A DNA stretch of 64,000 nucleotides from Methanoplanus endosymbiosus (GTDB lineage Archaea; Halobacteriota; Methanomicrobia; Methanomicrobiales; Methanomicrobiaceae). Position numbers and translations under genes: made by a program. The notes below the pieces were generated by a model. That model worked only from the letters and a program-made list of their open reading frames with translations, was not told the origin of the DNA and did no database searches. Below are positions 1 through 64,000 of this stretch, in pieces (the stretch's first letter is position 1; the number at the start of each line of letters is the position of its first letter). The stretch covers positions 434,001 through 498,000 of the forward strand of contig NZ_CP096115.1 of the NCBI RefSeq assembly GCF_024662215.1, given 5' to 3'.

Positions 1-2632
1 TACAGCTCTGGACAATGTTGAGTGCCATCTTTAAAATATTGTACAACTCCTTCTGTGCTTTTTCAGATAATCCGACACCACCCATGTAATTGTCAAATAT
101 TATGACTGTCGCCTCGTTTTTCGGTCCGTATTTATCATATACAGCACACCTTATATCATTGTGATCACAGAGGACAAAATGCGGAATCACAACAGAGAGT
201 ATATTTTCAACGCCTTTTAACCCTTTGAGGATCTCAGATGTTTTCAGGTCCGGTCCTGATTTATCTATAGCCTCTTTTGGGATTGTAAACCACAGCCCTT
301 TTGTTTCTATTGATACCGGAGGAAGATTCAGGCAATACTCAGATATCTTTCCTTTGTAGTCATGTTCTGAGTATTTTGTATATCTCTCCTGCACTATCAT
401 CTGGCTGAAGTTTATCTCAAGTTTTCCCACCGGAATTTTATTTAAAATCCGGCCAGTTTTAACAGTTATATCAGATTCAGCAATGGTATGATTTTCGGTA
501 TTCTCTTCTGTGACATATACACTGTGAGTTTTTAAGTCAAGTTTAGAAACACGATATCTGCCATCACCATGAAGTATAATTGCACCTTCATGCCCTTCAC
601 GATATACCTGCTCTTTAGATAATGTCTCTATTACTTTATTCCGGCTGATAACTTTGAATGTTTCACCGGATGTCCCGTTTCTGATCTGAACATCGCCCTG
701 AATATGCTTTTTTTCAACAGGATACCACTTATTTTTGTCTTTTTTAATCAGGTGTTTATAAAATGCCGATGCTGCTGCTTTCTCTAATTTTTCATCTATA
801 TCACAGTTAAATATGCTGTTATGCTCTGCTGAAAGCTCCCCGTTTTCCATCAGTGCACAGATGAGGTGGTCAGTCAGGATATATTTGTTTGAGGTATCTA
901 TCGTTGCATGTTCACTTGGTTTATTAAAGAATTCATCCGGATTGTTGATTATAAATTTCTCAAGCGGGTTGTTAAATCCCATAAATATAACGAGTGAAGA
1001 ACTGTACTTTCTTCCTGCACGCCCTGCCTGCTGCCAGGTGGACATTATTGAACCCGGATAGCCTGAGATAATTACACAGTCAAGAGAGCCTATATCTATC
1101 CCAAGTTCAAGTGCATTTGTTGAAGAAATCCCCATTGTTTTCCCGGATTTTATCCCGGCTTCGATCTCTGCTCTTTCACCTGAGCGGTACCCTGACCGGT
1201 AGGATACAATTTTGCAGGGTTTTGTGGAGTTATATGTACTCTCTTCCCTGACGATCTTCTTTGCCGCATCTGCAATAAGTTCTGTGGACCTTCTGGTCTT
1301 TGCAAAGCAGAGCGTCTGAATACCGGAAGATGAAAGATATGCAAGCAGTTCAGCGGTCTGTTTTACCTGTGACGGTTTATCTGCCTGATAGAATATGAAT
1401 GTCTTTTCGTTTGTCTTTGAACCGTTTTTATCAACAAGGACAAATTTCTCTCCTGTCAGGTTTTCTGCATGCTCTACAGGGTTTGCAATGGTTGCGGATG
1501 AGAGAATAAAATTTGGATCAGAGTTATATCTTCCTGCAATAAGTTTCAGCCTTCTTGTAAGAAGAGCAATATGTGAACCAAATACACCCCTGTATGTATG
1601 TGCCTCATCCATCACCACGTAACTTAGGTTTGAGAAGAGAAACGACCACTGTTTATGATTGTGCAATATTCCTATATGCAGCATATCAGGATTTGTTATT
1701 AATATTGAGGGTTTATTCTGCCGGATTCTCTTTCTTTCATCAGGTTTTGTGTCCCCGTCATATTTTTCAACCTTTATTGCCGGATCTATCTTTCCAACCA
1801 TCTCACGTATTGATTTTAACTGGTCGGATATCAGAGCCTTTGTCGGATAGATCAGCAATGCCCTTGATTTTGGGTTATTGATTATTGAGTTGATTATCGG
1901 AACCATGAATGCAAGTGATTTTCCGCTTGCAGTTGGTGTTGTGATGATTACGTTTCTGCCATTAATGGCATGTTCAATCGTCTCAGTCTGGTGACTATAT
2001 AGCTGAATGCCTTCATTTCTAAGGAATTCATAGATTTTATAAACACAGTGGTGTGGATTTTCAAATACAGCAGGTTTTTCTTCAATAATCTTCTCTTCAA
2101 CAATTCCGGCTTTAAACATGGAATTTGCCTTTAAGGATTTTATCAGTCCGGGGATATCTCCGCTGAAATCTATTACCTCATATCTCCTGGAATTTTTTAT
2201 TTTTCCTTCAGACTTCCGGGCATTTTCTTTTAATTTCCGGACTTTATTTTCCTTTTCAATTATAAGGGTCTGCTCTTTGTTCTTCTTAATTACCTCTTCA
2301 AGGTCAATTTTGCCATGTATTTTACTCTCATTCTCAATGACAGAAGAGAAATTTTCCAATGGTACTCTGTAAATAACATCTTTTATATGAATTTCAAGCT
2401 CTCTTTTGCCACTGCCGGATTTATCTCCGGTTATACTAAGATATCCGGGTTTTTTTGAACCTTTCCAGACATCTGCCCTCTCTGTTTTTCCGGATAAGAG
2501 ATCCTCAGCAAAAGCGGGAACAATCATATATTCTATATTATTGATGTAAAAAAGAATGACAGGATTGCCGGTTCTTCTTTTGAAATTAAATTCCAGGTTT
2601 ATATCTTTAAAATTGTCAGTGATTATTCTCAT
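1..2632 (-). CDS. DEAD/DEAH-box helicase of the YprA/MrfA/Hrq1 (DUF1998) family, 3' end cut by window edge
   Basis: A continuous minus-strand reading frame starts at ATG 2632 (preceded by GGAG) and runs off the left edge, so about 877 residues are visible. The middle has a helicase core: a Walker-A-like TPTASGKS, then DEAHTYRG followed by VFGSH, a combination typical of the YprA/MrfA/Hrq1 group. The last visible part contains FDNYMGGVGLSE and a Cys, matching the DUF1998 region that normally leads into a four-cysteine metal site. Known members translocate 3'-5' on DNA and act in repair (MrfA in mitomycin repair) or, as DrmA/DrmB-type proteins, in defence. The N-terminal ~200 residues are lysine-rich and unrecognised. 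It overlaps the preceding 61-codon ORF by 17 nt, suggesting co-transcription with the upstream kinase. Family call is good; the pathway is inference. Confidence 0.85.
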   Translation of the reverse strand, partial: MRIITDNFKDINLEFNFKRRTGNPVILFYINNIEYMIVPAFAEDLLSGKTERADVWKGSKKPGYLSITGDKSGSGKRELEIHIKDVIYRVPLENFSSVIENESKIHGKIDLEEVIKKNKEQTLIIEKENKVRKLKENARKSEGKIKNSRRYEVIDFSGDIPGLIKSLKANSMFKAGIVEEKIIEEKPAVFENPHHCVYKIYEFLRNEGIQLYSHQTETIEHAINGRNVIITTPTASGKSLAFMVPIINSIINNPKSRALLIYPTKALISDQLKSIREMVGKIDPAIKVEKYDGDTKPDERKRIRQNKPSILITNPDMLHIGILHNHKQWSFLFSNLSYVVMDEAHTYRGVFGSHIALLTRRLKLIAGRYNSDPNFILSSATIANPVEHAENLTGEKFVLVDKNGSKTNEKTFIFYQADKPSQVKQTAELLAYLSSSGIQTLCFAKTRRSTELIADAAKKIVREESTYNSTKPCKIVSYRSGYRSGERAEIEAGIKSGKTMGISSTNALELGIDIGSLDCVIISGYPGSIMSTWQQAGRAGRKYSSSLVIFMGFNNPLEKFIINNPDEFFNKPSEHATIDTSNKYILTDHLICALMENGELSAEHNSIFNCDIDEKLEKAAASAFYKHLIKKDKNKWYPVEKKHIQGDVQIRNGTSGETFKVISRNKVIETLSKEQVYREGHEGAIILHGDGRYRVSKLDLKTHSVYVTEENTENHTIAESDITVKTGRILNKIPVGKLEINFSQMIVQERYTKYSEHDYKGKISEYCLNLPPVSIETKGLWFTIPKEAIDKSGPDLKTSEILKGLKGVENILSVVIPHFVLCDHNDIRCAVYDKYGPKNEATVIIFDNYMGGVGLSEKAQKELYNILKMALNIVQSC

Positions 2633-2801
2633 CTCCTGTATTGAAAATTATAGTATCTTTTTTCTGAAGTGTGGAAATATGTATGGCTGAAAAGTCAAAT
2701 ACAGCTATGTACTCACAGATTTCGTTTGTACCTGCACCGGCAGGAGATATATTATTCTCTGTCAGAACTGCTTTTCTCTCTTCCTGCTCTGTACACATCA
2801 T
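2616..2801 (-). CDS. small 61-aa protein of unknown function
   Basis: Its ATG overlaps the stop of the upstream kinase gene as ATGA (2798-2801), and its own end overlaps the helicase start, an arrangement typical of translational coupling. The product is acidic, has no membrane segment and no motif I recognise. The tight overlap on both sides is the main reason to regard it as real; it could also be a chance frame in the junction. Confidence 0.45.
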   Translation of the reverse strand: MMCTEQEERKAVLTENNISPAGAGTNEICEYIAVFDFSAIHISTLQKKDTIIFNTGDENNH

Positions 2802-4558
2802 TTGAATGAATATACCAGACGTGGGATTTTAATTTCAAAACATGCCCCTTCTCCATAGGTTCCACTTTCCATGATTGATATTCCTGTTATTGATAATATC
2901 TCCTTTGATAAAAATAATCCCAGTCCGGTATTTTTGCCATATCCTCTCTGAAATATTTTCATCTTCTCTTCATCCGGAATGCCGGTGCCATTATCTCTGC
3001 ACAATATTATTAATTCATCAGACTTTTCGGTTGCAGTAAAATTAATCTCAGTGATTGTACCCCCATATGATACTGCATTCTGGATGAGATTATAAAATAC
3101 TTTCTCAACCATCCGGTCTGCAAAAATCCTGAGTCCACTTAAATCTGAATGTACTGCAATCTTTCCCATAGATAATGATAAAGAGGATTTTCTTATTAAC
3201 TCATCAGCATCCTGCCATACGGGTTTTTCAACCCCTATATCCTGATAGTCTTTAGAGAAGGAGATCTGGTCCTGTATTGAATCTGAGGCTTTTTTCATAA
3301 TCCTGAAATATTTCAGGTTTTTCTCATCCGGAGCATCTTCTATTAAAATTTCGAGATAGCCCTGTAAAGCTGTCAGATTATTCAGTATGTCATGCCTGGT
3401 TATGCTGTTTAAGAGGTTAAGTTTTTTATTTGATTCAATCAGGCTTTTTTCTGAGATCTTCCGGCTGGTTATATTGGAGGAGATCACAGTCACTGCAATG
3501 ACTTTATCAGTCTCAGGATCTTTTACCGGGCAGAATCTTCTGGAAAAATGGTTTTCACAGCAGCTGTACTCATCAAGGAAATAATCACCGTCAGAGAATA
3601 CTTTTGTTATAATTTCTGCAAAGGATTCACTTTTTCCTTCCGGATGAAACTCCGCATATCTCTTTCCAGAGTATATATATTCAGGTTTCAGCCCAAGCCT
3701 CTCCTGATGTGCCTGGTTTATAGATAAATACCGGCATTCTCTGTCAACTACATATACTGATTTGTCCTCTTCCTCAGTACCTGTATCATTCTCTTCAGTA
3801 TTACCTGTACCTTCTCTGCCGGACGGACCCCTTCTTTTGGATACAATATTTACTGCAACCACACTGTCATCTTCAATATTACTGACCGGAGTAAAGGTTC
3901 TGTTTAACCTGAATCTGTCACAGTTGTACTCTTCCCGGAAAATTTTTCCGGTTTCAAAAACATTGCTGATGATCTCAGAAAATTTTCTGTATTCAGATTC
4001 GGCATGGAAGTCCTGATATCTCCTTCCTCTGTACAGTTCACTTGATTTCCCAAGACGCATGAGATGCTTTCTATTCATGTAGAGGTAACGGCAGTCGGAG
4101 TCAACCATGTAAATTGAATCATCCATTGACTCTAACAGAGACCGGTATTTTGCATCTTTTAATGATTTAATATTTCTCTCCTCGTAAAGTTCTGAATATT
4201 TACTGAGAAATAAGTTTAATTTTCTCAGTTCCTCTTCCGTGTTATCCTCATTAATCAGGTGGATATTCAGCCCATGACTTACACATTCACTGATAAATTC
4301 CGGTTTAAAACTGGAGATTAATACTATATGCGGGATTGGCTTTAGTTCTTTTTTTATTCCCCTTAATAAATTATGAACATTAAGATCGCTTTTTCTGCTG
4401 TTAATTATAATTATATCCGGATTATTGCTCTTTATCTCTTTCAGGGCTTCCTGAATCTCTGTAATTGTTTTTAACCTGAAGGGATAATTCCTGTCAGTAA
4501 CAATTTCTTCAATATCAACTACAGGCGGTTTATCATCTATGATAAGTATTGAAATCAA
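2798..4558 (-). CDS. pseudo-receiver/PAS/PAS histidine kinase
   Basis: A 586-aa cytoplasmic sensor kinase with no membrane segments. Residues 1-120 form a receiver-like domain: the acidic pair IIDD is present, but the phospho-acceptor strand reads IIIINSRKSD, so the usual Asp is replaced by Asn/Ser. Two PAS domains follow (about 130-245 and 262-375), each with a YMVDSDCRYL/YVVDRECRYL core. The dimerisation helix carries the archaeal H-box SITRHDILNNL, and the C-terminal HATPase has an N-box (YNLIQNAVSYGG), G1 (DNGTGIPDEEK) and a GLGLFLSKEIL G2-type motif. The kinase half therefore looks active while the receiver probably cannot be phosphorylated in the normal way. No partner response regulator is adjacent. 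It is followed by a 61-aa ORF and a helicase, which suggests but does not prove a regulatory link. Confidence 0.85.
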   Translation of the reverse strand: MISILIIDDKPPVVDIEEIVTDRNYPFRLKTITEIQEALKEIKSNNPDIIIINSRKSDLNVHNLLRGIKKELKPIPHIVLISSFKPEFISECVSHGLNIHLINEDNTEEELRKLNLFLSKYSELYEERNIKSLKDAKYRSLLESMDDSIYMVDSDCRYLYMNRKHLMRLGKSSELYRGRRYQDFHAESEYRKFSEIISNVFETGKIFREEYNCDRFRLNRTFTPVSNIEDDSVVAVNIVSKRRGPSGREGTGNTEENDTGTEEEDKSVYVVDRECRYLSINQAHQERLGLKPEYIYSGKRYAEFHPEGKSESFAEIITKVFSDGDYFLDEYSCCENHFSRRFCPVKDPETDKVIAVTVISSNITSRKISEKSLIESNKKLNLLNSITRHDILNNLTALQGYLEILIEDAPDEKNLKYFRIMKKASDSIQDQISFSKDYQDIGVEKPVWQDADELIRKSSLSLSMGKIAVHSDLSGLRIFADRMVEKVFYNLIQNAVSYGGTITEINFTATEKSDELIILCRDNGTGIPDEEKMKIFQRGYGKNTGLGLFLSKEILSITGISIMESGTYGEGACFEIKIPRLVYSFK

Positions 4559-4787
4559 AATCTTCCTCTATCTTTAATTTATGTATATACATACATCTGT
4601 TTTTTAAGTGTCCTATATATCTGGGTTATATTTTACCATAAATGTCCGGTTTATGCGTATCACATATGCCACATAAATGTTCATATCACATAAAATTCAG
4701 GTTGATTGAGCAGAGCACGCAGGAAGAGCAATAAAAAGTGAAAAAATCTGACTGAATATTAATTAGTAACAGTGCATCAGGTAAACT

Positions 4788-7700
4788 TCATCTTCTGAGC
4801 ATCATATCAGCAAGACTTTCTCCGGCAGAGACAATCTCGTCCGGAAGAATAGGGATTTTATTGTCAACCCTTAATTTTATCCGGTCATATAACCTCTTCG
4901 CCTTTATTTCTGCCTCACCTTCAGTATATCTTCTCAGTTCTGAGAGGGCTTTCAGTGAGGAAGGAGGGCTGGCACTGTGCAGTTCATTTAATAATGCATC
5001 ACATGCAGAAATTATCTGACTATAATTATCAGATTCTGGATTATTGTTCCTGTCATCAACAGCACTGCCGGTTCCGGATTTTACTGGTGAATATTTCATA
5101 TCTGTCCGGTCCGCATAGTTTTTGCTTTTAGTCTCATTATCCATTGTGCAATGTTTGCCGGCTTTTTCATAACTACTGCCATATTTTCCGTCATTATCAA
5201 TGCCATAAAACCGCGGATGGTCAATCTCTCCTTCCTTCCATCTGCATATGGATTTATAATCACATCTCCTGCATATCTCCCCCGGATTTGGGCAGAACTC
5301 CTGGCTGCCAATCTTTTGGATATAATCAACAGCCATATCTTTTGCATTGGTGAGGCTTTCATCACTGACATCGACATCTCTGAGTATGCAGTCTTTAATA
5401 TAGGCTACAGAGCCGGCATTCACTTTTTCACCTGCACTATTAAATCCAAGCGAATATAACTGAACCTGAAAGGCAACTTCCTCATCTGTGGCAACTGTAT
5501 CTGATGTTTTGTAGTCCCTGACCTCAATTCCCTCGCCGTCTTTGAGTATGATGTCTGCCCTTCCGGAGATCGTTGTACCGTTGGCAGGAAATTCCACCTT
5601 AGATTCAACATTTTTAATGACCCTCATATCCTGTTCATTTTCACTTGCAAACCGTGCAAGCTGTTTTTTTGCAGAAGATTTAATTTTATTAAGCTTCTCT
5701 TCGTTTACAAAAGGCATTGTAAATCGTGAATCAACCGAGTGTACAACGGCGTTAACCGGATGGCTGCCGTTTTTGATCTCTTCCGCAGCTTCGTAGAGGC
5801 AGTGATGAAGGGCATTACCATAGCCAATCATATCTGCAATCCCTGACTGATATCCCAGAACAGATCTGAGCCTGAACATATAGGGGCATCTTCTGTAATT
5901 TACAAGTTCCCCGACAGTATAGATGAGATTTTCATCATTCTCCTGAACTGATAATATTTCAATGTCGGGCAGGTTCTCCCTGTCGTTTATGAATGGAAAT
6001 GCCCCTGTTTTAAGTGCATCTTTTATAAATAGTCCGGGTTCTTTGCTTTTATTGTTATAGTAAGCATAATAGCTGAGGACCAGAAGATCCTTTGCTCTTG
6101 TTGAGGCAACGTAATGGAGTTTTCTCTCCGATTCCATGCTTCCTTCATATCTTTCGGCATCATAAAGTCCGGAGGGAATTAACTTCTCCTTTATACCTCC
6201 TTTCTTTGTTGATGGAAATATTCCCTGATTCATTGAAGGGACGAACACAACCGGCCATTCAAGTCCTTTTGCCTGATGTATTGTCACAATCTGAACGGCT
6301 TCGGCAGATTTTACATCATCGGAAGTCTGAACGCCGTAACTGTCAGCGGCATAGGCATTGATATATTCAGTCAGCCATGAGAGTATGTTCTCAACCGGAT
6401 ATCGTGAGCCGCCCATGCGGTTTGCCGATTCAAAATCGTTTAAAAGTTCTGAAAACCGGCCAAGGTTTGCAATTATTGTGTATTCATCCGGATTTTCGGG
6501 GTTAAGGGATTTATATCCCAGAATTTCAAGCAGAGTATAATAAATATCAATGAGATTCGGAAAACCTCCGGATAATACTACTTTTTTTAATGCACGGATT
6601 TTACTCTCATAATTTTCAGAAAATATCTCTCCGGCAGCCCCTTTCCAGTCCGAAATTCCGGAGAATAAAAGGTCATCGCCATTGATGAAATAATCCCGTT
6701 TTTTCTTCTTATAGTACCCGTCATTATCAAACCAGATTATAATTTTGGCAATGCCCTCTACCTCAGGACTGTTAAAAAGGTTTACATTGCCTGCAATTAT
6801 CGCCGGAATTTCCTCTTCCCTGAATGTTTTGATAATTAATGGTGCAGATATTTTGACAGACCTTAAAATGACTGCAAAATCCCTGTACCTGCACTTACCA
6901 CAGTCCACATATCTTTTTATCTGCTTTGCAATCCATTTTGCCTCTGAAAGATCAGTATTGTTCTCAATAATTAATACTCCTGATTCCGACTCACGTACCG
7001 GAATCAGATCATCATAATTTTTAACAGATTTCTTTGCAATGCTGTTTGAGAAATCTATGATCTCTCTTCCACTGCGGCGGTTATTACTGAGGGACAATGA
7101 CTGCGCATCCTTCCCGAAATTCTCAAAGCATTTATCATCTGAACCTCTCCACTGGTAAATTGTCTGCCTTGGATCCCCCACCACAAAGAGATTTGCCAAA
7201 AATCCAATCAGTTTAATTAGTTTCTCCTGTGCATGGTTTATATCCTGGTACTCATCAACTATAAGATGCCTTATATTTCTGATGATTTCAGGTTTTTCCA
7301 TTATATGGCTGACAGCAAGATCAACCATTCTGTTATAGGAGAGTAACCTGAACTTTGTCATCTCGTTTTCATAGGATTTTACCCATTCTGAAAATTCAGG
7401 TGCTTCTCTTTCAAGTTTTGAGGGGTCAATAAGTTCAGAATAATAGATATTAAGTGAATTGAGGAATTTATTGCATTCACCCGCATAATTACCTCTGTCA
7501 GTCTTTAGAAATTTCCAGCCTGTCCGGAGAAGAAATGCCATCTCTTTATGTTCATCAAGTTCAGTGTAATTCCTGTAACCACAGTTCTGCTGAAGAAGTT
7601 TGAGGCAGAATCCGTGAATTGTGCCGACGTACATCTCTCCCAGTCTGGCACAGGCTTCTTCTCCGGCAAGGTTTTCAATCTGTTCGTAGATTCTGCCCTT

Positions 7701-8879
7701 CATACTGCGGGCAGCTTTTTTTGTATATGTAAATGCTACAATGGATGAAGGCGGGACTTTCTGTACCAAAAGAAGGTGAAGTATCTTCCTTGTAATTACT
7801 TCTGTCTTGCCTGTGCCGGCTCCGGCAATAACCCTCACTTTTCTGCTGTCAGACAAAACTGCCTTTTTCTGGTCATCAGAAAGCGGGTTTGGCCTCTCTG
7901 TAATATCTTCTGATGTAAATCCTTCAGCAACCGGAGGTTCGCCTGAGTTGTCCTCCGGAATTCTGAATGACGGGAGGAAATTATTCTTTGGAATTATTCT
8001 TTCAGGATTCTTCTCTTCAGGCATTTTATTCCGGATGGATTCTAATCCTGTATCTGATGATGGTGAATTTTCTTTTGGTGTTATAGGTATTATACCGGAT
8101 ATTTGTCCATATTCTTCCGGTATGGATATTGTGTCAGTTGTTGGTTCATCATCTGGTGATATGGATATTATACCAGATGCCAAAGGATCGTCCGGGTAAA
8201 AAACACCCGTAAAATCCGTATTTTCATCGTTAGATCCCCCATTTATGTTAGTAGGTATTTGTCCGTCAGGAACTGTTTTTTTACGGACATCAAAATCATA
8301 TTCATCAAGATAAAGTTCTTTTACGATGACCTCAAGTTCCTCATCGAGAAGTTCATATCCGGTATTGTTATAACAGAGCCTTTCAGCAAGAGAGTCAGCA
8401 GTGACAACCGCAAACCAGGGAAATTCCCACTTGTCGATCTGCCCGTCAGGGTAAGTGCTCCCCTTTCTGAAATATCCCCACGCTGCAATTCTTCCTGCTT
8501 CTTTCTGATCAATATATCCAAAATGTTTCTCCCTGATCTTCTGATACTGCCGGTTAAATTCCCCCCTCTGGGTTATTAACTGGTCAAAAAGATTTCTGTG
8601 GAGCTCAGTCTCCTCTCCGGAATTTGTGACAACTTTCCAGGGTTTCTGTGGATAATCGTCACCATAAACAGTTCCACAGTAGTTTTTTAGATCAAGAATT
8701 ACAGGCCCGTTCACAGTCAGGATTATGCAGTCAATCTCAGTTTTTGCAAGTTTTATATTTGTTAAAAGAAATACATTTTCGTCCTTAAACTCTCCTTCAA
8801 GAACCCCTGCAACTTCTTTTATCTGTTCAAGCTCATGAAAATACTCCCCTCTTCTCCCCCTGAAATATCTGACCGGCAT
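4788..8879 (-). CDS. NERD domain - UvrD/PcrA helicase - RecB/AddB-like Fe-S nuclease fusion
   Basis: A protein of about 1363 aa. Residues 1-120 resemble a NERD nuclease-related domain (RGRRGEYFHEL, TEIDCIILTVNGPVILDLKN). A low-complexity Asp/Ser/Pro/Ile-rich linker lies at about 205-335. SF1 helicase motifs follow: AGAGTGKT (Walker A, ~357), VDEYQDINHAQ, GDPRQTIYQWRGSD and TIHQAKGLEWPVVFVPS. The C-terminal third has a PD-(D/E)xK nuclease (GRADIILKDG then EVRDYKT), with one Cys in YRRCPYMF and a CxxCx5C set near the end, as in AddB/Cas4 iron-sulfur nucleases. This suggests DNA end processing in repair or defence. I choose ATG 8879 over GTG 8891 because a TATA-like ATATATAA lies at 8896-8903, about 20 bp upstream, fitting a leaderless transcript. 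A stem-loop lies upstream at 9012-9030. Confidence 0.88.
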   Translation of the reverse strand: MPVRYFRGRRGEYFHELEQIKEVAGVLEGEFKDENVFLLTNIKLAKTEIDCIILTVNGPVILDLKNYCGTVYGDDYPQKPWKVVTNSGEETELHRNLFDQLITQRGEFNRQYQKIREKHFGYIDQKEAGRIAAWGYFRKGSTYPDGQIDKWEFPWFAVVTADSLAERLCYNNTGYELLDEELEVIVKELYLDEYDFDVRKKTVPDGQIPTNINGGSNDENTDFTGVFYPDDPLASGIISISPDDEPTTDTISIPEEYGQISGIIPITPKENSPSSDTGLESIRNKMPEEKNPERIIPKNNFLPSFRIPEDNSGEPPVAEGFTSEDITERPNPLSDDQKKAVLSDSRKVRVIAGAGTGKTEVITRKILHLLLVQKVPPSSIVAFTYTKKAARSMKGRIYEQIENLAGEEACARLGEMYVGTIHGFCLKLLQQNCGYRNYTELDEHKEMAFLLRTGWKFLKTDRGNYAGECNKFLNSLNIYYSELIDPSKLEREAPEFSEWVKSYENEMTKFRLLSYNRMVDLAVSHIMEKPEIIRNIRHLIVDEYQDINHAQEKLIKLIGFLANLFVVGDPRQTIYQWRGSDDKCFENFGKDAQSLSLSNNRRSGREIIDFSNSIAKKSVKNYDDLIPVRESESGVLIIENNTDLSEAKWIAKQIKRYVDCGKCRYRDFAVILRSVKISAPLIIKTFREEEIPAIIAGNVNLFNSPEVEGIAKIIIWFDNDGYYKKKKRDYFINGDDLLFSGISDWKGAAGEIFSENYESKIRALKKVVLSGGFPNLIDIYYTLLEILGYKSLNPENPDEYTIIANLGRFSELLNDFESANRMGGSRYPVENILSWLTEYINAYAADSYGVQTSDDVKSAEAVQIVTIHQAKGLEWPVVFVPSMNQGIFPSTKKGGIKEKLIPSGLYDAERYEGSMESERKLHYVASTRAKDLLVLSYYAYYNNKSKEPGLFIKDALKTGAFPFINDRENLPDIEILSVQENDENLIYTVGELVNYRRCPYMFRLRSVLGYQSGIADMIGYGNALHHCLYEAAEEIKNGSHPVNAVVHSVDSRFTMPFVNEEKLNKIKSSAKKQLARFASENEQDMRVIKNVESKVEFPANGTTISGRADIILKDGEGIEVRDYKTSDTVATDEEVAFQVQLYSLGFNSAGEKVNAGSVAYIKDCILRDVDVSDESLTNAKDMAVDYIQKIGSQEFCPNPGEICRRCDYKSICRWKEGEIDHPRFYGIDNDGKYGSSYEKAGKHCTMDNETKSKNYADRTDMKYSPVKSGTGSAVDDRNNNPESDNYSQIISACDALLNELHSASPPSSLKALSELRRYTEGEAEIKAKRLYDRIKLRVDNKIPILPDEIVSAGESLADMMLRR

Positions 8880-8895
8880 TTTAAATCCCACAAAT

Positions 8896-8903
8896 CTTAT
8901 ATA
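8896..8903 (-). promoter_or_regulatory. TATA-like box for the NERD-helicase-nuclease gene
   Basis: On the minus strand the sequence CCATATATAAGA lies about 20-25 bp before ATG 8879, at archaeal TATA spacing for a leaderless or very short-leader transcript. This is why the downstream ATG was preferred to GTG 8891. Confidence 0.5.
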
Positions 8904-9011
8904 TGGTGTTTATGCCCCTTTCAGGATAATATTTTTGAAATAAGTTTTTTTCCTGCACCAACTCTGATATTTTGACATCAGGCAGATCTGAAGTAATAAA
9001 AATCCGGGAAA

Positions 9012-9030
9012 CTGATTCCCCCTGAATCAG
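9012..9030 (-). terminator. stem-loop, possible terminator of the 10313-9393 transcript
   Basis: CTGATTC (9012-9018) and GAATCAG (9024-9030) form a perfect 7-bp stem with a 5-nt loop; on the minus strand it is followed within about 12 nt by TTTTT. The surrounding 8892-9392 gap (about 500 bp) has only short, uncoupled frames and no gene I can support. Confidence 0.35.
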
Positions 9031-9392
9031 TAAAAAGACAGAAATCTTCATTCTGCCTGCCCCATAACAATCTCCGGCTGTCAGGGTACGGCCTGTTAAA
9101 CAGACCGTACTTCAGGGTTTTTCCGGTGAAGATAGCCCCTTTAACAGATTCCCCCTGCAAATACCCTCACCCACCCGTTTAACTGCCGGAAAAATTTCGG
9201 CTTAAACATCAGAAGTGAATATTCAGATATTTTTTCACTCCTGTTCAATATTTGCTCTTCCCATGAATTGTTCATATCTGTTCTTTTCCCCTGATATTGC
9301 CCATCAGTTTTTCCGGATATAACTCGCATAACTCACACCCAATTAAAGGATTTTCAGTAATGTCTGATATGTCACTCATTTAATCTCTTAGA

Positions 9393-9977
9393 TTATGGCC
9401 GGAAATTATCGTGCATTCTTTCAGGAACTGCATTTTTTGGATCTAAATCACCATTTCTGACTGATTTTATATTTTTGAGGATATGCTCAAGACCCCCATC
9501 TATCTCATCATCTCTAATATCCGCAGATTCAGATGTTATACTGATAATTTCGCCAATAATGCCATTGTGATCCTTATCCCTCAGATTCATTCTGGAGAGC
9601 CACGATTCCAGTCTTTCCGGATTTGCCCCTGAAAGACTGTTCCAGATGCCGGCATTTTTGAGATCGTTTTCATGCTCTTTTAAGACAATCAGGTTTGAAA
9701 GTGCCCTGTATTCATTTTCAAGGCTTATCTGTGAACTGAGTTTGATCTCTCTTCTGTATATCAGCGATTCAATCCGTCTGGCAATACTGACCTCTTCACT
9801 CTCTGTCTCTGAATTTCCTGCTTCTTTGTATAATTCTTTGATGCGATCCTCAATCAGGAAAATCTCGTAACCGAGTTCATCAGATTTTTTTGAGAGGTGA
9901 ACATCACGGATTTTTAAGACATTGAGCGGAAGCTCGTAGAGTTCTTTATTTTTGCCTTTAAACTGGAAAATTCTCAT
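9393..9977 (-). CDS. helical protein, possible ESCRT-III/PspA-like fold, function unknown
   Basis: A 194-aa charged, almost wholly alpha-helical protein. A short beta-like start (MRIFQFKGKNKELYELP) precedes long amphipathic helices (about 30-115), then a stretch with an AGIWNSLSG turn and RLESWLSRMNL, and an acidic tail (DDEIDGGLEHILKNI, about 155-170). The order of basic N-terminal helices, a long hairpin and an acidic C-terminal helix is reminiscent of Snf7/CdvB or PspA-type membrane-remodelling proteins, but this is judged by eye only. It follows the 106-aa gene after 15 nt and is surely its operon partner; the pair is divergent from the 180/528-aa pair. It could simply be a coiled-coil adaptor. 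Confidence 0.6.
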   Translation of the reverse strand: MRIFQFKGKNKELYELPLNVLKIRDVHLSKKSDELGYEIFLIEDRIKELYKEAGNSETESEEVSIARRIESLIYRREIKLSSQISLENEYRALSNLIVLKEHENDLKNAGIWNSLSGANPERLESWLSRMNLRDKDHNGIIGEIISITSESADIRDDEIDGGLEHILKNIKSVRNGDLDPKNAVPERMHDNFRP

Positions 9978-9992
9978 TATTCATAACTCCTG

Positions 9993-10313
9993 TCAGTTAT
10001 CTTCATCAAAACTTTTTTCAGGATTTTTTTCAACTGAAAGGAGATATTCTGCATCCCCGGTATTGATTGATCCCGATTCAACACCGCTCCATGCCTCAAT
10101 AAGCTGTTTTTCAGTCTCACCGAGATCTCCATCTGATTCAGCGACATCCATAAAGAGGATCTGGTTTAAATCATCAATAATTCCCTCAAATCCTTTGGCT
10201 GAGAGATTTATCCGTTTTTTAAGTTTAAGCTCCTCTCCCCTCAGATCCCCTGATATTAGTCTGTTCCCCGGATTTTTATGCGGTGTTGTAAGGATATTCA
10301 GTTCAATCACCAT
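9993..10313 (-). CDS. 106-aa protein of unknown function
   Basis: First gene of a two-gene minus-strand unit (15-nt gap to the helical 194-aa protein). The N-terminus is beta-like (MVIELNILTTP), followed by a basic stretch (ELKLKKRINLSAKGFEGIIDDLNQIL) and an acidic tail. No signal, membrane span or catalytic motif is seen. The start faces a shared AT-rich promoter region (10314-10434) with the plus-strand pair, suggesting joint control of all four genes. I do not recognise the family. Confidence 0.6.
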   Translation of the reverse strand: MVIELNILTTPHKNPGNRLISGDLRGEELKLKKRINLSAKGFEGIIDDLNQILFMDVAESDGDLGETEKQLIEAWSGVESGSINTGDAEYLLSVEKNPEKSFDEDN

Positions 10314-10403
10314 TCATAATGTTGTTTTTACAACATAATAAATATTTCTCCAATTCGGATGTTTAATATTATTCGCTCTGAAACCACATCCCATATGGAG
10401 ACA

Positions 10404-10411
10404 ATTATATA
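10404..10411 (+). promoter_or_regulatory. TATA-like box deciding the start of the 172-aa gene
   Basis: TTATATAT lies about 27 bp before ATG 10435. A start at ATG 10411 would sit inside this box, so the downstream ATG with a leaderless transcript is the better choice. The 121-bp region between the divergent gene pairs also contains a second AT-rich stretch suited to the minus-strand promoter. Confidence 0.5.
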
Positions 10412-10434
10412 TGTCCACCCGCCAAATAAATAAT

Positions 10435-10953
10435 ATGGATTATATTGTGTTCGTGGATTACTTCTCCGATGCCGAACGCAAACGAATTGATTATACAATT
10501 GAGAGATGGCGTGATAAAGCAGATATTGCCCGGGAAAAAGGAATAGTTATACGGTTTAAAGATAAGAATATTGACTCATTTCTGGATGACTTATACTCAA
10601 GGCTTGATGCCGGAAAGGAGCAGGTCCAGGTATTTGAAGCAAACACCCATAAGCCTGAGATTAAAGCCCGTGAAGAAGTGCTTAGATACCACTCATCTGC
10701 CGGCAGGGATGTAATTGAAAAATTTCTGGGCTACATAATGGCCAAGATAAATGCCCAGTATGAATTCAGAGATAATGGATTTGTCCGGTATGCTGCCTCC
10801 ACAAAGAAAGGGCAGGCAAAGATAGAGATATCAATAACAGATAATAAGGCAGGCTCTGAAACCATAATAAAAATATCAGGATATGCCAGTTCTGCAAAAT
10901 TTCTACATGACAGAATTGATGAAGAGATGAAAACTTTTCTTGGAGGCTTTTAG
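10435..10953 (+). CDS. 172-aa protein of unknown function
   Basis: First gene of the plus-strand pair; its stop codon is immediately followed by the ATG of the 528-aa gene, so the two are co-translated. The start at MDYIVFVDYF is chosen because the alternative upstream ATG (10411) lies in the TATA-like box. The sequence suggests a mixed alpha/beta fold: a hydrophobic first strand, a helical stretch with a DDLYSRLDAGKE segment, and a C-terminal part with alternating strands (AKIEISITDNK, ETIIKISGYA) and a final helix. No known catalytic signature is visible. The context with two helical/coiled-coil partners suggests a complex, but the function is unknown. Confidence 0.6.
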   Translation: MDYIVFVDYFSDAERKRIDYTIERWRDKADIAREKGIVIRFKDKNIDSFLDDLYSRLDAGKEQVQVFEANTHKPEIKAREEVLRYHSSAGRDVIEKFLGYIMAKINAQYEFRDNGFVRYAASTKKGQAKIEISITDNKAGSETIIKISGYASSAKFLHDRIDEEMKTFLGGF

Positions 10954-12540
10954 ATGAGCAGTGAAGATCCGGCATGCATAACCAAACTGGCAAAGCCATC
11001 AAAACAGGTGCTCAATGAGGGCCTTTTCATCCGCCATGAGCCGCCTGAAAAGAGGATTTTACTCTGGAATCGTATAAAGATTAACAGGGAGATGTTTGTT
11101 GACGGGGAATGCGGAAATATACTGGATGACCTCGATATTCATTTCAGAGGTATATTTGATGCTTCACTTCTCTGCCTCTCTTCCACATTTAAAGATGAAG
11201 GATCTGAAGCTCTAACTGATATTTTTTCCGGAGCTGAGTACAGAGCCTATGAACATTTTGAGAGGATGAGAATAATTGAGATCTATTCCTCTGAAGATTT
11301 AAAGAAGAAGATCATCAAAAAAGATAATGATGTAATGGAAATTCTGAGAAATTACTATCTCTTTGGTGATTCACGATTTGATGAAATCCTGGATTCTGCT
11401 GAAATAAGACCTTCTCTGAGATATTTTTTCCATAAGAGATGGGATGAAATTAAAAAGAAGATAAATGAGGCAGCTTCGGTTTTAATCATGGATTCTGATT
11501 ATCTTGTAAAACTGATCAGGATATGGGAAGATGAAGGGAGAAGAATTGCCAGTGTTTCAGGCGAGAACGAGAGAAAAAAGATTTTTGATGACCTCAGATG
11601 CCGGGAGGATAAACTCTCCGGGGAGCTAACGGGAAAAGATGAGGAGATATCCCGCTGCAGAGAGGAAATTGAAGGTTTAAAAGAGAGATTAAACTGGGCT
11701 GTACCGGATAAAAACCAAAGAGAGGAATATGCTGAAAATCCCGGCAGATATGTGACTTCCGGAGAAGCCAGACAGTATGAAATTAATCTCCTGAACAGAT
11801 TTGGCCTTAAATTTTCTGACTTTGTATCATCAGTTGAAAAGAAATACAGAGTCTGTGGGATCCGTGAGGATAAGGTTAATCCACCGGAGTACTTTAAGGA
11901 GAGATTTGATCTCTCTTCAGATGATTATCTGAATATTCCAAGGAACAGTTCATTAAAGATTGATCTTATTGAGAAGAAGATCTTTGGCAGGAAAGAAAAA
12001 GTCCGGATTTATGTTGCTTTTATCTCAAGGCAGGCTGAATATGCAAGGTATTCCTGTGACTGCCTGCCGGCAGGGCTAAAAGACTTAAATATTATTATGG
12101 ATAATGTCAGGTCTGACTGTACTGGCAATAAAATCCATGCCTTCCTCTTTGCCGCTTCACCGACCGGTTTTGATGATAAATGCAGATCAGTCATATCCGG
12201 AAATGAGAGTGCTCCAAACAATTCCTGCGGAAGTATATCCGTCTGCCTTTATGACCCTGAAACAGGATGTATTTCATATAACTCCGGAGATCCATTCTCC
12301 CGCACATTTTCAAAACTCTGCAATCCCGAACTTCCGGAAGAGAAGAAATTAAGGCTGAAAGATGAGGTTGACAGAAAAATATCTGAGGAGATTGCAGCTT
12401 TTGGCTGGTGCTCTCTTGAATCCTCCTTTGACAAAAAAAGGGACGACATTCTTCTGATAAAGCAGCTATTTTATCGTTTTGCTGAAGAGAAAGGCTACTG
12501 TGTTAAATATGTAAAAGATTCCGGACTTGTTATGATGTGA
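10954..12540 (+). CDS. 528-aa coiled-coil-containing protein of unknown function
   Basis: Follows the 172-aa gene with no gap. The N-terminal ~190 residues are mostly helical; a heptad-like coiled coil lies at about 195-250 (KKIFDDLRCREDKLSGELTG onward); the C-terminal half is alpha/beta (about 265-480) with a strand-rich stretch (KVRIYVAFISRQAEYARYSC, GNKIHAFLFAASPTGFDD) that looks like a Rossmann-type or nuclease-like core, but without a motif I can assign. Ten or so cysteines are scattered and do not form an obvious zinc site. The end converges on cheW 32 bp away. With its partner and the divergent pair it forms a four-gene cassette of unknown role. Confidence 0.65.
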   Translation: MSSEDPACITKLAKPSKQVLNEGLFIRHEPPEKRILLWNRIKINREMFVDGECGNILDDLDIHFRGIFDASLLCLSSTFKDEGSEALTDIFSGAEYRAYEHFERMRIIEIYSSEDLKKKIIKKDNDVMEILRNYYLFGDSRFDEILDSAEIRPSLRYFFHKRWDEIKKKINEAASVLIMDSDYLVKLIRIWEDEGRRIASVSGENERKKIFDDLRCREDKLSGELTGKDEEISRCREEIEGLKERLNWAVPDKNQREEYAENPGRYVTSGEARQYEINLLNRFGLKFSDFVSSVEKKYRVCGIREDKVNPPEYFKERFDLSSDDYLNIPRNSSLKIDLIEKKIFGRKEKVRIYVAFISRQAEYARYSCDCLPAGLKDLNIIMDNVRSDCTGNKIHAFLFAASPTGFDDKCRSVISGNESAPNNSCGSISVCLYDPETGCISYNSGDPFSRTFSKLCNPELPEEKKLRLKDEVDRKISEEIAAFGWCSLESSFDKKRDDILLIKQLFYRFAEEKGYCVKYVKDSGLVMM

Positions 12541-12572
12541 TGGGCATATGAACGCAGATCAGCCAAAAAAAA

Positions 12573-13091
12573 TTATGTTATCTGTTCAGTTGTTACTGGT
12601 TTACTGCTCTTTGTTTTAATTACCAGTTCATCCAGTATTTTGGCAAGGTCAAGCCATATTATCAGGCTGCTGTAGTTTCCGTGCTGTTCGGAAAATCCGT
12701 TTTTGTCACTGACCTTAATAATTCCCTTAACATAGGTGTTTAAATCGGAGGCCATATTCTCATTGATCTGTTCAACATCTTCTTCTGAGATCTGCATTAC
12801 GCTATGAACAGAATCAACTATAATGCCTATTTTTGACCCTCTGCTGTCTGTATTTGTCAAAACAATGATATTTTTATTTTCAGCATCCTTTTCAGGCAGC
12901 TTAAGCAGTTTTGCAAGATTTACAATGTTTGTAATCTCGCCTCTGAGATTTATTATTCCTGAGATGTAATCTGCTGATCTTGGGATTGGTGTTATTGGCA
13001 TCATCTCGACTATTTCACGGGCCAGATTGATGTCAAGGGCATATAATTCCCCCCCAAGTTCAAATTCAACGATATCTATTGCTGATGACAT
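12573..13091 (-). CDS. cheW: CheW-like chemotaxis coupling protein
   Basis: A 172-aa single-domain CheW: FELGGELYALDINLAREIVE, then IPRSADYISGIINLRGEI and GIIVDSVHSVMQI are the family core. CheW links chemoreceptors to the CheA kinase. It starts 17 nt after the poly-HAMP receptor stop with a GGAG ribosome site, so the two form an operon and are likely partners. No cheA or cheY is in the window. About 30 residues at the C-terminus (after LDELVIKTK) are extra and disordered-looking. Confidence 0.95.
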   Translation of the reverse strand: MSSAIDIVEFELGGELYALDINLAREIVEMMPITPIPRSADYISGIINLRGEITNIVNLAKLLKLPEKDAENKNIIVLTNTDSRGSKIGIIVDSVHSVMQISEEDVEQINENMASDLNTYVKGIIKVSDKNGFSEQHGNYSSLIIWLDLAKILDELVIKTKSSKPVTTEQIT

Positions 13092-13107
13092 TTAGTGCAT
13101 CTCCGGA

Positions 13108-16100
13108 TTATACCTTAAAGACTTCAACTGATTTTTTAAGGTCTTCTGCCATTCCTGCCACTTCGTCAGCTCCGCTTCCGACCTCTTCAGATGAAGCGGA
13201 GACTTCCTCAGTCAGTGCTGCAATATCCTCTATTCTCTTCATGTTTTTGTGGGTAACCTGTGTGGTCTTTTCCATTGTCTGCATTACACGGTTGGTGGCA
13301 TCTGCCTGATCTTCGGTGGCTTTTGCTATTTCATTTATTGCCCTTCCGGCATTGTCAGCACCGATTACCATACTGTTTAAGGCAATAATTGTTTCATTCA
13401 CGCTTTCAATGCCTGACTGAATTTCATTATATGCAGATTTCATTGATTCAGCAGTCTTAGAGCTGTCTTTCTGAATTCCAATTATGAGTTTTTCAATGTT
13501 GTCCGTAGCCTTCTTTGAATCTCCTGCCAGGTTTTTGACCTCTCCGGCAACTACTGCGAATCCGCGCCCGTGTTCTCCGGCCCTTGCAGCTTCAATCGCG
13601 GCATTTAATGCAAGGAGATTTGTCTGGTTTGAGATATCTGTTATGAGTTTTATTATATTGCTAATCTCAACCATCTTCTCATTGAGTGCGTCAATTTCTT
13701 TCACACTTAATAAAGAGATCTTCTCTACTTCCTGCATCTTGTTATTTGCAATATTTCCAAGGTTTTTAGCTTCCTGACCAAGTGACGTAACCTCCTCGGC
13801 AGAGCCTTTGACTTCCTGAGATGTACTTGCAATCTCTTCAATTGAAGCTGACAGATCTGATATTTCCCTTGCAGCATCTTCTATATATTCTATCTGCCTT
13901 CTTGAATCCTCTGAAGTCTGCTGGGTATTGACTGCAACCTGCTCTATGGCTCTGGTTACTTCATCTATACCCTTGGTGGTATCAAGAATACTTATGCCAA
14001 CTCTGTTTGCAATATCTATTACTTTTTTAACCGGCTCCACTATTGCGTCAAGCGTCTCATTTACTCCTCTTACAATTTCTGCAAAGTCTCCTGCATGGCG
14101 CGATACATCAGCTCTTATAGTAATTTTTCCTTCTGATGCCGCTTTTGTAAGCATACCTGTGTCTTCCACCAGAAGGTTTACGGCATCAATGCAGAGATTG
14201 AGGTTGTTCTTGATCTCGTTGAAGTCGCCGTTGTAGTTGTCAGTAATCCTCTCCGGAATGTCACCCCTGCTTATTCTCTCCACGTATTCGGCTGAGACAT
14301 TCAGCGGCCCGACAACTGCGTCAAGCGTCTCATTTACGCCCCTGATTATGGCCGCAAAATCTCCGGCATGCCTGGAAACATCAGCTCTTGTATCAAGCCT
14401 TCCCTGCACTCCGGCCTCTGCGAGCATATTGGTATCTTCCACCAGAAGGTTTACAGCATCAATGCAGAGATTGAGATTGTTCTTGATCTCGTTGAAGTCG
14501 CCGTTGTAGTTGTCAGTAATCCTCTCCGGAATGTCACCCCTGCTTATTCTCTCCACGTATTCGGCTGAGACATTCAGCGGCCCGACAACTGCGTCAAGCG
14601 TCTCATTTACGCCCCTGATTATGGCCGCAAAATCTCCGGCATGCCTGGAAACATCAGCTCTTGTATCAAGCCTTCCCTGCACTCCGGCCTCTGCGAGCAT
14701 ATTGGTATCTTCCACCAGAAGGTTTACAGCATCAATGCAGAGATTGAGATTGTTCTTGATCTCGTTGAAGTCGCCGTTGTAGTTGTCAGTAATCCTCTCA
14801 GGAATGTCACCCCTGCTTATTCTCTCCACGTATTCGGCTGAGACATTCAGCGGCCCGACAACTGCGTCAAGTGTGTTATTGACACCCCTGATTATGGCCG
14901 CAAAATCTCCGGCATGCCTGGAAACATCAGCTCTTGTATCAAGCCTGCCCTGAACTCCGGCTTCTGCCAGCGTATTGGTATCTTCCACCAGGAGGTTTAC
15001 GGCATCAATGCAGAGATTGAGGTTGTTCTTGATCTCGTTGAAGTCGCCGTTGTAGTTGTCAGTAATCCTCTCAGGAATGTCACCCCTGCTTATTCTCTCC
15101 ACGTATTCGGCTGAGACATTCAGCGGCCCGACAACTGCGTCAAGTGTGTTATTGACACCCCGGATTATGGCCGCAAAATCTCCGGCATGCCTGGAAACAT
15201 CAGCTCTTGTATCAAGCCTTCCCTGCACTCCGGCCTCTGCGATCATATTGGTATCTTCCACCAGGAGGTTTACGGCATCAATACAGAGATTGAGATTGTT
15301 CTTGATCTCGTTGAAGTCGCCGTTGTAGTTGTCAGTAATCCTCTCAGGAATGTCACCCCTGCTTATTCTCTCCACGTATTCGGCTGAGACATTCAGCGGC
15401 CCGACAACTGCGTCAAGCGTCTCATTTACGCCCCTGATTATGGCCGCAAAATCTCCGGCATGCCTGGAAACATCAGCTCTTGTATCAAGCCTTCCCTGCA
15501 CTCCGGCCTCTGCGAGCATATTGGTATCTTCCACCAGGAGGTTTACGGCATCAATGCAGAGATTGAGGTTGTTCTTGATCTCGTTGAAGTCGCCGTTGTA
15601 GTTGTCAGTAATCCTCTCCGGAATATCACCCCTGCTTATTCTCTCCACGTATTCGGCTGAGACATTCAGCGGCCCGACAACTGCGTCAAGCGTCTCATTT
15701 ACGCCCCTGATTATGGCCGCAAAATCCCCTGCATGCCTGGAAACATCAGCTCTTGTATCAAGCCTTCCCTGCACTCCGGCCTCTGCGAGCATATTGGTGT
15801 CCTCCACCAGAAGGTTTACAGCATCAATGCAGAGATTGAGATTGTTCTTGATCTCGTTGAAGTCGCCGTTGTAGTTGTCAGTAATCCTCTCAGGAATATC
15901 ACCCCTGCTTATTCTCTCCACGTATTCGGCTGAGACATTCAGCGGCCCGACAACTGCGTCAAGTGTATTATTAACTTTGGAGATGATTGAACCCCATCCT
16001 CCGGGGAATTCATCAGAGTTCCCTCTGGTATCGAGTTTGCCATCAATTGCTGATTTTGTTATCAGATTCAGTTCATTCAATACATTATTTATAATCGCTC

Positions 16101-16326
16101 CGGTTTCATTGATGTTATTCTTTAATATTTCAGTATTTCCGGAGTATTCTTCAGTGATGTCTTCTATATTCTCTCCTTTAGAGAGAGCAAGGATAAAATT
16201 TCTGGCAAGTCTGAGCTGCGTCTTTAAATCTGCATTCTCCTTTATGTAATCATCCTTTGACATATCCGAATTATACTCCATGAATTCGGAATCAGATCCT
16301 GATGGATCCGCTTTGTTAACTCCCAT
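13108..16326 (-). CDS. soluble methyl-accepting chemotaxis protein with tandem poly-HAMP array
   Basis: A 1072-aa chemoreceptor lacking any transmembrane segment. After a short N-terminal helix, residues ~40-129 hold a divergent HAMP pair, and residues 130-766 hold seven 91-residue units, each reading as two HAMP-like modules (first: [15 protein letters not shown]...; second: [22 protein letters not shown]...). Six units are almost identical; the seventh, next to the signalling domain, has diverged in its second half ([15 protein letters not shown]). The C-terminal ~300 residues form the coiled-coil hairpin with the canonical tip [19 protein letters not shown]. Poly-HAMP receptors are known in archaea; here the array takes the place of a sensor domain. 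It is in an operon with cheW. The second CheR-like and CheB-CheR genes in the window could modify it. Confidence 0.95.
14029..15939 (-). repeat. seven tandem 273-bp coding repeats (poly-HAMP units)
   Basis: Within the receptor gene the sequence repeats every 273 bp (91 codons) seven times. Units 1-6 differ at only a few positions each, mostly synonymous or Met/Ile/Thr swaps in the TNxLAEAG stretch and NE/NN in GVNxTLDAVV; unit 7 differs more. The antisense strand shows the same 273-bp periodicity of open frames, which is a by-product. Confidence 0.95.
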
Positions 16327-16374
16327 TTCTCTGCCTCCTTTTTAAATTCTCTCCGGATATTTTAGATCCGGATA

Positions 16375-16468
16375 TGCGTCGCAAATATTGCTGCAGAATA
16401 TATTGTAATCTGCCAGACCAGCAATAAACTTAATTGATACAAAGTATATTTACATATTATACGACGCA
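16375..16468. promoter_or_regulatory. divergent promoter region with a spaced inverted repeat
   Basis: Between the receptor gene and the wHTH-PAS regulator, TGCGTCG (16375-16381) and CGACGCA (16462-16468) form a perfect 7-bp inverted repeat 80 bp apart. Each half lies near an AT-rich TATA-like stretch (AATATATTC for the minus gene, ACATATTATA for the plus gene). A second palindrome-like GATCCGGAT lies at 16364-16373. These could be operator sites for the adjacent regulator. Confidence 0.35.
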
Positions 16469-16517
16469 CAACTTTGTCAGTACCGTGTCTTAACCTCCCG
16501 GTGAGTTGAACCTGAAT

Positions 16518-18806
16518 ATGAAAGATGACACAGACGAAATAAATATGATACTGGACATTCTCGGATTAAATCCTGACGGGGTCATTATTAAAGATATCGC
16601 TGCTGAGCTGAATCTTAACAGAGATACCATTGCACGCCACCTCCGTGTGCTTCTGATGAAGGGAGATGTTGAAATAAAACAGATAGGGCCTGCAAAAATA
16701 TATTACAGATCCCGGCGAATACCAACATCCGTTCTGAAGAATTTCTGCCCGTACCCACAGGTATATTTCAATAAATTAATGAGGATCACTGAAATTAATA
16801 CAGAATTCAGGAAGCTGGCAGGCCCTGTGCCTGAAGTAATTGTCGGAAAAAAACCCGATGAACTGGATATTCAGCTGTTTCTGGATGAAACACTGAATAT
16901 GTACTATAAAACTGCCCTCAATGGATGTAAAACAGTAAAATATCTCAATACGTCACTTAACGGGAATAATTATTATTTTAAGGTTATTCTCCTGCCTGTT
17001 GTTCTTGAAGACGGAAGAGCAGGTTTGTGCATTATTTTAATTGATAAAACTGCTTCTGCCAGTTCAAAGGATATAACTGAGAAAAGTGAGGATTTTTACA
17101 GGACAATTGTTGAAGATCAGACAGAATATATTTGCCGGGTTATGCCTGACGGAACTTTTACCTATGCCAATCGGGCGTACTGTGAGATGAGGGGCAAAAG
17201 TCCTGACGAACTTATCGGACGTAAATTCCTTCCACTAAATCTTAATAAAATAATATCAGGCAATTTTTCAGGGTTCACGGTTGATAATCCGGTCATTACA
17301 GAAGAGATACAGGTTGTTCTTCCAAATGGTGAAATATCGTGGCAGCAGTGGAAGATAAGGGGAATATTTGATGATAATCACATTTTAACCGAATTTCAGA
17401 TGGCAGGCCGGGATTTTACCGAACTTAAACGTGCAGAAGAGCAGATTAAGATGTACCATTCCAACCTTGAAATTCTTATTAAAGAACGTACAAATGAACT
17501 TCAGGCAATTAACAGAGAACTTATCGAAGAAATTTCAGAGAGAAAAGAGACAGAAGATAGATTAAATCTTGCAATTGAAGGGTCCAAATATGCTTTCTGG
17601 GACTGGGATCTGGTGACAGACAGGGCCGTTTTTGGCCGGAAACTGACTGAAATGCTTGGTCTGTATCCTGAAGATATGAATAATAATATTGACTCATGGA
17701 GAACCAGAGTTCATCCAGAAGATCTCCCGCATGTAATTCAGTCTCAGAAAGACCATTTCAGCGGCATAAGTGATTATTATGAAGCTGAATACAGAATGAA
17801 ACATAAGGATGGTTATTATGTCTGGATGTATGCAATAGGAAGGGTTAGTTCAAGAGGGCTGGATGGCACTCCCATACGAATGTCCGGACTTCAGTCAGAC
17901 ATATCTGAGAAAATTCAGATTAAAAAAGACTTTGAATTTCAGAAATTACTGATAAATTCACTATCTCAGATCTCCGGATTAAAAGAGGCAACAGAGCTGT
18001 GCCTGGAAAATGCAGTAAAATATACTGACCTGAATTCCGGCTGTTTTTACACCTATGATAAATACAACGATAAATTCAGGCTTCTTTCATCCTATGGGTT
18101 ATATAACAGTGAAACAGAATGCCTGAATAATATTGAGTCATATCCGGAAATTAATCTTAAAATTTCAGGCGCAGGACCACAATATATCAGCATAAAAAAT
18201 TCGTTCCAAAAAGAAAATAACATTCATGAATTAAATGATTATAAATCTGTAGCAATAATTCCTGTAAAGTATAATAATATCCCTGCCGGAATTTTTTGCC
18301 TCTTCTCAAAGGAATTTGATGAAATTCCGGATGCCGCCAGAAACACACTTGAATCTGCCTCAGGTCTGCTGAACGGAACATTACTTAGAATAAAAACTGA
18401 CGGTGAGATTATAAAAACACAGAAACATCTTGCTTTTGCATTAAACGTTGCAAAGATGGCTATTTTTGAAATTAATCTGCAAAATGAAATGATGACATTT
18501 TATTATCCCGATAAAAGGGCGATAAAGGGATCTGAATACATATTAAAGAAAGTTCAGATACCCTGGAAGAGATCTCTTCATCCAGAAGACTACGAAAAAG
18601 TCACAAAGGCAATTGAAGATCATGCTAACGGTTCAGTTCCATATTATCGATCAATACACAGAGTAATTTCAGATGACGGTTCAGTTGCATGGTACTCAAA
18701 TTCCGGAAAAATTGTGGAGTGGGATGATAAAAACAGACCTCTGATAATATCCGGAGTTTCTGCAAATATCACAGAAGAAAAGGTAAAACCTTTCATTCAG
18801 GAATAA
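16518..18806 (+). CDS. winged-HTH transcription regulator with four PAS and one GAF sensor domains
   Basis: About 762 aa. Residues 5-75 form a winged helix-turn-helix (GVIIKDIAAELNLNRDTIAR, then a wing PAKIYYRSRR). A PAS-like domain (~85-190), a clear PAS (~200-310, YICRVMPDGTFTYANRAYCE), a short coiled coil, a PAS_3-type domain (~350-470, WDWDLVTDRAVFG with WRTRVHPEDL), a GAF domain (~480-620) and a last PAS (~635-755) follow. There is no kinase domain, so this is read as a one-component regulator that binds DNA directly. ATG 16518 is chosen over TTG 16506 because the GGTGAG stretch at 16499-16504 touches the TTG. It is divergent from the chemoreceptor operon, which it may control. Confidence 0.88.
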   Translation: MKDDTDEINMILDILGLNPDGVIIKDIAAELNLNRDTIARHLRVLLMKGDVEIKQIGPAKIYYRSRRIPTSVLKNFCPYPQVYFNKLMRITEINTEFRKLAGPVPEVIVGKKPDELDIQLFLDETLNMYYKTALNGCKTVKYLNTSLNGNNYYFKVILLPVVLEDGRAGLCIILIDKTASASSKDITEKSEDFYRTIVEDQTEYICRVMPDGTFTYANRAYCEMRGKSPDELIGRKFLPLNLNKIISGNFSGFTVDNPVITEEIQVVLPNGEISWQQWKIRGIFDDNHILTEFQMAGRDFTELKRAEEQIKMYHSNLEILIKERTNELQAINRELIEEISERKETEDRLNLAIEGSKYAFWDWDLVTDRAVFGRKLTEMLGLYPEDMNNNIDSWRTRVHPEDLPHVIQSQKDHFSGISDYYEAEYRMKHKDGYYVWMYAIGRVSSRGLDGTPIRMSGLQSDISEKIQIKKDFEFQKLLINSLSQISGLKEATELCLENAVKYTDLNSGCFYTYDKYNDKFRLLSSYGLYNSETECLNNIESYPEINLKISGAGPQYISIKNSFQKENNIHELNDYKSVAIIPVKYNNIPAGIFCLFSKEFDEIPDAARNTLESASGLLNGTLLRIKTDGEIIKTQKHLAFALNVAKMAIFEINLQNEMMTFYYPDKRAIKGSEYILKKVQIPWKRSLHPEDYEKVTKAIEDHANGSVPYYRSIHRVISDDGSVAWYSNSGKIVEWDDKNRPLIISGVSANITEEKVKPFIQE

Positions 18807-18938
18807 ATCTCTCAGATTATTCCCGGAACAATATTTAATTTTGGCAGTACTGTTGCCGGTTGTTGGCTACCGGATTTAATCCCGCTCTTTTCAAACTGAC
18901 GATGGCTGCGTACCTACTCTCATCCGGTTTTTTGGTTA

Positions 18939-19547
18939 TTAATTGCCGGGTTTAATCCCGCTCTCCAGTATTACTTCCAGTGTTCTTCTCAGCCTTTCAT
19001 TACAGTTTTTCTCTAAAGGAGGGCCATGACCAAAGAAGATCTTTGAAACCTCTTTCCTGCACAGATATTTCATTGCCCTCACATAATTTTCCTCAAATGA
19101 CCAGTCACCCGGATTTATTATTACCGGAGTATCGCCCACAAACAGATAACCATTGTCTTTGCAGTACAGGCAGACGGAATCCTGGGTATGTCCGGGAGTA
19201 TGTATCACTTCAAAATATTTATCTGCAATAAGTAAGGATTCTCCTCCTTTCAGTATAACATCAACTCCTTTAATAAAAGGTGAAAATCCAAATACCGTAG
19301 GTGAATATTCCTTCTTGACTACTTCAAGCAGGGAAGTGTGGTCGTAGTGATTGTGGGTGATTACTATCTGATCTATCAGTTTTTTTCCGGGATATACCAC
19401 AATATCTTTGAACTTTTCAAAAATTATTCTGTCCCTCCCTATGTCTATAATTGTATTATTTGAAGGAACTGAACTGAATTCACTTTTCAGATAATAGACA
19501 TTGCAGGTATATGTTGTCGGGTTTTCGGTTAGATTTAAGACTTTCAA
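18939..19547 (-). CDS. metallo-beta-lactamase-fold hydrolase
   Basis: A 202-aa MBL-superfamily protein with the THNHYDH zinc motif (~80-86), HTPGHT (~135), VGDTP (~158) and GHGPP (~187), i.e. the set for a binuclear metal site. Substrate unknown; glyoxalase II-like thioesterases and other hydrolases share this pattern. Last gene of a three-gene unit, 17 nt after the second CheR-like gene, which suggests a link to signalling or to turnover of a methyl ester or thioester, but this is speculative. A 14-bp copy of its 3' end (TTTAATCCCGCTCT) recurs about 77 bp downstream at 18874-18887. Confidence 0.88.
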   Translation of the reverse strand: MKVLNLTENPTTYTCNVYYLKSEFSSVPSNNTIIDIGRDRIIFEKFKDIVVYPGKKLIDQIVITHNHYDHTSLLEVVKKEYSPTVFGFSPFIKGVDVILKGGESLLIADKYFEVIHTPGHTQDSVCLYCKDNGYLFVGDTPVIINPGDWSFEENYVRAMKYLCRKEVSKIFFGHGPPLEKNCNERLRRTLEVILESGIKPGN

Positions 19548-19564
19548 CTGTACAGACCTCCGGT

Positions 19565-20302
19565 TTAATACCTTATTTTTCTGTATATTCTGGCATTGCT
19601 CACAATCTGTTCAAACTTAACTGATAACTGTTCAGGCATCTTCTGGGTCTGTTCGGTGATAAAAAAACCTCCGTCTGTGAGTGAATTATAAAACATATTT
19701 ATCACATTTATCCGCTGTTCTTCTGAAAAATGGAGAAGAACATTTTTGCATAATATTACATCAAACGGTTTTTCTGCCACAGGTCTCAGTGACAGGAGAT
19801 CATGATGAATATATTTCACATGATTTCTGATATTATCAGAGATTATGTGATTTCCGTTCTTCTCCGGATCTTTATCAAAGTATCTGTTAAACATTCCGGC
19901 AGGTATTTTTGCAAGGGCTTCTTCCGGATATGAACCTCTGTCAATAATGGCTTTAAATCTGTTATTTGGATCTATATCTGTTGCATAAATATTTATCTCT
20001 GAGAACCGGAGATCATCCAGAGCCTCTTTAAGAATAATTGCAAGTGTATATGGTTCCGAACCATTTGCACAACCGGCACTCCAGATATTTATCCCGGTTC
20101 CGGCATTTATGTCTGTGAATTCCGGATGATTATTCTTATTATATGTACCGGTGCTTTCAGTTTTCTCTTTTAACGTCCCGTGGTATTTGGTCTTATCTTC
20201 AGGATCACCCACTGATTTTTTATATCTTATAATTTCAGGGATAATTACCGAGTGTACCATATTCAGGGTGTGAAGATCACGAAAGAAGTATGTTGCACCC
20301 AT
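19565..20302 (-). CDS. CheR-like SAM-dependent methyltransferase (short form, paralogue B)
   Basis: A 245-aa protein matching only the catalytic half of CheR: it begins directly with TYFFRDLHTLNMV (CheR: TxFFRD), then has the SAM loop IWSAGCANGSEPYTLAI, IYATDIDPN and VILCKNVLLHFSEEQ. The N-terminal helical domain of canonical CheR (about 70 aa) is absent, and the SAM loop reads CANGSE rather than CSTGEE. A ~40-residue insertion (about 28-65) is absent from its neighbour. It overlaps the upstream paralogue by one nucleotide. Probable role: glutamate methylation of a receptor or of another protein; receptor specificity may differ because the N-terminal domain is missing. Confidence 0.85.
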   Translation of the reverse strand: MGATYFFRDLHTLNMVHSVIIPEIIRYKKSVGDPEDKTKYHGTLKEKTESTGTYNKNNHPEFTDINAGTGINIWSAGCANGSEPYTLAIILKEALDDLRFSEINIYATDIDPNNRFKAIIDRGSYPEEALAKIPAGMFNRYFDKDPEKNGNHIISDNIRNHVKYIHHDLLSLRPVAEKPFDVILCKNVLLHFSEEQRINVINMFYNSLTDGGFFITEQTQKMPEQLSVKFEQIVSNARIYRKIRY

Positions 20303-20943
20303 TACTGCACCTCATTTATATTTTCCGTGGTTAATTTTTTTCTGTAGAGATTCTGATCAGGTACAATGCGTGAAAAATGTTTCCGGAAGCATTCCGGCAT
20401 ATCCTGTGAAAATTCGGTCAGTAAAAAACCCTCTTTGGCAAGTGAATTGTAAAACATTTTAATCACATTTTTCTGTTCTTCCGGAGTAAAATGCTGCAGG
20501 ACGTGCTTGCAGATAATTATATCAAAATTATTCCCTATTGTTTTTAATGAGAGAAGATCATGCCTGTGATAACTGATCTTCTCCCTTAATTCTTCGTCAA
20601 TGATGAAAACATCCGGTTCATCTTCGTTATGTGAAAAGTATCTCTTCATAATTTCCGGAGGTACTGATGAGATCTGGTTTTTTCTGTACCTGCCTGTATT
20701 TATTGCTTCACCAAAAATTCTGCTGCTGTCTATATCGGATGCTACAACAGTTATTTTGCTGAATATTTCTTCATCGGTATTTTCTTTTAAATGAATCAGC
20801 AGTGAATAGACTTCAGGGCCGTTTGCACATCCGGCATCCCAGATTGTGATATTCTCCTTATCTGCAACCGTGGGCAGAACATATTCCGGGATCAGTTTTA
20901 TTGCATCAAGGTCACGGAAAAAGAAAGTAAATGCCATATTCAA
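20302..20943 (-). CDS. CheR-like SAM-dependent methyltransferase (short form, paralogue A)
   Basis: A 213-aa paralogue of the next gene with the same truncated plan: TFFFRDLDAIKLIPEYVLP at the N-terminus, IWDAGCANGPEVYSLLI for SAM binding, VVASDIDSSRIF, and IIICKHVLQHFTPEEQKNVI. It starts the minus-strand unit CheR-like A, CheR-like B, MBL hydrolase. The pair is about 40-45% alike by eye, so it is an old duplication. It is divergent from the Fe-S/flavin operon. Confidence 0.85.
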   Translation of the reverse strand: MNMAFTFFFRDLDAIKLIPEYVLPTVADKENITIWDAGCANGPEVYSLLIHLKENTDEEIFSKITVVASDIDSSRIFGEAINTGRYRKNQISSVPPEIMKRYFSHNEDEPDVFIIDEELREKISYHRHDLLSLKTIGNNFDIIICKHVLQHFTPEEQKNVIKMFYNSLAKEGFLLTEFSQDMPECFRKHFSRIVPDQNLYRKKLTTENINEVQ

Positions 20944-21113
20944 TGAAATTATAATTGGCTATATATGTTAAAATGATCCTTTTTTACACCTGCCTGGTTG
21001 AGATATGCTTAATAATCCGGTATTTCCTGAAATATTTTGGATATTGTTGAAATATTCAGTGCTCAACCACAACTTACAAATAGAATAAATTCTAATTGCA
21101 GTCTGTGGTATAA

Positions 21114-22196
21114 ATGGGTTTTGACAGTTCAAAATGTGACTTTTCAAGGTGCAGGGGCGAGTGCCTTACACGCTGCCCTTATGTTTCATATGATGAAAAA
21201 ATGGCAAAGGATGCAATCCGGACACTTATTTCAGGTGAGGAATCTCCGATTCTCTCTGAATGCATAACCTGCGCAGCCTGCAATGATTTCTGTCCTACAG
21301 GTGCAAATCCCTGGGATCTGATTGCATGGCGACAGGAGCAGACAGATATACTTAAAATTCCGGCAGATGCAAAGCCGTCAAGTGACTGGCTTGTAAAACC
21401 GTATAAAGTGAGGCGTGGAAAACCCGGCGGCCCGCTTATCTCCATGGGTGGCATTTATGAAGTTGTTCCGCAGGAGGAATTTCTTAAAGGAAAGATGTTT
21501 GACGATGCAACTCTGATTGGAGGCGGAGATATTGCCTGTGGTTTTACGGAGACGCATCTTGGCCGGGCTTCAAGGCCGCTTAAAAATCTGCCTGCGTTTA
21601 TAAAAAATCTGTCCCATGCCGCAGAGGAGTTTGGTGTTGATGAGATTGTATTCACTCATGATGCCTGCTACAATGTGGCTACCACTCTTGCAATGTCGCA
21701 GAATATGGAAGTTGAATTCAGACCGGTTCATATTCTGGAGTACATACGCAACTGGTTAAAAGAGCACAAGGATGAGATAACCCCACTTAACCTGAAAGCA
21801 GGCCTTCAGGGAGGATGCACCACAAGATATGCACCTGACCGCGGAGACGGTGAGATCTGGTCAGACTGGACTCGTGAGATATTTGAGATGATTGGTGTTG
21901 AGTCAGTTGAAGCGAACCGGAAATATACCGGAGAGAACAGGCTCTGCTGCGGCTCAAGTATATTTCACTCCCAGCACGAGAGGGCGCTTAACATTCAGAA
22001 GATGAATATTCAGGACGCAATTGATGCAGGAGCTGAGCGTTATGTCTTCATCTGTCCGGCCTGCATCGCAATTATGAGAATGACATGCAGGAAACTTAAT
22101 CTCGAACCGGTTTATATCACTCAGCTGGTAAGACTGGCTCTTGGTGAGGACATTGGAGAGGCAGGTATGGCAGCTTTTGGCTATCCGGTCAGATAA
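21114..22196 (+). CDS. HdrD/CCG-type iron-sulfur oxidoreductase subunit
   Basis: A 360-aa Fe-S protein. The N-terminus has two cysteine groups (CDFSRCRGECLTRCP and CITCAACNDFCP, residues ~8-65), suited to [4Fe-4S] clusters; the C-terminal two thirds has CCG-like Cys motifs (HDACYN ~183, GGCTTRYAP ~235, CCGSS ~280, CPAC ~320), as in heterodisulfide reductase HdrB/HdrD and related enzymes. It heads an operon with two flavin-fold proteins and a ferredoxin. I infer thiol-disulfide or electron-transfer chemistry; the substrate is unknown, and it is not the standard methanogenic Hdr subunit, since no HdrA/E is near. Confidence 0.85.
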   Translation: MGFDSSKCDFSRCRGECLTRCPYVSYDEKMAKDAIRTLISGEESPILSECITCAACNDFCPTGANPWDLIAWRQEQTDILKIPADAKPSSDWLVKPYKVRRGKPGGPLISMGGIYEVVPQEEFLKGKMFDDATLIGGGDIACGFTETHLGRASRPLKNLPAFIKNLSHAAEEFGVDEIVFTHDACYNVATTLAMSQNMEVEFRPVHILEYIRNWLKEHKDEITPLNLKAGLQGGCTTRYAPDRGDGEIWSDWTREIFEMIGVESVEANRKYTGENRLCCGSSIFHSQHERALNIQKMNIQDAIDAGAERYVFICPACIAIMRMTCRKLNLEPVYITQLVRLALGEDIGEAGMAAFGYPVR

Positions 22197-22236
22197 CCGG
22201 AACATAATATCATATCTTTGAAAAAGGTGATTAAAA

Positions 22237-22722
22237 ATGGTTAAATTTACTGAAGAGATGAAAGATGGGCTAAGAGTGCCCGGAAAAGGCGGCAGTCTGG
22301 TGTACCTCTGTACATCAAGTCTGGACGGAAAGCCGAATATTGCGGCAATGCGTTTTGTTGCAACCCATATGGAGGATAAAATTCTTATTGCAGATATGTT
22401 CCTATTAAAGACCAAGATGAACATCAAGGAAAATCCCAATGTAACGGTTGCAATCTGCCACCCGCTGAAAGAGGGCCGATGGTGGGCATTTAAAGGAAAG
22501 GCAGTTGATATTGAGTACGGTTTCCCGCGTGATTTTGACTGGTATGGTGCAAATGCAACAGACATCCTGAATGAATGGGGAGACTGGAATAGATCTGAAC
22601 CTCCGGAAGAAGTGCCGCCTGACATTGTATTTCCAAAAGCCGCCCAGCGTGGTGTTGTTGTAGTGCATGTGGAAGAGGCATACTCAATTGAGCCTGGCCA
22701 TGCCGGGGAGAAAATTTTGTAG
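22237..22722 (+). CDS. pyridoxamine 5'-phosphate oxidase-like FMN-binding protein (paralogue 1)
   Basis: A 161-aa split-barrel flavin protein: LVYLCTSSLDGKPNIAAMRF, then DKILIADMFLLKTKMNIKEN and NVTVAICHP are the conserved FMN-binding barrel stretches of the PPOX-like family. The start has a good AGGTGAT ribosome site. It lies 40 bp after the Fe-S gene. The ~55 C-terminal residues (GDWNRSEPPEE...) are an extension not seen in its neighbour. Likely a flavin reductase or electron carrier of the operon. Confidence 0.88.
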   Translation: MVKFTEEMKDGLRVPGKGGSLVYLCTSSLDGKPNIAAMRFVATHMEDKILIADMFLLKTKMNIKENPNVTVAICHPLKEGRWWAFKGKAVDIEYGFPRDFDWYGANATDILNEWGDWNRSEPPEEVPPDIVFPKAAQRGVVVVHVEEAYSIEPGHAGEKIL

Positions 22723-22733
22723 GTGTGATTAAA

Positions 22734-23198
22734 ATGACAGTAAAACTGACAGAAAGGATGCAGGCATGGATCGAAAAGATGGGCTGCCACCTCTGTGTTG
22801 CAACACCACAGGGTGTTCCATATGTTGCTCTTGGCCGTTATGCCAGAGTAACAGGAGAGGACGAGGTTGCATTTGCGCTTGCAAAGGATGAACTCTCTGT
22901 GATCTATCCGGCATTATCGGTTAATCCGTGGGTTGCCTTTGGGGTATCACATCAGGGAGGAATAAGGGCTTCATTTCAGTTCAAGGGAATTGGCCATCTG
23001 GTAAAGGAAGGGCCTTTGTTTGACAATATTGCAAAGGATGCTGAGGCGGTTGATACATATGCAGTGCTGTATGTAAAGATCAGTGAGATATACTGCACAA
23101 AACCAGGAGCTGAAGCCGGACAGCGGCTTGATATTATGTCACCTGATGAGGTGTGCGACTGGGAAAAGGTGCGCTGGAAGGATATCCCCAGAAAGTAA
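22734..23198 (+). CDS. pyridoxamine 5'-phosphate oxidase-like FMN-binding protein (paralogue 2)
   Basis: About 154 aa, same split-barrel family (HLCVATPQGVPYVALGRYAR, then VNPWVAFGVSH) but only weakly like paralogue 1. ATG 22734 is chosen because AGGTGTGAT lies 8 nt before it; a GTG at 22725 is inside that ribosome site. Two PPOX-fold proteins in one operon may form a heterodimer sharing FMN at the interface; this is inference. Confidence 0.85.
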   Translation: MTVKLTERMQAWIEKMGCHLCVATPQGVPYVALGRYARVTGEDEVAFALAKDELSVIYPALSVNPWVAFGVSHQGGIRASFQFKGIGHLVKEGPLFDNIAKDAEAVDTYAVLYVKISEIYCTKPGAEAGQRLDIMSPDEVCDWEKVRWKDIPRK

Positions 23199-23218
23199 TT
23201 ATAGTTACGGAGTGTCAG

Positions 23219-23515
23219 ATGAGCAGTGATAGTACAGAGAATCAGGGATCAGCAGATAAAAAAATTCCAAAGAAATTCCCCTGGATTATTCCTTTCTCCT
23301 GTGAGGGATGTGGGGACTGTGTTGAGGTATGCCCAACCGGTTCAATAGAACTCATAGATCTTGGAAAGAAGGTGGATAAAGCATGGATAACAAATCCTGA
23401 CACCTGTATCGGGTGCGGTAAATGCTCACAGGCATGTGTTGTCGGAGCTGTACAGATGACTGAATATGTAGATCGTGCAATACAGAGATATAGAGATAAG
23501 AAAACACCGGAATGA
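23219..23515 (+). CDS. 2[4Fe-4S] ferredoxin
   Basis: A 98-aa protein with two clear cluster motifs (CEGCGDCVEVCP and CIGCGKCSQAC). ATG 23219 is chosen because GGAG precedes it by about 8 nt; a longer frame starting at 23153 overlaps the upstream gene and adds an unlikely N-terminus. A basic N-terminal extension precedes the domain. It is the likely electron donor or acceptor for the upstream Fe-S and flavin proteins. Confidence 0.93.
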   Translation: MSSDSTENQGSADKKIPKKFPWIIPFSCEGCGDCVEVCPTGSIELIDLGKKVDKAWITNPDTCIGCGKCSQACVVGAVQMTEYVDRAIQRYRDKKTPE

Positions 23516-23590
23516 TTCTTTCATGTAAATCATTTTCCGGACATCTTTTTTTCAGAGCCGCAGTTATAAAAATTACAGGGGGGCAGAAAT

Positions 23591-23941
23591 ATGATCGAAA
23601 CCAATTTTGGCTGGATAAGAATCAATGGTGAGACTTTTGAGTATGATATTGTCATCCATACTGACGGCAGTATTACCAGAAGAAACAGGAAGGGATCAAA
23701 GAAACTTAAAGGAATATATGGTCATACGCCACTTACTTCAGATGAACTTGAATTTCTGAGAGAGGAGAGGCCTGAAGTTGTTTATGTCGGTACCGGACAG
23801 AATGGTGCACTTCCGATAACTCCGGATGCAGAAGAAATACTTGCAGATTATAGAGCAGTTATTGGTACTACTCCTGAAATTATTCCTGAAATTAAAGTTG
23901 AAACCCGGAAATATTCAGCCATCATTCATGTAACCTGCTGA
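23591..23941 (+). CDS. MTH938/DUF498-domain protein
   Basis: A 116-aa protein of the Mth938-like family (archaeal MTH938; human NDUFAF3/AAMDC relatives): FGWIRINGETFEYDIVIHTD, then GSITRRNRKGSKK and VYVGTGQNGALPITPDAEE. Function is not settled. A GGGGGGCAG stretch precedes the ATG. It stands 75 bp after the ferredoxin and may be a separate unit; it converges on mch. Confidence 0.9.
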   Translation: MIETNFGWIRINGETFEYDIVIHTDGSITRRNRKGSKKLKGIYGHTPLTSDELEFLREERPEVVYVGTGQNGALPITPDAEEILADYRAVIGTTPEIIPEIKVETRKYSAIIHVTC

Positions 23942-23976
23942 CTATTATTCCGGGCGGCAATTTTACAATCTATACC

Positions 23977-24936
23977 TTATGCCTGTTTATGCTGATGCAG
24001 GCCGAATGATTCCAGAATTACATCTCCGTTTAAAGATCCAAAGCTGAAGACTTCTCCTGTTGAGCAGTCGTTGATCATAATTTCGGCAGGCGAGAACGCA
24101 AGTTTTGAGTCAATTTTCATGAAATCGTATCCGGCCTCCTTAAATAATCTGTAAAACGGCCTGCCATAGTCAGGCGAGGACTGCGAGATTATCCCCTCAT
24201 ATACAGGATCATATCCCTCTGTTGTGAGGCATACTGAACCATAGTATATGTTGCAGTCGTTTGTTGTTCCCATCGCCTCCATCTTATTTTTCTTCACCGG
24301 AGCAATGGGTGAACGTCCTGTGGCATGCCTTATAAGGCTAAGGTCAGAGCCGTTCTCCTCAAGTGAATGAAGAACCATTGTTGCAACTCTTGCCGAAATC
24401 TGGATTGATCCCACAAGGGAGTTTATCGGTGCAATCAGTATTGTGAGTCCTGATGGATCAATGCCGCATTTTTCTGCGATATATTCAGTGGTTTTTATAT
24501 CCGGAAATCTGTCAGATTCAAGTGCTATGACCGCAGTCTCTGATATGTCACTGTAGCCTATGGTGCTGTAGGTCTTTTTCGGCTTTAGGGCCAGTGCCCT
24601 TGCAGGGCCGGAAGCCATCGCAGAATAGCCTTCAGTCTTTATAATCCATCCGGCTTTCTGTGATCCAAGGCATGCTATGGCCGGATGCTGAATGGTCAGG
24701 TCGAGAAAAGGGAAAGGAATCCCGTTAATATGGCCGGTTGTGATTCCGGCAGTGGCAAGTCCGCCCAGGCATGCCTGTACGTACATTATTCCTGCCTGAT
24801 AACTACCCCTGACATTTATTCCGCAGTCAATTATTGTAGCTTTGTTTTCAAGAGTATTGGATGATACTTCAAGTTCTGACTGCCTTATTATCATCTCCTG
24901 TACAATTGGCTCTGTAAGCTGGTTTATGCTGATCAT
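23977..24936 (-). CDS. mch: methenyltetrahydromethanopterin cyclohydrolase
   Basis: A 319-aa full-length Mch, which interconverts formyl- and methenyl-tetrahydromethanopterin, the third step of CO2 reduction to methane. Diagnostic stretches are IDCGINVRGSYQAGIMY, CLGGLATAGIT, the IQHPAIACLGSQKAGW region and MGTTNDCNIYYG. GGAG sits 7-8 nt before the ATG at 24936. Single-gene unit, convergent with the MTH938-like gene. It fixes the organism as a methanogen (or close relative). Confidence 0.97.
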   Translation of the reverse strand: MISINQLTEPIVQEMIIRQSELEVSSNTLENKATIIDCGINVRGSYQAGIMYVQACLGGLATAGITTGHINGIPFPFLDLTIQHPAIACLGSQKAGWIIKTEGYSAMASGPARALALKPKKTYSTIGYSDISETAVIALESDRFPDIKTTEYIAEKCGIDPSGLTILIAPINSLVGSIQISARVATMVLHSLEENGSDLSLIRHATGRSPIAPVKKNKMEAMGTTNDCNIYYGSVCLTTEGYDPVYEGIISQSSPDYGRPFYRLFKEAGYDFMKIDSKLAFSPAEIMINDCSTGEVFSFGSLNGDVILESFGLHQHKQA

Positions 24937-25055
24937 AATAAATTCTCCGTTAACAGACCTGTTGTTTCTGATTAGAAATAAGTTTCTGCTAAATTTCCTG
25001 GAAATGTCTCCTCTGTTAATTCCAGCAAAAACTAGTGGGACGCTGCCGGTTTTTC

Positions 25056-25949
25056 CTAATCACCTCCGGATATTATTGTCTTTTTACCGGCTTTCATATC
25101 ATTTCTGAGCCATTTTATTGCCAGAATCCCGGTGAACAAAGTCTGAACTATAATATAAAATATAATAATTATCAATGCTGTGTGGACAGATTCAAAACTG
25201 CTCAGTGTTATCAGAAAAGCAACTCCGGCATTTCTGTTTGCTGAACTTATTGCCATTGATTTCTTCTCTTCTGTAGTTTCTCCCCCTGCATAATAGGATA
25301 TTATTATTGAGATTAATGTGATCAGAATGATTGCAGTTATCACACCTGTATCTTTAATATCCAGGGAAAAACCCTGTTCTGATCCGGAGATAAATATTAA
25401 TGTAAGAGATAATACAATCACCACTGCTCCGGAGAGATTGGATGCCCAGAATGCACTGCCTGACAGACGGTCAGCAATTGCAGGTTTTTCTGCCCTCAGA
25501 AGCATTCCGGTCAGAATCGGAATTATCTGAATTATTGCCAGGGTTTTTATCACCGGCCAGGGGTCTATTGCTGCTGATTCAGGGATTATCAGCATCAGGG
25601 TGAAAGGAGTTGTAAACACTGCAAGAGTACACAGGAGAAACATCAGTCCGGTTGAATGACCTACATCACCGTTTGCAGCTTCAGTAATTCTTGGTGCATA
25701 TGATGCACCGGGTGCACATGCCATTGCCAGAAAGCCGGACATTACATCGCCCCGGATATAGAGAAACATTATAAGGACAACTGCCACAAGCGGGATTATG
25801 AGCAGATTAATGAATAGGGCCGTGGTGAGCACTCCCTTTTTTAAAAGTGCTTTTTCAATGTTTTTAAAGGACAATCCAAGTCCGATTGAAAACATTGAGG
25901 ATATAATGAAGAGATATATCAGTCCGAGTAATATCTGGCTTATAAACAC
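25056..25949 (-). CDS. bile acid:sodium symporter (BASS/SBF) family transporter
   Basis: A 297-aa integral membrane protein with about nine or ten hydrophobic helices. The family core ACAPGASYAPRITEAANGDVGHSTGL lies at ~77-102, and ISSANRNAGVAFLI at ~235 is the second conserved sodium-site region. BASS carriers import organic anions with Na+; the substrate cannot be told from sequence. A GGTGAT-containing tail precedes mch (120 bp), so co-transcription with mch is possible. Confidence 0.85.
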   Translation of the reverse strand: MFISQILLGLIYLFIISSMFSIGLGLSFKNIEKALLKKGVLTTALFINLLIIPLVAVVLIMFLYIRGDVMSGFLAMACAPGASYAPRITEAANGDVGHSTGLMFLLCTLAVFTTPFTLMLIIPESAAIDPWPVIKTLAIIQIIPILTGMLLRAEKPAIADRLSGSAFWASNLSGAVVIVLSLTLIFISGSEQGFSLDIKDTGVITAIILITLISIIISYYAGGETTEEKKSMAISSANRNAGVAFLITLSSFESVHTALIIIIFYIIVQTLFTGILAIKWLRNDMKAGKKTIISGGD

Positions 25950-26171
25950 GTTATAATCACATTTATATCAGAGGTATTAATATTACCTGTTATTAATCGG
26001 TATTTCGGACGAATTCCGGTTTAAAAAAGGAGCAACACAAACATACATCCGATTAAATTATACACCACACATGATTAAACTTCAATATCCCAACAATTAT
26101 TTTATTGTCAATACTATTCCGCATAAGATTATGGATAAATTCCGGAGAATAAATCCCGATTGATCCGTCTC

Positions 26172-26754
26172 TTAGTATAACTGACCAATACTCCATATTC
26201 TTTGAATATTAGCGGTTGTCCGGGAGGAAAATTCATCAAAGTAACCAACAACCATGTTTCTGCTCATCCGTGGCATTTTTATCCTGAATCACCTCTGCAC
26301 CTTCCGGCCGCCGGTAATCTGTGGAATATGGTTTCATATAATGAAGTTTTAACTTATATTTTAAGATCCTTGTAATTTGTGATGCACTATATTCAACAGA
26401 AAATTTCTGAAATACCAGTTCAACAACTTCTTTTACTGTCCAGTGTTCTCTTTCACCCAGTAAGCGATATAACTCTTCCATTTGTTCATCCGAAAGTTTG
26501 GAAGGTCGCCCATCACCATATTGACGCTGAAGTCCGTCGCATCCGCTTTCATTCCATGCGTTCTGCCAGTTATAACCTGTAGATTTAGAAGCTCCAACTC
26601 TCCCGGAGGCTTTATTTACACTTAATCCGGAATATCTCATTTTTATAAATATAAGGCGTTTGAGAGTATCGCCATCTTTTTCTTTTTTTATCCAGGCTTT
26701 CAATTCATCTTCTGAAATATGTTGAATTATATGAACATGCTCACAATTTACCAT
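26172..26754 (-). pseudogene. IS630-family transposase remnant (frameshifted and truncated)
   Basis: The 172-codon ORF (26754-26236) has the N-terminal helix-turn-helix half of an IS630 transposase (VNKASGRVGASKSTGYNWQNA, REHWTVKEVVELVFQKF). The frame then shifts near 26255: in another frame VVGYFDEFSSRTTANIQRIW continues, which is the start of the DDE domain (IS630: GFFDESSPQTTAN...), but it stops at 26172 and nothing further matches. The catalytic domain is gone, so the element is dead. AT-rich sequence fills 25950-26171. A ~70-bp segment just upstream of the gene (26811-26881) recurs near 62.9 kb. Confidence 0.85.
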
Positions 26755-26810
26755 GTCACGTAATTAGACGGCAATAGTAAAAATACTTTTGCGTAGATCT
26801 ATAATATTTG

Positions 26811-26881
26811 TGGAAATTTCAAAGTGCCGCTATTTATTCCGGAGAGGATAACTTAACGAAGCGTAGGTGAATGACTATAAT
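26811..26881 (-). repeat. dispersed repeat, copy 1 (upstream of IS630 remnant)
   Basis: Read on the minus strand, this segment (AGTCATTCACCTACGCTTCG onward to GCACTTTGAAATTTCCA) matches 62889-62986 with about 85-90% identity over 65-70 bp. It probably is an end or leader of the IS630-type element. It also contains the TATA-like ACTATAATC about 30 bp before the U32 gene start. Confidence 0.75.
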
Positions 26882-26908
26882 CCTGCAAAGTCAAAACGAT
26901 AATAACAA

Positions 26909-28126
26909 ATGAGAAAGACTGAACTGTTAGCACCTGCCGGTGACTGGTCCTGCCTGAAGACAGCTGTTTTAAATGGTGCGGATGCTGTCTATTTCGGCAT
27001 TAAAAATATGAATATGCGGGACAATGCCGGAAATTTTGAGATCAGTGAACTTCCGGTAATTATGGATTATCTGCATGAAAATAATAAAACGGGTTATCTG
27101 ACACTGAATACTATTTTTTATAACCATGAACTGGAAAAGCTTGAGAAAGTTATTCCGGCTGCCAAATCAGCCGGAGTGGATGCTGTCATCTGCTGGGATA
27201 TGGCAGTCTTTGATCTGGCAAAAAAAGCCGGAATGTCCATTCATATCTCAACGCAGGCGAGTGTCTCAAATTACCGGGCATTTAAGTATTATGCAGATTT
27301 GGGGGCTGAAAGAATAATTCTGGCGAGGGAATGTTCACTTTCTGACATATCTGAAATACACAGACTTGCTGAAGCTGACGGCCTTAACTGTGAGATTGAA
27401 ACATTTATTCATGGTGCTATGTGTGTCAGTATGTCAGGCAGGTGTTTTCTCTCTGCTGATACATTTGGCAAATCTGCAAACCGCGGGCAGTGCCTGCAAC
27501 CATGCCGGAGACTGTACAGAATAACTGATGTTGAAGAGGAGGACAACTCATACATTTTAGGGCATAATTTTGTGCTCAGTCCAAAGGATTTATGTTCGGT
27601 TGAGATTCTTCCTGAGCTTGTCAATGCCGGAATCAGCTCTTTTAAAATTGAGGGGAGGATCAGACCACCGGAGTACGTTAAAACCACAGTCTCCTGTTAC
27701 AGAAAGGCTCTGGATGCGGTTTATGCCGGAAATTTTAGTCCGGAACTTGCAGGGGAGCTTAAAGGGGAACTTGCAAAGGCATATAACCGGGGATTTTCAC
27801 AGGGATTTTATAAAGGGACTGAAAGAGACTGGATCAGCAGTGGGCCGTCTGCGACTGAGTCCAAAGTGTACTGCGGAGAGGTTGTAAAATATTACAGGAA
27901 AATTAAAGTTGCTGAAATTCTCATTCGTGCCGGAGATCTGAAAACCGGAGATAAAATTCTGATTTACGGCAGGACAACTCCGGCAGATTACAATATAGTT
28001 GATGAAATACAGATTGAACACAAAACTGTAGAGTCTGCCTTAAAAGGCCAGAACTGCGGGATAAAAATACCTTTTACAGTCAGGCCAAAGGATAAGATAT
28101 TCATCATAAAGAGAAAAGAAGAGTAA
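26909..28126 (+). CDS. peptidase U32 family protein
   Basis: A 405-aa U32-family protein: ELLAPAGDWSCLKTAVLNGADA at the start, HISTQASVSN, then the signature ETFIHGAMCVSMSGRCFLS followed by SANRGQCLQPCRR, and FKIEGR. Despite the name, characterised members (TrhP, RlhA) take part in RNA hydroxylation, and others act in ubiquinone synthesis; the four cysteines around the signature may hold an Fe-S cluster. The archaeal role is unproven. Single-gene unit with a possible TATA box in the upstream dispersed repeat. Confidence 0.9.
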   Translation: MRKTELLAPAGDWSCLKTAVLNGADAVYFGIKNMNMRDNAGNFEISELPVIMDYLHENNKTGYLTLNTIFYNHELEKLEKVIPAAKSAGVDAVICWDMAVFDLAKKAGMSIHISTQASVSNYRAFKYYADLGAERIILARECSLSDISEIHRLAEADGLNCEIETFIHGAMCVSMSGRCFLSADTFGKSANRGQCLQPCRRLYRITDVEEEDNSYILGHNFVLSPKDLCSVEILPELVNAGISSFKIEGRIRPPEYVKTTVSCYRKALDAVYAGNFSPELAGELKGELAKAYNRGFSQGFYKGTERDWISSGPSATESKVYCGEVVKYYRKIKVAEILIRAGDLKTGDKILIYGRTTPADYNIVDEIQIEHKTVESALKGQNCGIKIPFTVRPKDKIFIIKRKEE

Positions 28127-28181
28127 AAAAAGAACTATTTAATCCGGCATTATCGTCGGATTATAAATCATATCTAATAAG

Positions 28182-29264
28182 TCATGACTCGTGAGTGTGC
28201 TCTGTTTCAGTTTTAGATTCAGTTTCAGTTTCAGTTTCAGTTTCAGATTTTTGTTCTGAATTACGGGCACTGCTCCTGTCATCACATCCGGCAGATGTAT
28301 TCTCCACATTATCCGGAATATAATTCTTATTATTCCGGTTGTATTCCTGCCAGAAACTCTTCTCTTTCCTCCAGATTACAGCCTCATACAGCATCAGAAC
28401 CACCAGTACAAGACATCCTCCAAAGAAGAATGAGAGAACCATCATATGAATCATATCTGCAGGCAGATAATTATCTTCCCAAACATCTGAAACGCCGGCA
28501 GAACCTGAACCGGCAGATCTTCCGGTTATAACAGCTGCACTATATTCACTATATTCACCTGATCTCTCATCACCTGTATCGTCAGCGACAACTTCCACCT
28601 GTACTTCATTGCCGTTATCAGATGCTGTGGCATATGCCTGCACTTCAGCCCTCTGCCCGTCTTCCGGCAGTCCGGGCGGCAGTGCACCTTTAGCCGCCGG
28701 TTCAGGCAGGGCAGTCTCTTCCGTCACATCAGATCTGCTATAACCACCACCGCCGCCGCTGTAGTTATCAGATGCAGATGCGGCAGACACAGCTTCAGAT
28801 TCGTCATAACCAGACAAACCAAATACCATAGTATCCGGAGAAATACCCTGATTCAGATCTGAAGAGATCATACCCGGAATAACGCCTGAAATGCCGAATA
28901 CGAAAAGAGAAGCCAGTATCAGGAGGCCAAAGACCGAAGCATACTTTAAAAGAATGGATCTTAAATCCTTATTTCCGGCAGACATAATAACAACCTGCCC
29001 GGATGCCCCGTAAACCTTGACCTCACGCCCCTTCTCACTGTATTTTATTCTTCTGATCTCAACCATGCCCGAATCGAGGAGATTTTCAACATGGTACTTG
29101 GCAGTCGTCATTGGAATGCCAAGATTATCTGTAATGTCTGAGAGTGTCATATCTTTTGACCGGAGAAATCCCATAATTTCACCCGCGACAGGGCTGGCCA
29201 TTGCCTTACCTATCTTTTTGGCCCTCTCATCACCCGGTTCTAAAATTATGAGATCTTCAGACAT
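28182..29264 (-). CDS. membrane-anchored winged-HTH (ArsR-like) regulator
   Basis: A 360-aa protein. Residues ~15-90 form a winged HTH (PVAGEIMGFLRSKDMTLSDI, GIPMTTAKYHVENLLDSGMV). A first membrane span is at ~108-130 (YASVFGLLILASLFVFGISG), then a ~125-residue Ser/Gly/Ala/Glu-rich stretch, a second span at ~268-295, and a charged tail ending in Thr-Glu repeats and THES. The HTH and tail would be inside and the loop outside, like archaeal membrane regulators that sense at the surface. The tail repeat is encoded by a hexanucleotide repeat and may vary in length. No target is evident; the neighbouring alaS is in the same orientation upstream. Confidence 0.85.
   Translation of the reverse strand: MSEDLIILEPGDERAKKIGKAMASPVAGEIMGFLRSKDMTLSDITDNLGIPMTTAKYHVENLLDSGMVEIRRIKYSEKGREVKVYGASGQVVIMSAGNKDLRSILLKYASVFGLLILASLFVFGISGVIPGMISSDLNQGISPDTMVFGLSGYDESEAVSAASASDNYSGGGGGYSRSDVTEETALPEPAAKGALPPGLPEDGQRAEVQAYATASDNGNEVQVEVVADDTGDERSGEYSEYSAAVITGRSAGSGSAGVSDVWEDNYLPADMIHMMVLSFFFGGCLVLVVLMLYEAVIWRKEKSFWQEYNRNNKNYIPDNVENTSAGCDDRSSARNSEQKSETETETETESKTETEHTHES
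28218..28246. repeat. hexanucleotide tandem repeat (TTCAGT, 4.8 copies)
   Basis: Near-perfect TTCAGT units inside the 3' end of the membrane regulator gene; on the coding strand they give the Thr-Glu dipeptide run. Multiples of six keep the frame, so length changes alter only the tail. Confidence 0.9.
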
Positions 29265-29292
29265 TTATAAAAATTAAGTATTTTTGGAGAGT

Positions 29293-32031
29293 TTATTTAA
29301 GAAGTCTTGTAATCAGTTCCTTTCCGGAAGAGAGGGCATTACCAAGCTGCATTCTGTCATTTCCGACACCCTGTGCAAGACCCTTCTTTCCGCCACCTCT
29401 GCCGCCAAGAATGTTGCATACCGTTTTTACAACCTCAGAGGCATCAACATCATCTGTACCGGATGCGGCGACAACATGAAGCTTCTCCTCACCACCGATA
29501 ATCAGGCCCACACCGCCCTTATTGGCAAAGGATGTGGCAACTGTCATAAGCTCCCTGGGAGTCGCATTCAGTTCATGGACCGCGACAGGAATGCCGTTTA
29601 TATCCTCTGAAGAGAGCGAGTTAATCCTGAGATCAGCAAGTTCCTTCTGAAGTTTCTCAATGTCCTTTCTCTGCTCTTTCCATTCCGAGAAGAACCTGTC
29701 AACCGACTGCGGAAGGTTTTCACGCTGAACACTCAGTGTGGCAGCAGAGGTGTCGGCGATATCCTCAACACCCTGCATATATGATATAGCCGAAAGTCCG
29801 GCTGAGAACTCCACTCTCTCAATACCGTCCTGGACATGCTCAACCCTTATAATCTTAATTGAACCTATCTCTCCTGTGCTCCGGCAGTGTGTCCCTGCAC
29901 AGGCCTGAATATCATCAGCAACCCTGACAATACGTATCTTCTTTCCGGGAGGGACACCACCCTGATAGAGATCAAAACCGTACTTCTGCTCCGCCTTGGT
30001 CCTGCTCTTCCATTCAATAATAACCTGAATGTTCTGAAGAACAATCCTGTTGGCCGCAATTTCAATCTTTTTAAGTTCAGAAGGTGTTATGTGCCTGAAA
30101 TGCCGGAGATCAATTCTTGATGAGTCAAACCCTTTCTGCGCACCTGACTGATGAATATGCTTACCAAGCACCTCCCTTGCAGCACAGAGCAGGACATGTG
30201 TGGCAGTGTGATGCCTCATCATTGTCCAGCGGAAACTCTCGTCAACAATTCCCTTAATCTGAACACCGCGCCTGACCGGATCACCTTTCACCTTGTGAAG
30301 AATAACGTCCCCTACCTTCATAGAGTGGATTACCTTCACCATGACATCATCAGAGATTATTCTGCCAATATCAGACGGCTGACCACCACCTTCCGGATAA
30401 AAGAGCGTCTGGTCAAGAACAATGTAATCGTCAAACTGATCGATGACCATTGCGTCAAATTCGGTATCTGCAACCTGTTCATAAAAGAGCTTCTTTGTCG
30501 GCGGGAGTGCGTCAATTCTCTCCCTGAATTCAGCAAAGGGATCTTCTTTGACAGTATCATCTGTTTCAGAGTGCAGGTCGGCAATAGCTGAGTAGAAGTT
30601 ATCCGGAAGATCGACCTCTGCGCCCTCCTCAGCCGAGACCTCCTTTACAATCTCAGGCGGAATGCCATGTGAATCATACAGTCTGACAATCTCATTTAAG
30701 GGGACAGATTCGTTATTTTTGTGATGCTCACGGGCAATCTTCTGGACAATTCTCCTGCCTCTCGCCATCGTCTGGTCGTATTTTACAATCTCATTGCCTA
30801 TGATCTCTTCAACAATGCTCATATCCTGTGAGAACGAATCCAGGCCGACAGTCTTCATCTGGGCAGCAACGAGATCTGCAAGATTAACTTCCATGCCGGT
30901 CTCATTCATCATCCTGAGAGTTCTGCGTATTACAAGCCGGGCAAGATAACCCTCATGTGCATTTGAAGGAACTATGCAGTCGCCAAGCATATAGGCAAGA
31001 CAGCGGGTATGATCGGCAATTGCATATATGCGTTCAACAGGGTCCATAATACTCTGAAGCTTCTCAAAAGTAACGCCTATATTATTCGCAACTTCCTTTC
31101 TCATGGAGATAAGGTTTGAACCGGTTATATCCATCAGACCTGCATACTTTGCGTTAAGGCCGAGAATATTGGTGAATTCAGGATCATCGAGAAAATGATC
31201 AATTCCTGCATAACCCATCAGGTCGTTGACAATCTCCGGAAATACCGCGTCGTATATTGTAGGTGAACCTTTGGATGCCCAGACAAGCCTCTCAAGGCCG
31301 TATCCGGTATCGACAATCCGTAAGTCCATTGGATAATATGGCACACCCTCAAGCTCTACAGGCGGTTTATCACTCTTGGCCTTGCCAAGGCTCATAAAAA
31401 CAAGAGTTGCAACCTCAAGGCCGCCTATCAGCACCTCAACACTTGGGCCTGCATTTCCTCCGCCTATCCAGGGATGCTCTTTATAGGTAATATCATTAAT
31501 ATCCGCACCAATAGATGCCAGAAATTCATCACAAAGCCCTACAGTTCTGTCCTTCCAGTAGATCTCTTCCCTTGGCGTATTGAATGCGTGGTGCGCCATC
31601 ATCTCGAAGGTTGTCAGATGCCTTCCTGAGCGTCCCACAGAATCCAGGTCATTAAGCCTTATACACGGCTGTGAGATCGTAAGCGGATTTGCAGGCGGCG
31701 GAACTACTCCGCTTGTAACAAATGGCTGAAAATCAGCGATTGATGCAATTGTGAGATATATATCATCCCTCCACCTTGCAGCTACAGGGTATCTCTCTAT
31801 TCTCTTATGGCCGTGCCCTTCAAAAAAAGAGAGATATTTTTCCCGCATTTCAGAAATTGAATGAGGTTCAAAGACCGGTTTACCTATGAAATCATAGGGA
31901 ACACATGGTGCATCCCCGCATGTTTCACGTTCGGGATCCCTTGTCCAGAAAGCTGAACCGCATTTGGAGCAGATCTTTCTGACAAATCCCTTTTCTTTAA
32001 AATATTCTAATTGATACTCTTCCTCGAGCAT
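29293..32031 (-). CDS. alaS: alanyl-tRNA synthetase, archaeal type
   Basis: A 912-aa full-length AlaRS. It has the archaeal N-terminal extension with a zinc-like Cys set (CSKCGSAFWTRDPERETCGD), class II catalytic stretches (FTSGVVPPPANPLTISQPCI, EVLIGGLEVATLVF), the editing domain with HHTATHVLL and CAGTHCRSTGEIGSI (HxxxH and CxxxH zinc ligands), and the C-terminal DHHA1-like domain ending in GGRGGGKKGLAQG. It charges tRNA-Ala. Third gene of a Nif3-SWIM-AlaRS unit, 54 bp after the SWIM gene. Confidence 0.98.
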   Translation of the reverse strand: MLEEEYQLEYFKEKGFVRKICSKCGSAFWTRDPERETCGDAPCVPYDFIGKPVFEPHSISEMREKYLSFFEGHGHKRIERYPVAARWRDDIYLTIASIADFQPFVTSGVVPPPANPLTISQPCIRLNDLDSVGRSGRHLTTFEMMAHHAFNTPREEIYWKDRTVGLCDEFLASIGADINDITYKEHPWIGGGNAGPSVEVLIGGLEVATLVFMSLGKAKSDKPPVELEGVPYYPMDLRIVDTGYGLERLVWASKGSPTIYDAVFPEIVNDLMGYAGIDHFLDDPEFTNILGLNAKYAGLMDITGSNLISMRKEVANNIGVTFEKLQSIMDPVERIYAIADHTRCLAYMLGDCIVPSNAHEGYLARLVIRRTLRMMNETGMEVNLADLVAAQMKTVGLDSFSQDMSIVEEIIGNEIVKYDQTMARGRRIVQKIAREHHKNNESVPLNEIVRLYDSHGIPPEIVKEVSAEEGAEVDLPDNFYSAIADLHSETDDTVKEDPFAEFRERIDALPPTKKLFYEQVADTEFDAMVIDQFDDYIVLDQTLFYPEGGGQPSDIGRIISDDVMVKVIHSMKVGDVILHKVKGDPVRRGVQIKGIVDESFRWTMMRHHTATHVLLCAAREVLGKHIHQSGAQKGFDSSRIDLRHFRHITPSELKKIEIAANRIVLQNIQVIIEWKSRTKAEQKYGFDLYQGGVPPGKKIRIVRVADDIQACAGTHCRSTGEIGSIKIIRVEHVQDGIERVEFSAGLSAISYMQGVEDIADTSAATLSVQRENLPQSVDRFFSEWKEQRKDIEKLQKELADLRINSLSSEDINGIPVAVHELNATPRELMTVATSFANKGGVGLIIGGEEKLHVVAASGTDDVDASEVVKTVCNILGGRGGGKKGLAQGVGNDRMQLGNALSSGKELITRLLK

Positions 32032-32085
32032 AGGTTACCACGCTTATATTACTAAAATATTCACCTGAAAATGTATTAGGATTTG

Positions 32086-32418
32086 CTATTCTGACTTATC
32101 CCCGAAAAAGCCTGGAATGTCCGAATACCAGCTGTCAATTCTGGTTTCAGAACCAATATACCGGGCAATTCTCGCAGCAATGATATGATAGCACTCATTG
32201 CCCCGGAATGTGAAATCATCGCATGTGCAGAATCCATCCTCAACGATGTAGTCGCCAGTCTTTCCCTTCACCACAATAAAATCCCGGTATCTGAGCACTT
32301 TTCCCTGATCTACCACATCCAGAGCTTTTTTACCCCTGTTGCCAAATTCACAGGCAATTTCACGCCTCAGTTCCGGAGTCAGCCTGCCGGAGATATCAAG
32401 TGCCCTGTAAATATCCAT
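32086..32418 (-). CDS. SWIM zinc-finger protein
   Basis: A 110-aa protein whose C-terminal half has the SWIM pattern CTCDDFTFRGNECYHIIAAR (CxC...CxH). SWIM domains bind DNA or proteins; small archaeal SWIM proteins are of unknown role. Its start overlaps the stop of the Nif3-like gene (TGATG), so translation is coupled. Confidence 0.9.
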   Translation of the reverse strand: MDIYRALDISGRLTPELRREIACEFGNRGKKALDVVDQGKVLRYRDFIVVKGKTGDYIVEDGFCTCDDFTFRGNECYHIIAARIARYIGSETRIDSWYSDIPGFFGDKSE

Positions 32419-33122
32419 CAGTATATACAGATATCTGGTTTTTCATCAATAAACTCCCAGCCCATTCTTCCGGCAAGAAACTTCATCCCCGGAGATTCAA
32501 GGTCATAATGAGTTGATTCTATCAGAGGCAGAGGAGACTCAAGCATGACATTATGCTTCAGCTCTGAAGAGAGAAAGGCATCTGCCCCAAGTTCATATGC
32601 CTCGTTTATAAGAGAGAGATCAAATCCACTCCCCCCTGCAACAGCCAGCCTGCTGACATCTTCAGGATTGCCGTAAACTCTCAGGCTGCCGTTAAGCCGC
32701 TCAGAAATGCCGTTTAAATCAAGGCCGCAGTCCCCAACAACCCCAAGGCTCATACTGCTGATATTGGTAAGTCCAAGCAGTCCGGAGAGCGCATCATTAA
32801 TTCCACCTTCTGCATGATCAAAATTGGTGTGCATTGCATAGATGTTAACTCCGGAAATGAGCGCTTTTTTGATTATTGAGGCAGATCTTCCGTTTATTCT
32901 GGTAAGACCATTCCATATGGGAGTATGATGAACAACAAGCATGTCGCACCCCAGATCTGCGGTTTTTGCAATGGTGAATTCAGTTGCATCAAGGGCACAG
33001 GCGATATTGTCAACTTCGGATTTACCCTCAATAATCAGCCCGATCCTGTTTTCGTCAAAATCTTCGGCAAGTTCAGGCGGCGCAATCTTTTCCATAAGAG
33101 CGATAAATTCGGATATGTCCAT
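32418..33122 (-). CDS. Nif3-like dinuclear metal-centre protein (DUF34)
   Basis: A 234-aa Nif3/YbgI-family protein, with the metal-binding VVHHTPIWNG (~62-71), AMHTNFDHAEGGIND (~95) and a C-terminal ESTHYDLESPGM. The family forms toroidal hexamers with two metals per subunit; the physiological substrate is unresolved, though it is often annotated as GTP cyclohydrolase I type 2. The long insertion of bacterial forms is absent. First gene of the SWIM/alaS unit. Confidence 0.93.
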   Translation of the reverse strand: MDISEFIALMEKIAPPELAEDFDENRIGLIIEGKSEVDNIACALDATEFTIAKTADLGCDMLVVHHTPIWNGLTRINGRSASIIKKALISGVNIYAMHTNFDHAEGGINDALSGLLGLTNISSMSLGVVGDCGLDLNGISERLNGSLRVYGNPEDVSRLAVAGGSGFDLSLINEAYELGADAFLSSELKHNVMLESPLPLIESTHYDLESPGMKFLAGRMGWEFIDEKPDICIY

Positions 33123-33186
33123 AGTATTGATCTAATCCTGATGATGTATAATTGTTTGATATTACCCACCGTAATAATCAACACAC

Positions 33187-33194
33187 TTAAATAT
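33187..33194 (+). promoter_or_regulatory. TATA-like box of the homocysteine-synthesis operon
   Basis: TTAAATAT is centred 27 bp before the ATG at 33217, which suggests a leaderless transcript. No ribosome site is seen before that ATG, in agreement. Confidence 0.5.
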
Positions 33195-33216
33195 GCTGAA
33201 TTAGAGATTAATTGTT

Positions 33217-34722
33217 ATGAAGAAGACCATTGATGAGATCAATGAAAAAATAAGAAACGGCAGCGTGCGGGTCGTCACAGCAGAAGAGATGCCCGACATC
33301 GTTGCCGAACTGGGGGAAGAGGGGGCGCTCAGAGAGGTTGATGTTGTCACAACCGGAACTTTTGGTGCGATGTGCTCTTCAGGTGCCTTTTTTAATTTCG
33401 GCCACTCTGACCCACCCATCCGGATGGAAAAATCCTGGCTCAATGATGTCGAGGCCTACGCCGGACTTGCGGCTGTGGACGCATATCTCGGTGCAACCCA
33501 GATCTCGGAGACACAGGGGACAAAATACGGCGGTGCGCATGTCCTTGAAGATCTCGTAACCGGAAAATCAGTTGAACTGAGGGCTTCATCAAAGGGAACG
33601 GACTGTTATCCACGAAGGACTATCACAACCGAAATAACCCTTGAGGATATGAATGAAGCGACAATGTGCAATCCGAGGAATGCCTTTCAGAAATATGCCG
33701 CAGCAACAAATACCGGAGATGCAACTCTCCGGACATATATGGGTACACTTCTGCCACTAAACGGAAATGTCAGCTATTCCGGTGCAGGGGTTCTCTCACC
33801 CATTATGAATGATCCAAAACTTGAGAAGATCGGAAGCGGTGTCCCTATATTCCTCTGTGGTGCTGAGGGAATGATTGTAGGGCAGGGCACACAGTCGTCC
33901 CCTGCGTCACAGTTTGCCAATTTAATGACAACCGGAAATTTAAAGGAGATGTCACAGGATTTCCTCCGGGCGGCAACATTCAACGGATACGGAGTCTCCC
34001 TCTATGTCGGTCTCGGAGTGCCGATTCCGGTTACTGATATTGAGACTGTCAGAAATACTGCAATAAGGGATGAGGATATTACGACATCCATAGTTGATTA
34101 CGGATATTCCGGCAGGGACAAACCGACTGTCAGGGACGTGACATATGCCGAACTTAAGAGCGGCAGGGTTGAGATTAACGGAGAAGAGATCAGGACATCA
34201 TCACTGTCATCATTCAGGAAAGCAAGGGAGATTGCATCTGAACTTGTTTCCTGGGTTGAATCCGGCAGAATGGAGATGACGCTTCCGACGCGAAGAGCTG
34301 ATATTACAAGACAGGCCGGGCCGATGAAGGAGTCAAAGCGTACGCCGGCTGTCAAGGAGATTATGAACAGAAATATCACCTGCATCTCAGATACTGAGGA
34401 GATTAAAACAGCCGCACAGAAGCTGATGAAGGGTGAGACAAACCACCTGCCTGTGATAAATAAGGACGGAAAACTTGTCGGCATAGTAACAACCTATGAC
34501 ATATCAAAAGCGGTTGTTAAGATGAGAACTGAAAATACTGTCTCTTCAATAATGTCAAAGAAGGTCATCACAACATCGCCCGGAGAAGCGGTTGATATTG
34601 CGGCTGTGAAGCTTGAGAAACATAATATCAGTGCACTTCCGGTAATAGACAATGAAGGGAAACTGATTGGCCTTTTGTCGGCAATAGATCTTGGAAAGCT
34701 CTTTGGTAAGAGGTGGCTGTAA
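33217..34722 (+). CDS. L-aspartate semialdehyde sulfurtransferase (DUF39 + CBS pair)
   Basis: A 501-aa protein of the MA1821 family, needed in methanogens to make homocysteine from aspartate semialdehyde and sulfide. Two cysteines expected to act in sulfur transfer are present: C53 (GAMCSSGAFFNFG) and C130 (KGTDCYPRR). The C-terminus carries two CBS repeats (~385-440 and ~445-500), which may bind S-adenosylmethionine or adenosine ligands. The next gene begins at its stop codon (TAATG), the ferredoxin-type partner known to be required; the third gene of the pathway follows. Confidence 0.93.
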   Translation: MKKTIDEINEKIRNGSVRVVTAEEMPDIVAELGEEGALREVDVVTTGTFGAMCSSGAFFNFGHSDPPIRMEKSWLNDVEAYAGLAAVDAYLGATQISETQGTKYGGAHVLEDLVTGKSVELRASSKGTDCYPRRTITTEITLEDMNEATMCNPRNAFQKYAAATNTGDATLRTYMGTLLPLNGNVSYSGAGVLSPIMNDPKLEKIGSGVPIFLCGAEGMIVGQGTQSSPASQFANLMTTGNLKEMSQDFLRAATFNGYGVSLYVGLGVPIPVTDIETVRNTAIRDEDITTSIVDYGYSGRDKPTVRDVTYAELKSGRVEINGEEIRTSSLSSFRKAREIASELVSWVESGRMEMTLPTRRADITRQAGPMKESKRTPAVKEIMNRNITCISDTEEIKTAAQKLMKGETNHLPVINKDGKLVGIVTTYDISKAVVKMRTENTVSSIMSKKVITTSPGEAVDIAAVKLEKHNISALPVIDNEGKLIGLLSAIDLGKLFGKRWL

Positions 34723-35108
34723 TGAAACTGCTTGTAAGTTTTTCAAAGAAGAAGGGTTCTGAACCTCTGATTGCAAAGATTGTCCGGGATACGGGGGTTT
34801 TAATCAATGTCAACCGGGCATATATCGAATCAATGTCAGGGGAGATGTTAATTGAAGTTCCTGATGATGATTCAAAGATAGTCTGTGAGAAACTGATCTC
34901 CAGTGGTGCTGATGTTGAAATACTTGAAGATTCTGTTTTCAGGGATGAGGACGAGTGCATTGACTGTGGTGCGTGCATAAGCATCTGCCCGCAGGAGGTC
35001 TTTTATTTTGATGAAGACTGGCATCTTCAGATGAATGAGGAGAACTGTGTACTATGCGGCAAATGCACTGAAGCATGCCCGCATGGTGCATTATCCACAT
35101 ATGACTGA
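34722..35108 (+). CDS. NIL domain plus 2[4Fe-4S] ferredoxin protein, sulfurtransferase partner (MA1822-like)
   Basis: A 128-aa protein: an N-terminal NIL/ACT-like domain (~1-72) and two [4Fe-4S] motifs (CIDCGACISICP and CVLCGKCTEACP). It is the usual partner of the DUF39 sulfurtransferase and supplies electrons for persulfide or disulfide reduction. ATG 34722 shares a base with the preceding stop; AGAGGTGG 6 nt upstream decides this over GTG 34713. Confidence 0.93.
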   Translation: MKLLVSFSKKKGSEPLIAKIVRDTGVLINVNRAYIESMSGEMLIEVPDDDSKIVCEKLISSGADVEILEDSVFRDEDECIDCGACISICPQEVFYFDEDWHLQMNEENCVLCGKCTEACPHGALSTYD

Positions 35109-35155
35109 TTTTTTAAAGGGGTCTTTTTCACAAAAACCCGTTTAATTCTGTGGTT

Positions 35156-35866
35156 ATGATGATTAGGAAGCATTTTCAGTATAAGAGCACCATCACAACG
35201 ATAATTTCCGACAGACAGGAGTACATTGAGGCGGCAGAGGAGGCAATGGTTGCTGCAAGGCAGGAGATTGAGAGCATAATTGTAAGAGAACCTCTCTTTC
35301 TGCCGGCCATTGCTCCCCTTAAGATAAGTTCGGATTCCGGGATTATTATGAAGATGGCAGATGCTGCATTCAGTGCCGGAACCGGCCCTATGGCATCTGT
35401 AGCCGGAACAATTGCATGGGAAGGTGTCACTGCCATGAAGAAGGCAGGAGCAGAATGTGCAGTCATTGATAACGGCGGTGATATTGCGATCCTCTCAGAC
35501 CGGCAGATGAAAATAGGTCTCTTCTGTGGAAATGCTGAGATCAGCGGGAAGATTGCATTTCTGATGCCGCCAAAAAGAGAGATCTGTGGGATATGCACCT
35601 CCTCTGCCACAGTCGGCCCTTCGATCTCTTTTGGCATAGCTGATTCTGTCACAGTCTTTTCAGAAAATGTCTCCCTTGCAGATGCCTGGGCAACGGCGCT
35701 GTGCAATATCCTGACCCCTGAAAATGCAGACTATGAACTGGAAAATATTGCTGAAAAGGATATTGACGGTGTATTTGTGGTGATCGGGGATGAGATATTC
35801 TCATGGGGCAGTGTTCCGGAAGTTGTCAGCGCTGAATTTGATGACAGTTTAATCACATCCGGATAA
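35156..35866 (+). CDS. UPF0280/COG2122 protein (homocysteine-synthesis associated)
   Basis: About 236 aa, of the COG2122/UPF0280 family related to ApbE-type proteins: AFSAGTGPMASVAGTIAWEG, AVIDNGGDIAIL and the ICTSSATVGPSISFG stretch. The Methanosarcina homologue (MA1715) was linked to homocysteine formation together with the two genes upstream, which is mirrored by the order here. Start ATG 35156 or 35159; GTG 35150 is less likely. Confidence 0.88.
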   Translation: MMIRKHFQYKSTITTIISDRQEYIEAAEEAMVAARQEIESIIVREPLFLPAIAPLKISSDSGIIMKMADAAFSAGTGPMASVAGTIAWEGVTAMKKAGAECAVIDNGGDIAILSDRQMKIGLFCGNAEISGKIAFLMPPKREICGICTSSATVGPSISFGIADSVTVFSENVSLADAWATALCNILTPENADYELENIAEKDIDGVFVVIGDEIFSWGSVPEVVSAEFDDSLITSG

Positions 35867-35901
35867 ACAGGCAGATGTTCCGCCCGTTTACGTTATTTAC
35901 A

Positions 35902-35921
35902 CCCCCGCAGTTAAATGGGGG
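35902..35921 (+). terminator. short stem-loop after the homocysteine operon
   Basis: CCCCC (35902-35906) and GGGGG (35917-35921) can pair over a 10-nt loop, 36 nt after the UPF0280 gene, between convergent genes. There is no strong T-run after it, so this is only a possible transcript end. Confidence 0.25.
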
Positions 35922-35956
35922 AATTAACTAAGGGCAGATATTATAGCCGATAAATC

Positions 35957-36352
35957 TCAGTCTGTATGTGTTCTGGCATATTCCATGGCATTCCAGTATG
36001 CCGATTTGCCATAAAATCTCTTCATCTCACGATCCCCGTCACTGACAATTATCATTCCTTTATTATCCTCAACCCTGAAGAATATCTCAAGAAGACTGTA
36101 CTCATAGATCAGCAGACCTTTCTTTAATTCAGATGCAGACGCTAAGAGCAGCCTGTCCTCAACTATCTCTTCCGGTTTTTGCCGGAAGAAGAAGTAAAAG
36201 ACCTGATAAGCATTTAAAAAATCTGAATTCAGCATCTCATTTCTGAGATCTTCATCAAGATCGTCCAAAACTTCAGAGAGACATTCATAATTTTCATCCG
36301 CAAGGGCCAGTATTTTATCGGCAAGTTCTGCAAGTTCATAATAGTCAGTCAT
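35957..36352 (-). CDS. 131-aa acidic protein of unknown function
   Basis: An acidic, mostly helical protein (YYELAELADKILALADENYE, then LLIYEYSLLEIFFRVEDNKG). No recognised domain, signal or membrane span. It is a single-gene unit, divergent from the small wHTH/Trm56 operon, and shares that AT-rich promoter region. Coding potential is supported by its length and codon usage resembling its neighbours; its role is unknown. Confidence 0.6.
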   Translation of the reverse strand: MTDYYELAELADKILALADENYECLSEVLDDLDEDLRNEMLNSDFLNAYQVFYFFFRQKPEEIVEDRLLLASASELKKGLLIYEYSLLEIFFRVEDNKGMIIVSDGDREMKRFYGKSAYWNAMEYARTHTD

Positions 36353-36390
36353 GTCATTTCTCTTAATTCAGAATAGAGGTCAGATTAAAA

Positions 36391-36399
36391 AAATATATT
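36391..36399 (+). promoter_or_regulatory. TATA-like box before the small wHTH/trm56 operon
   Basis: AAATATATT lies about 30 bp before the GTG at 36426, fitting a nearly leaderless transcript starting at that GTG. Confidence 0.4.
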
Positions 36400-36425
36400 G
36401 TTATTAGAATTCAATATTACTGTTT

Positions 36426-36716
36426 GTGCGTGAAGAAGAACAGGACTGGATAATATACAGAATAATCTGTTCAGTTAAAAAGATAACATTTTCTGAACTG
36501 AAAACCGCTTCCGGTTTTGAAGATGAACAGATAAAAGATTCAATTCAGAGACTTGAGAATAACTGCCTGACATCTGTACATGACAGTGAGATAAGAATAA
36601 TGTCAGTAAATGAAATGCTTCTGAAAAATCAGATCAAAAATACTATCCGTGATGATAAGAGTCCGGTGATCTTTGAAAACGGGGTTATTAAGGCTAATCC
36701 GGATTACAGGAGATGA
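36426..36716 (+). CDS. small winged-helix-like protein
   Basis: A 96-aa protein starting with GTG. Residues ~5-50 look like a winged helix ([39 protein letters not shown]). The rest is charged. It is the first gene of the run leading to Trm56, ATP-grasp, TFE and HD proteins, with its stop overlapping the ATG at 36713. Function unknown; DNA or RNA binding is inference. Confidence 0.7.
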
Positions 36717-36721
36717 AATAT

Positions 36722-37243
36722 ATGAGAGATGTCTGGATATTAAGAATCGGCCACAGGCCTGAGAGGGATCAGAGAGTTACAACCCACGTAGGACTTACCG
36801 GGCGTGCACTTGGTGCAGGAGGTATGTATCTGGCATCAGATGACAAGGGTGTAAAGAAGTCGATAGAAGATGTTGCAGACCGCTGGGGTGGAGACTTTAA
36901 GGTCGAGAACAATGTCTCCTGGAAGAAGGTTATCAGGGACTGGAAGGATGCCGGAGGAAAAGTTGTCCACCTGACTATGTACGGCATATCTGTCACGGAT
37001 GCAATGCCTAAGATACAGGAATGTGAGAAGGTGCTCGTTGTTGTCGGCGCTGAAAAAGTTCCGGGTGATATGTACGGCCTTGCAGATTACAATGTATCTG
37101 TCACCACTCAGCCGCACTCTGAGATTTCAAGCCTTGCGATATTTATGGACCATCTCTTTGAAGGCAAAACTCTTGACCTTGATTTTGAAGGTGCTGAAAT
37201 AAAGGTGATTCCGACAGAATGCGGCAAGAGGTTTGAGAGTTGA
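36722..37243 (+). CDS. trm56: tRNA (cytidine(56)-2'-O)-methyltransferase
   Basis: A 173-aa archaeal Trm56 (SPOUT fold), which methylates the ribose of C56 in the T-loop: [30 protein letters not shown], and [19 protein letters not shown] followed by [15 protein letters not shown] 36722 is preferred to 36713 because AGGAG lies 9 nt before it and only 1 nt before the other. The stop overlaps the next gene's TTG. Confidence 0.95.
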
Positions 37244-38325
37244 AGGGGCGGGTTCTGGTTGCCGGTTTTGCCACCCGCCATGTTGTCTGTTCGGCGTACA
37301 AAGCCGGTTATGAGGTACATGCAATTGACTGCTTCTGCGATCAGGATCTCCACTGGTACACAAAGTCATGCCGGACTTTTGAAGAGATGGATGAGATGCC
37401 GGACATCATCAGTGAGGAGGCAGGCAGGAAAAAATTTGACTATTTTGTTGTGACATCCGGCGCTGAGGATATATCTGCGGACATTCCTGTCTGGGGCACT
37501 GAGAGGAAGTGCGCTGAGAAGTTCATCAGCAAGAGGCAGATTCAGGATTTTTTTGAGGAGCACTCAGTCCCGGTCCCGCCCGTTTCTCCGGAGGGGAATT
37601 ACCCTGCAATGCTAAAGCCCGTTAAGGGGGCAGGAGGATGGAGAAACAGGATTGTCAGCAATAAGTATGAGGAGGAGGAATGGAGATCACTGTGGCCTGA
37701 TGTACCCTATATCAGGCAGGATGTGATTGACGGCACGCCATGCAGTGTGTCGTGTATTGCATCAGAGTCCGGCGCAAGGGCCGTATCGGTCAATCTTCAG
37801 ACTCTGAGGGGCGGCACAGGTGAGAAGGCTTTTGGTTTTTCCGGCGCGGTTACGCCTTTTATTACCGGACATGCAGAGGACCTTAAGAGAACTGCGGAGT
37901 TCATCGCTGAAAAGAGCGGCTGCCTCGGTTCTCTTGGTGTTGATTTCATATTATCAGATGAGGGCATATATGCAATAGAGGTAAATCCGAGATTTCAGGC
38001 GACCCTTGATATTATTGAGGGTTCTACCGGACTGAACATATTTGAAGCACATATTAACGCATTTAAAGGAGAACTTCCACCCATAATTCCAACTGCGCCG
38101 CTTGTATATGCAAGAAGGATTATATTTGCAGACCGCGATCTTGTTGTGAAGGACGACCTTAAAAAATTCCACCCGAATGTGGCTGACATTCCGTGGCCGG
38201 GAACTGAAATTGAAGAGGGAAGTGCAATTATCAGTGTGTATGGATCAGGAAAAACAGAGGAAGAGGCTGACTCTTCACTGCATAAAAATATATTAGAAAT
38301 TAACGGATATATAAACAGATGGTAA
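37240..38325 (+). CDS. ATP-grasp ligase (COG2232-like)
   Basis: A 361-aa ATP-grasp protein: an N-terminal Rossmann-like part ([20 protein letters not shown]), then ATP binding ([19 protein letters not shown]), and the catalytic [14 protein letters not shown] with metal ligands. It probably joins a carboxylate to an amine or amino acid. A relative, MfnD, makes gamma-glutamyltyramine for methanofuran, but I cannot say this is that enzyme. TTG 37240 start overlaps the trm56 stop by 4 nt, and the 3' end overlaps the tfe start. Confidence 0.85.
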
Positions 38326-38843
38326 CTGCTAAAGAATTAATCGACAGGGACTCAACCCGTGCATACCTTTTCAGGCTTATCGGTGAGGTAGGAATAGAAC
38401 TCCTTTCCAAATTTCCGGAAGGCGGGGAATTCAGCGATGAGGACTTAGCTGAAAAAACTGAAATAAACCTGAATAGTGTGAGGCATACCCTCTATACATT
38501 ATATGGTAAAAAACTTGCAGAATACCGCAGAATTAAAAATTCGGAGACCGGATGGCTCACATATCTCTGGAAGTTGAAGCCCGGAAATATATATGGTACA
38601 ATTTCAGAAGAGATGCTTGAAATTCTGGAGACTCTCGAAGCAAGGGCAAAATATGAGGAGATGAATGACTTTTATATCTGTCCGGTCTGCGGTGTCAGAT
38701 ATACTTTTGATGAAGCGCTCGGGTGCAATTTTTCCTGCGGCAACTGCGATGAGAAGATGGATCACTTTGATAATGAACTGATTGCGGAAGCTCTCAGAAA
38801 GAGGGTTGATCTGCTGAAGGAAAATCTCAACATTGCCTCCTGA
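38319..38843 (+). CDS. tfe: transcription factor E alpha subunit (TFE)
   Basis: A 174-aa archaeal TFE, the counterpart of TFIIE-alpha: N-terminal winged helix (~1-85, with LAEKTEINLNSVRHTLYTLY), a linker helix, and a C-terminal zinc ribbon (CPVCGVRYTFDEAL and CNFSCGNCD). It helps open the promoter with RNA polymerase. It overlaps the genes on both sides, so belongs to a single translation-coupled run. Confidence 0.96.
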   Translation: MVTAKELIDRDSTRAYLFRLIGEVGIELLSKFPEGGEFSDEDLAEKTEINLNSVRHTLYTLYGKKLAEYRRIKNSETGWLTYLWKLKPGNIYGTISEEMLEILETLEARAKYEEMNDFYICPVCGVRYTFDEALGCNFSCGNCDEKMDHFDNELIAEALRKRVDLLKENLNIAS

Positions 38844-39336
38844 TATTACAGCAGATGTGGCAATAGGGATTCTGAGGAATGCGGGCTGTGAGGAGAGGAT
38901 TATCAGCCACTGCATTGCAGTGAGGGATCTTGCCCTTAAATTTTTAAAAAAATCCGGAGCAGATAAAAATCTTGTTGAAACCGGGGCACTTCTTCATGAT
39001 ATCGGGCGCTCTGAGAGCCACGGGCTTGATCATGCAGCCATCGGTGCGGACATCTGCCGGAATCTTGGGCTTGACGAGAGGGTGTGCAGGATTGTTGAAC
39101 GGCATATCGGCGCAGGAATTACATATGAGGAGTGTATAAAGGAGGGGCTTGAACCCCGCAATTACATTCCGGAATCTGTTGAGGAGAAGATTGTCGCGCA
39201 TGCTGATAATCTTATTAAGGGGAGAAGGGAGATTACCATTGAAGAAAGGCTGAAGAGGTCTGATAAGTTATCTGCGGAGTCAAAAAGAAGAATCTTCCTC
39301 TTATCTGAGGAGATCGAGAAATTCCGGGACGACTGA
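38833..39336 (+). CDS. HD-domain (HDIG) phosphohydrolase-like protein
   Basis: A 167-aa HD protein: HCIAVRDLALKFLKK, then GALLHDIGRSESHGLDHAAIG with the HD pair, ERHIGAG and KIVAHADNLIKG. It matches archaeal TIGR00295-like proteins; substrate unknown. The TTG start overlaps the end of tfe (11 nt), and no better start lies near. Last gene of the run; the 184-bp space to the next gene holds no feature I can support. Confidence 0.88.
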   Translation: MPPDITADVAIGILRNAGCEERIISHCIAVRDLALKFLKKSGADKNLVETGALLHDIGRSESHGLDHAAIGADICRNLGLDERVCRIVERHIGAGITYEECIKEGLEPRNYIPESVEEKIVAHADNLIKGRREITIEERLKRSDKLSAESKRRIFLLSEEIEKFRDD

Positions 39337-39520
39337 ACCGGCTGTTGTCAGGGCAGATCTCAGATCTGCCAGAAGTGAACCACCTCTGTGCTAAAGACCA
39401 GGGGGATTTACGCTACGCTTTTAAAACTCTCTTTTTTTTGCGGAATCAGACCGGATTATCTGACTGTTATAATCTGTCGCCTCTATTTTATCTGAAAACG
39501 GGCAGGAGTCCGGGTATTTA

Positions 39521-40021
39521 TCACAGGATTATCTTTCTGACCTGCGGCAGGGATTTTAAGTCAGTATAGAGATCTGCCGGTGGTGCTGTATCAACTATTA
39601 TCACAAGCCGTGGCTCTTCTGATAACAGGGGGTCGGTTACAAATATCTGCCTTATTGCAAGTCCGTATTTTGTTATTATATGTACTGCCGAACTGATAAT
39701 CCCCTTCTCCCTTGCGTCATTGACATAGATGGTGATGACAGTAAGTCCGAGTGCATCTGCAACAGCTGTAAGATCGGGGGTCACTCTCATATTCAGGAAA
39801 ATTTCCTTTATTGCCGCGCTTTTGACTATCCTCTTTGCGGTTGCGTCCACAACACGCCGGTCTGTGCCTGTCCTCTTTGCAATGTGCGTTGCAGGAATTT
39901 CTATGCCATTGCAGACGATTTTTCCACATTCAGAGACTCCAAATCCGTTCTCAAGCAGATATCTGACGACTATTGTCTGTGCCGGAGAATCTGAGAACTC
40001 TTCTAATATCCTTGCCCACAT
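39521..40021 (-). CDS. ACT-domain regulator of amino-acid metabolism (COG2150)
   Basis: A 166-aa protein of the archaeal COG2150 family: PAQTIVVRYLLENGFGVSEC, IEIPATHIAKRTGTDRRVVDATAKRI (an HTH-like part), then an ACT domain (~85-166, YVNDAREKGIISSAVHIITKYGLAIRQ). ATG 40021 (MWARILEEF) fits family starts; ATG 40057 is possible and lies nearer a TATA-like ATTTAAAT. A longer frame reaching 40351 runs through the tRNA gene and is false. Divergent from tRNA-Leu. Confidence 0.88.
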   Translation of the reverse strand: MWARILEEFSDSPAQTIVVRYLLENGFGVSECGKIVCNGIEIPATHIAKRTGTDRRVVDATAKRIVKSAAIKEIFLNMRVTPDLTAVADALGLTVITIYVNDAREKGIISSAVHIITKYGLAIRQIFVTDPLLSEEPRLVIIVDTAPPADLYTDLKSLPQVRKIIL

Positions 40022-40239
40022 TAATATTATTTTGGCATTTTGTCCATAAAATACCATTGTTTTTGGATTCTGAAAGTTCAGAAACAAATTTAAATCCGGA
40101 ATAATAGCACAAAATCCGGGAAAATAATACAAACAGTAAAAACAGTGAGATTTGTAGAATAAAAAAATAATAAAAATCCACAGGAAATGCAAATCGGAAC
40201 CTATTTTAAGTGAGAGATCATTCTTTATAGAGTAACAAC

Positions 40240-40324
40240 GCGAGGATTGCCAAGCCTGGTCAAAGGCGCAAGGTTGAGGGCCTTGTCTCGTAGGAGTTCG
40301 CAGGTTCGAATCCTGCTCCTCGCA
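40240..40324 (+). tRNA. tRNA-Leu (GAG anticodon)
   Basis: A class II tRNA: 7-bp acceptor stem GCGAGGA/TCCTCGC, A73 at 40324, anticodon stem CAAGG/CCTTG with loop TTGAGGG, so the anticodon is GAG (CUU/CUC). The D-arm begins TTGCCAAGCCTGG, a long variable arm (TCTCGTAGGAG) follows, and the T-arm is GCAGG TTCGAAT CCTGC. CCA is not encoded. TTTTT follows at 40325, a likely terminator, and TATTTTAA lies about 30 bp before. Confidence 0.97.
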
Positions 40325-40433
40325 TTTTTCAGTCAGGTTCAAATCTGACACACCTGTTCCGGTTTTTTTGATTCTCTGTCAGTAGAGAATTCTGCCGATA
40401 TTACAATAAAGTATAACAAAAAATGGGGTTTTG

Positions 40434-41318
40434 TCAGAAAGTCAGTGCAGGTGAAACAAAACTAAGCATAGTTGATGTTTCTTCCGCCACATTCCTATAG
40501 CCCTTCGTCTGATTCGGAGGGATGTACGCCGCATTTCCGGCAGTGACCCTTACCGGATTTCCGCCGGGGGCATAAACTTCAATCTCTCCTTTTATAACGC
40601 AGATCAATTCTGATGAACCTTTCAGACAGTTGTCTTCGGCAACTCCTCCGGGGAGAAGTTCGGCGTATGCAACGCTGTAATCAACAGGGGCATTCATTTC
40701 AGGCATCAGAACAGGATTTACAACCGAATAGATCATCATATCAGAGCCAATGTCCCATTCGCTTCCGTCTCCGGGATCCTGAATTACTATCGGAACTTTG
40801 TCTGTCAAAAATTCAGGATTAAATACATTTTCGCCTGTAATTTCAGATTCCGGCGTATAAACCGGATTAACCACATTGATATAAACAAGTTCCTCATCTC
40901 CGACTGAAGTTGCGGACTGCAATACTCCCTGTGGCAGTATCACATACTCATTTGCCCCCACAGTTACGGTTGCGTTGTCACACTTAATCTCAGCCTCTCC
41001 GCTGATTATGCCAAAGAACTCAGACCTGTCAAGAAGTCTGTGCAGCGTAGTGGTATTTCCGGAAGGGACTGTTACATACCCAAGGCTGTAGTTTGTGCTG
41101 ATCTCAGGAGTGCCTGCGCCAATGAGTTCTTCATATATAAACCACCCTCCAAAGATTGACAACTCCTCACCCGGAGTTATCAGGCATACTGCCTGTGCTG
41201 GTTTCTGATAGTCTGTCTGAACCGGCTGTTCCGGTTCAGCCGCCTGATCTGAACTCCCGGTTATGCACCCGGCAGAGATGCAGATGAGAATCAGAGTAAT
41301 TGAAAGAATCCTGTACAT
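40434..41318 (-). CDS. secreted lipoprotein with two cupin domains
   Basis: A 294-aa protein with a short signal and lipobox (MYRILSITLILICISAGC, Cys18), then two cupin-like barrels (~70-150, RLLDRSEFFGIISGEAEIK; ~205-290, SSELICVIKGEIEVYAPGG). It probably binds a small ligand or acts as an anchored sugar or metal enzyme at the cell surface. Only part of the usual cupin histidines are present, so metal binding is uncertain. A GAGGT ribosome site and a TATA-rich stretch precede the ATG. Single-gene unit. Confidence 0.85.
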   Translation of the reverse strand: MYRILSITLILICISAGCITGSSDQAAEPEQPVQTDYQKPAQAVCLITPGEELSIFGGWFIYEELIGAGTPEISTNYSLGYVTVPSGNTTTLHRLLDRSEFFGIISGEAEIKCDNATVTVGANEYVILPQGVLQSATSVGDEELVYINVVNPVYTPESEITGENVFNPEFLTDKVPIVIQDPGDGSEWDIGSDMMIYSVVNPVLMPEMNAPVDYSVAYAELLPGGVAEDNCLKGSSELICVIKGEIEVYAPGGNPVRVTAGNAAYIPPNQTKGYRNVAEETSTMLSFVSPALTF

Positions 41319-41629
41319 TATATATACCTCTGTATAAGTAATATTATATTATATTGTCTGCTGTAATCTGTCATAATGTTCTGTCCCGGCAGACGTTATC
41401 TCATCAGCTATTATCAGACGTGCATAGGGGTGAGGATTTTAATGTCAGATCTGCCGTTTTTTTCCGGAAATCTGCCTGTTTTGAGAACTCATTGTTGAGG
41501 GATGAAAATAACGCACATTTAGGCTTTATTTTGACTGAATCGCACAGATCTCCGGTTGTTAAGGGCACGTGACAGGTGAAATTTTCAGGAGGATGTTTAG
41601 TATGGGGTGACATGAAAAAAGGCAGTACA

Positions 41630-41656
41630 GGCCCTCTGTGAGGGTCGGTTTTTTGG
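41630..41656 (+). terminator. intrinsic-terminator-like hairpin in the 41.3-41.9 kb gap
   Basis: GGCCCTC (41630-41636), loop TGT, GAGGGTC (41640-41646; one G-T pair) form a 7-bp stem followed by GGTTTTTTGG. A strong AGGAGG at 41588-41593 precedes two tiny frames (ATG 41594 and 41612). The 624-bp gap has no gene I can support, so this could mark a short leader or small RNA transcribed away from the cupin gene. Confidence 0.4.
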
Positions 41657-41942
41657 TTTAACACAGTTTATGTGGTTTTTCCGGAAATCTGGTTATTCCT
41701 GAATTTGCAGGCATCCCCTCCCGCCGTCATCACAGCTCCCCCCAGGAGCAGTGGCGAAGACAGAAACCTCCACCTGTATTTTCTGAATGTGCCTGCCCTC
41801 CTTAGAGTCTGACTTTTTTCCGGACATTAACCCAAAAGAGACCTGACAGGAGTTACCCTTAATTAACAGGGATACCTATATCAGGATATTCTGAGATCAG
41901 TAATATCATCTGATAATCTGCAATGTCAGATCTGGGGAAATT

Positions 41943-44519
41943 ATGCCGGAATTATCTCTTCAAAAATATGAACGCAATGAACTTGCCGCCCTCTGCCTGA
42001 AAAATGCGCAGGAACTGATTTTTATTACTGATGAGTCAGGTGCTGTTTTTGAGGGCAATAACTGTTTTCTTAAGACTCTTGGCTATTGTGCCGGAGATCT
42101 GCCGTCTCTGCATGTATGGGATATTGATGCCAATATTGCAGAGAAAGCCTGGGCGGGGATATGGCAGCAGATTCTTGGCAGAAACGGCTTTACCTTCACC
42201 ACCTACCGCATTGCAAAAGACGGCAGAGAGATTCCGGTGAAGGTCTCCAAACAGATAACTGAGTACAAAGGGCACAAATATCTCTTCTCCTGCTCGCAGA
42301 CAATCAAAAAGACTGAAATGGATGCCACTCTTCTGCCACTCTCTGAGGAGAGATACCAGATCTTCATCAGAAACTATCAGGGCATTGCATATGAGTCAAC
42401 GATCGACTGGGTGCCCCTCTTCTTCAAAGGTCAGGTCAAAGAGATTACCGGATATACAGAGGAAGAATTTCTGGCAGGCACACCCCGCTGGGATGAGATC
42501 ATATTTCCTGACGATCTCAAAGAGATTATGGCCAATGACAATGATCTCCGGACAATTCCGGGAACAAAAAGGGATCGTAAGTACAGGATTGTGCGAAAGG
42601 ATGGTGCCCTGCGATGGGTTCACGATACAATTCAGTGCACCACTGATACAGCCGGATCATCCGTAATTCTCGTGGGATCAATAATTGACATTACCGGACG
42701 CAGAGAAGCAGAAGCAGCTCTTTTAGACAGCCGGAAAATTTACCGGAATCTTGTGGAAAACATCAATGAGGTCATCTTTACCCTTGATCTGAACGGAAAA
42801 TTCACCTACTTAAGTCCGGTTGTCGAATCCCTTAAAGGTGGATTTGGCTATACTGCTGACGAACTTACCGGGCGTTCTTTTACTGAGATTCTTCACCCTG
42901 ACGATCTCGCAGAGGTTGTCCAAAAATACAGACGGACCCTCGCAGGTTTTCCCAAAACCACTGAGTTCAGGGTAATCTCCAAATCCGGAGAAGTTCGCTG
43001 GATTCGTGAATCCGGACGGCAGATCCTTGACAATGGGGAGGTTGTCGGTCTGCAGGGACTTTTCTCAGATATAACCGAACAAAAAGAGGCAGAAGTGGCA
43101 AAGGTACATTCAGAACTTAGGTACCGCCGTCTTTTTGAAGCGGCGCAGGACGGGATTCTCATCTTGAACTACGAAACAGGAGAAATTCTTGATGCCAATC
43201 CATTTATTCTGGACATTCTTGGCTATTCGCTGAATGAACTTTCCGGCCTTCACCTCTGGGACATTGGGATCTTTAAGGATGTTGCCGACTCAAAAGATGC
43301 CTTTTTAGAGCTGAAAAAGAGGAAGTACCTCCGTTATGATGACCTGCCTCTCACTACAAAGGATGGCCGGCAGATAGATGTGGAATTAGTCAGTAATGCC
43401 TACATGGTCGGATCAGAGAGGGTGATCCAGTCAAATATCCGGGACATCACTGACAGAATTCAGGCCGAAAAGGCGCTGCATAAAAAAGAAGAGGAGTACA
43501 GGGCCATTACTGACATCTCAGATGACGCAATCTTTCTTCTGGACAGTGAGATGCGGTATGAATTTGTCAATCCTGCTGCTGCCGCCTATATACACATGAG
43601 TGCGCCATCACTGCGGGGCATGTCTCTTCAGGATACCTTCCCAAAAGAGGCAGCTGATTATTATACCTCAGTTGTTCATACGGTGATGCAGACCGGAATG
43701 TCATATACTGAGGATATGCTTGTGCCTCTGCCGGGAAATGCCCGCTGGTTCAGGATTCGTGCTGCACCGTTTTTCTCCAACGGAAATCAAGACCGGATAT
43801 TACTCTATGCCACAGACATTCATGAGCTTACTATTCTAAGAGAGGCTCTTGATCTGACTAACAAAAAGCTCAATATGCTGACCAGTATCCTGCGGCATGA
43901 TATCCTCAACTATCTGATGGTGATTAAGGCAAGTGCAGATATGATTGAGATGGATTTAAAACCTGATGAAGGAATGGAAAAATCCCTGACGTTTATTAAA
44001 AGAAGCACTGATGCGATCGAGCGCCTGCTGAAATTTTCACGGGAGTACCAGTCGCTTGGTGTGGAGCAGCCAAAGTGGCACTCTGTTAGCCAGGTGGTTG
44101 AGATGGTGCTGCGTGATGGCATCTTTGCCGGAATAACTGTTGATATGCAGCTCAATAATCTCAGGGTCTTTGCTGATGCTCTCCTCTACCGGGTTATCTT
44201 TAATCTCTTTGAGAATGCGGTCAGGCATGGTGAATCGGTGACAACCATTACGGTCAGGTTCTCCTCAGATGGTGCAGTCGGGGTTTTGACAGTCTGTGAT
44301 AACGGAGTTGGCATTCCTGATGACGAGAAGGAGAATATCTTCAGGAGAGATTTTGGAAAACACACAGGTTTTGGCCTCTACTTTGCACAGGAGATACTGT
44401 CCATTACAGGCATTACCATATCTGAAACCGGAGATGCCGGAGAAGGCGCACACTTTGAGATCCGGATACCGGAGGGTTCCTGGCATCAGGATAAGGCATA
44501 TCAGGCATCAGAGATCTGA
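41943..44519 (+). CDS. five-PAS histidine kinase
   Basis: An 858-aa cytoplasmic kinase. Five PAS domains follow one another at roughly 10-125, 130-255, 265-385, 390-510 and 515-635; the second and third are of the PAS_3 type (WDEIIFPDDL, ILHPDDL). The H-box is SILRHDILNYL (~650), and the HATPase (~735-850) has FNLFENAVRHG, DNGVGIPDDEK and a FGLYFAQEIL G2-type motif. No membrane span, so signals would be internal or membrane permeable. It is followed by a stand-alone ATPase fragment and a PAS-GAF protein; no response regulator is adjacent. Confidence 0.93.
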   Translation: MPELSLQKYERNELAALCLKNAQELIFITDESGAVFEGNNCFLKTLGYCAGDLPSLHVWDIDANIAEKAWAGIWQQILGRNGFTFTTYRIAKDGREIPVKVSKQITEYKGHKYLFSCSQTIKKTEMDATLLPLSEERYQIFIRNYQGIAYESTIDWVPLFFKGQVKEITGYTEEEFLAGTPRWDEIIFPDDLKEIMANDNDLRTIPGTKRDRKYRIVRKDGALRWVHDTIQCTTDTAGSSVILVGSIIDITGRREAEAALLDSRKIYRNLVENINEVIFTLDLNGKFTYLSPVVESLKGGFGYTADELTGRSFTEILHPDDLAEVVQKYRRTLAGFPKTTEFRVISKSGEVRWIRESGRQILDNGEVVGLQGLFSDITEQKEAEVAKVHSELRYRRLFEAAQDGILILNYETGEILDANPFILDILGYSLNELSGLHLWDIGIFKDVADSKDAFLELKKRKYLRYDDLPLTTKDGRQIDVELVSNAYMVGSERVIQSNIRDITDRIQAEKALHKKEEEYRAITDISDDAIFLLDSEMRYEFVNPAAAAYIHMSAPSLRGMSLQDTFPKEAADYYTSVVHTVMQTGMSYTEDMLVPLPGNARWFRIRAAPFFSNGNQDRILLYATDIHELTILREALDLTNKKLNMLTSILRHDILNYLMVIKASADMIEMDLKPDEGMEKSLTFIKRSTDAIERLLKFSREYQSLGVEQPKWHSVSQVVEMVLRDGIFAGITVDMQLNNLRVFADALLYRVIFNLFENAVRHGESVTTITVRFSSDGAVGVLTVCDNGVGIPDDEKENIFRRDFGKHTGFGLYFAQEILSITGITISETGDAGEGAHFEIRIPEGSWHQDKAYQASEI

Positions 44520-44596
44520 CTAACAGCATGTATCTGAATGAAATTACGGCTCTGATAAGATTCCGGAGATGAAACTTCAGAAGACGGATAAAAAAT

Positions 44597-44824
44597 ATGA
44601 ACGGAAATAATCCGGATAAGAGAAGGAGAGATAAGCTGGCAGCCCTGTTTAGACGCGGGTTTGGTAAGCACACAGATCCTGGGCTCTTCCTCTCCCGTGA
44701 GATCCTCTCAATCACAGGGATAACTATAACTGAGAACGGAGTGCCGGGCATGGGAACCTGTTTTGAACTGAAAGTTCCGGGTGGGATTTTCCTGACCGTT
44801 CCTGACGGCGATAATAAATTATGA
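44597..44824 (+). CDS. C-terminal histidine-kinase ATPase fragment (75 aa), probable gene relic
   Basis: An ORF whose residues ~18-65 (RRGFGKHTDPGLFLSREILS onward to CFELKVPGG) copy the G2-to-end part of archaeal HATPase domains, closest to the kinase at 46306-48423. The DHp helix, N-box and G1 are missing, and the GLGL motif reads DPGL. It has its own ATG after a purine-rich stretch, and lies between two sensor genes. It most likely is the leftover of a deleted kinase, though it could be translated. Confidence 0.65.
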   Translation: MNGNNPDKRRRDKLAALFRRGFGKHTDPGLFLSREILSITGITITENGVPGMGTCFELKVPGGIFLTVPDGDNKL

Positions 44825-44860
44825 GATCTGAGAGCAGAATATCTAAAAGGAGAGATAAAT

Positions 44861-46246
44861 ATGGGGTCTGACAATAACGAACAGCAGGATTATCTCCGTG
44901 AAGAGGAGAGCACCGAGTCACTCCGCAACCGGATTGATAAGATAATAGCTGCAACATCAAACCACCAAAAATTCTCCGATACCGGCGATGAGATGCAGAG
45001 GCTCATTCATGAACTTCAGGTGCACCAGGTTGAACTGGAGATACAGAACGAGGAGTTAAGACTGGCAAGAGAGGAGAAAGAAGCCGGATTAGAGAGATAT
45101 ACTGAACTCTATGACTTTGCTCCGGTGGGCTACTTCACCCTTGACGGCATCGGTACAATAAGGCAGGTAAACCTCTCAGGTGCTGCCATGCTTGGCGTGG
45201 AACGGGCATTTATAATAGGGAGGAAATTACAGTACTTTCTCCAGTCCAAATCACTCCCTGTTTTCAGTCAGTTCATTCGCAATGCTGCCGGATTTCCGGA
45301 CGAGAAGATCCATAACACTGTATTGTCCCTGAAGGGTAATCCGCCGGTCACTGTTCAGGCCAGACTGCATATCAATGAAGCAGGGGATGAATATTTCATG
45401 GCAGTGACTGACATCACAGAACAGAAGGCATCGGAGGAGCACATTCTGTACCTGAATCAGGTACTTCTGACAGTCCAGAATGTCAACCGGCTGCTCATAC
45501 GGGAGAAGAACCCCGACCGGCTTCTTCAGGCTACCTGTGAGATAATGAGCAAAAGCGGAGGATTTGAAAATGCCTGGATTGTGCGTGTTGATGAAAACAA
45601 TACCTTTTTAGCGGCGTATGGATCTGATGCAGGCAGGCCCTTTACAGACCTTGAGTTATTCCTTAAGCAGGACGGCATCCCCTGGTGTCAGGAAGAGGCG
45701 CTGAAGCAAAAGGATGTCATATCAATAACAGACCGCCCGGCGGAGTGCTCACAATGTCCCATGTCATCGTTCTACGCCAAAAAGATCTCCCTGATCTGTT
45801 CCCTCAGATATGAAGAGGAACTCTATGGCACCCTTTCTGTCATACTGCCGGAAATTGTTGCCCTGAAAAGAGAGGATACTGACCTTTTTAAGGAGGTATG
45901 TGATGATGTGGCCTTTGGCCTGCACACCATCGGACTGGAGCAGAAGGGAGCGAGGTCACTGGTCCAGATTCAGCAGAATATGATGCAGCTTGCAACCTTA
46001 AATGACGAGATCCGAAACCCCCTTACTGTAATTAAGGCACTCACCGATACTAACCACACTGAAGAGAACAGAAAAATTATAGAAGAACAGATTGACAGCA
46101 TTGATTATATCATCCGGAAGCTTGATCTGGGCTGGCTGAACTCTGAGAAGACCTGGAATTATCTCATGAAAAATTATGGCATCCCAAAACCGGATAATAA
46201 CAGTGGTGCAGGACAGGAATTAAATGACCGCAATCCGGGGCACTGA
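44861..46246 (+). CDS. PAS-GAF sensor protein with degenerate DHp and no ATPase
   Basis: A 461-aa protein: a coiled stretch (HELQVHQVELEIQNEELRL, ~48-75), a PAS (~80-190, LYDFAPVGYFTLDGIG), a GAF (~215-365, with cysteines CSQCPMSSFY), and a DHp-like helix (LATLNDEIRNPLTVIKAL, ~376). In active kinases this helix has HEIRNPL; here the His is Asp, and no HATPase domain follows. It is thus probably a signalling scaffold or regulator of other kinases. The N-terminal module is a paralogue of that in the convergent kinase at 46306-48423. Confidence 0.85.
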   Translation: MGSDNNEQQDYLREEESTESLRNRIDKIIAATSNHQKFSDTGDEMQRLIHELQVHQVELEIQNEELRLAREEKEAGLERYTELYDFAPVGYFTLDGIGTIRQVNLSGAAMLGVERAFIIGRKLQYFLQSKSLPVFSQFIRNAAGFPDEKIHNTVLSLKGNPPVTVQARLHINEAGDEYFMAVTDITEQKASEEHILYLNQVLLTVQNVNRLLIREKNPDRLLQATCEIMSKSGGFENAWIVRVDENNTFLAAYGSDAGRPFTDLELFLKQDGIPWCQEEALKQKDVISITDRPAECSQCPMSSFYAKKISLICSLRYEEELYGTLSVILPEIVALKREDTDLFKEVCDDVAFGLHTIGLEQKGARSLVQIQQNMMQLATLNDEIRNPLTVIKALTDTNHTEENRKIIEEQIDSIDYIIRKLDLGWLNSEKTWNYLMKNYGIPKPDNNSGAGQELNDRNPGH

Positions 46247-46305
46247 CGACAATCTTTCATCAGAAACCTCCTCAACTCTCAGTTTCATCTGAGGTTTAAG
46301 GCCGT

Positions 46306-48423
46306 TCATGACTTTGTGGCAAAACGGTACCCGCCCTTTGGCACAGTCATCTCAAACCGTGCACCCTTCCCCGGCTCTCCGTTTTCAGTGATGGTAATTC
46401 CGGTGATGGCCAGAATTTCCCGTGAGAGGAAGAGTCCAAGACCTGTGTGCTTTCCAAATCCGCGTTTAAACAGCTTTTTTTTATCCTCATCACTGATCCC
46501 GGCACCATCGTCAGCAAAGACAACAGATAATCCCCCATCTCTTCTCTCACAGGTCACAGTGATCTCTGTGAACGGGGCTGCATAACGGAATGCATTATCA
46601 AAGAGGTTATAAAATACCTTCTGCAGCAGAGGATCTGCAAATATTTCGATATCACCACATCTGGTAGTCAGGATCACGTGATCACGGTTAAATGTTGAGC
46701 CGGCTGTCACCGCCACATCACTGACATTCTGCCAGGCTGCTGCATTCACACCAATCTCCTGGTACTCTTTGGTAAATTCGATCTGATGCCGGATTGTTTC
46801 TGCTGCCTCATCCAGATTGTTTAAATAGCACTTCAATTCCGGATTTGTGGTCTTTTCACTGGCAAGATCAATATATCCAAGCAGAACAGTCACTCCGTTG
46901 AGAATATCGTGCCGGGTGATACTGGAGAGCAGGTTAAGTTTACTGTTTGCCTGCCGGAGAGATCTTTCCATTGCCACCCTGTCAGTGAGATCAACAATTG
47001 AGACAAGAACCTTCTCCCATGTCTTCTCATACCCGGGTACAACCGAACAGTGAATCAGGATGTCTTTCTCTTCCCCGGATAATGTCTTTATAACGCCTAT
47101 GCCCTGATAATGGGTAATCCCCGCAGCAAATAAAATTATTTCATCCTTAAATGTGAAATATGACCCGTCCGAAAATGTGGCACTGAGATCTTTATAACAG
47201 TCTTCCTCTGACTTTAACCCAATCAGGGCCTTTGTAGTGGAGTTTATCCCGTTCACCCGTACCATCCGGGCGCATGACCTGACATCTTCCGGATGCCGGC
47301 TGAAATATGCTTTCAGGTCAGTTATCCCCTCTGCATTTTTTGAGTCAATCCATAATTTAACCGCAGAGAAGTCCTCCTCCCACAGGGAAACCGGAGAGTC
47401 CTCAAAAAGAGCGCGGTACCGCTTTTCACTCTCAATGAGGGCTTCTTCCACCTGTTTTTTCTCAGTGATGTCCCGGAAGACACAATGTGTCTGCTTAAAC
47501 GATCCATCCGGATTAAGTCCAACCTTTCCGTCAAAGGAGGTGAGAATGATGCTTCCATCCTTATTTTTCATCAGGAATTCAATATCAGAGGTTATTTTAT
47601 TCTTTTTAAATTCCGGAAAATTCCTCTTAAAGCGGCTTACATGCTCCGGTACAAGAAAATCCCCAAACCAGTGACCAATCACCTCATCCCGTCTGTACCC
47701 CAGCAGATCAAGCCATGTACTGTTCACCTCAAGGAATCGCCCGTCAGCATCAAGCGACTGATATGGTATTGGAGACTGCTCAAAGAGAATATGAAACCGC
47801 TCCTCGCTCTCCCGCAGACTCTCTTCTGCCTCTCTTCGCAATGTGATGTCTGATATTGTCATCCGGATTTTCCCGGAATCTTCTCTCTTTTCCGGCATTT
47901 CAGTCCCTTCAACATGGGCAAAAAAACGTTTATCCCCGTCACTGAAGAGTTCCACCTCGCAGATCTCTTTTGTGCCGCTCCCGGTTACATTCCGGCAGAA
48001 TAAATTGAATGCAGGAATACTCCCCGGAAGCATAAATGTCTGAAGACGGCGGCCAATGACCTTCTGCCTTTCCTGACCTAAAAGCAGGCATCCGGTCAGG
48101 TTAACCTCCAGTATGGTCCCTATCCTGTCAATTGTGAAATACCCTACCGGGGCGAAATCATAGAGGTCAACAAATTTTTCATGCAGCATCTCAGCTTCTG
48201 ACCGGGCACGCTCAAGCTCCTCGTTCTGCATGTCAAGTTCAATCTGATGCACCTGCAGTTCATGTACCAGGGCCACTTCATCGGCACATATATTGTCCTT
48301 TGAAGGAACAGGCATTCTCTCCTTTAAGATCTCCTCGGCTTTTCTGCGCAGGAGTGCGGGATCGCAGCAGGAGATATTCTGTTCCTCACCATTCTGACTG
48401 TTATGACTCATTTCCGGCCTCAT
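46306..48423 (-). CDS. multi-PAS histidine kinase
   Basis: A 705-aa kinase with a coiled start (HELQVHQIELDMQNEELERA, ~54-73), then PAS-like domains at ~80-190, ~200-325 and ~330-475, H-box SITRHDILNGV (~500), N-box YNLFDNAFRYA, G1 DDGAGISDEDKKK and a GLGLFLSREIL motif. No membrane span. It starts inside the end of the CheB-CheR-PAS gene (23-nt overlap), so the two are translated together, and may form one signalling unit with it. Confidence 0.92.
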   Translation of the reverse strand: MRPEMSHNSQNGEEQNISCCDPALLRRKAEEILKERMPVPSKDNICADEVALVHELQVHQIELDMQNEELERARSEAEMLHEKFVDLYDFAPVGYFTIDRIGTILEVNLTGCLLLGQERQKVIGRRLQTFMLPGSIPAFNLFCRNVTGSGTKEICEVELFSDGDKRFFAHVEGTEMPEKREDSGKIRMTISDITLRREAEESLRESEERFHILFEQSPIPYQSLDADGRFLEVNSTWLDLLGYRRDEVIGHWFGDFLVPEHVSRFKRNFPEFKKNKITSDIEFLMKNKDGSIILTSFDGKVGLNPDGSFKQTHCVFRDITEKKQVEEALIESEKRYRALFEDSPVSLWEEDFSAVKLWIDSKNAEGITDLKAYFSRHPEDVRSCARMVRVNGINSTTKALIGLKSEEDCYKDLSATFSDGSYFTFKDEIILFAAGITHYQGIGVIKTLSGEEKDILIHCSVVPGYEKTWEKVLVSIVDLTDRVAMERSLRQANSKLNLLSSITRHDILNGVTVLLGYIDLASEKTTNPELKCYLNNLDEAAETIRHQIEFTKEYQEIGVNAAAWQNVSDVAVTAGSTFNRDHVILTTRCGDIEIFADPLLQKVFYNLFDNAFRYAAPFTEITVTCERRDGGLSVVFADDGAGISDEDKKKLFKRGFGKHTGLGLFLSREILAITGITITENGEPGKGARFEMTVPKGGYRFATKS

Positions 48424-51373
48424 CTCTGTTATTGGTCACATCTTCAATGGCAAGAAGTATCAGTTCCGGCGACAGATCCTCAGAGAAGATCTGCCTTGCA
48501 TTGAGCTTCATTACCCGTTCTCCTATCTCAGGAAATGTATTCCTGACGATATAATCATCAAAAGATCTCTTTTCAGGAAGAACTTTCTCAAGAAATCTTC
48601 TGAGTTCAGGAATGTTCCACTGCCCTTTGCCCACCGAATAAAGGCTTTTTCCTTCAGTCTCTTCGTTACTGACATGAAACATCTGATAAAAAAAGCGGTT
48701 TGCTCTGACGATCTTCATACTGCTGTCAAGTACAAGGAGAGGTTCCCGTATGGTTGCAATAATGCCTTCTGCAAGTTTTCTGGCTGCAATGAGTTCTATC
48801 TCTTTGTTTTTTACTGATGTTATGTCAATGAAGGTTATCACAAGACCGTCTATTATATTTTCAAGCGTCCTGTAAGGCATAATCCGGACCCTGAACCACT
48901 TATTATTACGTGTCTGGATCTCTTTTTCAGAAAATACAAGCGTCTCCAGCACCTCTGTTGCATCCGTTACAAGATCAGGATATATGAGATCAGATGCAAT
49001 GTCTGTCACAGGCCGGCCCTCGTCTCCGGGAATTAAATTAATTATCCGGGTAGCAGGAATGGTAAAACGCCGGATGCTCATATTTTCATCGACAAATACT
49101 GTTGCAATCTCGGTGCTGTTGAGCAGATTCTTCATATCATTGTTGGTCCTGGAAAATTCTTCAACCCGGCCCTGAAGTTCGGCATTGACAGTCTGAAGTT
49201 CCTCATTCATGGACTGCATCTCCTCCCTTGACGTTGTCAGCTCCTCATTTGTGGACTGAAGTTCTTCGTTTGTGGACTGCATCTCTTCGTTGGCGGATTT
49301 CAGCTCTTCCTGGGATGTCTGCATCTCCTCACGTGTGGTCTGTAGTTCCTCATAATTCCGCTGGAGTTCTCTCTCAAGTTCAGCAATGCGTCCGGTATCA
49401 GATCCATATTCTGAACCGGAAATAACAGGCATATCTATCTCCGGAGGAGCTTTTGCCTCCGGAAATACGATAAGAAGCATTCCTTCAAGTGCCTTTGGTT
49501 CTTTGATATACTGAACTGTGCAGTCTGTGGGGTGCACCCCTGCGTCTGTCTTCACCTGAAGGTTTCCGGCTGTCATTGTATCCTTTTCCCTGACAGCCTT
49601 CTGAAATAATCTGGTCAGTTCATAACGCAGTCCTTCACGGGCCATGACAAATATGTTCCAGTTGGCCTTTCCTGCCGGAGGTTCAATAAATTTCCCTGTA
49701 CTCCCGTTCAGATAGAGAATGTCTCCTTTGTCAGTTGTCAGAACCGCCGGAGGTGAATACTGACGGAGGATCAGTTCTTCTGCAAGTGCCTGAAGATTTA
49801 CCTCCTTTTTGATTACAGGGACATTCTGCTCTACACTGTAGAGGGGACGCGGAAAGATGTTAATAGGAAATTCAATCATCTCCGGCAGCAGATATGTCTC
49901 CTTTCGTTTATAAAGCCTGAATTTATTATCTATGGTGGAAAAGATAGCTGAATGTCCTCCGATTGTTTCGGAACTGCCAAGGAATAATATTCCTCCGGGC
50001 TTTAACGAATAGAAAAATAGGGGGATGATCTTCTTCTGCAGTTCCGGTTCCAGATATATAAGGAGGTTTCGGCAGCTTAAAATGTCCAGATTGGTAAACG
50101 GGGGGTCCATAATGAGATTTTGTGAAGCAAATATTATTGTCTCCCTGATCTCTTTCTTTATCCGGTAGCCACCTTTCTCTCTGGAAAAGAAACGATTCAG
50201 ACGTTCTGATGAGACATCACCCGATATATTTGAGAGGAATAATCCCTGCCTGGCTTTTTCAATTGCATCACGATCGAGGTCAGTAGCAAATATCTGGAGG
50301 GTATAATTTCTGTTATGGTTTAACTTATCCATCGCTTCCCTGAATGCAATGGCAAGGGAGTAGGCCTCCTCACCTGTTGAACATCCGGCAACCCACGCCC
50401 TGAATGTTGACTCTGTGGGTTTTTCTTTGATAAGCATAGGAATCACATGGTCAATTATATATTCCCATGCCAAAGGATCCCTGAAAAAACCGGTTACTCC
50501 AATCAGCAGTTCATGAAAGAGGAGATCCAGTTCAGCCGGATTTTCCCGCAGATAGCGCATATAGGTATTTATACTGTCAATCCGGTGGATTGCCATGCGC
50601 CGTTCAATCCGGCGATAAACAGAACTTTTTTTGTAAAAGGAGAAATCATGTCCGGTATGTTCACGAAGCAGAACAAATATTTTGGCAAGAGAGCTGATCG
50701 ATTTTACCTCAATGATCGGTTTTTGCATATGGACTTTCGGGGCGTGGTGGAGATAGGTGATTATCTTTTCAGGCAGTTCTTCTGCCGCGGCAACAATGTC
50801 TGCAAGTCCTGCGTTAATGGCACTGCGTGGCATGCCGTCAAATTTTGCAGAGACCGGTTCCTGCACAAATGCTATTCCTGCCTTCTCCTTGATGGCCCGC
50901 AGGCCGATTGTTCCGTCTGTACCCATACCCGACAGAATGACTCCGATGCTCCTGTCCTGCTGATCCTCTGCAAGAGATCGGAAAAAATAGTCTATGGGAA
51001 GTCTCAGTCCGCGTGGCTCTGCCGGTTCCATCAGGAAGAGCGTACCATGGAGAAGGGACATATCCCGGTTTGGCGGAATTATATAGACATGGTCAGGGAG
51101 GACCTTCATATTGTCTGCAACCTGAAGGACTTTCATTGTGGTGACACGCCGGAGTAGTTCGGGCATTACTCCCTTATGCGTTGGATCAAGGTGCTGGACA
51201 ATCACAAAGGCCATGCCTGAATCCGGCGGTACATTAGCCAGAAACTGTTCTAAGGCTTCAAGACCTCCGGCTGATGCACCAATGCCAACGATTGGGAAAT
51301 GCCGGCTGCCGGAATTCTGATAATTATTCTCTGTAACTTCCTGTGTCTCTTCTGATTTGGATTTGTCTGCCAT
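48401..51373 (-). CDS. CheB-CheR-PAS fusion protein
   Basis: A 990-aa fusion. Residues ~25-215 are a CheB methylesterase (GIGASAGGLEAL, IVQHLDPTHKG, ILSGMGTDGTIGL: the Ser-His-Asp triad is in place). Residues ~225-485 are a full CheR methyltransferase (GVTGFFRDPLAWEYI, AWVAGCSTGEEAYSLAI). A long coiled coil (~655-745, repeated EEMQ/EELQ blocks) and two PAS domains (~745-860, ~870-985) follow. There is no receiver domain. Such fusions are common in bacteria and Methanomicrobia and usually sit with hybrid kinases; they may set methylation of a receptor such as the poly-HAMP protein in this window. Confidence 0.95.
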   Translation of the reverse strand: MADKSKSEETQEVTENNYQNSGSRHFPIVGIGASAGGLEALEQFLANVPPDSGMAFVIVQHLDPTHKGVMPELLRRVTTMKVLQVADNMKVLPDHVYIIPPNRDMSLLHGTLFLMEPAEPRGLRLPIDYFFRSLAEDQQDRSIGVILSGMGTDGTIGLRAIKEKAGIAFVQEPVSAKFDGMPRSAINAGLADIVAAAEELPEKIITYLHHAPKVHMQKPIIEVKSISSLAKIFVLLREHTGHDFSFYKKSSVYRRIERRMAIHRIDSINTYMRYLRENPAELDLLFHELLIGVTGFFRDPLAWEYIIDHVIPMLIKEKPTESTFRAWVAGCSTGEEAYSLAIAFREAMDKLNHNRNYTLQIFATDLDRDAIEKARQGLFLSNISGDVSSERLNRFFSREKGGYRIKKEIRETIIFASQNLIMDPPFTNLDILSCRNLLIYLEPELQKKIIPLFFYSLKPGGILFLGSSETIGGHSAIFSTIDNKFRLYKRKETYLLPEMIEFPINIFPRPLYSVEQNVPVIKKEVNLQALAEELILRQYSPPAVLTTDKGDILYLNGSTGKFIEPPAGKANWNIFVMAREGLRYELTRLFQKAVREKDTMTAGNLQVKTDAGVHPTDCTVQYIKEPKALEGMLLIVFPEAKAPPEIDMPVISGSEYGSDTGRIAELERELQRNYEELQTTREEMQTSQEELKSANEEMQSTNEELQSTNEELTTSREEMQSMNEELQTVNAELQGRVEEFSRTNNDMKNLLNSTEIATVFVDENMSIRRFTIPATRIINLIPGDEGRPVTDIASDLIYPDLVTDATEVLETLVFSEKEIQTRNNKWFRVRIMPYRTLENIIDGLVITFIDITSVKNKEIELIAARKLAEGIIATIREPLLVLDSSMKIVRANRFFYQMFHVSNEETEGKSLYSVGKGQWNIPELRRFLEKVLPEKRSFDDYIVRNTFPEIGERVMKLNARQIFSEDLSPELILLAIEDVTNNRDEAGNES

Positions 51374-51798
51374 TTATCCCCCTCAAACTGATGGAAATAT
51401 CTCTGTTTTTTAATGACGGCATTATCCTGTATGCAGGATCAGTGCTTCATCAGAGATGATATCTGCCCCCGGAAATAGTCAGACACTCCCACATATATAA
51501 ATAACAGAGTATAAGGCTTAATCATTTCGCCTGAATTAAAGAGCAAAGTGTAATATTCACACATCAGAAGCTGCTGCACAAATAAAATTTGATGGATAAT
51601 TGTATGATTTACAGGTACAATTGGCACAAATATTGTGATGATTAACCAAAATATACCATTTAATTGTCCCATAGTCAGTTAGAAAATAGTCATGCAACAG
51701 CCTCATTAGTCATAATTAATTTTTTCTGTTCTTCCGCCTTTTGGAAGTAATATGGCAGGCTCTCCGGAGAGGAGAAAGACCAAATTTCACAGACACAG

Positions 51799-53565
51799 AT
51801 GGTTACAGCGACTGAGGAAAAAATTCCCGAACAAAAAATTAAACAAAATATATATTCTGAAAAAACCCAATTGAAAATTATGAAGGACAAAAATCCGGAT
51901 GATTCACATATATCCGGGAATCATAATGATTCTGTGATTAATGGTGACAGCAGTGACAACATTATCAATATTAAATCCGGAATAAATATCAGAATAAAAT
52001 CAGGATTAATCGTCTTAATTCTTCTCTTAATCACCGCATCACTCTGCTGCGGGTGCACACAGACAGATAATAATATTTCAGACGGGGAAGATGCACCGGA
52101 TTTAACAATGAACAGTCAGGAAGGGTTCAAAGAAGAGATTGATGCCATAATCTCAGACAAGAGGTATGATTACTCAGACTGGGGATTTATGGCTAAGGAT
52201 ATGAACTCCGGAGAAGTCCTTGTATCACATAATGCAGAGCAGATGTTCACTCCCGGTTCTACAACCAAGGTCTTCACTGTAACGACAGCTCTGGACACAC
52301 TTGGCCCTGATTACAGATTTAAAACTCCGGTATATTACACAGAAGACAATCTTATTCTTGTTGCTTCAGGCGACCCTGCAATGGGCGGACGGCTTCTCGA
52401 AGACGGGACACTTGAATTCACCAATGAAGATCATGTCGATGCAGGTGCATTTGGATCATGTATTCTGACCAAATCCGATCCACTGGCCGGATTAAACTTA
52501 CTTTCCGCACAGATTTATGATTCCGGAATCAGAACAGTTGATGATGTGGTAATAGATACCCGCCTGTTTAAAGAAGAAAAGGAGGCTGATAACGGAATAA
52601 TAACACCCATAATAATCAATGACAACCTGATCGATATCACAGTAACTCCGGATAAGGCAGGCAACCCGGCAGCAGTTGACTGGAGACCAAAATCATCTGC
52701 ATATACAGTTAAGAGCAGCATCATAACCGGAGATTTCTGTTCACAGAGAGATCTGGTAATCCCTGATTATAACGGTCAGAAAGTTATTGAAATATCAGGC
52801 ATTATTCCTGAAGGTTCAGAATCAGTGAATGTGACCTCAAATGTCAATGTGCCTGCACAATTTGCACGCGGTCTGTTTATTGATGCACTTGAGAGAGCAG
52901 GAATAACAGTCAAATCATCATCAGATAAAAATCCGGCAGATAAACTTCCGGAGAAGGATAGTTATGATAACTCTCAAAAGGTTGCAGAACTGACTTCACC
53001 GCCGTTTTCCGAATATGCAAAAGTAACCTTAAAAGTAAGCCAGAATCTCTATGCAAACTGCATCATATCAATTATTGGTGCATATGAAGGGTATGATTCA
53101 TTTGATGCCGGAATGATAACAGAGGGGGAATTTCTGAGAAATGCCGGAATAAATGTCAGAAGCCTTGCACTTGCAGATGGTGAAGGCAGTATCAACAACA
53201 GGATCAGTCCGGAATCTGCTATCGGACTCCTCTCATATGCCTATAAACAGGATTATTATAAAGAACTGAGAGATTCAATGCCACTCTTAGGGGTTGACGG
53301 TACCCTTGCAAAAGGAGCAGAACCCGGAGATCCCGGATACGGCAAAATATCCGCAAAAACCGGAACATCGGTGACAATTATAATGACGGGAGATATATTT
53401 GTCTATGCAAGAGGGCTTCTTGGATATATGAATACAGAAGATGGCAATGACATAGCCTTTGTAATATATGCCAATAATGTACCCGCAGGATCGGACATGC
53501 AGGGTATAGCAGATGTTGTCTCAGATGTGAACGATGTTGCAGTTACAATGTACAGCAGCTTATGA
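51799..53565 (+). CDS. D-Ala-D-Ala carboxypeptidase/PBP4-type (peptidase S13) family protein
   Basis: A 588-aa protein with all three active-site motifs of S13 penicillin-binding proteins: SxxK in PGSTTKVFT (~150), SxN in SQNLYAN (~415) and KTG in SAKTGTS (~520). In bacteria these cut D-Ala-D-Ala peptides in peptidoglycan; most archaea lack that polymer, so the substrate is unknown. One hydrophobic helix (~70-90, IVLILLLITASLCCGC) with Cys at its end would anchor it, as a lipoprotein or by a signal anchor; the ~70 polar residues before it are unusual, and a GTG at 51937 could be the true start. Between signalling genes; T-rich terminator-like sequence follows at 53590. Confidence 0.88.
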   Translation: MVTATEEKIPEQKIKQNIYSEKTQLKIMKDKNPDDSHISGNHNDSVINGDSSDNIINIKSGINIRIKSGLIVLILLLITASLCCGCTQTDNNISDGEDAPDLTMNSQEGFKEEIDAIISDKRYDYSDWGFMAKDMNSGEVLVSHNAEQMFTPGSTTKVFTVTTALDTLGPDYRFKTPVYYTEDNLILVASGDPAMGGRLLEDGTLEFTNEDHVDAGAFGSCILTKSDPLAGLNLLSAQIYDSGIRTVDDVVIDTRLFKEEKEADNGIITPIIINDNLIDITVTPDKAGNPAAVDWRPKSSAYTVKSSIITGDFCSQRDLVIPDYNGQKVIEISGIIPEGSESVNVTSNVNVPAQFARGLFIDALERAGITVKSSSDKNPADKLPEKDSYDNSQKVAELTSPPFSEYAKVTLKVSQNLYANCIISIIGAYEGYDSFDAGMITEGEFLRNAGINVRSLALADGEGSINNRISPESAIGLLSYAYKQDYYKELRDSMPLLGVDGTLAKGAEPGDPGYGKISAKTGTSVTIIMTGDIFVYARGLLGYMNTEDGNDIAFVIYANNVPAGSDMQGIADVVSDVNDVAVTMYSSL

Positions 53566-53695
53566 TCAATACCCCAAAGATCAGACCTTTCTTTTTTTCC
53601 GGAAAGATATTCTACAACTGAAATTATCAGATATTACAGCTTTCATGCACAGGATAAGGATAATCCAGCACAATATAATTGTGTGATAATATCAG

Positions 53696-55669
53696 TTATG
53701 GGCTGAACTTTACAAAAATGAGCTTAATATATAACGCTCCAGAACCGGAATCTGATAACATGCCCTCGCAGCCATCCGGGGATGGAACTTCTATTCTGCC
53801 ATTATATCGCTCAAGAAGCATTTTTGCAATATACAGAGGAAGATTCTCTCTGTTAAGTCCAGGACTGTAAAATCTGCTGCTGTCAGTCAGGTATTCAAGT
53901 CCCGGCGGGAGATTGTTCAGTGAAAATTCCAGTATTAATAATACTCTTTCATCAGCAGATTCTGTCCTGACTGAGACGTACAGCTGATCCTTTGCCTGCC
54001 TGGCAATATATGATATAATATTCAAAAATAAGAGATAGAGATAATCATCGGCATAGACAGATTCACCTGAATTCCCCAGAATAAATTTTATATCCGGAAG
54101 ATAACCCACAACGCACTCCAGAGCAGAATCAAGCTGAACAACCCTGAGATCATTTACTGAAAATGAATCCGCACCTGAGAGCAGAGAGAGATTTTTTATG
54201 TGATCTCTGTACTTATCCGGAAAATTAATTACTTCAGAACTGTAACGTCCGGCTGTATTCCCCACTATATCTCCACCGGAATCATCTATGGAATTATTCT
54301 GGGAGATCTCTCCGGAAATATCATTATAAATGTCAGATAAATCCTCTATTGCAATTTTAAGGCCATCACATATGTCTGAATATTCCTGGTCGATCTTCTC
54401 CTGAATTATGCACCGGACGAGAGCCGTGCCGATCTCCTGACCAATCTTTTCAAGAGTAATCTTTTCAAACTGTGTAAATGATGCTTTTGAATCACGGGCT
54501 ACAAAGAGAGCACCGACAACCGCATTATCTGAGATGAGGGGTATTCCTGCATAGCAGATAATTCCAAGGTCCTCCATAATTTCCGTATCTGAAATTTCGG
54601 GAAGATTATCCGGAAGATTTTCAATATACCGTGGCTGTGCTGCAAAAAATATTATATTATATGGCCATTCCCTGATATTTATCTCAGAATATTTATCCTC
54701 AAACCAGGAAGGAATTCTTTTAATTCCAAGAAGGTCGGCTGTTATACCGTCATCATTTTTTGCATATATCCAGGAAGCATCAAGATCAAGCTCAGTAAGG
54801 CATGCCTCAAGAAGTGTGTCAAGCATCTCATCGACAAAGACAGATGAATTCGCTGCGCCCAGTATCTGGTTCAGAATAATATTCTTTTTTTTCAGGGACA
54901 TCTCTTCAGTTCTGGCATTAATTCTCTTACTGATGTCCCGGACTAAAAACTGAATGCCGGAAAGACCTTCATATATTACAGGAAATGAAGAGATCTCTAC
55001 CAGTTCAGTTCGTCCGTCGTACAGTTTGATCTCGGATTCAAACGGGAATTTAAATATCCCTGCGCAGAACTGTTCATATATCTCAGAAAATCTCTTCCCA
55101 GATACCAGATTAATATAATCTTCAGGAGACTTTCCGATAATATCATAGCGGTTTTTAATTCTGAAAAATTCTATTCCGGAATTATTGATATATGATACTT
55201 TTCCGCCAACAACAACAAAGACAGTCTCAGGCAGATTCTCCACAAGGAAACTGAAATGGAAATACTGATCAAAGTATGTATTATCCTTTATAGAGATTGC
55301 AGTCACTCTTTCAGTTCTCCTGTTTGTCCTTTTGGACATTCTGACCGGCCGTCTTCTGCCTCCTGACAGCATCCTCTGCTTATCTCCGGCATTATCTGTT
55401 AAATCTGAAGGAATGGCAGAGATAAGAATATTTTCTGTTCCCGGTATTTTTGCAGCTGTGTAAACAAACCTGTGGTTGCCGCCGCTATTGTCATAAAAAT
55501 TAATTTCAGTGGTTTTTGGGGAGTTATATCGATCATTTAACCGGGAGTCATTAAATTCTCTTGAATAATCTGAGCTTTTCTCCGGTTTTAGACGATAAAA
55601 ATTAAGTTTATCATCTAATTTATCCTCAGATATCCCAAAGATATCAAAGAATAACGAATTCGCAATCAT
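53696..55669 (-). CDS. PAS-PAS-GAF sensor with degenerate kinase domain, frame broken at a G7 run
   Basis: A 657-aa frame from ATG 55669. Its first residues (MIANSLFFDIFGISEDKLDD) are the middle of a PAS domain whose start lies upstream in frame (GVNLVIDKFGNV) but without ATG, GTG or TTG back to a stop at 55835 or so. The rest has a second PAS (~125-235), a GAF (~265-420) and a C-terminal ATPase-like domain (~545-655) with a worn N-box (LFLNIISYIARQ) and no clear G1. The missing N-terminus is in another frame from ATG 55884, joined at a run of seven G. If that frame is restored the protein is about 730 aa. A sequencing error, phase variation or programmed slip could explain it. Confidence 0.75.
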   Translation of the reverse strand: MIANSLFFDIFGISEDKLDDKLNFYRLKPEKSSDYSREFNDSRLNDRYNSPKTTEINFYDNSGGNHRFVYTAAKIPGTENILISAIPSDLTDNAGDKQRMLSGGRRRPVRMSKRTNRRTERVTAISIKDNTYFDQYFHFSFLVENLPETVFVVVGGKVSYINNSGIEFFRIKNRYDIIGKSPEDYINLVSGKRFSEIYEQFCAGIFKFPFESEIKLYDGRTELVEISSFPVIYEGLSGIQFLVRDISKRINARTEEMSLKKKNIILNQILGAANSSVFVDEMLDTLLEACLTELDLDASWIYAKNDDGITADLLGIKRIPSWFEDKYSEINIREWPYNIIFFAAQPRYIENLPDNLPEISDTEIMEDLGIICYAGIPLISDNAVVGALFVARDSKASFTQFEKITLEKIGQEIGTALVRCIIQEKIDQEYSDICDGLKIAIEDLSDIYNDISGEISQNNSIDDSGGDIVGNTAGRYSSEVINFPDKYRDHIKNLSLLSGADSFSVNDLRVVQLDSALECVVGYLPDIKFILGNSGESVYADDYLYLLFLNIISYIARQAKDQLYVSVRTESADERVLLILEFSLNNLPPGLEYLTDSSRFYSPGLNRENLPLYIAKMLLERYNGRIEVPSPDGCEGMLSDSGSGALYIKLIFVKFSP

Positions 55670-55734
55670 AACATTTCCAAATTTATCAATTACTAAATTA
55701 ACACCTTCAGTGTCAGAAAAAAAAGAACATTTCC

Positions 55735-55884
55735 CTATATTTTTTTCAACTCCGGAAATATTATCTGATTTAATGTTACCTGATTCAGGATACTCTGGTA
55801 TAATAACCCCCCCGTAAGGTAATTTATATTATATAATCCGGACATATAAACATACTCATTTACTCTTTTGGGTTTGGCAGACAT
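55735..55884 (-). pseudogene. out-of-frame 5' part of the PAS-GAF sensor gene
   Basis: From ATG 55884 the frame reads MSAKPKRVNEYVYMSGLYNI, passes the G7 run (55807-55813) and stops at 55735. One extra G would carry it into the frame that leads to the PAS start and ATG 55669. No other convincing start for that PAS domain exists. Confidence 0.55.
55807..55813. repeat. homopolymer C7/G7 at a frame junction
   Basis: Seven C on the plus strand (G on the coding strand) lie where the two frames of the sensor gene must join. A T8 run follows in the coding strand at 55717-55724, a second place where slippage could occur. Confidence 0.85.
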
Positions 55885-56060
55885 TGTCCCCAAAAAAAGC
55901 CCTGATTTAAAGATTAACCATAATATGTGGCCAAATCCCCACACATCCAGATAAATGCTGTGGATTTCATACAATATTTCTCACTGATCAGATGATCATC
56001 AGAAACTGATCAGAATATCCGGTGAATGTTAAATTATAGTTCTGACATATAATAATATAG

Positions 56061-56750
56061 ATGAATAACGGCAAAAACAATAAAAAAATATCACCTGAAG
56101 GAATCCTCTTTGATATGGATAATACCCTCTATGACTTTGCCGAAGCCAAAATTACTGCATGCAGCAGAGTTGCGGAGATTGTCGGTTCCGGCACGGGGGA
56201 AGAACTGCTCAGGCATTTCCTGACCGGCCCTCACGGTTTTGAAAACCATGAAAATATCCGTGATTTTATGGCATTAAAAGGGGTTGAGTCGCCGGAAATA
56301 TTTGAAGAGTCAGTCACTGTATATGAGGAGTTAAAACTCTCGTCAATAAAGTTATATCCGGAAGTAAAGGAGACTCTTGAGAAGATCTCGGAGAGTGGCT
56401 ACAGGATGGCAATTGTTACAGATGCTGATACAGAAAACGCTGAGAAGAGGCTCAACAAAACAGAGATCCGTGATTTTTTTGAATTTATCGTAACTCCGGA
56501 TGTCACCGGAAAGAGAAAACCCTCGCATGAAAATTTCCACAGGGGCCTGAAAAGCATTGACGCATCGCCTGAAAAATCAATGGTCGTTGGTGACAGTCCA
56601 AAGAGAGAGATTGTGCCGGGAAATGAGATGGGGCTTTATACTGTATATGCAAAATACGGTGACTGGCTTAAAATGCCATTTATGAATATTAAACCATGCC
56701 ATACCATTGAGAGATTTTCAGAACTAAATGATATCATCATTCTTGACTGA
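56061..56750 (+). CDS. HAD-superfamily hydrolase
   Basis: A 229-aa HAD phosphatase: motif I LFDMDNTLYD (Asp nucleophile), motif II IVTDAD, a Lys in GKRKPSHENF, and motif IV VVGDSPKREI, with a helical cap between. It looks like the phosphoglycolate phosphatase/pyrimidine nucleotidase group; the substrate is unknown. TATA-like AAATTATA lies about 27 bp before the ATG. Single-gene unit. Confidence 0.92.
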   Translation: MNNGKNNKKISPEGILFDMDNTLYDFAEAKITACSRVAEIVGSGTGEELLRHFLTGPHGFENHENIRDFMALKGVESPEIFEESVTVYEELKLSSIKLYPEVKETLEKISESGYRMAIVTDADTENAEKRLNKTEIRDFFEFIVTPDVTGKRKPSHENFHRGLKSIDASPEKSMVVGDSPKREIVPGNEMGLYTVYAKYGDWLKMPFMNIKPCHTIERFSELNDIIILD

Positions 56751-56915
56751 GAGATCAATGCTGACCGGACATAGTTCCAAATCCTAAATTCTAAATTATA
56801 ATTCCAAATTCCAGATTCCGGAATCTTTCAGAAACCTGAATTGGCATAAAGGCTCTTATGCCAAAAGATCACCTGCACTTTTTTGGATATTATCTGCAAA
56901 ATATGTGATTATAAT

Positions 56916-57767
56916 TCATATCAGAGGTTTTGGGTCATTTCCACCCATATATGGCAGGTTCATACCTTTGACAAAGACCTGCTTATCTGAATTCATAAGT
57001 TTATCAAATATTATTTTTCTGCCTCTTTTTGTCATGGCATATACAGGCACTGAATTTCCGGCCTGCACAAGTGCTTTTTTTCCTGCAATATTTCTGAGAT
57101 GTACAGAGGCACATGCAGATATCAGATCACAGTTATCTGAGAGTATCTCTGCATCCTGAGGCGAAATTCCGGTGGTGTGAACTGCCACAATCACAGCCTC
57201 CGGATATTCGCAGCGGATCTCTTCAGAGAGAGCGGCAGAGGCAACTGTCACCGCCGGATTTTTGTATCCGGAATTTACTGCACTTTTAAGAGCAGATAAC
57301 GGATTGATGGACGCAGTTTCTATGTCTGTTACAATTCCGCCTGCATCTTCGATTCTTTCAATGACCTGCCTGTACGGCACTGTCTTTACAAGCCCTGACA
57401 TTCTGCCGCCGATTCCCTGCACAAGCAAGGGGTTGTCACAGACAACACTTCCTGCGCCGTCACATGCAATGACTGCACAGTCAATAATTCCGGACCTTAA
57501 GGCATTTGACAGCAGTTCTGATGCCCCGAAGAGAACAAAATCATCATCACTGATAACATCCCTTTCGGGCGTGCACATGCCAAAGGATGACATCCTCTCC
57601 TCAATATTCTTTTTTATCTCCGGAATTTCCATCTGAATTACAGGGTAACCGAATTTCCGGGCAAGAGGGCAGCTTTTGAGCAGGGGTTCCCCGACACTGA
57701 CAACAATTCCGTTACTGACAACAACCCTTGCCATACCTGCCGCCTCAATGATATGTTCATCTGTCAT
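56916..57767 (-). CDS. methanogenesis marker protein 8 (DUF2099)
   Basis: A 283-aa protein of the DUF2099/marker 8 family, found almost only in methanogens: RVVVSNGIVVSVGEPLLKSC, CPLARKFGY, DCAVIACDGAGSVV, then HTTGISPQDAEILSDNCDL and VYAMTKRGRKII. Function is unproven; conserved cysteines (SCPLAR, ACDGAG, SACASV) hint at metal binding. Divergent from the DUF1624 gene with 51 bp between. Confidence 0.92.
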   Translation of the reverse strand: MTDEHIIEAAGMARVVVSNGIVVSVGEPLLKSCPLARKFGYPVIQMEIPEIKKNIEERMSSFGMCTPERDVISDDDFVLFGASELLSNALRSGIIDCAVIACDGAGSVVCDNPLLVQGIGGRMSGLVKTVPYRQVIERIEDAGGIVTDIETASINPLSALKSAVNSGYKNPAVTVASAALSEEIRCEYPEAVIVAVHTTGISPQDAEILSDNCDLISACASVHLRNIAGKKALVQAGNSVPVYAMTKRGRKIIFDKLMNSDKQVFVKGMNLPYMGGNDPKPLI

Positions 57768-57818
57768 AAATACCTGAGAATTATTTGTATAAAGAAGAAA
57801 TAAATAGTTAGTGCCGGA

Positions 57819-58697
57819 ATGACAGCAAAAGATAACAGCAACAGTAAGCCGGAGAGATTTGGAGAGATTGATTCACTCCGTGGACTTGCCTTAATGATGA
57901 TGATATTATTCCATTTTGTCTATGATCTCAGTTATTTTGGCATAGCTGACATAAACGTGAGTTCTGGCTTCTGGAAGGATTTTGCCTATGCCACAGCCTT
58001 TTTATTTGTATTCATAGCCGGAATTTCAGTCTGGATCAGCAGGAAGAGATCAGAGATTCAGCAGGAGGGTAAGCTGCATGCAGGTGATAATAAGCAGATC
58101 CAAAATAATGGCAAAAATCCTGAGAAGGAAGCGTATAATGAAAAATCTGCCGGGAAATTAAACAGGAATAATAAAATAATCAGTTTCTTCAGAGAACCGC
58201 TAAATATTAAATTCTTTAAGAGAGGACTGTTCATATACTCCCTTGGCATTCTGATTACAGTTGCCACATATCTGGCTATAGGAAGGGGATTTATAATATT
58301 TGGAATACTCCATCTGATAGGGCTGTCCATCATCCTCTCCCCACTATTTTTCGGCCTGAAAAAATATCTGCCCTTAATATCAGCAGCAATAATAATCTCC
58401 GGATTTTTTGTTCAGCATATATCCGGCCCGTACTTCCTCTTATTCTCAGGCATACATCCGGCAGATTTTGTATCAGTAGATTACGAACCGCTTCTTCCCT
58501 GGTTTGGCTTTTACCTCCTGGGGATGTACGCAGGATCAGTCCTCTACCCGAACGGTAAACGGATATTTGAAATAAAGGAGAGATTGAATCTGAATTTTCT
58601 GATAATTCCGGGGAGAAACACGCTGCCGATATATCTGATCCATCAGCCTGTAATAATACTGATTCTCTCGTTGTTATCCGGAAAAATGCTGATTTAA
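57819..58697 (+). CDS. DUF1624 membrane acyltransferase-like protein
   Basis: A 292-aa protein with about eight hydrophobic helices. The family start EIDSLRGLALMMMILFHFVY at ~14-34 is typical of the heparan-alpha-glucosaminide acetyltransferase/DUF1624 group; IFVFIAGISVW-like and YLIHQPVII stretches also fit. A charged 55-residue insert (~70-125) lies in the first cytoplasmic loop. A role in acylating surface glycans is inference. Confidence 0.85.
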   Translation: MTAKDNSNSKPERFGEIDSLRGLALMMMILFHFVYDLSYFGIADINVSSGFWKDFAYATAFLFVFIAGISVWISRKRSEIQQEGKLHAGDNKQIQNNGKNPEKEAYNEKSAGKLNRNNKIISFFREPLNIKFFKRGLFIYSLGILITVATYLAIGRGFIIFGILHLIGLSIILSPLFFGLKKYLPLISAAIIISGFFVQHISGPYFLLFSGIHPADFVSVDYEPLLPWFGFYLLGMYAGSVLYPNGKRIFEIKERLNLNFLIIPGRNTLPIYLIHQPVIILILSLLSGKMLI

Positions 58698-58757
58698 TAG
58701 TATTCAAAAGAGTAAATTTGTTTTCAGAGCAGGAGAGGTCTTCTCCATAGAAAAAAA

Positions 58758-58874
58758 TCAGGACTTAAAGAGGGGCACATCGGAAAACTCAGAGACATCA
58801 AAAAGTCCCCTCTCAGTGATTCTCAGAGACGGAATTACAGTCAGGGCAATGAATGAGAGGTACATAAACGGATC
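58758..58874 (-). pseudogene. severed 3' end of the adenine deaminase gene
   Basis: Translated on the minus strand this gives DPFMYLSFIALTVIPSLRIT then ERGLFDVSEFSDVPLFKS and a stop, the standard C-terminus of adenine deaminases. It lies on the far side of the IS element, flanked by the 8-bp target duplication, and joins in frame to the main gene part at its KDP codons. It has no start and is not expected to be translated. Confidence 0.95.
58867..58874. repeat. 8-bp target-site duplication, left copy (AACGGATC)
   Basis: AACGGATC directly before the left end of the element; the identical octamer follows the right end at 60776-60783. Eight bases is the usual IS66 duplication length. Confidence 0.95.
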
Positions 58875-60775
58875 GTATCATATCCAAAATCGGAGAAATA
58901 GGTTAAAAATGAATTTTTATAAGTTGGATGAAATGTATCTGTGTTGACCTACCGGTACATTTGAAAGGTCCTCTTTTGCAGCAACTGAATTTTTACCCTC
59001 TATTTTAAGATCATCCAAGGTTGCTTTCTGGTTTTTGCATGCTATTATCTCAGCAAGTGATTTTTGTCTATGACCATTTATGATCAAACCGGCTATATGA
59101 TCAAAGGGATTTATGTCCAACTTCTTAGCAGTTTTAACAATTGTTAAATTTCTGTCTACAACATTTGTTCCTTTCTCATTTCTTGTAAATAAGCTTATAT
59201 CACGATGTCTGACCTGTGCTCGTGCTCCAAGCTCAGCATCATTATTATGAAGAGGGACGTGAGGGTGATCTAAGAATGTGAGTAAGAAGTCTTTATTCCG
59301 GTGTGTCTTCTCAATTCTTAGGTTCAACTCTTTATATTCAGTCTCGCTGTTAAATAACTCATCAAAGTCCTTTCTAATTTTTAATGCCCACTCTGGAGAT
59401 GGATTGTCTTTATATGCTCTCATCTCTCTGTAAAATGCCCAAAACCGATCCATGAAATCTTCATGGACTTTTCTCATTACAGCAGTTTTAGGTTTTAATT
59501 TTTTATAGTGTCTGGCTTCATGAACCCAACATAACTGGTGTTCTTCAGTGATATTGTCGTATTGGGGTGCATCATCTGTAAGAAGAATTTTTGGAACTGG
59601 GTAATCTTTCTGTGATCTGTAATAAGCAATCAATCCAGCCTCAGTAACTCGCTTTTTAAGCGTTTTAAACCCTTCTTGACCAAATAACTCAACCAAACTA
59701 TTTTCTAATTCAAATTCACTAAAGCAAGAGTTGTAAATATTTTCTCTAAGTTTTTTGATCCATTTTTTTGCGGTTCTAAGATTGGATAAATGTTCAAAGG
59801 CAAACTCATTGAATAGGTACTTGGGTTCTAAAACTTCCATAATGTGCTTAACTATGCTAATTCTATCCTTTTTTGGAGAAGTTCTAAATGCTGTGAAATT
59901 ATGGTTTGAAAAGATATGTGTATTATATTGAGTGCCATTTACATTAGCTCCAGTTGTATCTGTCTGGAGGTAATCGGAGGACTTTATTCCTTCTTTTAGT
60001 ATATCTTCCGATTCTTTATCTAAAACCTCATTCTTTTCAGTTAATTTCCTTGAGATTGTAGATTGGGCTATAAAGATACCATGGTTATTTAAAAAGGCTC
60101 TAATTCCATTTTCACTCATTCCACAAATTGCTTTGCATTCAATAATAAGTGCCTTTATTCCAGGACCAAATTCTCCACCATATCCTTGAGGTCGATCAGT
60201 TAAGAGATATCTTCCTTCTGAAGGGGAATAATATTTTTCAAGTAAAAACTTTGTATTTCTCGGACGAATTTCAATGTCCTGTATGATTAATTCAGAAAAG
60301 CCTTTAAAAACTGCATCTTTCGGAAGTTTATTTTTGTCAGAGTACCAGATCTTTTCTTCATGGATTTCGATTTTATGATTACGTTTTCCTCTGCCTTTAT
60401 TTGGATTATTTTGATCTGATTTCTCTTTTTTTGAGCGTTCCTCCTCAGTAGAATGATTTTTATTGCCAGAACCCCCTTTTCTTTTTCCTTTTTTTGCGGC
60501 TTCCGGCCTACCCTGTTCACCAATTAGATGATTGTAATCATCTCTGAGTTGAAGATGCTCTTCATATAATTTATCGTATTTTGCAGATAGTTCCTCAAAG
60601 GCTGAGATGAGCAAATATATTATGTCTTTATCCGGAGAATTATCTATCCGATCAGGAGTTATTACGGATTCTAATTCTTTGAAGATACCATTTGACATAA
60701 TGTATTCTATATTTTGAATTTATAAGTACAAATTATTATCCATTATCACATTACCTCACATTATGGATATGATAC
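58875..60775 (-). mobile_element. complete IS66-like insertion sequence, 1901 bp
   Basis: The ends are imperfect inverted repeats: GTATCATATCCAAAAT on the left (58875) and GTATCATATCCATAAT read inward from 60775, with 15 of 16 matching. One transposase gene fills the element. It is flanked by perfect 8-bp duplications of AACGGATC and interrupts the adenine deaminase gene 36 or so codons before its end. Perfect duplications and intact transposase suggest a recent insertion. Confidence 0.95.
58917..60698 (-). CDS. IS66-family transposase (DDE)
   Basis: A 593-aa transposase. The N-terminal ~60 residues are coiled (ELSAKYDKLYEEHLQLRDDY), then a Lys/Gly-rich linker (~65-108), an HTH-like region (KAICGMSENGIRAFLNNHGI) and the IS66 DDE core: LQTDTTGANVNG (first D), LLTDDAPQYDN (second D), CWVHEARHYKKL, and HNNDAELGARAQVRHRD with the final acidic residue. 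It appears intact. Unlike many bacterial IS66 elements it has no tnpA/tnpB companion genes. Confidence 0.93.
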   Translation of the reverse strand: MSNGIFKELESVITPDRIDNSPDKDIIYLLISAFEELSAKYDKLYEEHLQLRDDYNHLIGEQGRPEAAKKGKRKGGSGNKNHSTEEERSKKEKSDQNNPNKGRGKRNHKIEIHEEKIWYSDKNKLPKDAVFKGFSELIIQDIEIRPRNTKFLLEKYYSPSEGRYLLTDRPQGYGGEFGPGIKALIIECKAICGMSENGIRAFLNNHGIFIAQSTISRKLTEKNEVLDKESEDILKEGIKSSDYLQTDTTGANVNGTQYNTHIFSNHNFTAFRTSPKKDRISIVKHIMEVLEPKYLFNEFAFEHLSNLRTAKKWIKKLRENIYNSCFSEFELENSLVELFGQEGFKTLKKRVTEAGLIAYYRSQKDYPVPKILLTDDAPQYDNITEEHQLCWVHEARHYKKLKPKTAVMRKVHEDFMDRFWAFYREMRAYKDNPSPEWALKIRKDFDELFNSETEYKELNLRIEKTHRNKDFLLTFLDHPHVPLHNNDAELGARAQVRHRDISLFTRNEKGTNVVDRNLTIVKTAKKLDINPFDHIAGLIINGHRQKSLAEIIACKNQKATLDDLKIEGKNSVAAKEDLSNVPVGQHRYISSNL

Positions 60776-62439
60776 AACGGATCTTTAACTGAACCGGTCT
60801 TTTCAGTAATCTCTTCAAGCTTCTTCAGTCCCTCTATAACCTCAGTATAACTTCCGGATGACATTATCCCGCCTATGTCAAGCGGAAGAATGAAGCTCTC
60901 ATCGCCGCATACAGCCGCCATGCCGCCCGAACTGTCTCTGACAAGGTTCACTGCCCTGACGATATCCGCATCCGATGCCCCGGCTGCAACAATGTTATGT
61001 GAGTCATGTGAGATGCTGGCGCAGACTGCTCCTTCTCTTATCCTGAGGCCATTTATAAGCCCTACACCACACCCAGCTGCACGATAACGGTTACAGACTA
61101 CAGCTTTGATGATGTCACGATCTATATCCGGAATAGTGGATGAATCAATCTCCTCAACAATCAGATCTGTGATTATCTGCCCGGAATTTATCCCGATAAT
61201 TCTTGCATTTCCCCTGCCGGAGATGTTAAGATCATCCTCTGTAAGTATTCCGGCATTGAAAACGGAATTAAAGCTGACTTTCTCCTCTCTTTGACTGCCG
61301 GAAAATTTAACGCCTGCAATATATGTGTCCTGAACCCTGAACTCTTCAGAGTCTGCAAGAGTACAGAAGTCTGCCCTTCTGCCCGGAGAGAGAGCGCCTC
61401 GATCCTTTAGTCCAAACCTCTCAGCCGGAGAGAGTGTTGCCATTTTTATTGCAGTTTCAGGCAAAATTCCGGCCGAGATGGCTTTCCTGATGCAGTCATC
61501 TATATGTCCGTCGTTATAGAGCATATCGGCATGGCGGTCATCGGTGCATAAAGAGCAGCGGTGTGAATTATGACAGTTTACAATTCCGGCAAGCTCTGCC
61601 AGATTCTTCTCAGTCGAACCTTCACGCAGATAGATATACATCCCTTTTCTCAGCTTTTCAAGGGCCTCCTCCTTTCGGGTACATTCATGATCGCTCTCAA
61701 TTCCCTGTGAGATATAGGCATTGAGTTCCTTACCGGAAAGTTGAGGGGAATGGCCGTCAATAATATCAAAAATTCCCAGTTTCTTCTGTACTTCAGCATC
61801 GCCAAAGATGACTCCCGGAAAATTCATCATCTCACCAAGCCCGATTATACTTTTACTGGCCGATAATTCCTTTAACGCTTCATAATCAAGTTCTGCACCC
61901 GCCTTATCCATCGGAGTTGCGGGGACGCAGCCCGGAGCCATATAATACAATGCAAGCGGTGTCTTTTCTGAATCATGGATCATGAAATTGATACCCTCAA
62001 TGCCTGCAACATTTGCTATCTCATGCGGGTCTGCAATCACCGCTGTTGTCCCGTGCGGAATTACAAGCCTGCCATATTCAAAAGGTGTCAGAAGCGAACT
62101 TTCGATATGCACATGCGAGTCAATAAGTCCGGGAATTACCCTCATACCCTTCAGATCAATATATTTCTCTGCACTGTAACCGGATTCTGAATTATCTGCG
62201 CCTTTATCTTCAGCACTGCCTGAACCAGCCCCGGACTTATTTTCATCTTCTCCGGTATTGCCCAAACCGGAACCTGACTCTTCGTTATCAGCCAGGCCGA
62301 CAATAATTCCGTCTTTCACATAAAAATCAAGCTTCAGCCATTCGCATGTAAACGGATTGAATAAAATTCCGTTTAAGAAACCAATGTCTGCTTTTTCTTC
62401 CCCAAGTGCAGATTTGAGGAGGTTCACATCCGGAGACAT
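60751..62439 (-). CDS. ade: adenine deaminase, 3' end replaced by IS sequence
   Basis: A 562-aa frame starting at ATG 62439. The catalytic parts of adenine deaminase are present: PGLIDSHVHIESSLLTPFEY (metal ligands), HSPQLSGKELNAYI, GIESDHECT and CTDDRHADMLYNDGHIDD. It converts adenine to hypoxanthine. A Gly/Ser/Glu/Asp-rich insert (~50-90) is unusual. After TGSVKDP the frame enters the IS end and stops after LYHIHNVR, losing about 34 conserved C-terminal residues found at 58758-58874. Activity is therefore doubtful. It is translation-coupled to the lipoprotein gene upstream (TAATG). Confidence 0.93.
   Translation of the reverse strand: MSPDVNLLKSALGEEKADIGFLNGILFNPFTCEWLKLDFYVKDGIIVGLADNEESGSGLGNTGEDENKSGAGSGSAEDKGADNSESGYSAEKYIDLKGMRVIPGLIDSHVHIESSLLTPFEYGRLVIPHGTTAVIADPHEIANVAGIEGINFMIHDSEKTPLALYYMAPGCVPATPMDKAGAELDYEALKELSASKSIIGLGEMMNFPGVIFGDAEVQKKLGIFDIIDGHSPQLSGKELNAYISQGIESDHECTRKEEALEKLRKGMYIYLREGSTEKNLAELAGIVNCHNSHRCSLCTDDRHADMLYNDGHIDDCIRKAISAGILPETAIKMATLSPAERFGLKDRGALSPGRRADFCTLADSEEFRVQDTYIAGVKFSGSQREEKVSFNSVFNAGILTEDDLNISGRGNARIIGINSGQIITDLIVEEIDSSTIPDIDRDIIKAVVCNRYRAAGCGVGLINGLRIREGAVCASISHDSHNIVAAGASDADIVRAVNLVRDSSGGMAAVCGDESFILPLDIGGIMSSGSYTEVIEGLKKLEEITEKTGSVKDPLYHIHNVR
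60776..60783. repeat. 8-bp target-site duplication, right copy (AACGGATC)
   Basis: Identical to the octamer at 58867-58874, on the other side of the IS66-like element. Confidence 0.95.
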
Positions 62440-62798
62440 TATTCAACACCAATATCCCTGATCTCAGCCACTTTGCGCTCATCGTTCTCGATCAGATACA
62501 AATACAGTTTATAATCTCCTTTTTCCAGTTCAATTGGAACTGAAACCAGATTTTGGCCTGTATTTAGATGTACATCCTCAACATATTTTCCGGTTTCAAT
62601 CTGCCTGAAACCGGAGAGGTCAAATACAGTAACCTGAATATAGGCATCAGCCTCGTCACCGGCATTATTAATCTCAACATTTAATAGAGGATAACTGTAC
62701 TCCACAGCCCCAAAGGATGTATCAAGACATCCGGCTGAGAATATTGCAAGTATCAGCAGCAGAGGAATTATCAGCAGGTTTTCTTTGGCAGAGATCAT
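62439..62798 (-). CDS. small secreted lipoprotein
   Basis: A 119-aa protein with a signal peptide and lipobox (LLIIPLLLILAIFSAGC, Cys24). The mature part looks like a single beta-sandwich (VEINNAGDEADAYIQVTVFD, KGDYKLYLYLIEND), similar to DUF-type CARDB/FxLD-like surface proteins, but I cannot name the family. Its stop shares bases with the adenine deaminase start (TAATG). Role unknown. Confidence 0.8.
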   Translation of the reverse strand: MISAKENLLIIPLLLILAIFSAGCLDTSFGAVEYSYPLLNVEINNAGDEADAYIQVTVFDLSGFRQIETGKYVEDVHLNTGQNLVSVPIELEKGDYKLYLYLIENDERKVAEIRDIGVE

Positions 62799-62860
62799 AG
62801 AATCAAATTAATTATCCCGGAATTTAAAATATTCGGATTAGTTCCGGCACATGGGAAATT

Positions 62861-62932
62861 ACAGTGTTTCAACATTACAGTGTTTCAACATTACAGTCAT
62901 TCATCTATGCTTCGTTTCATCTATGCTTCGTT
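62861..62932. repeat. two short 16-bp tandem duplications
   Basis: ACAGTGTTTCAACATT occurs at 62861-62876 and 62877-62892, and TCATCTATGCTTCGTT at 62901-62916 and 62917-62932, both exact. The second lies inside the dispersed repeat copy 2 and is missing from copy 1. The gap 62799-63264 otherwise holds only repeat and gene relics. Confidence 0.9.
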
Positions 62933-62986
62933 AAGTTATCCTCTCAGGAATAAATGGCGGCACTTTAAAATATCCATGAATTTTAA
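62889..62986 (+). repeat. dispersed repeat, copy 2
   Basis: Same sequence as 26811-26881 in the opposite orientation (about 85-90% alike), with one extra 16-bp unit. It has no transposase next to it, so it may be a solo end or relic of the IS630-type element. Confidence 0.75.
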
Positions 62987-63051
62987 AGTCGGATGCTTAA
63001 AGGAGAACAATTTTAATTATTGAAAGTTACGTAAATTGACTATAAACAATC

Positions 63052-63264
63052 ATACGCCTTTGCAATCAAAGGTTTTAGCCTCCGCAGCCATCTTTAACTC
63101 CTCCTTCGTTGTTTTGATTCAGAAAACATCAGGCAAAGATATTTCTGGATTGTTGTTACAGTCTGAAAAACCGGCTGCAACGGGGAAATAATGTACAGAA
63201 TGGAAATAATGGAGATTGGGAAAAATATAAGTTTCCGGAAGACAGATAAAAGCCTCAGTTCTCA
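63052..63264 (-). pseudogene. decayed first copy of the Rpn-family gene repeat
   Basis: 63053-63264 repeats 63542-63750 with high identity (period about 486-489 bp), but the reading frame corresponding to the nuclease fragment has a frameshift and stop (after CLMFSES) and small deletions. It is a dead partial copy. Confidence 0.8.
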
Positions 63265-63666
63265 CTATGGTTCAACTTCAGATCTGAGCTGAGCAATTTT
63301 ATCTGCGGAAAGTCCGGTCGCTTTCATTATGATCTCGTCATCCATACCAAGTAATATCAGATTCTTTGCACTATGAATAATTCCTTCTTCTCTTCCTTTT
63401 TCTTCTCCTATCTCAATTCCTTTCTCAATTCCTATCTCTTCAGCCGCCTGTATCTTTAGATCAACCTCAATAATCTGTGCTATCCTCTCCTCATATAACC
63501 GCCTGTTCTCCTCATCATCGCTCATCTCAATCAAACGATTATATGCCTTTGCAATCTTCGGTTCAGCCTCCGCAGCCATCTTTAACTCCTCCTTCGTTGT
63601 TGCATTCAGAAACATCAGGCAAAGGTATTTCTGGATTGTTGTTACAGTCTGAAAACCCGGCTGCAA
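63265..63666 (-). CDS. Rpn-family (PD-(D/E)xK nuclease/transposase) C-terminal fragment
   Basis: A 133-aa frame with a TTG start: it begins at FQTVTTIQKYLCLMFLNATT, followed by ELKMAAEAEPKIAKAYNRLI, RRLYEERIAQIIEVDLK, a Gly-Ile-Glu-Lys-rich hinge, and GMDDEIIMKATGLSADKI. This is the C-terminal half of Rpn/PDDEXK-transposase proteins (usually ~280 aa); the N-terminal nuclease core is absent because the upstream sequence is the tail of the next tandem copy. It is most likely a truncated relic from a tandem duplication. Confidence 0.75.
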   Translation of the reverse strand: MQPGFQTVTTIQKYLCLMFLNATTKEELKMAAEAEPKIAKAYNRLIEMSDDEENRRLYEERIAQIIEVDLKIQAAEEIGIEKGIEIGEEKGREEGIIHSAKNLILLGMDDEIIMKATGLSADKIAQLRSEVEP

Positions 63667-63750
63667 CGGGGAAATAATGTACAGAATGGAAATAATGGAG
63701 ATTGGGAAAAATATAAGTTTCCGGAAGACAGATAAAAGCCTCAGTCCTCA

Positions 63751-64000
63751 CTATGGTTCAACTTCAGATCTGAGTTGAGCAATTTTATCTGCAGAAAGTC
63801 CGGTCGCTTTCATTATGATCTCGTCATCCATACCGAGTAATATCAGATTCTTTGCACTATGAATAATTCCTTTCTCAATTCCTTTCTCAATTCCTTTCTC
63901 AATTCCTTTCTCAATTCCTTTCTCAATACCTATCTCTTCAGCCGCCTGTATCTTTAGATCAACCTCAATAATCTGTGCTATTCTCTCCTCATATAACCGC
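63751..64000 (-). CDS. Rpn-family nuclease/transposase, C-terminal part, continues past the right edge
   Basis: The frame ends at 63751 (AQLRSEVEP stop) and runs off the window. The visible 82 residues match the fragment at 63265-63666 except for the hinge, where Gly-Ile-Glu-Lys is repeated. This copy may be the full-length gene. Rpn proteins promote RecA-independent recombination or act in defence; the catalytic part is not visible here. Confidence 0.75.
   Translation of the reverse strand, partial: RLYEERIAQIIEVDLKIQAAEEIGIEKGIEKGIEKGIEKGIEKGIIHSAKNLILLGMDDEIIMKATGLSADKIAQLRSEVEP
63866..63925. repeat. 12-bp minisatellite (ATTCCTTTCTCA x5)
   Basis: Five exact tandem copies followed by a degenerate sixth, inside the right-most Rpn-type gene; on the coding strand each unit gives Gly-Ile-Glu-Lys. 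The neighbouring copy at about 63380-63430 has only a degenerate version, so the repeat number has changed since duplication. Confidence 0.93.

Follow-up and report, generated by a model that had tools for sequence, protein, structure and literature searches.

A divergent four-gene cassette of Methanoplanus endosymbiosus is very probably a reduced copy of a euryarchaeal ESCRT locus

Introduction

The archaeal ESCRT system is related to the eukaryotic ESCRT machinery, and Makarova et al. (2024, mBio; PMC10936438, preprint PMC11188069) described a euryarchaeal "Main" clade of such systems, Methanomicrobiales included, in which Vps4, ESCRT-III, arCOG08177 and arCOG09748 are found in every locus. 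According to the same study, arCOG08177 proteins combine an inactivated Cas2-like N-terminus with a TBP/helix-grip domain, while arCOG09748 proteins consist of a helical N-terminus, a coiled coil, a globular domain that has no known relatives and a C-terminal winged helix. Most euryarchaea are described as dividing with FtsZ, and the organisms that possess complex ESCRT systems are reported to carry FtsZ-based division as well (PMC10936438).

We analysed a stretch of 64,000 nucleotides (the window) from a genome of 3.16 Mb in a single contig, whose nearest named relatives in our searches were Methanomicrobiales. A preliminary description of the window had singled out a divergent cassette of four genes as a candidate for an undescribed multi-gene system. 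We found instead that the cassette corresponds to the Main-clade ESCRT loci (PMC10936438), a described system that all four proteins largely match; the system is real, co-inherited and was correctly noticed, but it is of a known kind and in a reduced state. What could have been a new defence system is thereby placed with a membrane-remodelling machine already known from archaea.

Results

The cassette comprises the following features, in window coordinates:

9393..9977, minus strand: P0001, ESCRT-III-like, second (type II) paralogue, full length, 194 aa (from homology to a pair of ~200-aa proteins and a CdvB alignment)
9993..10313, minus strand: P0002, ESCRT-III-like type I paralogue, internally deleted, 106 aa (from alignment with the gene of the sister-species locus L006)
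10314..10434, unstranded: shared divergent promoter region of 121 bp, the gap between the operons
10435..10953, plus strand: P0003, arCOG08177-like, 172 aa, with a helix-grip/TBP/KA1-like fold at residues 76-172 (from a 25-sequence family, an AF2 model and structural matches)
10954..12540, plus strand: P0004, arCOG09748-like, 528 aa (from a 25-sequence family, an AF2 model and structural matches)

All four open reading frames (194, 106, 172 and 528 aa) were confirmed as two tightly packed pairs of genes separated by the 121-bp intergenic region, as originally reported, and they occur in the same order and orientation in a genome of the same genus (G001, locus L006). The proteins are 80% (P0001), 75% (P0002), 87% (P0003) and 82% (P0004) identical between the two species, and the pairwise dN/dS of the four genes (0.12-0.19, a comparison blind to recent relaxation on the window branch) resembles that of the flanking genes. 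Because G001 conserves order, orientation and protein identity at low dN/dS, these are real genes and not chance open reading frames, and the pairwise values suggest that the surviving genes are still under purifying selection. None of the four proteins had a significant match in Pfam, NCBIfam or PADLOC, and in the preliminary description, too, they had been assigned to no family.

An alignment of 25 P0003 sequences, used to scan named genomes, yielded 61 loci. In Methanomicrobiales, Methanosarcina, Thermococcus and Archaeoglobales, P0003 is adjoined by homologues of the ~200-aa pair, of P0004 and of an AAA+ ATPase; in haloarchaea its neighbours include P0004 and weaker matches to the AAA+ protein. 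Among the 39 non-duplicate loci with 2.5 kb or more of sequence to each side, P0004 was present in 30, ESCRT-III-like genes in 21 and the AAA+ gene in 20, counts that are conditional on P0003 because the loci were selected by it. Homologues of the four proteins thus occur together across Euryarchaeota, as expected of the co-inherited multi-gene system that had been proposed. The AAA+ proteins carry AAA and Vps4_C domains; four of six proteins tested exceeded the Pfam curated cut-off, among them the 399-aa protein of the sister species (Vps4_C E 3.8e-6). Some loci of related genomes add SPFH/Band-7 proteins (L007, L008) and TPR-HEAT proteins.

P0001 is homologous to the ~200-aa pair that is present in every closely related locus. 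Profiles of the type II group and of 38 crenarchaeal CdvB proteins were collinear across 164 columns (P 0.0028), and both types pooled aligned with the same 38 proteins over 68 columns (P 0.0017), against P 0.036-0.08 for the reversed and CdvA controls; these comparisons superseded a single-sequence comparison with CdvB, which was too weak. The hhalign probability of the ESCRT-III assignment was only 11-15%, Snf7 was matched in part by 3 of 40 members of the ~200-aa group (best E 2.3e-4), and a CdvB chain ranked third (E 0.014) in a PDB profile search. This faint sequence likeness, together with the genomic context, is supportive, not conclusive, of the ~200-aa proteins being ESCRT-III.

The AF2 model of P0003 (pLDDT 90.9) matched KA1, MoaD-related and START-type helix-grip folds in a structure search (Z 9-11). 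These matches spanned residues 76-172 only, so that the TBP/helix-grip C-terminus expected of arCOG08177 is present in the model and the Cas2-like N-terminus was not recovered. An upstream in-frame ATG at 10411, which would give a protein of 180 aa, was rejected as the start of P0003; the ATG at 10435 is where the family members begin, and the upstream one overlaps a TATA-like box.

The AF2 model of P0004 (pLDDT 83) is laid out as a helical N-terminus (residues 1-200), a coiled coil (204-249), a central alpha/beta domain (265-460) and a C-terminal winged helix (461-528), of which residues 464-528 matched winged helices at a moderate Z of about 6-7. Residues 267-461 aligned at modest scores (Z 5.7-7.0) with the RPB5 N-domain, EndoMS, AF1548, EcoT38I, N.BspD6I and MspJI, which share the restriction-endonuclease (REase) fold, and nearly all of the alpha/beta matches were of this type, acetyl-CoA carboxylase being the exception. 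Foldseek alone found nothing for P0004 at E<0.001, the REase group being seen only by VIA, and no nuclease family appeared among the Pfam or PDB profile matches of the central domain. Homology to Mrr, which an ASPTGF motif and the strand order had suggested, was rejected, as hhalign scores against 29 Mrr_cat sequences were no better than those of reversed controls. The predicted structure is suggestive of a REase-type fold in the central domain, which, if of that type, is probably an inactive scaffold; a catalytic (E/Q)xK motif was not evident in the 25-sequence family alignment. If confirmed, a REase-type domain in an ESCRT adaptor would be a second nuclease-derived fold beside the reported Cas2-like domain. 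The domain order of the P0004 model agrees with arCOG09748 as published (PMC10936438), and from the published domain descriptions and the genomic context we infer that P0003 is arCOG08177-like and P0004 arCOG09748-like.

In the sister species, the minus-strand pair encodes 194 and 203 aa, and the plus-strand pair, of 180 (172 from the family start) and 528 aa, is followed directly by the gene for the 399-aa AAA+ ATPase. DNA alignment of the two loci placed two losses in the window:

10206..10207, unstranded: deletion junction, at which 291 bp of the sister species are missing
12541..12572, unstranded: position at which the Vps4-like AAA+ gene is missing, 32 bp in the window against 1259 bp containing the 399-aa gene in the sister species

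P0002 corresponds to the 203-aa sister protein (L006:9901-10512) minus 97 middle codons, with the frame kept; the 291-bp deletion is flanked by short near-repeats (TTWAYCCG) and removes the coiled-coil core, leaving the N- and C-terminal ends. The Vps4 ATPase is absent from the window locus between 12540 and 12573. Both the internal deletion of P0002 and the absence of an AAA+ gene after P0004 had been overlooked in the preliminary description.

A second, intact ESCRT locus (L009, G000:C1:1476000-1494000) is located in the same genome. There, a pair of ESCRT-III-like genes diverges from a P0003 homologue and an AAA+ gene, after which come a predicted membrane protein and coiled-coil, bactofilin-like and zinc-ribbon proteins. 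The sole full-length relative of the 203-aa protein in the window's own genome lies at 1477 kb and is 61% identical, and the closest relative there of the sister AAA+ protein is 51% identical and belongs to L009; in the ATPase tree, the sister-species and L009 enzymes occupy separate subgroups within the methanogen part. As Vps4 is absent from the window locus and present both in the sister species and in the second locus, the window locus by itself is a derivative rather than a complete member of the Main-clade ESCRT systems. The four genes very probably descend from a complete ESCRT locus of this clade, of which they form a reduced copy.

The shared promoter region contains two palindromic boxes:

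10349..10359, unstranded: box 1, TCCAATTCGGA, 6 nt from a TATA-like box, serving the minus-strand (ESCRT-III) operon
10389..10399, unstranded: box 2, TCCCATATGGA, 6 nt from a TATA-like box, serving the plus-strand operon

Two TCCN5GGA palindromes were present in each of the divergent promoters of five aligned loci. So that this motif, noticed by eye, was not the sole one tested, all 448 three-base palindromes were ranked in 63 upstream regions of homologues, each of up to 220 bp. TCCN5GGA came first, with 57 sites in 41 of the 63 regions compared with 3.0 in dinucleotide shuffles, a count that overstates independence because the regions are related by descent. It occurred in all 26 core loci (the window, L006-L009 and L061-L083 without duplicates, which have the most similar P0003) and in 15 of the 37 others. 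In most loci a TATA-like box starts 6-8 nt from the palindrome and is oriented toward the gene served (always at 6 nt in Thermococcus). At divergent loci, the outer box is that of the ESCRT-III operon and the inner box that of the P0003 operon. The combination of palindrome and TATA-like box at such spacing was found four times in this genome, twice at the two ESCRT promoters and twice inside coding regions of other genes. Since the bare pattern occurs genome-wide at chance level, the argument for the motif rests on its position and conservation.

The minus-strand neighbours of the cassette are as follows:

4788-8891, minus strand: NERD-UvrD-PDDEXK fusion
2798-4558, minus strand: PAS histidine kinase with a sub-threshold receiver domain
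2-2632, minus strand: open-ended helicase ORF, YprA/MrfA-like according to the preliminary description

The nuclease fusion and the pseudo-receiver kinase were found as first described, and the fusion adjoins the system in both species of the genus; in the sister species, another gene stands in place of the helicase of the window's left end. Searched by tblastn with NERD-UvrD, 64 further ESCRT loci (766 kb) showed no counterpart, one 67-aa match to the helicase core aside; the fusion is not co-inherited with the system. The genomic comparison gives no sign of a functional link between the neighbours and the ESCRT genes, and the suggested association with repair or defence was not borne out.

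Discussion

We propose a working model, drawn from established ESCRT biology, for the intact loci. The two ESCRT-III-like coiled-coil proteins would polymerise on a membrane, with the Cas2/TBP-fold P0003 and the helical, coiled-coil and winged-helix P0004 serving as putative adaptors and recruitment factors; remodelling and recycling of the polymer would fall to the Vps4 ATPase. The outcome would be vesicle budding or membrane-protein sorting, since organisms of this kind are reported to have FtsZ-based division too (PMC10936438). The proteins of the cassette, too, may act at membranes.

In this species, the locus has lost Vps4 and, from one ESCRT-III paralogue, the core that would polymerise, and the adaptors and the other ESCRT-III look constrained. 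Because the ATPase and one ESCRT-III core are gone, the remaining proteins would either depend on the second locus or decay. We tentatively favour dependence, on account of the pairwise constraint: the survivors may work in trans with the Vps4 and ESCRT-III of the complete second locus, a proposal to which we give a little less than an even chance. The window would then offer a natural case in which an ATPase and one polymer core were lost while a second locus persists.

It is rather unlikely that the locus is instead dying, its genes non-functional and drifting after these losses. Every remaining frame is open, both promoter palindromes are retained, and P0001, P0003 and P0004 have pairwise dN/dS values (0.12-0.19) like those of intact neighbours, although such values cannot date the losses; it is the two independent lesions at one locus, in a genome with a complete second locus, that speak for decay. 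Still less probable is a repurposed, Vps4-independent module in which the 106-aa fragment regulates or caps together with P0001, P0003 and P0004. The in-frame deletion with both protein ends kept would fit such a role, as would the 75% identity to the sister species and dN/dS of 0.19 of the remaining 106 codons, but one in three deletions is in frame by chance and this arrangement was seen in a single genome. A role in phage defence or DNA repair together with the adjacent NERD-UvrD nuclease is highly improbable: the adjacency in two species of one genus is outweighed by the lack of PADLOC matches for the four proteins, by the lack of a nuclease counterpart in the 64 other loci (the helicase-core match aside) and by a recurrent partner that is a Vps4-type ATPase.

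The part worth following is the promoter motif, which is conserved across many archaeal ESCRT loci and may be new; we found no archaeal paper describing TCCN5GGA in the limited set of literature searched. Situated 6-8 nt outside each TATA-like box, it is somewhat more likely than otherwise to be the operator, conserved between Thermococcus and Methanosarcina, of an undescribed, largely ESCRT-dedicated regulator. This regulator is unlikely to be the winged-helix half of P0004, because two genomes (G011 and G032) keep the motif although their P0004 was detected solely as its N-terminal part. CdrS, for which a symmetric motif is described in its paper, was also considered as a candidate regulator of the boxes. 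Once found, the protein that binds TCCN5GGA would tell when cells switch ESCRT on.

Compared with known systems, the locus shares with the crenarchaeal Cdv system (CdvA-CdvB-CdvC) the logic of ESCRT-III plus Vps4 and a distant similarity to CdvB, and differs in that no CdvA was seen and in the FtsZ division described for most euryarchaea (PMC10936438). The SPFH and zinc-ribbon proteins of the Meth_adaptin ESCRT clade (PMC10936438) recur in the relatives' loci L007 and L008, which, unlike that clade, have a P0003 homologue. The second locus of the same genome resembles the window locus in its two ESCRT-III-like genes divergent from the P0003 gene and in its promoter palindromes, but it retains Vps4, has coiled-coil, bactofilin-like and zinc-ribbon proteins, and of P0004 carries the N-terminal domain alone, in fusion with a zinc ribbon. 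Relative to the Main-clade ESCRT systems (PMC10936438), the window is without Vps4 and one of its ESCRT-III genes is short of 97 core codons, but it has the ESCRT-III-like pair and the arCOG08177-like and arCOG09748-like proteins of that clade, and the loci of its relatives include Vps4.

The N-terminal domain of P0004 is a separable module

The helical N-terminal domain of P0004, the 528-aa arCOG09748-like protein, was also found alone, in loci of related genomes (L007, 9210-10118; L008, 5291-6208) and in the second, complete ESCRT locus of the same genome (L009, 8560-9615), in each case with a fused zinc ribbon where P0004 has its coiled coil and winged helix, and is therefore a separable module. 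The second locus also encodes a bactofilin-like, zinc-ribbon protein (L009, 7050-8435) with near-identical VISDSIINRSTI repeats.

Neighboring genes and other ESCRT-type loci

In the window, a 1367-aa fusion of NERD, UvrD helicase and PD-(D/E)XK/Cas4-like nuclease (4788-8891) is kept at the equivalent position in the sister species. A 1072-aa MCP-type protein (13108-16326), whose gene adjoins a CheW gene, contains nine HAMP_2 repeats (Pfam, E 6.7e-238); on the opposite strand these repeats give rise to a ladder-like series of spurious ORFs, each of 90 aa.

Elsewhere, one ESCRT-III-like gene of a Thermococcus MAG (L086, 2898-3491) is in two pieces, adjoining ORFs of 100 and 97 aa. ESCRT-type genes also occurred in MAG contigs labeled Oscillospiraceae, Bacilli, Dehalococcoidia and Nitrosotalea (L075, L076, L096, L097 and L113). 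The AAA+ protein of L075 is identical to that of locus L063, likely through a binning error. For the two Dehalococcoidia contigs, either transfer or contamination may be the explanation.
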